From positions 1 through 28,937 of IMG/VR virus record IMGVR_UViG_3300048067_000040: a stretch of DNA of 28,937 bases, one strand, 5' to 3'. Positions 1-28,937 of the stretch are shown one piece after another. The position numbers and the translations under genes are program-made. The first letter of the stretch is position 1; each line of letters opens with the position of its first letter. Source of the DNA: a virus. The notes beneath the pieces are model-generated. The model saw nothing but the letters and a program-made list of their open reading frames with translations. It was not told the DNA's origin and searched no databases.

Positions 1-1684
1 AGCGAGTAATTTCCCAGATTTTGATCTTAATTTTTATGAAGAAGGTAATGGCTTAAAATTTCAGTTGCACGGCAGAGGATCGAATACTTATGTAGATCCT
101 TTAGCCGCATCGTTCTATGGCGATGTAAATATCAATGCTTATAGCGGAAGTTCAACTGATGGTGGTGATGGAAATTTAACTGTAGCAGGCGCAATCGGCG
201 CTGGCGGTGCGGCAGAAAGTTTTTATGATCTCAAGGTTTACGGACTAGCGCGCTTTCAAGGGTCGGCAAACTTTGTTTCAGCCACAAACCCAATACAAGT
301 AGGAGGCGTTACCCTCGTTGACGCTAGTCGCAACATTACAGCAGGCGCGATTACTAGTAGTGGAACGATAACGACAAGCGGCAGTTTTGTCGGCGTTACC
401 GCTATCGTAGACAATGTTCTTGCCAAGACATCAAGCGGCAATATCTTATTCAAAACAAATGGCGGCGCGTCTATTGCGAGGTTTAATAATGACCTAAGCG
501 CTGATTTCTTTGGCTCTACTTTATCCGTAGGCAATGCTACTGGCGGTAATCAGTTCTTTAAAAGACCAAGTGCAAATTATATTTTTGCAGATCAGACAGG
601 CGGCTATCTAGTTTTCGGAACTAACGGGTTAAGTACAAGCCTAGCGAATGCGTCACTAAGACTTGATACCTCTAAAAATGCAATCTTTGGAGGCACCATC
701 AATAGCGGGGCTATTACAAGCAGTAGCACAATAACTGCCCCCTACTTTGTTGCTGGAGGGAATCAACACAGAGTTAAGTTTTCGACGTGGACTGGCACTA
801 CATACGGTATAGGCATGAAAAACGGCTTTTCGTATGGTGGATTGACGGGCTATGCAATTTGCTCACAGATGAACACAACAGCCGGTCGCGGGTTTTGGTG
901 GGGAACGACCGGACACTCCGACGCTCAAGGTGCTATGGCTCTCAGAAACGACGGTAAGCTGACAGTCGCAACCGCTATGCGGCTCGGATATGGAATTAAT
1001 GACACTACTAATCCCGGTGCCACTCATGCGTTAGATGTCAGCGGGTCTATCTATGCTTCAAGTGATATTTATGCGGATGGCGGAAACCTAATCATAGGCG
1101 ATGACGCATTTAGTAATGATGGCAACTATGTTGGCCTTAAAACCTCGGCAATGACTGGCGCTCACGACTACATGATTATTTCTGCGCCGAACGACGGCAA
1201 TACCTATATAAGCGCCAAAAATGGCAACTCTGTTTATATTCGCGGCGGCGGTAACTTGAGTTCCAACGAAATACAAGTTCCTGACAGCACGTTTATTCAA
1301 GTAGATACAAGCAACTTCAATGTTGAAGGAAACATTACTGCGTTTCACTCTTCAGATGAATCGCTAAAAGAAAACATACGCGTCATTGATAGCCCCATTG
1401 AGAAAATTAAACAGATACGAGGCGTCTATTTTGATTGGACTGACGACTACATTAAACAACAGTCAGGCGATGGTCAGATTGACATTCGTAAATCCGACAT
1501 AGGTGTTATAGCGCAAGACGTACAGCCCGTACTGGATGAGGTTGTCACTACCCGCAAAGATGGGACGATGGCCGTCAGATATGAAAAAATGATCGCGCTT
1601 TGTATTGAGGCGATCAAAGACCAGCAAGACCAAATCGATTTACTTAAAGATATCATCGAGGATATGAAAAATGGCAATAACTAA
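1..1684 (+). CDS. Tail fibre C-terminal part with S74 intramolecular chaperone (5' partial)
   Basis: The frame is open from base 2, so the first ATG/TTG inside it is not the true start; about 560 residues are present. The first ~440 residues are Gly/Ser/Thr/Asn-rich, as in trimeric beta-rich fibre shafts, and carry a repeated unit with core GAITSS. The C-terminal ~110 residues match the peptidase S74 chaperone domain: SSDESLKENI, then DIGVIAQDVQPVLDEVV, then a terminal coiled coil. In this family the domain trimerises the fibre and then cuts itself off. The Ser (codon 1352-1354) and Lys (codon 1367-1369) have the S-x4-K spacing of the known catalytic dyad, so autocleavage looks intact. It probably continues the open frame that runs off the other end of the window. 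Family assignment of the C-terminus is firm; the receptor is unknown. Confidence 0.9.
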   Translation, partial: ASNFPDFDLNFYEEGNGLKFQLHGRGSNTYVDPLAASFYGDVNINAYSGSSTDGGDGNLTVAGAIGAGGAAESFYDLKVYGLARFQGSANFVSATNPIQVGGVTLVDASRNITAGAITSSGTITTSGSFVGVTAIVDNVLAKTSSGNILFKTNGGASIARFNNDLSADFFGSTLSVGNATGGNQFFKRPSANYIFADQTGGYLVFGTNGLSTSLANASLRLDTSKNAIFGGTINSGAITSSSTITAPYFVAGGNQHRVKFSTWTGTTYGIGMKNGFSYGGLTGYAICSQMNTTAGRGFWWGTTGHSDAQGAMALRNDGKLTVATAMRLGYGINDTTNPGATHALDVSGSIYASSDIYADGGNLIIGDDAFSNDGNYVGLKTSAMTGAHDYMIISAPNDGNTYISAKNGNSVYIRGGGNLSSNEIQVPDSTFIQVDTSNFNVEGNITAFHSSDESLKENIRVIDSPIEKIKQIRGVYFDWTDDYIKQQSGDGQIDIRKSDIGVIAQDVQPVLDEVVTTRKDGTMAVRYEKMIALCIEAIKDQQDQIDLLKDIIEDMKNGNN

Positions 1685-1940
1685 CACGCGAACAGTTCAA
1701 CGATGCGAAGTTTACCCACCGATGAGTGCTGACGATCATCCGACTATGATGGTTGTTTACACGCACACCTTCGACGACACAGATGACGCAGAGCTTCCAG
1801 TCACGACAGACAAGGTTGTTCACTTAACGCGCTACGTTGTGACTATGGCTGACGATGGTACAGAAACTTCTACGGCTACAGACATGACCAGTCACGACCA
1901 GATGGTTCAAGACATTGCGGCGGCTGTTTGGACTGACTAA
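1671..1940 (+). CDS. Small hypothetical phage protein downstream of tail fibre
   Basis: An 89-residue acidic protein whose ATG lies 14 bases inside the end of the fibre gene, indicating translational coupling. It has no signal peptide or membrane segment. The segments MMVVYTHTFDDTDDAELP and VHLTRYVV suggest a small beta-rich domain, and the C-terminus MVQDIAAAVWTD looks helical. I recall similar short proteins beside tail-fibre genes in marine phages, but no function is known to me. Its position and coupling suggest a virion or fibre-assembly accessory role, which is inference only. Confidence 0.75.
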   Translation: MAITNTRTVQRCEVYPPMSADDHPTMMVVYTHTFDDTDDAELPVTTDKVVHLTRYVVTMADDGTETSTATDMTSHDQMVQDIAAAVWTD

Positions 1941-3250
1941 TGGCTAACCATACCGTCACGATAAGTGGCGATTCTGAGCTTAGTGAAATACAAGTCTTAA
2001 ATGGCGGGTCATCTAGCAATCCAATAGATTTAGATGAGGGCGATACCCTTACTGTCACGCATTCCTCTGGCTCACAGATTAGCGGCAGTATTCCAGTACA
2101 AGGCTGGGCGAGCAGTCACTGGACTAACGTCGGCACGGTCTATATTGCTCGCGGATCGTCTGCGGTTAAAACTGTAAAAACAGGTGCGACCTATGACACG
2201 ACAGACGTTATCAGTGCGGTGCAGACTGGCTACACGACGGGCCTAATTTACGTTGAAATTAATAACCCTACTGCGCCACCCGACACGACACCCGATAATT
2301 TTAGTTCAGACCTCGATACGGTCAGTAATGCTAATAGAAGCCAAGAGTATTTTCTTGGGTCGTTTACGATCTCAGGCATTAACACGAGCGTGACGTGCAG
2401 TGTGTCAGGAACTGCTAATCCAGAGAGCAGGGTTGGCTCTGACGGCGACAAAGACGCAAGCAACAAAACCGTAAGCAACGGCGACACAATATTCATTTGG
2501 GCAGACGCATCAAGCTCCTATAGCACTCAGACCACTATCGCGGTGACTGTAGGCACTCGTACAGTTAATAAGACGATTACCACAGCGGCTGATCCAGCGA
2601 CTCAATACACGCGCATACCATTCCCCGTTTCGAGTGGGGCTATTAGCATGAACGATCTGCGGGAGTTCTTTGGCCCGCGACTAGGATCACCATCTTTAGG
2701 TAACTACTATCGCGGCGGTTCATATGTGCCGTCAAATACAACTGGCTCACCTAATAACTCAGGAGTGCCAGCATCAGGGGCCATACAATTAGACGACTTC
2801 TATAGCTCATTTACAGCCATATTTTTCTCTACGCCACCACCAAATCTACAGGGCTTTGGCTTCGGGAATGATTCGGTTGTATTAAATTGGAGTCGCAATA
2901 ATTGGGAGATGGGATTCGGCCCTGATATGGAAGACGGTATGGACTACCGTATCACACACGAGGTCACGTCTTTCTTGTACAACTTGGGTACGCTGAATAC
3001 TTTTCAGATTAGCTTTGACGGCGTTGTCCGAGATCTTAAAGTGGCAGGCAATCGAACATCTCATACGTTTGCGTATACAGATTCATACGGCGCAAGTGAG
3101 TCCGCGATTACGGTGACTGCTACTATGTCGAACAACGGTGAGATGGACGCCGCCGGTCTCATTACCTTAGAAGCTAGACACCCGAGAAGTACGTCCTATA
3201 CGACTACTGCGACTTTCACATATTATATAAACCATACAGGCGGTAACTAA
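1940..3250 (+). CDS. Beta-rich virion structural protein, fibre or decoration type
   Basis: 436 residues, starting in a TAATG overlap with the upstream gene. It is Ser/Thr/Gly/Asn-rich with alternating beta patterns typical of Ig-like or fibre domains. Around residues 228-290 is a characteristic block, FPVSSGAISMNDLREFFG, then SLGNYYRGGSYVP, then SGAIQLDDFYSSF. I associate this 'S.GAISM.DLR...FY' block with structural proteins of marine myo-, podo- and siphoviruses. The C-terminal ~150 residues form a separate Ser/Thr-rich beta region. It probably sits in the tail tip or fibre complex given its fibre neighbour; adsorption or decoration is a guess. Confidence 0.75.
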   Translation: MANHTVTISGDSELSEIQVLNGGSSSNPIDLDEGDTLTVTHSSGSQISGSIPVQGWASSHWTNVGTVYIARGSSAVKTVKTGATYDTTDVISAVQTGYTTGLIYVEINNPTAPPDTTPDNFSSDLDTVSNANRSQEYFLGSFTISGINTSVTCSVSGTANPESRVGSDGDKDASNKTVSNGDTIFIWADASSSYSTQTTIAVTVGTRTVNKTITTAADPATQYTRIPFPVSSGAISMNDLREFFGPRLGSPSLGNYYRGGSYVPSNTTGSPNNSGVPASGAIQLDDFYSSFTAIFFSTPPPNLQGFGFGNDSVVLNWSRNNWEMGFGPDMEDGMDYRITHEVTSFLYNLGTLNTFQISFDGVVRDLKVAGNRTSHTFAYTDSYGASESAITVTATMSNNGEMDAAGLITLEARHPRSTSYTTTATFTYYINHTGGN

Positions 3251-3309
3251 CTTGAAAAACAGTTTTGTTGACACCACAATACAGTTACCACTAACTGAAA
3301 GGGTGACGC

Positions 3310-3525
3310 ATGTCAGAGCAACAACAAGTAACAGAAGAGCAGTTTGTACTAAGTCAACGGATGGAATCGTTGGCACGTCAGAACGCACAGCAAGCCATTC
3401 GTATTGCTGATTTAGAGGCGCAAATTGCGCTCATGCAGGCTAAAGCACAACAGCCAGAAGCGGCAGAGCCTCCATTGGCAGGAGAGCTTCCCCTGGATAG
3501 TGAGGAAGAAGACGCTAAACACTAA
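3310..3525 (+). CDS. Small coiled-coil hypothetical protein
   Basis: 71 residues. The first ~50 are strongly helical with heptad-like spacing (MESLARQNAQQAIRIADLEAQIALMQAK), predicting a coiled coil, followed by a Pro/Ala/Glu-rich acidic tail ending EEEDAKH. The ATG follows GAAAGGGTGACGC, an acceptable ribosome-binding site. It is separated from the upstream gene by 59 bases and followed by a promoter and terminator. No family is recognised. Short coiled-coil proteins in this position may be structural or lysis accessories. Confidence 0.6.
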   Translation: MSEQQQVTEEQFVLSQRMESLARQNAQQAIRIADLEAQIALMQAKAQQPEAAEPPLAGELPLDSEEEDAKH

Positions 3526-3538
3526 TATTCGTTGTGCA

Positions 3539-3547
3539 TGGTAAAAT
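3539..3547 (+). promoter_or_regulatory. Extended -10 promoter TGGTAAAAT
   Basis: TG-G-TAAAAT in the short gap after the coiled-coil gene, with no -35 box at 16-18 bp. It is one of five intergenic TGnTAWAAT sites, each 18-28 nt before a start codon. The predicted transcript start (~3554) falls inside the 5' arm of the terminator that follows. Confidence 0.45.
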
Positions 3548-3549
3548 AG

Positions 3550-3574
3550 GCCCATCTACACGGTGGGCTTTTTT
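3550..3574 (+). terminator. Rho-independent terminator before the 151-aa membrane gene
   Basis: GCCCATC (3550-3556), loop TACAC, GGTGGGC (3562-3568) and six T. The 7-bp stem includes one G.U pair. The T tract abuts the ATG at 3575, and the 3' arm GGTGGG doubles as a plausible Shine-Dalgarno sequence. It would stop transcription from the fibre genes while a promoter overlapping it restarts transcription. Confidence 0.7.
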
Positions 3575-4030
3575 ATGCTTGATCCAATCACGGCGGCGGC
3601 AACAGCTACAAAATGTTACGCGATGGTGAAAGCTTTGATTGAGGCCAAACGCGAAGCGCACGATGTTATGGGTCAGGTCGCCAACTTTTACGGCGCGGCA
3701 TCTGATGTGCTGTATGCCGATAAGAAAGTTAAAAATGTTTCCCCTTTTAAACGAATAGTCTTTTCTAAATCCGTTGAGGCCGAAGCGGTGCGCCTATTTG
3801 CCCTACGCAAAAAGATTGAATCTCAGCAATCCGAAATAATCCAAATGATTAACTACGCTTATGGGGCGCAAGGGCTGACTGAGTTTAGGGAGTTACGCAA
3901 GCAGGTCGCCAAGGAGCGCGAGGAAGCTGTTTATCGGCAGATCGAGATGCGTGAAAACCTAATGTTTAGTGTGGGCATTTTTTTGTGTCTAGGACTAATC
4001 AGCGGAATTGTGATGCTCATCTTTTCTTGA
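3575..4030 (+). CDS. C-terminally membrane-anchored phage protein
   Basis: 151 residues from the ATG at 3575; a GTG 12 bases earlier lies inside the terminator stem and is unlikely. The body is charged and largely helical (VKALIEAKREAHDVMGQV; then LRKQVAKEREEAVYRQIEMREN). It ends in one membrane segment (about residues 130-150, LMFSVGIFLCLGLISGIVML) with almost nothing after it, so it is a tail-anchored protein with the bulk in the cytoplasm if inserted that way. It sits just upstream of two more membrane proteins and the endolysin, so a lysis-accessory or membrane role is plausible. It has no spanin lipobox or N-terminal signal. No family is recognised. Confidence 0.65.
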   Translation: MLDPITAAATATKCYAMVKALIEAKREAHDVMGQVANFYGAASDVLYADKKVKNVSPFKRIVFSKSVEAEAVRLFALRKKIESQQSEIIQMINYAYGAQGLTEFRELRKQVAKEREEAVYRQIEMRENLMFSVGIFLCLGLISGIVMLIFS

Positions 4031-4035
4031 CCGTG

Positions 4036-4044
4036 TGATAAAAT
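4036..4044 (+). promoter_or_regulatory. Extended -10 promoter TGATAAAAT
   Basis: TG-A-TAAAAT immediately after the stop of the preceding gene, with no recognisable -35 box. The predicted start (~4051) gives a ~20-nt leader to the ATG at 4071 and excludes the upstream GTG at 4035 as the start codon. Confidence 0.4.
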
Positions 4045-4070
4045 ACGTCATCGGATACAGGGATAAGATA

Positions 4071-4256
4071 ATGAATCTTGCAGAGGAAGCATTGGCTAGA
4101 CTATCGACACACGAGGCGAAGTGTGAGGAACGCCTACGGCGCCTCGATGAGAAGTTGGACTTGGCTCATCGAGACATCTCCACTAACCGAAACGCTGTGT
4201 TTGCTTTGTATCCTTTTATTGTTGGCGCTGTTTTTCTAGCTGACTGGTTTAAATAA
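4071..4256 (+). CDS. XhlA-like small membrane protein, putative lysis accessory
   Basis: 61 residues from the ATG at 4071, preceded by CAGGGATAAGATA. An in-frame GTG at 4035 overlaps the putative promoter and is disfavoured. The N-terminal ~40 residues are a charged amphipathic helix (LSTHEAKCEERLRRLDEKLDLAHRDI) and the C-terminal ~18 a membrane segment (ALYPFIVGAVFLADWF). This helix-plus-C-terminal-anchor layout resembles haemolysin XhlA-type proteins that cooperate with phage holins. It lies two genes upstream of the holin and ends in a TAATG overlap with the next gene. The XhlA likeness rests on layout and composition, not on a search. Confidence 0.6.
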   Translation: MNLAEEALARLSTHEAKCEERLRRLDEKLDLAHRDISTNRNAVFALYPFIVGAVFLADWFK

Positions 4257-4975
4257 TGTACCAGTTCCATACAGACCACCCTACCCCTAACGTCTACCTC
4301 GACGTAGCTCGCGGTGCTATCTCGAACTCGCAGATTGTCCACAAGTTCGGTGCTAACTTTGACATCGACCAAGCGACAGACCCTGAGAGTGTATGGACAG
4401 GTGGCGGCTTATATCCTTGGGCGTCACTTTCTAGCGCCCAAACTATTTACTGCCTATCAACCAGTGGCAGTGACACAGCAGTCTTAAACATTGAAGGGCT
4501 AGACGCTAACTACAACGAACTAACTGAGTCAGTCACGTTGACAGGCACGTCAGCAGTCACCACAACAAACGCATTCTTACGCGTTTTCCGCATGACTTAC
4601 GACGCAGACAATGTTGGAGACATCACAGCCCGCACTGTAAGCGCGTCAGGGGCGATTGTGGCGCAGATAGACACAGGCTATGCCCAAACACTAATGGCCG
4701 TCTACACGATCCCTGCGGGCTTTACAGGCTATCTGGTGGCACTAGACGCAACCATCGACGGGACGAAGACGTGTCAGGTTCTCATGTATCAAAGACTTTT
4801 GGGGAAGCCGTTTAGGATTGCGCACATCGCAGAGTCAGACGGTCACTACCGATATGAGTTTGTCGCACCGCTTACCGTGCCTGAGAAAACCGACATCGAC
4901 ATTCGTGTAGCAGAAGTTAGCGGGAACGATGCGAGAGTTACTGCCAACTTTGACCTCGTTCTTATCAAGGACTAA
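4256..4975 (+). CDS. Conserved virion-associated beta-rich protein
   Basis: 239 residues, TAATG-coupled to the small membrane protein. The sequence is beta-rich without membrane segments. It opens with a region around VARGAISNSQIVHKFGANFDIDQATDPESVWTGGG (short pieces at about residues 18-52), followed by repeated Thr/Ser-rich strands and a C-terminal part ending ARVTANFDLVLIKD. I recognise the 'V.KFG.N.D.D..TDPE..W.GGG' phrase as common in structural-region proteins of marine podo- and siphoviruses, where the function is not established. A capsid-decoration or tail-surface protein is the best guess. Its place inside the lysis group is unusual. Confidence 0.65.
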   Translation: MYQFHTDHPTPNVYLDVARGAISNSQIVHKFGANFDIDQATDPESVWTGGGLYPWASLSSAQTIYCLSTSGSDTAVLNIEGLDANYNELTESVTLTGTSAVTTTNAFLRVFRMTYDADNVGDITARTVSASGAIVAQIDTGYAQTLMAVYTIPAGFTGYLVALDATIDGTKTCQVLMYQRLLGKPFRIAHIAESDGHYRYEFVAPLTVPEKTDIDIRVAEVSGNDARVTANFDLVLIKD

Positions 4976-4978
4976 TGT

Positions 4979-5323
4979 ATGTGGCAGTCATTACTAGGAC
5001 CAGTCGTCAATTTAGTAGGGAGTCACTTTGAAAGAAAGGGCGAAGAAAAGCGCGCGGTACATGAGCGCAAAATGGAAGCAATTAAGCAGGACGCGAACTG
5101 GGAAAATATTCACGCAAGCAATGCGGCTAATAGCTGGCGCGATGAGTTTTTCTCTATACTGTTTAGCATTCCTCTTGTGCTTTGTTTTATTCCACCTCTC
5201 GTCCCTTATGTTCGCGACGGTTTCGCGGTTCTGGAAACCATGCCAGAATATTACCGAATGCTCTTGGGCGCGCTTGTCGCGTCAAGCGTCGGAATTCGCG
5301 GACTTACTAAGTGGAAAGGGTAA
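4979..5323 (+). CDS. Holin, GTA-holin (3TM)-like
   Basis: 114 residues. A hydrophilic N-terminal half (HFERKGEEKRAVHERKMEAIKQDANWE) is followed by SWRDEFFSILF, a long hydrophobic stretch (about residues 56-78, Pro-rich IPLVLCFIPPLVPYV) and a second one near the end (YYRMLLGALVASSVGIRGLTKWK). The W(K/R)DE motif before the first membrane span and the closing 'GIRG..K' match holins of the gene-transfer-agent 3TM type. It would form inner-membrane lesions that release the endolysin encoded next. Its stop overlaps the endolysin ATG. An alternative ATG at 4975 is in a different frame and was not used. Confidence 0.75.
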   Translation: MWQSLLGPVVNLVGSHFERKGEEKRAVHERKMEAIKQDANWENIHASNAANSWRDEFFSILFSIPLVLCFIPPLVPYVRDGFAVLETMPEYYRMLLGALVASSVGIRGLTKWKG

Positions 5324-5676
5324 TGTATAGGTTTTTTAAACAACACGAGTTTGACTGCACTCACACTGCTACTGGTGGCGATAAGATGGACCCTGCCTTT
5401 ATTCACAAGCTCGATGAATTACGTGAGCGATGTGGATTTTCGTTTCGCATCACCTCTGGCTGGAGAGATTTAACGCATCCTGTGGAATCTAAAAAAGAAA
5501 AAGGCGGCACACACACGCAAGGTATCGCCTGTGACATAGCCGTCAACAATGGCGTAGAGCGAATGCGAATTGTTAAAGAAGCCCTGAGCATGGGCTTTTC
5601 AGGAATAGGCGTAGCACGCACGTTCGTCCATGTGGATATGCGCGCAACCACACCCGTGATGTGGACCTACGGATAA
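5323..5676 (+). CDS. M15-family peptidase endolysin
   Basis: 117 residues from the ATG at 5323 (TAATG overlap with the holin, GGAAAGGG just upstream); an ATG at 5311 would have no good ribosome-binding site. Core motifs are RITSGWRD (43-49), HTQGIACD with zinc ligands H64 and D71, and FVHVD with H103: the HxxGxAxD...HxD signature of peptidase M15A. These zinc carboxypeptidases cut peptidoglycan stem peptides or crosslinks. It is a compact catalytic domain without signal peptide or binding domain, so it needs the holin to reach the cell wall. Its last 10 bases overlap the end of a convergent gene. Confidence 0.9.
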   Translation: MYRFFKQHEFDCTHTATGGDKMDPAFIHKLDELRERCGFSFRITSGWRDLTHPVESKKEKGGTHTQGIACDIAVNNGVERMRIVKEALSMGFSGIGVARTFVHVDMRATTPVMWTYG

Positions 5677-5948
5677 AGCGGTACAGATTCTTTTTCTAAT
5701 AACACAAGCGTTCCCATTGTTCTACGATATTGCTTTTGTTGTGCGCTCGGTAGCATATCAAGCATTGTCTCTGTTAGTGGCAAAGCCGCAAGTCTGCCAG
5801 AGTTCCACAACCGCAAAGCAATGTTGCGCATGGCTTGCTCGTCTTGTGGGTCAGCCCAAATACATGAATCCATTGCTCGCATTATCAGATAAGCCTCTCG
5901 CCTCTTCATGGCTAACTCTTCGTTAAAGTCTTTATTAGTTGTTGGCAT
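5667..5948 (-). CDS. Hypothetical protein on the leftward block
   Basis: 93 residues, helical and charged (MKRREAYLIMRAMDSCIWADPQDEQAMRNIALRLW), with no membrane segment or recognised family. The start is supported by AAGGGAGAAG 5 nt upstream, the same ribosome-binding sequence used by early genes elsewhere in the window. Upstream of it lies a GGCCGC-ATAA-GCGGCC hairpin containing the stop codon of the preceding leftward gene. Its 3' end overlaps the endolysin by 10 bases tail to tail. I give it no function. Confidence 0.65.
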   Translation of the reverse strand: MPTTNKDFNEELAMKRREAYLIMRAMDSCIWADPQDEQAMRNIALRLWNSGRLAALPLTETMLDMLPSAQQKQYRRTMGTLVLLEKESVPLYP

Positions 5949-5952
5949 TTTA

Positions 5953-5984
5953 CTTCTCCCTTAGTAAAGGCCGCTTATGCGGCC
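5953..5984 (-). repeat. Hairpin-plus-ribosome-binding-site cassette, copy 1
   Basis: Read leftward: GGCCGC, loop ATAA, GCGGCC, then CTTTACT... AAGGGAGAAG. It agrees at 30 of 32 positions with the cassette at 12826-12857 on the + strand. The loop is completed by the TAA stop of the upstream leftward gene, and the SD belongs to the downstream gene. Confidence 0.8.
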
Positions 5985-5998
5985 AGTTTTGCTTTTTT
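5969..5998 (+). terminator. Possible rightward terminator sharing the cassette hairpin
   Basis: Read rightward, the same GGCCGC/GCGGCC stem (5969-5984) is followed by AGTTTTGCTTTTTT, a T-rich tail that could end late transcription from the lysis genes ~300 bases upstream. The tail is interrupted (TTTTGCTTTTTT), so efficiency is uncertain. Confidence 0.45.
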
Positions 5999-6463
5999 GA
6001 CGTTGACCAGCACTCGGTGGTGCAAACGCTGGATGTTGTAACCGCCTGCCCAGACCACACTGATCTGTACGTTAAATCCGTCGATAACCCACCAGCCTTG
6101 AAACGCCTCGCCGTAAACGACCTCAAAGTTGTCAGCGTCGATGCTCTTTATGCCTACGTCTGCCATCTTCTTGTGGATGCGAGCGTTGCGAGCTTGGTGC
6201 GTTTTCTGAAGGCTAACGATTGCGCGCTCGATGTGGCGCTCTTCGCCCCAATCAAAGTCATTTTGAAAAACCTTAGAAAACATTGCGTTTTTGGCTTCGA
6301 CTGCCTCGTAGCGTTCTGAGCTGTACATACGAGTCGAAAGCACTTTTTCCTTGGCAACTCGGTATAAGGCGCGAGCTTCAACAATAGCGGCTGGCATGTT
6401 TGCAATTGTCTTAGCGTCAGCCTTAGCGAAAGCGTTTTCAATTTGAGTAAGTAAGTTAGTCAT
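5975..6463 (-). CDS. Hypothetical protein on the leftward block (162 aa)
   Basis: 162 residues from the ATG at 6463, supported by GAAGGGAATGATGAT upstream. A longer open frame to 6541 would swallow the leader hairpin and is rejected. The N-terminal ~100 residues are helical and charged (MTNLLTQIENAFAKADAKTI; then QKTHQARNARIHKKMADVG). The C-terminal ~55 are beta-like with aromatics (VVYGEAFQGWWVIDGFNVQISVVWAGGYN) and end basic (VKKAKLAA). It is the first gene of the leftward pair, transcribed divergently from the early block. No family is recognised; an early host-takeover or regulatory protein is a positional guess. Confidence 0.65.
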   Translation of the reverse strand: MTNLLTQIENAFAKADAKTIANMPAAIVEARALYRVAKEKVLSTRMYSSERYEAVEAKNAMFSKVFQNDFDWGEERHIERAIVSLQKTHQARNARIHKKMADVGIKSIDADNFEVVYGEAFQGWWVIDGFNVQISVVWAGGYNIQRLHHRVLVNVKKAKLAA

Positions 6464-6658
6464 ATCATCATTCCCTTCGTTAGTGGCTGTGTCCTCAGCC
6501 GATGAATACAGTTTGCCTTGAAATGATAACAATGTAAACACACAAACAGAATTAAATTAACAAAAAAAGAAAAATATTTATCCTAAAGTGGTTGCGCATT
6601 GCCTTGAATGGTGCAATGATGTGCATTGTTCCATGTGGAACTTTGAAGGGAGAAAGCG
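6464..6658. promoter_or_regulatory. Divergent control region with palindromes
   Basis: A 195-bp gap between leftward and rightward genes. It holds an A/T-rich core (6540-6586), an interrupted inverted repeat GCATTGCC...GGTGCAATG (about 6598-6618), a related CAATG-ATGTG-CATTG palindrome (6614-6628), and GTTCC-ATGT-GGAAC (6628-6641) directly before the SD GAAGGGAGAAAG. The leftward leader hairpin lies at 6485-6500. Promoter boxes are expected in the A/T core, but none is strong enough to assign. Confidence 0.5.
6485..6500 (-). promoter_or_regulatory. Leader hairpin GGCTG-AGGACA-CAGCC, copy 1
   Basis: A 5-bp stem with a six-base AGGACA loop, 21 nt before the ATG of the 162-aa leftward gene. It is 15/16 identical to 12571-12586 on the opposite strand (19/20 when the preceding CATC is included). 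GGA is presented in a hexaloop. Confidence 0.6.
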
Positions 6659-6976
6659 ATGCAAATAGCAATACAAATCAGTAAGCAGGTCGATGACTGG
6701 GACAAGTGGGTCGATGAGCTTGAGCAGATTGATAGCACGGCGAGTGCTGATGACTACGACGCAGAAGCCAAAGTCGTCACACTTCTTGTGGATCAAAAAT
6801 CAATTGACGATCACTACCATCCTGTAGGCGGTCGTTATCCCGTCGAGTTTGAGGGGCGCACAGAATTCGTCGAAGAAATTGGCATTTGCGTTCACTCGTG
6901 CAAGTGGCAAGACCACAACATCATCAATGCAGAGCAAGTCTGCGCAAAACTAGAAGGGCTAGATTATGTCAATTAA
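6659..6976 (+). CDS. Hypothetical early protein
   Basis: 105 residues, acidic, with the ATG preceded by GAAGGGAGAAAGCG and by a GTTCC/GGAAC hairpin. The N-terminus (MQIAIQISKQVDDWDKWVDELEQI) looks like a strand-helix unit, followed by a central AKVVTLLVDQKSI strand and a segment with His and Cys (DDHYHPVG; ICVHSCKW) that might bind metal, though the spacing matches no motif I know. It is the first gene of the rightward early block and overlaps the next by 11 bases. No family is recognised. Confidence 0.65.
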   Translation: MQIAIQISKQVDDWDKWVDELEQIDSTASADDYDAEAKVVTLLVDQKSIDDHYHPVGGRYPVEFEGRTEFVEEIGICVHSCKWQDHNIINAEQVCAKLEGLDYVN

Positions 6977-7253
6977 ATTTGTAGAGCCGAAGCCGATTAA
7001 GGCAGAGCTGATCCAAGAGCTTGATTCGCTAGTCGGTCAACTGCACAACCTGTCAATCCGCAAGCCAATGCCATTTCATGTGCAAGAGGCCGCGATGGAA
7101 GCACGGATGGCTGACTTCTTAGAGCTGTCAGAGCAAGACTTCATTCGTGGCTGGACTGACTGTGAAGAAGGCATCGAACATCGTGCAGGCAAGTCAGAGG
7201 CGTACAACGCTGGTTACGCTGACTGCTATCAGTATAAAAACCAAGGAGGTTAG
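6966..7253 (+). CDS. Hypothetical early protein with GW/GY-repeat C-terminus
   Basis: 95 residues. The N-terminal half is helical (IKAELIQELDSLVGQLHNLSI). The C-terminal half carries FIRGWTDCEEGIEH... and YNAGYADCYQYK, a pair of 'G(W/Y).D/(A)D...' units seen in many small phage proteins of unknown function. It is coupled to the upstream gene, and its end supplies the AAGGAGGT site for the next gene 2 nt away. Possibly a cytoplasmic accessory of the recombination operon, by position only. Confidence 0.6.
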   Translation: MSIKFVEPKPIKAELIQELDSLVGQLHNLSIRKPMPFHVQEAAMEARMADFLELSEQDFIRGWTDCEEGIEHRAGKSEAYNAGYADCYQYKNQGG

Positions 7254-7255
7254 CA

Positions 7256-7921
7256 GTGAAAAACATACCGGAAAAAGTAGGGCAGGCTTTACGTGAGATT
7301 GGAGAAACACCTGCAACAGCTTGCTGGGATTGTCACGGAACCCCTGTTATTTTGCATAAAGCACTAGAAAAGCTAGCCGCTCATTTAGGCATAGAGTTCG
7401 ATGAGCCACTTCATTTAGTAACTGATCCAGTTAACAAGCAAGTCGCGATGCAGGTCAAAGGTCGCCGAGTGATTTCAGAAGAATACGCCGTGGCTGAGGC
7501 TTGGTCGATTGGCGAAGTATCACCCGCTAATTGCAAGAACGCATATCCCTTTGCTATGGCGGAGAAGCGAGCCAAGGATAGAGTAATTTTAAAGCTGGCA
7601 GGTTTGCATGGTGACGTGTACTCCGAGTCAGAGGCGGAAGAATTCAAGGACGCAAAGCCTAGTTCAGACAATGAACTGCTGGAGTACAACGAAGCCGTCC
7701 GTGAGCATTGGGATTGGATCAACGGCGCAAAAGAAGCAATTGCTAATGAGGATTGGTATTCACTCGCTGGGATGTGGGGCGACATTGACCACGATACGAT
7801 GGCAACGCTATTTAGAGCGCCGACAAAGGGCGGCATTTTTACAACCACAGAGCGTTCGGCCTGCAAGGGTAACGACGCATTCAACCAAGCAAGAAAGGAG
7901 TTAGCAACCAATGGAGTATGA
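7256..7921 (+). CDS. Putative Rad52/ERF-like single-strand annealing protein
   Basis: 221 residues from a GTG start with AAGGAGGT 5 nt upstream. The recognisable core is around residues 75-125: EEYAVAEAWSIGEV, then CKNAYPFAMAEKRAKDRVILKLAG, then GDVYSESEAEEF. Phage proteins with this 'NAYP.AMAEKR.KDRV.LKL.G..G..YSE.EA..F' block are often mislabelled as tRNA isopentenyltransferases. They sit beside SSB genes and are better explained as annealing proteins. Here the SSB-like gene follows with an overlap, and a nuclease and NinB-like gene lie nearby. The annealing role is inference from core and context; a structure comparison with Rad52 or ERF would decide. Confidence 0.6.
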   Translation: MKNIPEKVGQALREIGETPATACWDCHGTPVILHKALEKLAAHLGIEFDEPLHLVTDPVNKQVAMQVKGRRVISEEYAVAEAWSIGEVSPANCKNAYPFAMAEKRAKDRVILKLAGLHGDVYSESEAEEFKDAKPSSDNELLEYNEAVREHWDWINGAKEAIANEDWYSLAGMWGDIDHDTMATLFRAPTKGGIFTTTERSACKGNDAFNQARKELATNGV

Positions 7922-8174
7922 CAACACGAACCGCGGCGTACTGTTTAAGAACGACCGCAAAGAAAAGGAAAGCCAGCCTGACTACAAGGGCAATTACACC
8001 GATGGCAACGGGTCAGAGTTTTGGCTGTCAGCGTGGCTCAAGAAGGACAAAAACGGCAACACCTTCATGTCACTCAGCACGACGGCAAAGGATGACGCTC
8101 ACAATAATGGGATGGCTCAAGCACGCCAAGCCGCAAAACCGACACAGGAGCTAGAAGATGACCTGCCTTTCTAG
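7911..8174 (+). CDS. SSB-like single-stranded DNA-binding protein
   Basis: 87 residues, short for an SSB. The N-terminal ~55 (NRGVLFKND... DYKGNYT... GSEFWLSAWLKKDKNGNTFMSLS) have the strand and aromatic pattern of a small OB-like fold such as those in phage SSB/DUF736-type proteins. The tail is acidic and ends DDLPF, matching the conserved C-terminal tip through which SSBs recruit replication and repair partners. It overlaps the putative annealing protein by 11 bases and the XRE regulator by 17. The tip plus context make the call fairly good; the fold is unproven. Confidence 0.7.
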   Translation: MEYDNTNRGVLFKNDRKEKESQPDYKGNYTDGNGSEFWLSAWLKKDKNGNTFMSLSTTAKDDAHNNGMAQARQAAKPTQELEDDLPF

Positions 8175-8367
8175 CACGGGACGCGCACTTAAGAAGGCTC
8201 AAGCACTGGCAGGCGTCAGCAATGACCAGCTAGCTCAAGAGTTCAATGTTAGACCGGTGCAGATTAGTCGGTGGCGTAATCACGAAGACATGAAGTTCAG
8301 TCGGGTGGTTACGTTGTGTCAAATGTTCAACTTGTCATTAGACGAGTTTGAGAGATTAGGGAGGTAA
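8158..8367 (+). CDS. XRE-family HTH transcriptional regulator (Cro/CI-like)
   Basis: 69 residues forming essentially one HTH domain: ALKKAQALAGVSNDQLAQEFNVRPVQISRWRNHEDMKFSRVVTLCQMF in short pieces, with QLAQEF as helix 2 and PVQISRWRN as the recognition helix. There is no C-terminal peptidase domain, so it resembles Cro more than LexA-type CI. It overlaps the SSB-like gene by 17 bases and ends just before a gene-free region containing an ATACAG-ctaa-CTGTAT palindrome over promoter-like boxes, a plausible operator for it. With no integrase seen, lysogeny is not implied; it may time early transcription. Confidence 0.8.
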   Translation: MTCLSSTGRALKKAQALAGVSNDQLAQEFNVRPVQISRWRNHEDMKFSRVVTLCQMFNLSLDEFERLGR

Positions 8368-8393
8368 AAAAAGGGCCAGTGATGAGCTGGCCC
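8366..8393 (-). terminator. Strong leftward rho-independent terminator
   Basis: Read leftward: GGGCCAG, loop CTCATCA, CTGGCCC, followed by seven T. The 7-bp GC-rich stem is perfect. Read rightward there is no T tract. No leftward gene lies upstream of it, so it implies an unannotated leftward RNA. Confidence 0.7.
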
Positions 8394-8449
8394 ATAACCA
8401 CTTGCGGAAGGGATTCGCTCGTGGCATCCTTAGCTTGCGTACTCAGGAT
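8366..8449 (-). ncRNA. Candidate ~84-nt leftward small RNA
   Basis: A perfect leftward -10 box TATAAT (complement of 8456-8461) lies ~80 nt before the strong leftward terminator with no open frame between. The predicted RNA contains a GGAT...ATCC hairpin and ends in the GGGCCAG/CTGGCCC terminator stem. There is no convincing -35 box. Based on promoter-terminator spacing only. Confidence 0.4.
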
Positions 8450-8483
8450 AGGAAAATTATACAGCAATACAGCTAACTGTATA
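8435..8483 (+). promoter_or_regulatory. Candidate promoter with overlapping palindromic operator
   Basis: TTGCGT (8435-8440), 17 bp, TATACA (8458-8463). Overlapping and following are TATACAG (8458-8464), ATACAG (8467-8472), CTAA, CTGTATA (8477-8483): two direct half-sites and one inverted. Box matches are weak (3-4 of 6), but spacing is exact, and the site is ~70 bp after an XRE repressor gene. A leftward TATAAT overlaps the same bases. Confidence 0.4.
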
Positions 8484-8504
8484 CCTATCACCTATCCTCT
8501 TTTT
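8445..8504 (+). terminator. Long inverted repeat followed by T tract
   Basis: AGGATAGG (8445-8452) pairs perfectly with CCTATCCT (8491-8498), enclosing the ATACAG/CTGTAT hairpin, and CTTTTT follows. It could end the early operon or act as an attenuator. The 38-nt enclosed segment is long for a classic terminator. Confidence 0.4.
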
Positions 8505-8585
8505 AATGTACGCCTAGTCGAGCCTAGTCAAATAGTGCTGTCTCAGGTGCAGTCGCTCACAAAAGCCGAATCATTCCTACGACCT

Positions 8586-8721
8586 TTAGAGGCGGGGACG
8601 AACAGTGGTTATGTTGCCAAGTAGTAAGGGCGCGGTCTGGCAGAGCCGTTAATGATCTGCACTGATACTGTATGAATGATGGACTAGCTGGAATCTTGTA
8701 TAGGGCAACAACCGCCTCTAA
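8586..8721 (+). ncRNA. Candidate structured RNA / long-range helix in gene-free region
   Basis: TTAGAGGC (8586-8593) pairs with GCCTCTAA (8714-8721); after a 13-nt bulge GGTT (8607-8610) pairs with AACC (8710-8713); after a 2-nt bulge GTTGCC (8613-8618) pairs with GGCAAC (8704-8709). This gives 18 pairs with bulges on one side. Inside is a CGGTCT/AGA(G)CCG hairpin (8633-8648). The only open frame nearby (8379-8624) has no ribosome-binding site and ends inside the structure. It may be a leader RNA for the gene at 8755 or a free RNA. No known RNA family was recognised. Confidence 0.4.
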
Positions 8722-8754
8722 TGATTCCTATTGTCTAAAAAAAGGAGAAGGGAA

Positions 8755-8997
8755 ATGAGTAAGTTTCTATTGATTGATATGCGCACTGGGTTAATGGATG
8801 GGATGTATGAAAGTTTCGAAGGTTGTCGAGAGGCAATCGACACGCTAGAACAAAGGTATGAAACTAGCTTTTGGCGTATTTTCGAAATGCAAAGTGATGG
8901 AAGAGAATTTGACGGCACGTTTCCACCCAATCATTTGTTTCATCACATTGTCGATCAGGCAGTTAAAGCACAAAACGCAGAAGGAGGTTTCCATTGA
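8755..8997 (+). CDS. Hypothetical protein
   Basis: 80 residues from the ATG at 8755, preceded by AAAGGAGAAGGGAA. A TTG at 8731 in frame would overlap this ribosome-binding site and is rejected. It opens with a strand-like MSKFLLIDMRTGLMDGMYESFEG, then helices (CREAIDTLEQRYETSFWRIFEM) and a short C-terminal tail. It resembles a small alpha/beta accessory protein; no family is recognised. Its stop TGA overlaps the TTG start of the next gene, so the two are translated together. Confidence 0.6.
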   Translation: MSKFLLIDMRTGLMDGMYESFEGCREAIDTLEQRYETSFWRIFEMQSDGREFDGTFPPNHLFHHIVDQAVKAQNAEGGFH

Positions 8998-9368
8998 AAG
9001 ACTTTCATGGCGAGGAATGGTATCCCGCTGACGAGGATTTTATTAAGTGGCAACACGCGTATCCTAGTGTCGATGTTTTTGCTGAGTATGACGCCGCAGA
9101 GTGTTGGATTGATGCTAACCCTGCTAGACGCAAAAAAAACTGCAAGTCGTTTGTCGTTAACTGGATAAAGAAAGCGGCACAAATGGAGAAAGGTATTAGT
9201 CCCTTTGCGCAAAAAGCCGCAGATGTGACGGGCGTCATCCCTTATCGCAAGTGGACGAAACTCGACGAGGAGACACACGACTTCATGCAAAGCGAAAGCT
9301 ATCGGCAGTATTGCCTTGATCGGTTTGGCCAGTATGTAACTTTTAGCGGCGAGAGGGTGACGCGATGA
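8994..9368 (+). CDS. Putative replication-associated protein, C-terminal-domain-like
   Basis: 124 residues from a TTG start with GAAGGAGGTTTCCA upstream, coupled to the preceding stop. The segment DFIKWQHAYPSVDVFAEYDAAECWIDANPARRKKNCKSFVVNWIKKA (about residues 15-60, given here only as a pattern) resembles the C-terminal DNA-binding region of phage replication initiators and DnaT/DnaD-like helicase loaders ('W...YP.IDV..E...A..WL..NP..RK....F..NWL'). The winged-helix part expected upstream in full-length initiators is absent. It may be a minimal loader or another DNA-binding accessory. It overlaps the nuclease gene by ATGA. Confidence 0.45.
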   Translation: MKDFHGEEWYPADEDFIKWQHAYPSVDVFAEYDAAECWIDANPARRKKNCKSFVVNWIKKAAQMEKGISPFAQKAADVTGVIPYRKWTKLDEETHDFMQSESYRQYCLDRFGQYVTFSGERVTR

Positions 9369-9889
9369 AGGTTCGTCTTAGTCGCAGAGATTTATTGACT
9401 GCTGAATGTATGGGTGCAGATACGGTTGCACTATGTGAAAAGCTCATGGGTTTTAAGCCAAGACTTGAAAATGAGAAGCAGAGCAGAGTTGAGGCGAACA
9501 TACTCGGCTACAAAGCGGAGATAGCCGTTGCTCGTTTGTTAGATATAGACCTTCCGGCTGTTAATGTCATGACCGATGGCGGTGTTGATTTGTGGTTCGA
9601 CGACGTTTCTATTGACGTCAAGTTTACTAACAAAGAATACGGGCCACTTATTTTTGACAATATGACTAAGTTCAAAGCCGACGTTGCAGTATTAGTCGGT
9701 GCGACGGATGACCCTGCCGTTATGAGAGTTAACGGTGCATACCCGAGGTCAAAGTTTGAGTGGGATTGCCAGCGGAAAGATTTTGGCTATGGCGAGAGAG
9801 AGTATATGGAGGCAGAAAACATCTACCCAATTGAATGGCTTTGGTTGACCCTAATGAAAAAAAAACACGGTGCGCAAAATGATGGGTGA
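9365..9889 (+). CDS. PD-(D/E)XK-type nuclease, putative
   Basis: 174 residues. The motif order fits the restriction-endonuclease-like fold: E52 in GYKAEIAVARLL, then D75 in GGVDLWFDD, then D84-V-K86 in SIDVKFT, followed by a strand-rich region (DVAVLVGATDDPAVM). The acidic residues and lysine have the E...D...DxK spacing of the catalytic core. Such enzymes pair with annealing proteins in phage recombination, or act as Holliday-junction or packaging-related nucleases. It overlaps both neighbours in a DNA-metabolism operon. The fold call is reasonable; the substrate is unknown. Confidence 0.65.
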   Translation: MKVRLSRRDLLTAECMGADTVALCEKLMGFKPRLENEKQSRVEANILGYKAEIAVARLLDIDLPAVNVMTDGGVDLWFDDVSIDVKFTNKEYGPLIFDNMTKFKADVAVLVGATDDPAVMRVNGAYPRSKFEWDCQRKDFGYGEREYMEAENIYPIEWLWLTLMKKKHGAQNDG

Positions 9890-10319
9890 ATTCTGGTTAA
9901 TAAAAGACCCGATAGAAATCAAAGACCGCATCAAGGCGTTTCAGACGTTTCTTGAAAAAGAATGGTGTTGGGATAAGCCAGTGTCTTGGCAGGTTAAAGA
10001 GTACAAGCCACGCCGCTCAATGAGTCAGAATGACCTGTTCCATGTCTGGGTCAGGGATATGCTGAGGCACTTTAAAAAGAAGGGTGGCTTCACTGGCACA
10101 GAGGAAGAAATGAAGCTGATGGTGAAGTACAAGTTCCTCGGCACAGAGGATATCGAGGTCGGCAGTACGAACATACCAGCGCAGGTTCGGCGCACATCGA
10201 CGCTAGATCGGGGGGAAATGCTATACTTCATGCAACAAGTAGAGGCATGGTGTATTGATCTGGGTGTCAAATTGACTAAGCCTCAAAGTTCGGAGTACGC
10301 CAAACTCGCAGGGGGATAA
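9879..10319 (+). CDS. ninB: NinB/Orf-like recombination protein
   Basis: 146 residues from the ATG at 9879 (9882 also possible; a GTG at 9870 is weaker). The pattern SWQVKEYKPRRSMSQNDLFHVWV is the 'RS..QN.L.W' signature near the start of NinB (lambda Orf) proteins. Later segments VRRTSTLDRGEMLYFMQQVEAW and LGVKLTKP match the family's C-terminal helix and closing strand. Orf-type proteins help load RecA or annealing proteins onto SSB-coated DNA, consistent with the SSB-like and annealing genes upstream. It overlaps the nuclease gene by 11 bases. Confidence 0.7.
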   Translation: MMGEFWLIKDPIEIKDRIKAFQTFLEKEWCWDKPVSWQVKEYKPRRSMSQNDLFHVWVRDMLRHFKKKGGFTGTEEEMKLMVKYKFLGTEDIEVGSTNIPAQVRRTSTLDRGEMLYFMQQVEAWCIDLGVKLTKPQSSEYAKLAGG

Positions 10320-10321
10320 GC

Positions 10322-11479
10322 ATGAGCTTATTGCAGTTTTGCACAACCGAAAGGCAGAAAGAAGTAGCGAGCCGAGTAGATCAGGGTATGAGCGCCCGCG
10401 AAATAGGACTGGACCTTGGTATTAGTAGGACTACTGTTCGCGATCATTTAAAGGCGGTGCAGAAGAAAGCCAGCGCGCAGGGTTACAGTCCAGAGCATGA
10501 CTATACGCACCCTGTCCCTGACGGCTTCACAGTGAAGGGTGTCTCCACGCTATACACTGACGGAAAACCCGTTGCTCAGTGGGTGAAAAGCCAGTCAGAC
10601 AAAGAACACGTCCTGCAAGTTGCGCTCGATAGCTTTAAAGAAGGGTTGAAAGACGACCTGAAAGGCTTGGCAAAGCCTGTAAAGAAAAGCAAAGCCAAGA
10701 AACAAAAAGACCGCATGGCCGTCACCATCGTCGGCGACCATCACCTTGGGATGCTGGCTTGGACACCAGAGACAGGGGCTGACCCTTGGGACTTGCAGAT
10801 TGCACAAGACACCCTAATTAAAGGCGTTGATAAACTTCTGGCAAGCACCGGCGATTGCGCTGTAGGCGTTTTGCTCAACGTAGGTGACATGATCCACGCT
10901 AACAACCTAAAGGGCGAGACAGGCGCAGGGACGCCTCTCGACGTTGATGGCAGAGCAGGCAAGACCATTAGGGCCGCAGGCAACCTTTTCCAAATCATTG
11001 TCACTAGAATGCTCCAGCAGTACGACGAGGTGTGGCTGATTAACGCTCGCGGCAACCATGACCCTGACGCCTCTCTCTGGCTTAACGAAATGCTTCGTAT
11101 GTACTACGAGAAGGAAAAGCGCGTTAAGGTGTTCGACAACTTTAACAAGTTCATCCATTTTGAGTGGGGCAATAACTTCGTCATTACGCATCACGGTGAC
11201 AAGATACGCACTCGGCAACTGTACGAGGCAATCACTCGAGACTATGCGCAGGAGTGGGGGCGCACCAAGTATCGCTTTGCATGGACTGGTCACATTCATC
11301 ACAAGCAAGCTGAGGAATTGGGTGGGCTTACTTGGGAAAGCTGGTCTGTACTGCCACCGCCTGACGCATGGCATTCAGCCAGTGGTTACGGGTCACAACG
11401 CTCAATTTCTTGTGTAGTATTAGACAAAGAACACGGCGAGTTCAGTCGGTTCAAAGTCGGTATAGAGGCACTGCAATGA
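10322..11479 (+). CDS. HTH-calcineurin-like phosphoesterase fusion
   Basis: 385 residues in two parts. Residues ~8-50 are an HTH of LuxR/sigma type (ERQKEVASRVDQGMSAREIG; then ISRTTVRDHLKAVQ). After a basic linker (KPVKKSKAKKQKDR), residues ~132-385 are a metallophosphoesterase with the motif series GDHHLG, NVGDMIH, ARGNHD, THHGD and GHIHH, supplying the expected di-metal Asp, Asn and His ligands. Enzymes of this class include SbcD/Mre11-type DNA nucleases. Here the HTH suggests DNA-targeted activity, possibly in phage DNA processing. It starts 2 bases after the NinB-like gene and overlaps the next by ATGA. Confidence 0.8.
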   Translation: MSLLQFCTTERQKEVASRVDQGMSAREIGLDLGISRTTVRDHLKAVQKKASAQGYSPEHDYTHPVPDGFTVKGVSTLYTDGKPVAQWVKSQSDKEHVLQVALDSFKEGLKDDLKGLAKPVKKSKAKKQKDRMAVTIVGDHHLGMLAWTPETGADPWDLQIAQDTLIKGVDKLLASTGDCAVGVLLNVGDMIHANNLKGETGAGTPLDVDGRAGKTIRAAGNLFQIIVTRMLQQYDEVWLINARGNHDPDASLWLNEMLRMYYEKEKRVKVFDNFNKFIHFEWGNNFVITHHGDKIRTRQLYEAITRDYAQEWGRTKYRFAWTGHIHHKQAEELGGLTWESWSVLPPPDAWHSASGYGSQRSISCVVLDKEHGEFSRFKVGIEALQ

Positions 11480-11718
11480 TTACACTCCCCATACTCTCTA
11501 TGCCGCTACCTGATGGCGGGTCAGTTGTTTGCAGAGTGGAGGCGATAATCGGAGCAACAAGCAACATCCGCAACCAAGATTTGACCGATGTTTATGTCGA
11601 GGTCATGTGTCCTGAAGGCATAACGATAGATGTAGACATCGACTCGTTCACTCAGAGTTGGCTTGCGGCACTCATCACCCCGATGTCAGAAATGCGTGAA
11701 GATCATGGTATGCACTAA
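11476..11718 (+). CDS. Hypothetical protein
   Basis: 80 residues from the ATG at 11476, which overlaps the phosphoesterase stop (ATGA). An in-frame upstream ATG at 11368 lies deep in the phosphoesterase gene and is rejected. The protein is beta-rich (ITLPILSMPLPDGGSVVCRV; then DVYVEVMCPEGITIDVDIDSF) with no membrane segment or recognised family. Co-translation suggests a role with the DNA-metabolism genes. Confidence 0.55.
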   Translation: MITLPILSMPLPDGGSVVCRVEAIIGATSNIRNQDLTDVYVEVMCPEGITIDVDIDSFTQSWLAALITPMSEMREDHGMH

Positions 11719-11881
11719 GTGCGGTAAAGAGATGGTGCCGATGTTCACAGCTAAGGGCGGCAAGCTAGAAGGCTGGTCGTGTGAGTGCGGCAATATAGAG
11801 AAAGCAATACTACGGGAACGACAATTCACTACAGAGACGTACTATGGCAATAAAACGAACGAACGCCGACATTTGGTGTAG
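11705..11881 (+). CDS. Zinc-ribbon mini-protein
   Basis: 58 residues from the ATG at 11705, 14 bases inside the previous gene. It carries C3-x2-C6 and C26-x-C28, a compact zinc ribbon, then a basic C-terminal segment (ILRERQFTTETYYGNKTNERR). It lies between a phosphoesterase and an HNH/NinG-like gene, and overlaps the latter by 38 bases. Nucleic-acid or protein binding is expected of such ribbons; the specific partner is unknown. The upstream ribosome-binding site is weak (GTGAAGATC), so translation may depend on coupling. Confidence 0.55.
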   Translation: MVCTKCGKEMVPMFTAKGGKLEGWSCECGNIEKAILRERQFTTETYYGNKTNERRHLV

Positions 11882-12227
11882 CAAGGCTGTGAGGCTACGT
11901 GACGGCGCTTGTGTGCGATGTGGCAACACAGAGACGAATCAGGCCATGCACATATATGGTCGCAGAAATAAAGTCGTGAGGTATAGCCTCGATAATTTAC
12001 TCACGGGCTGTTACACCTGCCACCGCTTATTCACCGAGTCGCCCGTCATGTTCACTGACTTTTGCAATCAGCATCTAGGTGAAGGCCACATGGAAATATT
12101 GCGTGAGAAGTCGCGCGGCATTCTGAAAGAAAACAAAGCCGTTCGCGATGAGATAGCCAAGCATTACCGCGAGCAGATCAAGCTCAAAGAACAGAACCCC
12201 GACCATGTGATGATTTCATATAACTGA
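11844..12227 (+). CDS. NinG/HNH-like zinc nuclease
   Basis: 127 residues. The N-terminal core has C23-x2-C26, the H36 'MHIYGRR' box, then 'SLDNLLTGCYTCH' with C56-x2-C59-H60. This is the C..C...H...N...C..CH arrangement of phage NinG (Rap) and HNH proteins. The C-terminal half is a charged helix (MEILREKSRGILKENKAVRDEIAKHYREQIKLK). NinG-type proteins resolve or nick recombination intermediates, which fits the NinB-like, annealing and nuclease genes nearby. A homing-type HNH is less likely because there is no insertion context. Confidence 0.65.
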   Translation: MAIKRTNADIWCSKAVRLRDGACVRCGNTETNQAMHIYGRRNKVVRYSLDNLLTGCYTCHRLFTESPVMFTDFCNQHLGEGHMEILREKSRGILKENKAVRDEIAKHYREQIKLKEQNPDHVMISYN

Positions 12228-12238
12228 TTGCTTGCTTT

Positions 12239-12247
12239 TGTTATAAT
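12239..12247 (+). promoter_or_regulatory. Extended -10 promoter TGTTATAAT
   Basis: TG-T plus a perfect TATAAT immediately after the NinG-like gene, with no -35 box at 16-18 bp. The predicted start (~12254) gives a ~19-nt leader containing AGGAGG before the ATG at 12273. Confidence 0.6.
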
Positions 12248-12272
12248 AACAACGAAACAGGAGGATGTTGTT

Positions 12273-12461
12273 ATGTGTGTACAAAGCCAAAGACAGTTTT
12301 TTGCAGAGCGGCACCACATCGTCGTTACTGACAAGACCGCAGAGCTACTGGCTCGATTGGGCAGAGACAAGGGCATCGGTGAGGAAGAATACCTAAAGCG
12401 CCTGTCACGTCATCCCAACGAAGACCACTTCATCGCAGAGATTGCCCGTCATTACGGGTAA
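12273..12461 (+). CDS. Hypothetical small helical protein
   Basis: 62 residues from the ATG at 12273 with ACAGGAGGATGTTGTT upstream; the longer in-frame start at 12228 would precede the promoter and is rejected. The protein is charged and helical (TAELLARLGRDKGIGEEEYLKRLSRH; then HFIAEIARHYG), possibly a small winged or three-helix domain. It has its own promoter with a strong ribosome-binding site, implying high expression. No family is recognised. Confidence 0.6.
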   Translation: MCVQSQRQFFAERHHIVVTDKTAELLARLGRDKGIGEEEYLKRLSRHPNEDHFIAEIARHYG

Positions 12462-12601
12462 GTAATCTGACTGCGCCAGACCATTGCGCTTTCCCTTCCC
12501 CATATAATTATCAAAAAAAGATAACAAAGTGCTTGCAAAGGATAATTGCAGGTAGTAGATTAACTACATCGGCTGGGGACACAGCCTCAAGGGAGAAGGA
12601 T
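12462..12601 (+). promoter_or_regulatory. Leader region with promoter boxes and three inverted repeats
   Basis: A 140-bp gap. TTGCAA (12533-12538), 17 bp, TAGATT forms a candidate promoter. Around it are TTATC-7A-GATAA (about 12509-12525), GTAGT-agatta-ACTAC (about 12553-12568) and the GGCTG/CAGCC leader hairpin. The palindromes overlap the -10 box and start, as operators do. Confidence 0.4.
12571..12586 (+). promoter_or_regulatory. Leader hairpin GGCTG-GGGACA-CAGCC, copy 2
   Basis: Same element as the leftward copy at 6485-6500, here 15 nt before the ATG at 12602 and directly before TCAAGGGAGAAGG. The single difference (A/G) is in the loop, so stem and GGA are preserved. Confidence 0.6.
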
Positions 12602-12835
12602 ATGGAAGCGAATCAAGTTCAACACGGCTTTGCGGATGATGGTCTGCACTGGTACGAAGACAAAGACCCCGAAGGTTTTACCGCGCTAATCTGGCGCACG
12701 AAGTCGATTTTCCAACCTTGGAAAGTCAATTTGTCTTGGACTGCAACGGGCAGGCCATTACGCGCAAAGCATTTTGGAACGCTTGAGGCGGCGCGTGATT
12801 ATTGTCTTAGGGCAACTAACAGTGTGGTCGCATAA
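12602..12835 (+). CDS. Hypothetical small protein
   Basis: 77 residues from the ATG at 12602 (SD AAGGGAGAAGG). It is rich in Trp and aromatics (LHWYEDKDPEGFTALIWRT; then FQPWKVNLSWTATGRPL) and ends with a helix (GTLEAARDYCLRATNSVVA), suggesting a compact beta-sheet plus one helix. It is first in a run of very small genes that share hairpin-SD leaders. Its TAA stop lies in the loop of the next hairpin. No family is recognised. Confidence 0.6.
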   Translation: MEANQVQHGFADDGLHWYEDKDPEGFTALIWRTKSIFQPWKVNLSWTATGRPLRAKHFGTLEAARDYCLRATNSVVA

Positions 12836-12857
12836 GCGGCCTTTACCAAGGGAGAAG
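12826..12857 (+). repeat. Hairpin-plus-ribosome-binding-site cassette, copy 2
   Basis: GGTCGC, loop ATAA (includes the stop of the preceding gene), GCGGCC, then TTTACC and AAGGGAGAAG. It is 30/32 identical to the leftward copy. The C-to-T change in the stem leaves a G.U pair, so base pairing survives in RNA. Confidence 0.8.
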
Positions 12858-12861
12858 GGAT

Positions 12862-13044
12862 ATGGAGTTTTATCAGGAAATCTACGGCCAATATCGAGCC
12901 TATAAAATGAAGGGGAGGTTCATCCGCATTTTTGATATGCAAGGTAGGCACATTGTGGACGCATCATTGAGTGAGCCTTGCCGCCTGTACCTTAACGATG
13001 TGTTGCGCGGCTTCCGCACAGCCGAATACATTATGGCCGCATAA
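12862..13044 (+). CDS. Hypothetical small protein
   Basis: 60 residues with SD AAGGGAGAAGGGAT. It is basic and strand-rich at the N-terminus (YGQYRAYKMKGRFIRIFDMQGRHIVDASL), with a helix after it (PCRLYLNDVLRGFRTAEYIMAA). The last codons GCC GCA TAA form part of a perfect GGCCGC-ATAA-GCGGCC hairpin, so the Ala-Ala C-terminus may be dictated by the RNA structure; the 162-aa leftward protein also ends Ala-Ala for the same reason. Function unknown. Confidence 0.6.
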   Translation: MEFYQEIYGQYRAYKMKGRFIRIFDMQGRHIVDASLSEPCRLYLNDVLRGFRTAEYIMAA

Positions 13045-13062
13045 GCGGCCTCAAGGGAGAGG
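13035..13062 (+). repeat. Hairpin-plus-ribosome-binding-site cassette, copy 3
   Basis: Perfect GGCCGC-ATAA-GCGGCC (13035-13050) with the TAA stop in the loop, then TC and AAGGGAGAGG. The spacer between hairpin and SD is shorter than in copies 1 and 2 (TTTACY is missing). Confidence 0.75.
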
Positions 13063-13065
13063 GTT

Positions 13066-13212
13066 ATGTGGGGATACACAATCATTGGTCGTGACGGTGG
13101 CGAGGCTTACACGTCTGAGCCTGAGTATGAGACGTACAAAGAGGCTGAAAAGGCTGGCGATCATACCTTGTGCGACATGAACGAGGGTTCATTAGAGGTT
13201 TGGGAAGACTAA
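13066..13212 (+). CDS. 48-residue hypothetical protein
   Basis: ATG at 13066 after CAAGGGAGAGGGTT. The 48-residue product starts MWGYTIIGRDGGEAYTSEPE and is followed by a helical, acidic C-terminal half ending SLEVWED. It could be a tiny strand-helix protein. Its stop overlaps the start of the sigma region 4-like gene (TAATG). Clear start signals on both sides support it despite its length. No family is recognised. Confidence 0.6.
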   Translation: MWGYTIIGRDGGEAYTSEPEYETYKEAEKAGDHTLCDMNEGSLEVWED

Positions 13213-13436
13213 TGGCACGAGCTATCGACTTTCATTACAACATGACACATCAAGAAATCGCGGATGTCATGGGTGTAAGCCGTCAAACAATCAGAACGAT
13301 TGAAATCAGAGCGTTAAAAAAACTAAGAAACAATCCAAAATTGAAGGGGTACTGCGATGCACTTACATCCGAATATCAAATATGCGGTGATTTTCCTGTT
13401 AGTGGTGATAGCATTCGGGATAGCTGGTCAGGGTGA
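13212..13436 (+). CDS. Sigma-70 region 4-like HTH protein
   Basis: 74 residues from the ATG at 13212 (TAATG overlap). Residues ~10-44 (NMTHQEIADVMGVSRQTIRT, then IEIRALKKLRNNPKL) closely follow the region 4.2 pattern of sigma-70 factors ('MTLEEIG..LGVSRERIRQIE.RALKKLR'). Region 2, which binds the -10 element, is absent, so it cannot be a full sigma factor. Stand-alone region-4-like proteins can act as DNA-binding activators or compete at the RNA polymerase beta flap. It ends overlapping the next gene by 80 bases. The late promoters here are extended -10 with no -35, a type that does not need region 4. Confidence 0.65.
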   Translation: MARAIDFHYNMTHQEIADVMGVSRQTIRTIEIRALKKLRNNPKLKGYCDALTSEYQICGDFPVSGDSIRDSWSG

Positions 13437-13566
13437 TTACGAAGAGGCCGTCAGCGAGCAAGACATTTACTGCGAATTCGTTGAATTGTGGGAGAGGACC
13501 AATGGCAGGGACGGACATCCTGACTGGCGAGGAATTTATGAAAAGACTTGTCTCGCTGACCAATGA
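13357..13566 (+). CDS. Small membrane-anchored phage protein
   Basis: 69 residues, ATG after GAAGGGGTACTGCG. One N-terminal membrane segment (about residues 7-25, IKYAVIFLLVVIAFGIAG), then an acidic outer part DYEEAVSEQDIYCEFVELW... GHPDWRGIYEKTC with two Cys that could pair if exported. I have seen similar 'DYE.A..E...YCEMV.LW...GG..G.PDY' proteins in gammaproteobacterial phages with no known role; exclusion or host-membrane action is a guess. It overlaps both neighbours. Confidence 0.6.
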   Translation: MHLHPNIKYAVIFLLVVIAFGIAGQGDYEEAVSEQDIYCEFVELWERTNGRDGHPDWRGIYEKTCLADQ

Positions 13567-13717
13567 GGACATGGAAGACTGGATCATCGCAGTAAGAGCC
13601 GCAGAAGCGATGTCAAAGAGATGGCAGGACGACGTAGCTATTCTCACAGACTTCAGAGTGGTAAAGCTAATTGATAACGACGAGCCGCCACTCGAAATAA
13701 TTCGCTACCGTCCGTAG
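13502..13717 (+). CDS. Hypothetical small protein
   Basis: 71 residues from the ATG at 13502 with GGGAGAGGACCA upstream; in-frame codons upstream to 13433 lie inside the membrane-protein gene and are not needed. The protein is helical in its first 45 residues (TGEEFMKRLVSLTNEDMEDWIIAVRAAEAMSKRWQDD in parts) and beta-like at the end (FRVVKLIDNDEPPLEIIRY). It is the last gene before a strong terminator. No family is recognised. Confidence 0.55.
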   Translation: MAGTDILTGEEFMKRLVSLTNEDMEDWIIAVRAAEAMSKRWQDDVAILTDFRVVKLIDNDEPPLEIIRYRP

Positions 13718-13742
13718 CTTCCTTGGGCGTGAGAAACCCCTT

Positions 13743-13765
13743 GCCCGCCTAGTGCGGGCTTTTTT
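13743..13765 (+). terminator. Rho-independent terminator ending the early block
   Basis: GCCCGC, loop CTAGT, GCGGGC, six T. It separates the small early genes from the terminase/structural operon. Confidence 0.85.
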
Positions 13766-13829
13766 ATGCCTGTTAAATGCCGGATATTAAATAGGCGTTA
13801 TTTATTGTCCGCACCTTTTTAGCATATAT

Positions 13830-13838
13830 TGGTATAAT
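13830..13838 (+). promoter_or_regulatory. Extended -10 promoter TGGTATAAT (structural operon)
   Basis: TG-G plus a perfect TATAAT 65 bp after the terminator, in an A/T-rich gap, with no -35 box at the right spacing. The predicted start (~13845) lies after the first ATG (13839), so translation should begin at 13857. Confidence 0.6.
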
Positions 13839-13856
13839 ATGAGCGGGGGACACTAT

Positions 13857-14072
13857 ATGTTGCAGACCGTGACGATAGATTGGCATCCTGTAGAGCAAGG
13901 CAGTATGCCAAGAAATGAAGGTAGCTATCTCGTCGCATTCGATGACGGCGCGGTAGAGACGTACCCCATGTCAGACCAAGACATCAAACGCGGAGAGGTA
14001 AGAGACGGGCAAACGCATGGCCTACTGTGGGCCACAGGTATACCGTCACCAATAGACGATGGCGAAGACTAG
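13857..14072 (+). CDS. DUF551-like small phage protein
   Basis: 71 residues from the ATG at 13857 (GGGGGACACTAT upstream). An in-frame ATG at 13839 would precede the predicted transcription start. The sequence TIDWHPVEQGSMPRNEGSYLVAFDDG and the closing LLWATGIPSPID resemble the short DUF551-type domain of many phage proteins ('W.PVE.GSMP...G.YLV...DG'). Function unknown. It is first in the packaging operon and overlaps the small-terminase candidate by 14 bases. Confidence 0.6.
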   Translation: MLQTVTIDWHPVEQGSMPRNEGSYLVAFDDGAVETYPMSDQDIKRGEVRDGQTHGLLWATGIPSPIDDGED

Positions 14073-14358
14073 AGCGCAACGCGAAAGAGGCATCAGGCAG
14101 GACGAACTCAGAAGCTATTTAGCGGAGCGGGGTCGGCTCGATTACGTCTTTGATAACATTGAGAAAATCGAACAGCTAGACCCTGAGTCTGACCAGCACT
14201 TCGACAAGCGCCTTCAACAGCTTAAAGTTGCAAACGATCAGCGCATCAGATTGCTTAACAAGTACCTGCCAGACATGAAGGAAGAGCAAAACGAAGTCAC
14301 TGATTTGCCGCCTGTCGTCATACAGCTAACTAATGCAACTGACCCCACCACAGTCTGA
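14059..14358 (+). CDS. terS: Terminase small subunit, putative
   Basis: 99 residues, helical and charged: a basic N-terminus (MAKTRAQRERGIRQDELRSYLAERG), a helical middle (LQQLKVANDQRIRLLNKYLPDMK) compatible with oligomerisation, and a beta-like tail ending VVIQLTNATDPTTV. There is no strong family signature; the call rests on its size, composition and its 26-base overlap with the large terminase. Small subunits recognise the packaging site and load the motor. A short regulatory protein is the alternative. Confidence 0.55.
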   Translation: MAKTRAQRERGIRQDELRSYLAERGRLDYVFDNIEKIEQLDPESDQHFDKRLQQLKVANDQRIRLLNKYLPDMKEEQNEVTDLPPVVIQLTNATDPTTV

Positions 14359-15547
14359 CATCTTTGTATGCCCTGCCCGCTTCCGTGTAGTGGTCGCGGG
14401 TAGACGTTTCGGCAAGACCTTTCTCAGCACAGCAGAGCTACTCAATCGCGCACTCGCCAAACCTGACCAGAACGTCTGGTATGTGGCTCCTACCTACAAG
14501 GCGGCTAAAGAGATTGCGTGGGATATGCTGACCAGCCAGATACCTATGGAGTACGTTGGAAAGACTAACGAGACATCACTAAGCATTACGCTAAAGAACG
14601 GCTCTACTATTGCACTCAAAGGCGCAGAGAAGCCTGACAACCTTCGCGGACGGTCACTAGACTTTGTGGTGCTTGATGAGTTTGCTGATATGCGCAAGGA
14701 GGCATGGTATGAGGTCATTCGACCTTCGTTGTCAGATAGGCAAGGATCAGCGGCGCTGTTTATAGGGACACCCAAAGGGCGTAATCACTTTTATGATCTT
14801 TACGGAAAAGGGGTAGACAAAGATGAAGGCTGGCAGTCTTACCAGTACACGACCATTGAAGGCGGTAATGTGCCGCCAGATGAGATTGCGAGCGCCAAAG
14901 CAGACCTTGACGACAGAACATTTGAGCAGGAATACGAAGCTCGTTTCGTGTCATACAGCGGCGTTATCTACTACGCTTTCAAGCGAGAAGAGTCAGTAGT
15001 CAGGCACGACGGCGACCGCTCTGTCATACACGTTGGGATGGACTTTAACCTCGATCCGATGTCTGCTGTCCTGATGACCCGCAGAGGCGACACACTGCAC
15101 GTATTTGACGAGATTGTTATGTTTGGCTCAAACACCGATGAGATGGTCGCAGAGATTCGCACACGCTACGGAAATGGTACAATAGTCATATACCCTGACC
15201 CTGCCTCGCGTCAACGGAAAACTAGTGCAGGGGGTAGAACGGATTTGTCCATTCTGCAAAACGCGGGATTTGATGTGAAAGTAAGGTCATCACACGCGGC
15301 GGTTAGAGATAGGATAAACAGCGTAAACTCGCGTCTGCTATCTAAAGATGGGCAACGGCGCTTGTTTGTAGACCCTAAGTGCAAGAAGGTGATTGAATCA
15401 TTGGAACGCCACACCTACAAGGAAGGCACCAGCCAGCCAACGAAGGACGGCTTCGATCACATGAATGACGCACTGGGCTATGCCGTTGAATATCTATTCC
15501 CCATACGAAAGGCGAATAAGCCGCAAGCCCCGCAGAGGTGGACTTAA
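14333..15547 (+). CDS. terL: Terminase large subunit (ATPase-nuclease)
   Basis: 404 residues. Walker A is AGRRFGKT (22-29), Walker B FVVLDE with D115/E116, and a coupling-like region SLSDRQGSAALFIGTPKG follows. The C-terminal RNase H-like nuclease begins at GMDFNLDP (first catalytic Asp), continues with IYPDPASRQRKTSAGG and ends with HMNDALGYAVEYLF carrying the last acidic residue. It drives DNA into the prohead and cuts concatemers. The protein is short but complete for siphovirus TerL. Its stop overlaps the portal ATG. Confidence 0.95.
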   Translation: MQLTPPQSDIFVCPARFRVVVAGRRFGKTFLSTAELLNRALAKPDQNVWYVAPTYKAAKEIAWDMLTSQIPMEYVGKTNETSLSITLKNGSTIALKGAEKPDNLRGRSLDFVVLDEFADMRKEAWYEVIRPSLSDRQGSAALFIGTPKGRNHFYDLYGKGVDKDEGWQSYQYTTIEGGNVPPDEIASAKADLDDRTFEQEYEARFVSYSGVIYYAFKREESVVRHDGDRSVIHVGMDFNLDPMSAVLMTRRGDTLHVFDEIVMFGSNTDEMVAEIRTRYGNGTIVIYPDPASRQRKTSAGGRTDLSILQNAGFDVKVRSSHAAVRDRINSVNSRLLSKDGQRRLFVDPKCKKVIESLERHTYKEGTSQPTKDGFDHMNDALGYAVEYLFPIRKANKPQAPQRWT

Positions 15548-17055
15548 TGTATTACGAAGATATTGAATACCAGCACCCCGACTATGAAAACAATCTAGAT
15601 CGCTGGGAGTTCTATGTTCGGTCATACATGGGTGGGCAAGACTACCGCGATGGCTCTTACCTGACTAGCTACCTCAATGAAGATAAGAACGCATACTCGC
15701 GACGCTTGGCGCTCACACCGCTAGACAACCATTGCCGCAACGTGGTCCACGTTTATTCGTCGTTCCTATGGCGTCAGCCGCCTACTCGCAACTTTCAGCA
15801 GATGGAAGGCAGTGCAGACCTCATCGCATTCATCAAGGACGCCAACCTCGACGGCCAAAACTTCAACAGCTTTATGCGTGAAGCTCAGATATGGTCGAGC
15901 GTGTACGGTCACGTATGGGTCATGCTTGATAAGCCACAGTCCACGGCAGGCACTAGAGCCGAAGAGTTAGACCAAGAGATACGCCCATACGTCACACTGG
16001 TCACGCCAGAGAATGTCTATGATTGGAAGTACGAGCGAATGCCTAGCGGTCGCCATGAGCTGACCTACATGAAAGTGCGCGAGTCAGTAAACCGCATCGA
16101 CGGGACGACGACAGAAACGTATTTTCGTATCTGGACCAAAGATCAAATTCAGCTCATCCGTTACCGCGGTGACGAGGCAACCATTGTCGAGACTATCGAC
16201 AACCCCATCGGCAAGATACCGGCGGTCAACATACCGGCCAACCGGTCAATCGTTCGTGGCATTGGTATCAGCGACATCTCTGACATCAGCTATATGCAAC
16301 AAGCGATCTACCAAGAGCTATCGGAAATCGAACAGCTTATCCGCATCTCTAACCACCCGACGCTCGTAAAGACCTTTGACACTGACGCGACTGCTGGAGC
16401 CGGTGCAGTCATCAACATTAGCGATGACATCGACGCAGGATTAAAGCCGTACCAGATGCAACCGTCAGGGGCTAACCTAGACGCCATCAGAGCCTCTATA
16501 GAGGACAAGATCGACTCGATCAATCGTATGGCCCACATGGGCGCAGTACGCGGCACAGAGGCAATGACGCAGTCAGGCGTGGCTATGCAGACAGAGTTCC
16601 AAATGCTAAACGCCAAGCTAGCAGAGAAGGCCGACATTCTTGAGCTGGCTGAAGAGCAGTTGTGGGAGTTGTGGTGTCGGTGGCAAGGTCACAACCTGCA
16701 TGAGGTAGAGGTCAGCTATCCTGACTCGTTTGACATTCGTGACTACGGGACAGAGCTTGAGTTCCTACAGAAGACTCGCGCTAGTGGTGTTAAGTCAGTC
16801 ACCTTGTTGCGTGAGATTGACAAGCAAATTGCAGACCTTGTGCTTGATGACCAAGTGCTTGCACAGGCACACGCTGAGATTGAAGAGGCCACTACAGCGG
16901 TCGGTGACTTCACCAAAGAGACGCAGATTTACAAGTACCACATCGACAGTGGAATGGTGACGCCTAACGAGGTGCGCGAGAAGATCGGGCTTGAGGATGT
17001 TGCCGGTGGTGACCAGTTAGTAGAGCCAGTACAGACGGTAACCAATGGCGGCTGA
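15547..17055 (+). CDS. Portal protein
   Basis: 502 residues from the ATG at 15547 (TAATG overlap with the terminase, AGAGGTGG upstream). The N-terminal WEFYVRSYMGGQDYRDGSYL... LTPLDNHCRNVVHVYSSFLWRQPP is characteristic of DUF4055/siphovirus-type portal proteins, followed by beta-rich wing regions and long helices (MQQAIYQELSEIEQLIRI; LNAKLAEKADILELAEEQLWELW). Twelve copies form the capsid vertex channel through which the motor packages DNA. Position after terminase and before head morphogenesis is canonical. Confidence 0.85.
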   Translation: MYYEDIEYQHPDYENNLDRWEFYVRSYMGGQDYRDGSYLTSYLNEDKNAYSRRLALTPLDNHCRNVVHVYSSFLWRQPPTRNFQQMEGSADLIAFIKDANLDGQNFNSFMREAQIWSSVYGHVWVMLDKPQSTAGTRAEELDQEIRPYVTLVTPENVYDWKYERMPSGRHELTYMKVRESVNRIDGTTTETYFRIWTKDQIQLIRYRGDEATIVETIDNPIGKIPAVNIPANRSIVRGIGISDISDISYMQQAIYQELSEIEQLIRISNHPTLVKTFDTDATAGAGAVINISDDIDAGLKPYQMQPSGANLDAIRASIEDKIDSINRMAHMGAVRGTEAMTQSGVAMQTEFQMLNAKLAEKADILELAEEQLWELWCRWQGHNLHEVEVSYPDSFDIRDYGTELEFLQKTRASGVKSVTLLREIDKQIADLVLDDQVLAQAHAEIEEATTAVGDFTKETQIYKYHIDSGMVTPNEVREKIGLEDVAGGDQLVEPVQTVTNGG

Positions 17056-17788
17056 TACTGACCACGCCAGAGATGTAATCGACCGCGCCAAAAGGCACGA
17101 GCTTAGATTGCAGAATGCGCTTGCCATACTGTCACAGCGTGTCGTGCAGTTGATGGGCAGTGCGCCGTTACGAGATGGTGATTTGTTCGATTTAGAGTGG
17201 GCCGTTAACGCTCGCGCAACGATCAGTCAATTCGTGCAGGAAGAGTATCTCACGGAGATTGACGACATGATCCGTGACTATGCTGTGGTGGCTCAACAGG
17301 CAGAAGCGATGCTTGGCAACTACACAGCACTTGCAAGGCTTGATGAGTCGGTAGTGCGACAGTTACAGCAGTTGTCGTTTCGTGGTCTTGAGACACTAGG
17401 AGAAGAGTTCGTCGAGGCTGTCGCTTCTCAGGTGTATGCGAACACGCTGACCGGCTTACCATTCGCTCAGGCTGTCGAGCAGATACAGCAGAGCGTAGAC
17501 GCTGACCTTGGACGCTATGCACAAGTAGCACTCAATGACGGTCTGATGGACTTCGACCGGACAATCACGACCAATATGTCACTAGAGGCAGGAGCCACAG
17601 AGTTCAAGTATTTCGGGCCTGATGACTCAAAGACCCGACAACATTGCGAAAAGTATGTTGGCAAGACTATGAGCATCGAAGAAATACGCGAGGCATGGTC
17701 TGGCGAATGGTCTGGGAAAAGAGATGGTAGCCCGTTTGTAGTTGCAGGCGGTTACAACTGTAGGCACAGGTTTAGACCTGTATTCTAA
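17045..17788 (+). CDS. Minor head / head-morphogenesis protein (SPP1 gp7-like)
   Basis: 247 residues, helical over the first ~170, with the family's C-terminal signature DDSKTRQHCEKYVGKTMSIEEIREAW... SPFVVAGGYNCRHRFRPVF. The Cys-His pattern with the closing GGY.CRH is typical of phage Mu gpF/SPP1 gp7-type minor head proteins. A few copies sit near the portal inside the procapsid and assist DNA ejection or head assembly. It overlaps the portal gene by 11 bases. Confidence 0.85.
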   Translation: MAADTDHARDVIDRAKRHELRLQNALAILSQRVVQLMGSAPLRDGDLFDLEWAVNARATISQFVQEEYLTEIDDMIRDYAVVAQQAEAMLGNYTALARLDESVVRQLQQLSFRGLETLGEEFVEAVASQVYANTLTGLPFAQAVEQIQQSVDADLGRYAQVALNDGLMDFDRTITTNMSLEAGATEFKYFGPDDSKTRQHCEKYVGKTMSIEEIREAWSGEWSGKRDGSPFVVAGGYNCRHRFRPVF

Positions 17789-17798
17789 GGAGGCACGT

Positions 17799-17849
17799 AT
17801 GCCGTATCACAAGAAAGACAAAAAGAAGAAAAAGCGTAAATCTCGCTGA
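17799..17849 (+). CDS. 16-residue lysine-rich micropeptide
   Basis: ATG after CTAAGGAGGCACGT, a near-perfect ribosome-binding site at good spacing. The product is MPYHKKDKKKKKRKSR, with 8 Lys and 2 Arg among 16 residues. It lies between the minor head protein and the scaffold and is followed at once by the scaffold promoter. A strong SD before such a short, highly basic frame argues that it is translated. I recall similar 'MPY.KK' micro-ORFs at this place in marine phages. A DNA- or scaffold-interacting peptide is speculation. Confidence 0.5.
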   Translation: MPYHKKDKKKKKRKSR

Positions 17850-17851
17850 TT

Positions 17852-17860
17852 TGATATAAT
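17852..17860 (+). promoter_or_regulatory. Extended -10 promoter TGATATAAT (scaffold-capsid)
   Basis: TG-A plus a perfect TATAAT just after the micropeptide stop, with no -35 box. The predicted start (~17867) gives a ~22-nt leader with AGAGGA before the ATG at 17889. It would boost the most heavily needed gene pair, scaffold and capsid. Confidence 0.6.
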
Positions 17861-17888
17861 TTAACCCACTCGAAAGAGGATTCGTAAC

Positions 17889-18557
17889 ATGAGCGATGAA
17901 ATCATGGCAGACGCGGTAACTGAAGCCGCAGTGGAAACACCACAAGTTCAGGATTCAAAGACGTTTACGCAAGATGAGTTGGACCGGATAGTAGCGGATC
18001 GTGTTGCTCGCACTAAGCGACAATATGAAAAGCGCCTAGATGGTATCGACCTCGATGAGGCAAAGTCTCTTCTACAACGACAGCAAGAAGCTGAAGTCGA
18101 GAAGCAGAAAGAGCGCGGAGAGTTCGAGTCAATTCTGAGGCAGACCGTTGAGAAGAAAGATCAAGAAATATCGACTTACAAGCAACGCCTCGAAAGCCAA
18201 TTGGTAGACGGAGCGTTACTGACAGCGGCAAGCCGGAACAATGCAGTATCGGCAGAGCAAGTCAGTCAGTTGTTACGTGGTTCGGTTCGGCTGTCTGACG
18301 ACGGCACCGCAGAAGTTTACGATGCGAACGGAACGCCACGCTATAACGAACAGGGCGAGCTTTTGTCAGTTGACCAGTTAGTCGGTGATTTCTTGACCTC
18401 GAACCCGCACTTCGTGAAAGCGTCATCAGGTGGCGCAGGATCGCGGACAGCGGTAGGTGGTTCCACGTCGAAACCTATGTCGGCGGTCGAAATGGAAGCT
18501 AACTGGAATAGCGGTGGCAAAGAAGCCTATCGCGCGATGATGTTAGCTAATAAATAA
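17889..18557 (+). CDS. Scaffolding protein
   Basis: 222 residues. An acidic N-terminus leads into FTQDELDRIVADRVARTKRQYEKRLDG, the usual opening of siphovirus scaffolds, then a long coiled coil (KSLLQRQQEAEVEKQKERGEFESILRQTV...) and a Gly/Ser/Thr-rich tail ending MEANWNSGGKEAYRAMMLANK. Scaffolds line the procapsid and bind the coat through the C-terminus. It sits directly upstream of the capsid gene with its own promoter. There is no protease motif, so exit rather than self-cleavage is likely. Confidence 0.8.
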   Translation: MSDEIMADAVTEAAVETPQVQDSKTFTQDELDRIVADRVARTKRQYEKRLDGIDLDEAKSLLQRQQEAEVEKQKERGEFESILRQTVEKKDQEISTYKQRLESQLVDGALLTAASRNNAVSAEQVSQLLRGSVRLSDDGTAEVYDANGTPRYNEQGELLSVDQLVGDFLTSNPHFVKASSGGAGSRTAVGGSTSKPMSAVEMEANWNSGGKEAYRAMMLANK

Positions 18558-18583
18558 ACCGCTAATCACAGGAGATTTTCATC

Positions 18584-19417
18584 ATGGCGGCTACTACTTC
18601 AACAACACTCGACGACCTGTTTGCAAACATCATTATGCAGGCTCGTTTCACTGCCGAAGAGCAATCGCTCATGGCTGGCCTAATCACTCGTTACGACATC
18701 GGCAACGAAGCTGGTAAGACAATTCAAGTACCTAAGTACCCAGCGGTTGCGGCGGCTGATCTGACTGAAGGCACTGACATGTCCTCAAGCACAGTATCAA
18801 CCTCTAGCGTCACTGTTACCGTCGGTGAAGTTGGTGCGCAAGTTGTACTGACTGACCTCGCGGCAATGGGCGCGGGCAACCCTGCTCAAGAGCTTGGCAC
18901 TGTATTGGGTAACTCTATCGCTACTAAGATGGACCAAGACATCATCGCTTTGTTCGATGGCTTCTCGGCTTCACTTGGTGCGGCGGCTCAAGAGATTACT
19001 GTCGCTGACTTGTTCAAAGCGGCGGCTACTCTTCGCAATGCCAAGGTGACTGGACCAATCACTGCTGTGATTCACCCATTCCACGCTTACCAGTTGTCAG
19101 CAAACCTGACTAACACCTTCGCTAACCCCAACGGTGGTGACCTACAGAACGAAGCAATGCGCAACGGCTTCGTAGGTTCTATCGCAGGTATCGACGTATA
19201 CCAGTCAGCTAACATTACAGTTGATGGAAATGACGACGCGAAAGGCTGTGTGTTTGGTCGTGAGGCAATGGCTATCGCTATGAAGCGTGACTTCAACCTT
19301 GAGACAGAGCGCAACGCCTCTCTCCGTGCCTTCGAGCTTAACGCTACAGCCGTTTACGGTGTTGCAGAGCTTGACGACAGCTACGGTGTAGAGATGTTCT
19401 TCGACGCGGCACTCTAA
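18584..19417 (+). CDS. Major capsid protein, HK97 fold
   Basis: 277 residues, ATG after CAGGAGATTTTCATC. A helical N-arm (TTLDDLFANIIMQARFTAEEQ) is followed by an E-loop-like region with many Thr/Ser/Val, then VVLTDLAAMGAGNPAQELGT, PITAVIHPFHAYQLSANL, GSIAGIDVYQSANI and a closing AVYGVAELDDSYGVEMFFDAAL. This order (alternating beta and spine helix, then 'G.I.G..VY.S..' strand) fits HK97-fold coat proteins without a delta domain. Codon use is notably uniform, as in highly expressed genes. A UUCG hairpin with a short T tract follows. Confidence 0.85.
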   Translation: MAATTSTTLDDLFANIIMQARFTAEEQSLMAGLITRYDIGNEAGKTIQVPKYPAVAAADLTEGTDMSSSTVSTSSVTVTVGEVGAQVVLTDLAAMGAGNPAQELGTVLGNSIATKMDQDIIALFDGFSASLGAAAQEITVADLFKAAATLRNAKVTGPITAVIHPFHAYQLSANLTNTFANPNGGDLQNEAMRNGFVGSIAGIDVYQSANITVDGNDDAKGCVFGREAMAIAMKRDFNLETERNASLRAFELNATAVYGVAELDDSYGVEMFFDAAL

Positions 19418-19424
19418 GATGTAC

Positions 19425-19445
19425 ACGCCCCTTCGGGGGCGTTTT
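19425..19445 (+). terminator. UUCG hairpin terminator after the capsid gene
   Basis: ACGCCCC, loop TTCG, GGGGCGT, then TTTTA. The 7-bp stem has a stable tetraloop; the T tract is short, so partial termination that limits downstream tail genes relative to capsid is likely. Confidence 0.7.
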
Positions 19446-19459
19446 ACTCTGAGGATTAT

Positions 19460-19738
19460 ATGGCAGTCAATTATCGCGGTGAACGATTTGAGGATTACAA
19501 CGTGGCAAAGCGAACGCCACGACATCCCTCTAGCTCGCACGCGGTTCTGGCTCGCTACAAAGGTGCAATCAAGCTACTACGGTTTGGCGCTCAAGGCGCG
19601 AAGACTTATCCACCTAGAGATGGTGAGTCGGCCCGCGACAAGGCCATGCGAGCGGCTTGGTATGCACGACACGGGGATACCCTAAAGAACGCAACGCCCC
19701 TAGATAAAATCTATTGGGCGGCAAAAATTAAGTGGTGA
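19460..19738 (+). CDS. Conserved hypothetical phage protein in head-tail region
   Basis: 92 residues, basic, ATG after TGAGGATTAT. The pattern KRTPRHPSSSHAVLARYKGAIKLLRFGAQG, then YPPRDGESARDKAMRAAWYARHGD, then PLDKIYWAAKIKW recurs in many marine phage genomes in my recollection, including ones unrelated in the rest of their modules. It could be a small nucleic-acid-associated or head-associated protein; the true role is not known to me. It lies between the capsid and connector genes. Confidence 0.65.
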   Translation: MAVNYRGERFEDYNVAKRTPRHPSSSHAVLARYKGAIKLLRFGAQGAKTYPPRDGESARDKAMRAAWYARHGDTLKNATPLDKIYWAAKIKW

Positions 19739-19742
19739 TGAC

Positions 19743-20156
19743 ATGGCATTCAGTAACGACAGCAATCTCGTAGAGTTAGTGCCAGACATTCTGGACTTTG
19801 GTATCACTAGCTTTTCAGACGAACACGCAAGAGCGCAGGCAGACATAGAACGAGAGATTCGGAATCAGTGGTGGCACCGTAAGGGCATTGCCGGTGAAAT
19901 GAATAACAGCTACCTAACGGATTCGCAGTGGACTCGATCAGCGTCATACCTCGTATTGTGGAAGTACGCATTACCACAGCTTACTAACTGGGTGGACGAT
20001 GACCGCTTTTTGCAAATGATCGACTTCTACAAAGCCCGTTATGGCGAAGAGATGGACGCAGTATTTCAAGACGGCGTTGAGTATGACGCTGATGATGATG
20101 GTCAGGTTACGGATAAAGAGAAAGAAATCGTGCCGATCAATCGGTTAAACCGATGA
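19743..20156 (+). CDS. Head-tail connector (adaptor)-like protein
   Basis: 137 residues. SNDSNLVELVPDILDFGITSF... HARAQADIEREIRNQWWHRKG followed by LVLWKYALPQLTNWVDDDRFLQM and YKARYGEEMDAVF is the helical-bundle pattern of siphovirus gp6/gp15-like adaptors that attach beneath the portal. The C-terminal tail is acidic (DADDDGQVTDKEKE). It stands at the expected place, first connector gene after the capsid, and overlaps the next gene by 4 bases. Confidence 0.7.
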   Translation: MAFSNDSNLVELVPDILDFGITSFSDEHARAQADIEREIRNQWWHRKGIAGEMNNSYLTDSQWTRSASYLVLWKYALPQLTNWVDDDRFLQMIDFYKARYGEEMDAVFQDGVEYDADDDGQVTDKEKEIVPINRLNR

Positions 20157-20671
20157 TAAAGGTAAGGACTAATCCGCTACGCTTAGAGCGTGTGGCTGAT
20201 GACATCAAAAAGGATCTTAACAGTAGCAAGAAGCGAGCAATGGCGCGCACAGTGCTACATGGCACGACCATCATTGAGGAGCGTACAGCGCAAGGCAAAG
20301 GCTACAGAGGCGGGTTCGGTAGCTACAGCAGTGGATGGAAGCGAGTTCGAGATGCGCTTGGCTTAGAGACAGCAAAGGTCAATTTAGAGTTTGGCTACGA
20401 AAAAGTGAAAGGTAAGCCATCCAGTGATGGCGAGACTGTCATGTCTAAAGTAAGTGACCGATATAAAAAGCGGCCATCTATGCTTGCGGCTTTACAAGGC
20501 AAAGTCGTCAGCAGAAAAGTCGGTGAGATATTCTTTAGTCGACCTGATGCGGCAAAGCGAGCGGCAATGGTTAATGAGACAAGGAAGTTTTTTGGGTTCA
20601 ACCGTAGCGAAGAGAAAGACTTGGCCCGCGTTTATTTTGGTCAGGTCAAGATTAAGGACAGACGGCGATGA
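20153..20671 (+). CDS. Neck / tail-completion protein (HK97 gp10 or Mu gpG-like)
   Basis: 172 residues, basic, with helices (LERVADDIKKDLNSSKKRAMARTVL), the 'SSGWKRVRDALGLETAKVNLEFGY' segment and a late 'RKFFGFNRSEEKDL' resembling the 'R.FFG....' closing of virion-morphogenesis proteins. Proteins of this position and style complete the head-tail interface or stop tail polymerisation. It overlaps the upstream adaptor and the downstream terminator protein by 4 bases each. The family match is suggestive only. Confidence 0.6.
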   Translation: MIKVRTNPLRLERVADDIKKDLNSSKKRAMARTVLHGTTIIEERTAQGKGYRGGFGSYSSGWKRVRDALGLETAKVNLEFGYEKVKGKPSSDGETVMSKVSDRYKKRPSMLAALQGKVVSRKVGEIFFSRPDAAKRAAMVNETRKFFGFNRSEEKDLARVYFGQVKIKDRRR

Positions 20672-21099
20672 GCGTTAGAGAAAACATTGCAACGAATCTT
20701 GTGACAGCACTGCAAGCCATCTCGACTCCTAACGTTAAAAAGGTGACGCGTGAGCCATTCGACTTTGACAAGCTATCAAACGCGCAATTCCCAGCCATAC
20801 TAGTACGCACAGCGAACGAGACGAGAGAAGACGCCAGCATTGGCGGAAGTATGTCGAGCAGGCAAGGAACTATCGACTACGAACTGATTTGCTTTGTGAA
20901 AAACAAAAACATCGACACAGCCCGCAATCAGATTGTAGAGGCTATCGACGAAAAGCTCGACGAGGATAGGACGCGTGGCGGTCACGCTATTGATACGCAA
21001 GTTATTAGCGTTGAGGTGGATGATGGTACAATAGACCCAGTAGGCGGCGTCATTGTCACCGTTCAAATTCTTTATACATACACACGCGGTGACGCGTAA
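20668..21099 (+). CDS. Tail terminator protein (gpU/DUF3168-like)
   Basis: 143 residues with an alpha/beta pattern: MSVRENIATNLVTALQAI... FPAILVRTANETREDA... TIDYELICFVKNKN... ARNQIVEAIDEKLDED... VGGVIVTVQILYTYTRGDA. The strand-strand-helix order with a final 'V.I.Y.Y..G.A' is typical of siphovirus tail terminators that cap the tube and join it to the head. Position immediately before the tube protein supports this. Confidence 0.7.
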   Translation: MSVRENIATNLVTALQAISTPNVKKVTREPFDFDKLSNAQFPAILVRTANETREDASIGGSMSSRQGTIDYELICFVKNKNIDTARNQIVEAIDEKLDEDRTRGGHAIDTQVISVEVDDGTIDPVGGVIVTVQILYTYTRGDA

Positions 21100-21110
21100 G
21101 GGAGAAACAA

Positions 21111-21512
21111 ATGGCTACACATAAAGGCTCAACAGGATCAGTTAAGGTCGCCGTTAGCGGTGGGACAGAGGCAGTTGTCGGTGAGGTTCGTTCGTACAGC
21201 ATCGACGAGACTGCGGACACCATCGAAGATACAGTGATGGGTGACTCTGTTAAGTCATACCTTTCCAGCCTCAAGGACGCGACGCTTACTATCGACGCGC
21301 TTTGGGATGACGCAGACGCACAGCAGTTAGTGCTTGATTCTGGTGCCGCTATTGATTGGGAAATTCACCCAACTGGAACAGGTACCGGCGAGAAGTATTA
21401 CGCTGGCGCTGGCGTTGTGACTGCAAAGACTATCTCCGCGTCTTATGACGGATTGGTCGAGGCGTCATTCTCCGTGCAAGTATCGGGCGCAGTCACAGAA
21501 GCGTCTAACTAA
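21111..21512 (+). CDS. Major tail tube protein
   Basis: 133 residues, ATG after TAAGGGAGAAACAA. Beta-rich with GSVKVAVSGGTEAVVGEVRSYSIDETADTIEDTVMGDSVKSYLSSL in short pieces, followed by LTIDALWDDADAQQLVLDSG, TGTGEKYYAGAGVVTAKTIS and YDGLVEASFSVQVSG. The 'V..V.SY.I....D..D.T.MGD....Y' signature is that of gpV-like tube proteins forming the hexameric tube around the tape measure. Its stop overlaps the start of the assembly chaperone (TAATG). Confidence 0.85.
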   Translation: MATHKGSTGSVKVAVSGGTEAVVGEVRSYSIDETADTIEDTVMGDSVKSYLSSLKDATLTIDALWDDADAQQLVLDSGAAIDWEIHPTGTGTGEKYYAGAGVVTAKTISASYDGLVEASFSVQVSGAVTEASN

Positions 21513-21859
21513 TGGGTCTGGCTAAAGAGTTACGAGCGCGCCGAAAGCAGTCACGCCGTAAAATTGAGGTCGAGGAGTGGGCTGATGATGACGGGGCGTT
21601 TGCTCTTTATTGTCGGCCCATCACTTGTTATGACCTAAATGAGCTACAGCGTAAGCATCCGCAAGTCTTGCAGAACCCTAGCATTGCAAGCATGGTTGAT
21701 TTGATCGTTATGAAGGCAGAGTCTAAGGATGGCGAAAAGCTGTTCACTTCTGCTGAAGATAAGATGGACCTGATGGGCGAAGAGACTACGGTTGTTTCTG
21801 AGATTGCTAATCAGATGTTCGGCACCATTGAGTCTGCGGAGGACTTAGCAAAAAACTGA
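21512..21859 (+). CDS. Tail assembly chaperone, short form (gpG-like)
   Basis: 115 residues in the zero frame, charged (LRARRKQSRRKIEVEEWADDDGAF; then LNELQRKHPQVLQNP; then MVDLIVMKAESKDGEKLF). It lies between tube and tape measure, the site of lambda G, and ends at TGA exactly after the slippery A AAA AAC. Chaperones of this type coat the tape measure while the tube polymerises. Most ribosomes should make this short form. Confidence 0.85.
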   Translation: MGLAKELRARRKQSRRKIEVEEWADDDGAFALYCRPITCYDLNELQRKHPQVLQNPSIASMVDLIVMKAESKDGEKLFTSAEDKMDLMGEETTVVSEIANQMFGTIESAEDLAKN

Positions 21860-22014
21860 CGTCCGATCAGTCGAGGTTTAACCTTATTGCCTTGGCTGAT
21901 CGGCTTCATAAGACTATAGAAGAAGTCGAGCAGATATCCGTTACTGAGTACCACGAATGGCTCGCATACTTCCACATACTGAGCGAGCAGAATAATGGCG
22001 ACTCAAGACGTTAA
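21512..22014 (+). CDS. Tail assembly chaperone, -1 frameshift long form (gpG-T-like)
   Basis: A -1 slip at 21850-21856 replaces the stop with a 52-residue extension starting LTSDQSRFNLIALADRL and containing VEQISVTEYHEWLAYFHILSEQ, a hallmark of the T part of G-T chaperones ('ISVTEYHEW.AYF'). The product is 167 residues. The T domain binds the tube protein and brings it to the tape measure. The extension has no start codon of its own and ends 20 bases inside the tape-measure gene. Confidence 0.85.
21850..21909 (+). promoter_or_regulatory. Programmed -1 frameshift site with stimulatory stem
   Basis: Slippery A AAA AAC (21850-21856) in phase with the zero frame, then the TGA stop, a 6-nt spacer, and a stem of 14 pairs: 21863-21876 with 21890-21903, including two G.U, loop 13 nt. 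The outer 8 pairs (CCGATCAG/CTGATCGG) are perfect. Confidence 0.85.
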
Positions 22015-23881
22015 AATTAAGATCACAGCACTTGATAAAACATCGGGTGCGCTTAAGAAAATTGGGTCGGGTCTTAGAACTTTAACCAAGCCATTGCTCA
22101 ACATGAAGACTGCGCTTGTCGGCGTTCTTGGCGCTGGCGGCATAACTTTACTTGTAAGGCAGTCACTTCTCGCCACCGATGCCCTGTCTAAAACCGCCAG
22201 TAAGATCGGCACCACAACCGAAGCCCTGAGTGCCTTGCAATATGCGGGCAAAATTACAGGCGTCGAAGTCAACACGATGAATATGGCGCTTCAGCGGTTT
22301 AGCCGTAGAGCATCAGAAGCGGCCAATGGCACGGGTGAAGCAAAAGGCGCAATTCGTGAGCTAGGGATTAACGCCCGTGACCTCGTTCAACTTCCACTCG
22401 ATGAGCGAATGCTTGTCCTTGCCGACGCCTTCCAAGGCGTTAAAAGTGAGTCCGATAAATTAAGAATCGCGTTTAAGCTGTTTGACTCAGAGGGTGCCGC
22501 ACTTGTTAATACTCTTGCTCAAGGCAGAGGCGGTCTTGCCGCAATGCTTGGAGAGGCTAAGGCGCTTGGCGCTGTCATGTCATCTGAAGCCGCCGCAGGC
22601 GTAGAAGATGCCAACGACGAGTTCCTAAAACTATCGACTATTTTCAAAGGCATATTAGACCAGACCACAGCGGCGTTAGCTCCTGCCCTTGAATACATTG
22701 TTTCGTCTTTGACAGAAACGCTTAAGTCATTTGGTAACGCGCAAACAGGATTTACTGAAGTAGGAAAGACTATTGCTAAAAACTTAATTGCCGCGTTCAG
22801 TGCGGCGGCTACTGGTATCTTTAGTATTCTTAACTCAATCATTGAGCAATACAACAGAATAAATAAAGCGGTCATCGATGTTTCCTTAGCTCTTGATAAG
22901 CGTGGATTAAAGGCTATAGAAAGAGAAAGAGACGAGTTGATTGAGCTTCAAAGAATTAGAAATAAGTTTTTTAACGACCGTCAAGAATTAACCGATAAAG
23001 AATATAAGGCTTTGACAAAAGCAGGAGAAGAAGGGTTAGTTACAGAGCAACAATTTGCCGATGCGCGGTTAGATATTGAGCGCAGACTGGCTGAAAAAAT
23101 TGAGGAAATTCGCGTAGCGACTGCAAACGGTGAGGGAATTCCAGAAATAACGATGGAAAGCCTTTTCGGGATTAGTGAAGCTGAGTTTGAAGCGTTCTTT
23201 ACTAAATTAGGCAAAACAGTAGACGACTTTACCCTTACGTTAGGAAAGCCGCCCGTAGCACCAGAAAACAACGCCGTTAATAAGTACGTTGAACAACTCA
23301 AACAGCTCGACCGACAGCTACCTGAGTCAGAAGATTTAGTGACTAGCTTTGCAAATAACACCATGAACGCATTTACCAATGGCTTCACCGCCGCGATTAC
23401 AGGTGCCGAAAACTTTGCAGACGCAATGAAGAGCATGGCTAAATCAGTGGTTGATGACCTTATACGAATGGCCGTTCAATATTACATTACTCAACAGATA
23501 TTCGGCGCGATTGTCAGTGCGTTTGGCACTCCAGCTCCAAAAGGACTAAACGGACAGCCAGCGGGGCCAAGAACTGGCCCGCAAGTTCCAGACTTTAACG
23601 GCGGTGGCTTTACAGGCTACGGAGCAAGAGCGGGTGGTGTAGACGGCAAAGGCGGTTTCCCTGCAATTTTGCACCCCAATGAATCAGTGTTAGATCACAC
23701 GAGAGGGCAAGGGTCAGGTGTTACGATAGTGCAGAACATCAACGTGACCACAGGCGTACAGCAAACCGTACGTGCAGAGATAGCAAACTTACTGCCTCAG
23801 ATCAGCAACGCGGCGAAGTCTGCTGTCGCAGATGCTAGACTACGTGGCGGTGGCTTCAGCAAAGCAATGGTAGGTGCATAA
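21995..23881 (+). CDS. Tape measure protein
   Basis: 628 residues. The N-terminus VKIKITALDKTSGALKKIGSGLRTL is typical, followed by a hydrophobic segment (about 40-58), alpha-helical repeats (LSKTASKIGTTTEALSALQYAG; LGINARDLVQLP; FDSEGAALVNTLAQGRGGL), a charged coiled coil in the middle and a closing INVTTGVQQTVRAEIANLLP... GGGFSKAMVGA. By the usual ~0.15 nm per residue, tail length would be about 95 nm. It is translated from an ATG within the chaperone extension. A predicted membrane-active segment lies near residues 480-510. Confidence 0.9.
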   Translation: MATQDVKIKITALDKTSGALKKIGSGLRTLTKPLLNMKTALVGVLGAGGITLLVRQSLLATDALSKTASKIGTTTEALSALQYAGKITGVEVNTMNMALQRFSRRASEAANGTGEAKGAIRELGINARDLVQLPLDERMLVLADAFQGVKSESDKLRIAFKLFDSEGAALVNTLAQGRGGLAAMLGEAKALGAVMSSEAAAGVEDANDEFLKLSTIFKGILDQTTAALAPALEYIVSSLTETLKSFGNAQTGFTEVGKTIAKNLIAAFSAAATGIFSILNSIIEQYNRINKAVIDVSLALDKRGLKAIERERDELIELQRIRNKFFNDRQELTDKEYKALTKAGEEGLVTEQQFADARLDIERRLAEKIEEIRVATANGEGIPEITMESLFGISEAEFEAFFTKLGKTVDDFTLTLGKPPVAPENNAVNKYVEQLKQLDRQLPESEDLVTSFANNTMNAFTNGFTAAITGAENFADAMKSMAKSVVDDLIRMAVQYYITQQIFGAIVSAFGTPAPKGLNGQPAGPRTGPQVPDFNGGGFTGYGARAGGVDGKGGFPAILHPNESVLDHTRGQGSGVTIVQNINVTTGVQQTVRAEIANLLPQISNAAKSAVADARLRGGGFSKAMVGA

Positions 23882-24420
23882 TGGCGGCTTTTCCAAGTGT
23901 AGGCTTTACGTCGATGACGATGCGGCTCAGGTCAGCAACGGCTGTCAGCCAGTCACCGTTTACCTATGACCAGCAGACTTATCAGCATCAGGGTGTGAGA
24001 TGGGAAGCAGAGGTTCAACTGCCACCACTCAAGCGAGCAGAAGCCAAGCAGGTAGAGGCGTTCTTTGCTTCTCTACGCGGTCAAGCTGGAACCTTTACTA
24101 TGGGCAACCCAATACACAATACGACCGCCACAGGCGCAATCACGAGCGGCACAGCGGGTGCCACAACCGTCACCGGCTCTACGTCAGGCGTGGTTGCTGG
24201 TGATTACTTTGAAACAGGCAGTGCGCTATACATCGTGACCGACATTTCTGGAAGCTCGATTGATATAATGCCGCCACTTCGATCAGCGATTAGCTCATCG
24301 ACCCCTATGGACTTCACACTGCCGAAAGGCACATGGCGACTGGCAAGCAATGACATTGGATGGAGTATCAACCAAGCTAGTTTGTACGGTTTCACTTTTG
24401 CTTGCGTTGAGGCTATATGA
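23881..24420 (+). CDS. Distal tail / minor tail protein
   Basis: 179 residues, TAATG-coupled to the tape measure. Beta-rich with VRWEAEVQLPPLKRAEAKQVEAFFASLRGQAGTFTMGNP, the segment seen in siphovirus proteins immediately after the tape measure ('R.WEAE..LPPL.RA.A....AF...L.G..GTF..G.P'), a Gly/Thr-rich insert, and a closing GWSINQASLYGFTFACVEA. It likely forms the distal ring to which tip proteins attach. Exact family not recalled; order of genes supports the call. Confidence 0.75.
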   Translation: MAAFPSVGFTSMTMRLRSATAVSQSPFTYDQQTYQHQGVRWEAEVQLPPLKRAEAKQVEAFFASLRGQAGTFTMGNPIHNTTATGAITSGTAGATTVTGSTSGVVAGDYFETGSALYIVTDISGSSIDIMPPLRSAISSSTPMDFTLPKGTWRLASNDIGWSINQASLYGFTFACVEAI

Positions 24421-25046
24421 GCAGATCACTGACATCAGCGATGCAGTCGGCAGTTACCGCCGATTTAGTACGCCCGATCATATTAGTACAGTGCGCGTTT
24501 GATTCCGGCAATCTGAATCTATGGAACGGCGTGGGCAATCTTACAGTCAGCAGTGTTGACTATGTTGGCGCTGGCACATTGTTAGCCATCGGTGAAATAG
24601 CAGAGACGTCAGAGTTACAAGCCAACGGCATCACAGTCACCCTGTCAGGAATCACTGACCCGTTATTAGCTAAAGCACGTGACGAGGACTACCAAGGCCG
24701 TGAGCTTAAAGTATTGCTTGGCGCTATGGATGCCAGCAACGGGGTCATAAGCACGCCCGTAAACGTGTTCAGTGGCTTCATGGACACGATGGTTATTAAT
24801 GACTCATCGGAAACCGCCACGATACAGATAGCCGTCGAGAATCGTTTGATTGGTTTTGAGCGCACTCGTGTCAGAAGGTACACAGCAGAGGATCAACTAA
24901 TCGACTTTCCGAATGACAAAGGCTTGGAGTTTGTTGCTGACATGGCTGAGAAAGAGATTGTGTGGGGACGCAGTGGTGTAGTTGGTGGCGGCGGGCGTCC
25001 TAATGCCGACCCAGATGCACCAGCAAACCCGCCACAGCTTCCGTAA
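24417..25046 (+). CDS. Minor tail protein, baseplate-hub type
   Basis: 209 residues. VDYVGAGTLLAIGEIAETSELQANGITVTLSGITDPLLAKA, then YQGRELKVLLGAMD, then FSGFMDTMVINDSSETATIQIAVENRLIGFERTRVRRYTAEDQ form the recognisable pattern of the phage tail proteins between the distal protein and the tip ('Y.G.G.L..IG...ET.E..A.G......G....' and 'E.RL...ER.R.RRYT.EDQ'). The C-terminus is a Gly/Pro/Asp-rich tail (DPDAPANPPQLP) that may bind the tip. It overlaps the distal tail gene by 4 bases. Confidence 0.75.
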   Translation: MSRSLTSAMQSAVTADLVRPIILVQCAFDSGNLNLWNGVGNLTVSSVDYVGAGTLLAIGEIAETSELQANGITVTLSGITDPLLAKARDEDYQGRELKVLLGAMDASNGVISTPVNVFSGFMDTMVINDSSETATIQIAVENRLIGFERTRVRRYTAEDQLIDFPNDKGLEFVADMAEKEIVWGRSGVVGGGGRPNADPDAPANPPQLP

Positions 25047-25063
25047 TAACTGAGGAACTAGTC

Positions 25064-25513
25064 ATGGAATTTGCGATAGAAAACCTAGCAAAAGTCAGGC
25101 GAGAAATTGAGCCGTTGCTCGAACAGCATTGGCAAGAAATAGCTTTGAACAAAGACATCATTAAGATGAATCCTGATTGGGAAGGCTATGCACGACTTGA
25201 TAACGTCAACGCGCTCAGGATTTACACAGCTAGAAAAGACGACGTAATGATGGGCTACTTTGTGGTCATCGTCAGCAAGTCACTGCACTACCGCGACCAC
25301 TTGTTCGCTAACAACGACGTGATCTTTTTGACTCAGCCAGCTCGCAAAGGTTTGACCGGCGTAAAGCTCATTAAGTTTGCCATCGAGTCATTGGCGGCTG
25401 AAGGCATTACCAAGCTACACATAAACACAAAAGCACATCAGCCCTTCGACGCAATCCTTGAGCGATTGAACTTTGAAGAAATCGAACGCGTCTATTCTTT
25501 AGTATTGAGGTAA
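25064..25513 (+). CDS. GNAT-like acetyltransferase in the tail-tip cluster
   Basis: 149 residues, ATG after CTGAGGAACTAGTC. The layout fits a GNAT fold: N-terminal helix (VRREIEPLLEQHWQEIALN), strands (ALRIYTARKDDVMMGYFVVIV), a strand-turn (DVIFLTQPARKGLTGVKLIKF) in the position of the acetyl-CoA pyrophosphate loop (R/Q-x-x-G-x-G/A variant: ARKGLTG), helix (AIESLAAEGIT) and final strands (LHINTKAH...FEEIERVYSLVL). It is placed between hub and tip genes, a position where GNAT proteins recur in phages. The substrate is unknown; it could modify tip or host proteins. Confidence 0.75.
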   Translation: MEFAIENLAKVRREIEPLLEQHWQEIALNKDIIKMNPDWEGYARLDNVNALRIYTARKDDVMMGYFVVIVSKSLHYRDHLFANNDVIFLTQPARKGLTGVKLIKFAIESLAAEGITKLHINTKAHQPFDAILERLNFEEIERVYSLVLR

Positions 25514-25517
25514 GAAC

Positions 25518-28500
25518 ATGGCTATTGCGGCAGTTGCAGGATTAGCTTCTTTAGGCGGTGCGGCACTGGCTGGATTTGTAACTAGCTTCGCAGTTGGCCT
25601 TGGATACTTTGCTCTTGGCGCTGGCCTGTCGATGGTATCTCGTGCGCTGGCACCTAAGCCCAACATTGGCGCACAGATGCGGGGTATCACACAGACCAGT
25701 CGTGAACCTGCTGGCTCACGCAAAATCGTTTACGGAAAGATGCGCGTCGGTGGTCAGGTTGTATTTATATCCAACTCAGGCGATGACAATAAATACCTGC
25801 ACATGGCTATCGCCTTTGCCAGCCACGAAATAGAAAGCTACGAAGAAATTTGGTTCAACGATAAGAAAGTGTGGACGCTTAGTGGCGGGTTCCAAAGCGA
25901 CTGGGGTACTTACGTCACTATTGACCGGAAGTTTGGCACGGCAGGACAGGCCGCATCGACTGACCTCGTAAACGCCAATGTGCTATGGACTACTAATCAC
26001 AAGCTGTCGGGCATCGCTTACATTGCATTTAGGCTGGAGTGGGACGCAGACAAGTTTCCGCAGGGCGTCCCCAACATCACCGCCGTTCTGAAGGGTAAAA
26101 AGGTATACGATCCTCGCAGTTCAAGTACAGGCTGGAGTCAAAACCCTGCGTTATGTTTGCGCGACTATATGCTCGACGACAAGTACGGGCTTGGCGAAGT
26201 TACAGCCAACATAGATAGCACTGCGCTTACTGCCGCCGCTAACCTTTGCGAAGAACAGGTCACTCTTGACGCTGGCGGCACTCAAGACCGCTACCAATGT
26301 AATGGCGTTATAGAGACGGGAAACCAAATCAGAGCCAACATTGAACAGCTACTGGCATCAATGGGCGGAATGCTGACCTACTCAGGCGGTAAGTATTTCA
26401 TTGATGGTGCTGAGTACAAGACGCCTACGCTTACGTTTACAGAAGCAGACGTTATTAGTGACATACAAACGCAGACTAAGCAGTCGCGCAGAGGCGTCTA
26501 CAATGGCGTCAAAGGCATTTTCGTTTCTGAGGAGAAGAACTACAAGGTATTGGATTACCCGCCTCAGATCAGCTCTACGTACGCCACAGAGGACGGCGAC
26601 CCAATCTATTTAGATATGGCCCTGCCGTTTGTAACAAACAACACGCAGGCTCAGAGACTCGCGAAGATTGCACTGCTGAAGTCGCGCCAGCAAGTCGTTA
26701 TCAACATGACCGTAAACCTTAAAGGCTTGAAAGTTAAAGTCGGTGACACAATCAATGTGACGAACGACCGGTTGGACTACAGCTCAAAAGTCTTTCAAGT
26801 TATCGACTACTCTTTAGCTATTGCAGATGGTGGCGCACTTGCCGTGAACTTGGCTTGCATTGAAACAGCATCAGCCATTTACGATTGGACCACTAGCGAC
26901 GAAGAGGACTTTTTAAGCGGTGGGGAGTTAGACCTGTATGACGGGCGAACCGTTGCTAACGTCACTAATCTGACGTTGACAGAAACAGCATTCAAAGGGC
27001 CGGATGGCAATTTAATCAGCGCCGTAGATTTGACATGGACAGGGCCGACAGATGCTTTCGTTGAACTGTACAAGGTCCGGTACAACAAGACAGGAACCAC
27101 AAACTATTTTTATGCTTCTACTCGTGAGCCTCGTGTCTACATATCAGGCTTAGATATAACGTCTAATTATGACTTTAGGGTTAAGGCAGAAAACCTTATC
27201 GGTGTGAGTAGCACAGGAACAACTCTTAGCAACCAAGCATTGAGCGGCGATACTACAGCACCAAGCGCGCCGACATCGGCAAGTGCTACAGGTGGTATAC
27301 AGACCATCACCGCAGAGTGGACTAACCCCAGCGACATTGATTTCAAGCATACAGAGGTGTTTGTAAACACTAGCAATTCAATCCCTGCAACACCTACAGC
27401 GGTCGTCGATGGTGAAGAGTATATCGTTACGGGCTTATCAGGAGCCGCCACACGCTACTTTTGGTTAAAGTCCGTAGACTTCTCAGGTAACAAGTCAGCG
27501 GCCACAGCAAGCTTCTCAGGCGCTTCTGTCGTGGCAGATAGTTCTGATATTGGTGACGACGCAATCGGTAATAGTCAGATTGCAGATGACGCCGTTGATA
27601 TTACAAAGATCGCCAACACGCTTGAGACAACAAACTTCAGCACCACTAACGGAACAGGCTGGCAAATAAAGACAGACGGCACAGCTACGTTTAATGACGT
27701 AAATGTCAGGGGCGAAGTAGTCGCGACACAGCTTAACGTACAAGACGCAACGATATCGGGAAGCCTTAAAGCGAATGAGCTATCAGACGGCATTGTAAAA
27801 ATAACTAGCGTTTCACAAGAAGTGTGGAACGAGATTGAAAGTCGCGTCGGGTCAACAACAGGAAGCACTGGGTTTTTTGAGTCTGCATCAGGCAACCTTA
27901 CAGGTGGCGACTTAACGCTTACCACGGCATCAACTAAACCACACACACTGGGGCAAACTGTATATTTTGAGTTGGATGCTATTTACTTTTGGTCTAGTGC
28001 TACAAGCGTCAGTGGTGACGATCTGTTACTAGACGTCAAATTTCAACACAGTACCGATAACGTCACATACACCACCGCCAACACCACACAAATAACTGTC
28101 GAACGTCATAACTACTTCAACGGCTTCATGTATGACATTGATAACAGTGTCCAGTATCAGCTAACCGGCTTGGCCGCTGGCAATTACTATTTCCGCGTAT
28201 CACTTGAGCCTGTAGGTGCAACTCCTAACGCCTTCTCTATCGCTTATCAGGGCGTTCCTGTGACCTTTGAAGTCAATGAAATTGGCACGGGTACAGTTGC
28301 AACTGGTGGTAACGCAGATACGCTTGATAATTTGGACAGCACTCAGTTTTTGCGTTCTGACCAAAACGACACAATGAACGGATCGCTTATTGTTACCGGC
28401 GACCTTACGATTCAAGGCACAACAACAACCCTAAATACTGCAACCCTTGATGTCGAAGACAAAAATATAACCATAAATTACGGCGCAGGAGACACATCAG

Positions 28501-28937
28501 GCTCGGCAAATGGCGCGGGTATAACCATACAAGATGCTGTTAGCGCATCGACTGACGCGACGATTCTATGGGATGCAACAACCGACACGTTTGATTTCAG
28601 CCATCCTGTAGCTATTACGGGCGCACTTACTAGTACAGAATTGACTATTACTGGCGGCTCTAATACTGCTGACATTTATATAAATAACACATCACCAACA
28701 CTAGGTTTCACAGACAGCAACTCATTTTCTGATTCTAATGATATTTATATTGTTAGAGCAGGGTCAACAGGAGATTTACAGTTTCAGTTTTTTGATAACA
28801 GTGCAAATACCACTACAACCACATTTCAAATTGATGAGACAGGCAATACCACCATCGCAGGCACCATATCTAGTGGGGCTATCACTAGCAGTGGCATTTC
28901 ATCTTTTGGTAACGGAACGACGGTAGGAGGTATCGAG
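25518..28937 (+). CDS. Tail tip / receptor-binding protein J-like with fibre extension (3' partial)
   Basis: Open from the ATG at 25518 to the window end (1,140 codons, no stop). It opens with a hydrophobic ~45-residue Gly/Ala-rich segment, as in J-like tip proteins. Then come the tip core (KIVYGKMRVGGQVVFISNSG; ALCLRDYMLDDKYGLGE; QIRANIEQLLASMGGMLTYSGGKY; GDTINVTNDRLDY), two fibronectin III-like domains (VTNLTLTETAFKG... ; APTSASATGGIQTITAEW...), a DDAIGNSQIADDAVDITKI linker, a beta-rich domain and a fibre start (LDNLDSTQFLRSDQNDTMNG, then NTATLDVEDKNITINYG). It ends in the shaft repeat GAITSSG. The piece at 1-1684 is probably its C-terminus. Confidence 0.9.
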   Translation, partial: MAIAAVAGLASLGGAALAGFVTSFAVGLGYFALGAGLSMVSRALAPKPNIGAQMRGITQTSREPAGSRKIVYGKMRVGGQVVFISNSGDDNKYLHMAIAFASHEIESYEEIWFNDKKVWTLSGGFQSDWGTYVTIDRKFGTAGQAASTDLVNANVLWTTNHKLSGIAYIAFRLEWDADKFPQGVPNITAVLKGKKVYDPRSSSTGWSQNPALCLRDYMLDDKYGLGEVTANIDSTALTAAANLCEEQVTLDAGGTQDRYQCNGVIETGNQIRANIEQLLASMGGMLTYSGGKYFIDGAEYKTPTLTFTEADVISDIQTQTKQSRRGVYNGVKGIFVSEEKNYKVLDYPPQISSTYATEDGDPIYLDMALPFVTNNTQAQRLAKIALLKSRQQVVINMTVNLKGLKVKVGDTINVTNDRLDYSSKVFQVIDYSLAIADGGALAVNLACIETASAIYDWTTSDEEDFLSGGELDLYDGRTVANVTNLTLTETAFKGPDGNLISAVDLTWTGPTDAFVELYKVRYNKTGTTNYFYASTREPRVYISGLDITSNYDFRVKAENLIGVSSTGTTLSNQALSGDTTAPSAPTSASATGGIQTITAEWTNPSDIDFKHTEVFVNTSNSIPATPTAVVDGEEYIVTGLSGAATRYFWLKSVDFSGNKSAATASFSGASVVADSSDIGDDAIGNSQIADDAVDITKIANTLETTNFSTTNGTGWQIKTDGTATFNDVNVRGEVVATQLNVQDATISGSLKANELSDGIVKITSVSQEVWNEIESRVGSTTGSTGFFESASGNLTGGDLTLTTASTKPHTLGQTVYFELDAIYFWSSATSVSGDDLLLDVKFQHSTDNVTYTTANTTQITVERHNYFNGFMYDIDNSVQYQLTGLAAGNYYFRVSLEPVGATPNAFSIAYQGVPVTFEVNEIGTGTVATGGNADTLDNLDSTQFLRSDQNDTMNGSLIVTGDLTIQGTTTTLNTATLDVEDKNITINYGAGDTSGSANGAGITIQDAVSASTDATILWDATTDTFDFSHPVAITGALTSTELTITGGSNTADIYINNTSPTLGFTDSNSFSDSNDIYIVRAGSTGDLQFQFFDNSANTTTTTFQIDETGNTTIAGTISSGAITSSGISSFGNGTTVGGIE

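Follow-up and report, generated by a model that had tools for sequence, protein, structure and literature searches.

Small Genes Joined by Stop-Codon Hairpins in Two Phage Operons

The DNA analyzed here, hereafter the window, is a stretch of 28,937 nucleotides from a virus (IMG/VR record IMGVR_UViG_3300048067_000040, positions 1 to 28,937). Its terminase and capsid are nearest to those of the Pelagibacter phages HTVC111P/202P (48-54% identity), blastn of isolate phages found none with the same region, and the phage is only distantly related to isolates. The window carries two operons, one running rightward at 12.5-13.4 kb and one leftward at 6.5-5.7 kb, in which the same hairpin recurs between genes (Table 1). 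We call this intergenic stop-codon hairpin S, for seam, and a second hairpin that heads each operon L, for leader. A Pfam scan gave no family for the cassette proteins of the window, and the 60-aa product of cassette gene 2 had no relative among isolate phages.

S has the form GGYCGC-AUAA-GCGGCC. In each of its three copies the loop is the stop codon of the upstream gene (the loop TAA ends the reading frames that finish at 12835, 13044, and 5975), and an SD sequence follows the stem after 6 nt (S1), 2 nt (S2), or 6 nt (S3). A previous, sequence-only reading of this DNA had described a hairpin at three gene junctions whose loop supplies a stop codon, with an SD 2-6 nt further on, and all three copies were recovered here. 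We likewise counted 30 of 32 identical bases between the two longer copies, and the one stem change that it had said keeps RNA pairing is a C or T at stem position 3, giving G-C or G.U. It had also given two proteins an Ala-Ala C-terminus; two of the three indeed end so (MAA and LAA), and the third ends VVA. The SD that it named, AAGGGAGAAGG, is exact in the first copy only, the other copies having AAGGGAGAGG and AAGGGAGAAGT. The second hairpin at the start of both operons, GGCTGRGGACACAGCC, was absent from that account. When up to three mismatches were allowed, the window contained six matches to S (three sites, each on both strands), whereas dinucleotide shuffles of the window contained a mean of 0.39 and none of 100 reached six. 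An Rfam search of the window gave no match at E up to 1.

Table 1. Features of the two operons and recombination-related genes in the window.
Feature	Position	Strand	Basis or detail
Predicted sigma-70-type promoter, rightward operon	12533..12561	+	-35 TTGCAA 12533-12538; -10 TAGATT 12556-12561
Predicted transcription start, rightward operon	A12568	+	Fixed promoter signals relative to leader hairpin
Leader hairpin L, GGCTG-GGGACA-CAGCC	12571..12586	+	Sequence; leader common to IMG/VR stretches and Aeromonas phage 59.1
Cassette gene 1, 77 aa, ends VVA, stop in S1 loop	12602..12835	+	ORF call
Seam hairpin S1, GGTCGC-ATAA-GCGGCC	12826..12841	+	Exact copy; pattern search
SD AAGGGAG of cassette gene 2	12848..12854	+	Sequence
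Cassette gene 2, 60 aa, ends MAA, stop in S2 loop, family 1557	12862..13044	+	ORF call
Seam hairpin S2, GGCCGC-ATAA-GCGGCC	13035..13050	+	Exact copy; pattern search
SD AAGGGAG of cassette gene 3	13053..13059	+	Sequence
Cassette gene 3, 48 aa, family 1326 (MWGYTII...)	13066..13212	+	ORF call
Anchor gene, 74 aa, family 621, sigma-70 region 4-like	13212..13436	+	PF04545, E 1.2e-11
Leader hairpin L, GGCTG-AGGACA-CAGCC, leftward operon	6485..6500	-	Predicted start at 6503
Leftward cassette gene 1, 162 aa, ends LAA, stop in S3 loop	5975..6463	-	ORF call
Seam hairpin S3, GGCCGC-ATAA-GCGGCC	5969..5984	-	Exact copy; pattern search
SD AAGGGAG of leftward cassette gene 2	5956..5962	-	Sequence
Leftward cassette gene 2, 93 aa	5667..5948	-	ORF call
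SSB-like gene	7911..8174	+	Similarity
NinB/Orf-like gene	9870..10319	+	Similarity
Exonuclease-like gene	10322..11479	+	Similarity
NinG/Rap-like gene, directly upstream of rightward array	11844..12227	+	Similarity

Distribution of the Seam and the Leader

A relaxed search returned 122 copies of S in 89 loci, nearly all of them viral metagenome contigs, and 104 copies were left after dereplication. Among IMG/VR stretches, 34 matched the S core followed by AAGGGAG, 18 matched the form with a GTAA loop, 71 matched L followed by AAGGGA, and 76 matched L alone. Isolate phages gave only short matches to S, without an SD. The carriers of S are a group of mostly aquatic phages, small and, by terminase and capsid, HTVC111P-like.

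The leader CATCGGCTGGGGACACAGCCACTAACCA is also present in Aeromonas phage 59.1 (KY290950.1), exact at 28/28 bases (locus L089:6001-6028), where it is intergenic and stands directly before an annotated gene. This phage is an isolate of another phage group with another SD (GAAGGAA), and it offers a culturable model for the leader. L with an SD was found in none of the bacterial genomes of GTDB that were searched; one bacterial-genome match, inside a coding region (L090), was put down to chance. A search for L in plasmids and E. coli gave no match.

Gene Neighbors Change at Seam Junctions

Genes were called with a simple ORF caller, proteins were grouped into families by BLASTP, and junctions were compared between loci with near-identical replicates left out. 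For junctions whose upstream genes were at least 50% identical we scored whether the downstream genes were homologous, and did the same in the reverse direction. In these comparisons, which are not independent of one another, a homologous downstream gene was kept at 7/59 S junctions (12%) as against 1660/2244 other junctions of the same contigs (74%). Matched controls retained the downstream gene at a rate of 0.61 when both genes were shorter than 130 aa, 0.67 when one gene belonged to an S-linked family, and 0.57 when both did. The upstream gene was kept at S in 3/64 comparisons, versus 0.65 at other junctions, with corresponding controls of 0.44 (both <130 aa), 0.33 (one S-linked family), and 0.18 (both); the last and strictest value indicates that these genes are to some degree mobile in themselves. 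At the level of families, the excess of partners at S had the same direction and was modest (Fisher p 0.012 and 0.034). We found 25 junction pairs in which near-identical upstream genes are followed by unrelated downstream genes, and 39 of the reverse kind. The earlier suggestion that the hairpin is recombination-linked, to be checked by looking for it at the borders of swapped genes in related phages, is therefore strongly supported: S is widespread in relatives and marks changes of gene neighbors there.

The two halves of the hairpin have different histories. When the same upstream gene is joined to different downstream genes, the type of 5' arm and loop agrees in 20/34 cases, compared with 19% after shuffling (a level reached in 0/2000 shuffles), and the spacer type agrees in 8/34, which is not significant (133/2000). 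When the same downstream gene follows different upstream genes, it is the spacer type that agrees (21/52 versus 12% shuffled; 1/2000), and the arm type shows no agreement (13/52 versus 19% shuffled; 363/2000). The 3' arm GCGGCC is near-invariant (74/77). Thus, the 5' arm and loop go with the gene before the junction and the spacer goes with the gene after it, placing the crossover within the hairpin. The proposal of a mobile 32-base cassette does not hold in this form, since the 32 bases are divided in exchange: 5' arm and loop are retained upstream, spacer and SD downstream. The units that move are instead the genes between seams. In three loci (L021, L060, and L063), the S spacer TTTACCAA runs straight into an L-type spacer, CTACTAACCAAGGG, which is what the joining of an L-type unit and an S end would produce.

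The Stop Codon in the Loop and the Preservation of Pairing

An in-frame stop lies inside the loop in 93 of the 100 hairpin-plus-SD candidates that have a long open frame, and each of the loop variants ATAA, GTAA, GTTTTAA, ATTCTAA, and TTGTAG contains one. A stop-in-loop hairpin was present at 131 of 1902 called genes, versus 15 in shuffles. The common tetraloops are R-UAA, of which GUAA fits the GNRA class, and the next start codon stands ~19-20 nt after the stem.

Pairing of the stem, which the earlier reading had held to be maintained, is preserved across relatives. All five core pairs are intact in 102/104 dereplicated copies, and compensatory double changes occur in two, GGCAGC-GTAA-GCTGCC (L102) and AGTCGC-ATAA-GCGGCT (L084). 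Single stem changes are C>T in 24 contexts and G>A in 1, a bias that preserves G.U pairs in the transcript, although recombination spreads variants, so that these contexts do not represent independent mutations. A formal covariation pair count for S was positive and moderate. Preserved pairing makes an RNA role of S likely in general terms, with transcript-end protection, translational hand-over, and attenuation as candidate functions.

Some copies depart from the usual arrangement. In L038 (+ strand, ~1115-1165), the loop stop of an S copy is replaced (GCCGC-AGAA-GCGGC), and the frame appears to continue to a TAA within the L-type spacer ACTAACC. In L008, L040, L064, L075, and L080, S copies are followed within ~10 nt by ATGACAAGAGC... 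with no recognizable SD; re-initiation after termination in the loop is possible for these copies.

Array Architecture and the Leader

Arrays start with the promoter and L, continue with one or more genes, many of them linked by S, and often end with family 443 (MTTIVFNSLES) or family 621. Operons carry one to four tiny genes, and most cassette genes encode 45-90 aa. Written with family numbers and with =S= for a seam, the window array is L-1899=S=1557=S=1326-621, and the same anchor is found in L-1557=S=621 (L085), L-1669=S=1326-621 (L006), L-1202=S=443-621 (L041), and L-621 (L050). Family 1557, the second cassette gene of the window, therefore sits directly behind L in L085. Family 1326, the third, follows a variety of upstream genes in other phages, and of 40 families that stand behind L in some phage, 12 stand behind S in a different one. 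The family 621 anchor gene, a recurrent array end located before terminase genes, could be a transcription regulator.

Aligning 25 dereplicated promoters on L placed a -35 signal (TTG) at -38 to -36 and a -10 signal (TA...T) at -15 to -10, and given this fixed distance, the predicted start is the invariant A three bases before the stem (GGCTGGGG). A generic promoter scan did not list the predicted promoter at 12533-12561. The predicted transcript would begin AUC-[GGCUGGGGACACAGCC]-ACUAACCAAGGGA, with three unpaired 5' bases. The stem of L is fixed by the search pattern, but apart from a C contained in the L plus AAGGGA pattern, AUC and ACUAACCA lie outside it, and their conservation is informative for that reason. 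Variants found free of this bias, GGCTGACGGACAGCC and, with a G.U pair, GGCTGGAGACACAGCT, keep the fold. Other hairpins occupy the position of L before AACCAAGGGA, such as GTTCC-ATGT-GGAAC, and an unrelated hairpin, ACGCC-GTGA-GGCGT, which can hold TGA in its loop, precedes AAACCAAGGGAGA in L019 and L087. The consensus for CsrA-type proteins is A(N)GGA. Binding of such a protein to L, which has GGA in its loop, was considered and dropped, as the loop of S has no GGA and the major L loop is off the consensus.

Proposed Mechanism and Alternative Explanations

We think it likely that S is a recombination seam and an RNA device at once, the standard intercistronic joint of accessory operons. Several parts of this scheme are well supported by the comparison of relatives: the 5' arm and loop encode the final residues and stop of the small gene before the joint, whereas the 3' arm, spacer, and SD lead the next; related phages differ in their gene combinations, with junctions at S and the crossover within the hairpin; and operons are ordered as promoter, L, one to four tiny genes, many of them linked by S, and often an anchor gene. 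Exchange itself likely proceeds by ordinary homologous recombination or strand annealing over ~16-30 shared bases with the help of phage functions, a route consistent with the brief stretch of homology and with the window's recombination genes, and through it a unit of RBS, ORF, and stop could be inserted, lost, or replaced with expression retained. The 221-aa protein encoded before the SSB gene (7256-7921, +) matched no family and, by its position, may be an annealing protein.

The hairpin would owe its conservation to a function in the mRNA. The location of L points to a 5'-terminal protecting stem-loop, and S may be its internal counterpart, protecting transcript ends after cleavage. Alternatively, S may set the hand-over from the terminating to the initiating ribosome; a ribosome must open the hairpin to read the loop stop shortly before the next start, which would suit hand-over. 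Copies with a U-tract, which do not include those of the window, may also attenuate transcription. More tentatively, the shared parts could be standard ones, such that units of RBS, ORF, and half-hairpin slot behind L or S between a fixed promoter and a fixed anchor, with the tetraloop stop acting as recombination seam and RNA device, amounting to integron-like modularity without an integrase.

If S were purely an RNA element, serving end protection or translational hand-over, the mosaicism would reflect ordinary illegitimate exchange and the hairpin would not be the exchange point. The preserved pairing of S agrees with this, as do the location of L at the predicted transcript start and the recurrence of the same architecture with the unrelated hairpins ACGCC-GTGA-GGCGT and GTTCC-ATGT-GGAAC. 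However, neighbors change far more often at S than at other junctions of the same contigs, including small-gene and same-family ones, and the two hairpin halves are inherited differently, making this explanation unlikely. We consider it quite unlikely that S is a structural insulator keeping the SD free of upstream pairing: the hairpin is predicted to fold near-certainly and ends directly before the ribosome-binding stretch, yet mean predicted SD accessibility fell only slightly when the arms were shuffled (S, 0.55 to 0.50-0.54; L, 0.61 to 0.57). With shifts of 0.01-0.05, a hairpin that insulates or exposes the RBS is not favored. An intrinsic terminator or attenuator closing each small gene would account for the 29/123 copies with at least six T within eight bases past the stem (e.g., GCGGCC-TTTTCTTTT). 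Most copies have no T-run, among them all three of the window on the sense strand (TTTACC, TCAAGG), a terminator scan did not list the window copies in sense orientation, and the loop stop codon plays no part in transcription termination; this reading is distinctly improbable.

The organization of one-ORF units between short inverted repeats, arrayed behind a fixed promoter, could also be the work of a dedicated enzyme (integron-like, IS200/IS605-like, or homing-type) that recognizes the hairpin in single-stranded DNA. Against this, no integrase or transposase was seen among the window genes scanned, the candidate enzymes that are present are homologous-recombination functions, every unit has its own SD, and the stem changes leave pairs that RNA accommodates well (G.U), and only on the sense strand, so that such an enzyme is very unlikely. 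Finally, as the shared stretch is a short repeat of ~30 bases in metagenome assemblies, chimeric assembly might join unrelated genes at it. The alternative partners recur in independent samples. Family 855 is joined to 715 in two loci (L053 and L059) and to 1669 in two others (L066 and L071), and family 1420 stands behind 1363 in one pair of loci (L009 and L029) and behind 1796 in another (L011 and L012). We regard such an artefact as extremely improbable.

Relation to Known Systems and Significance

The accessory genes of phages turn over fast, and how a new gene stays expressible has mostly been inferred. The seam described here is short, defined, repeated, and recognizable from sequence, which allows exchange to be located at single-base resolution and examined in crosses; S may be likened to a snap-fit connector for trading genes between related phages. 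The fixed promoter-leader and the recurrent anchor provide a handle for collecting small unknown phage genes from metagenomes, some of which possibly function in host takeover or counter-defense.

A full-text literature search for stop-codon hairpins with gene cassettes in phages returned nothing relevant. The closest known kind, to go by the papers that cite it, is the PeSL (promoter early stem-loop) of T4-like phages. PeSL cassettes are reportedly the subject of work by Arbiol in 2010 and by Comeau in 2014. As described in papers citing that work, PeSLs of T4-like phages combine an early promoter with a stem-loop and mediate gene shuffling (PMC4503421), and a similar motif, a TATA-box plus inverted repeat, is described in the haloarchaeal virus HGTV-1 (PMC3950731). 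Like PeSLs as portrayed there, S is a stem-loop repeated between genes of a plastic region, and gene order changes at it. Unlike them, S lacks a promoter, its loop is the upstream stop codon, and it has an SD on its 3' side; its 16 bases and the ~20 nt to the start codon are too short to house one. A promoter accompanies the hairpin at L alone, once in each operon, and the phages that carry S are small and HTVC111P-like by terminase and capsid, not T4-like. Without a promoter and with a stop codon and SD, S thus works like a PeSL, on that description, but is not one.

In cluster K mycobacteriophages, SAS/ESAS elements are short repeats at the RBS of many non-structural genes, SAS (13 bp, GGGATAGGAGCCC) sitting at the start codon and a second part, an inverted repeat, lying upstream (PMC3203893). 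The ESAS arms were reported not to support an RNA hairpin, and the elements tend to stay with a gene family (PMC3203893). S too is a short repeat at ribosome-binding sites with an inverted repeat upstream, but its sequence is another one (AAGGGAG with the hairpin rather than GGGATAGGAGCCC), it pairs (102/104 cores kept), and it marks neighbor changes. Lambdoid phages have boundary or linker sequences, short sequences shared at gene borders that permit homologous exchange of single genes. S is likewise a short shared gene-border sequence, whereas the linkers are not known to be defined by a hairpin with a stop codon in its loop.

Integron gene-cassette arrays consist of exchangeable one-ORF units behind a fixed promoter, with a folded sequence at the end of each unit. 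S arrays are also exchangeable one-ORF units behind a fixed promoter, each ending in a folded sequence, but each unit has its own SD, the stem changes fit RNA pairing, and no tyrosine-recombinase integrase was found among the window genes scanned, the relatives' contigs being fragments. The ompA leader is a 5'-terminal stabilizing stem-loop. L would resemble it, its stem being preceded by just three unpaired bases if transcription begins at the predicted start; S differs in being internal.

Further Hairpins and Repeats

Additional hairpins were noted in the course of this work. GGGGC-TTCTT-GCCCC, another SD-fused hairpin, is followed by AAAAAAGGGA and has a conserved upstream AACAGGCCGAAAAGGTC (25 copies, in L005, L007, L013, L016, and others). 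A leader hairpin, TGTCGGAGCTTGCTCCGGCA-TTAAAAGGGAAGTGTGG, lies between a conserved upstream sequence and several different genes in L010, L016, L017, L038, L044, L062, and others, making this a further junction with varying downstream genes, and the leader hairpin GTCGGGGATGTCCCGGC stands directly behind promoter-like sequences and before an SD in L018, L023, L024, and L032. In the virion-gene region of the window, ACGCG-GTGA-CGCGT (21084-21097, +) lies directly before AAGGGAGAAACAAATG, and this hairpin is also found in L072. Moreover, two 52-base stretches near opposite ends of the window, 677-728 and 28845-28896, are 75% identical.
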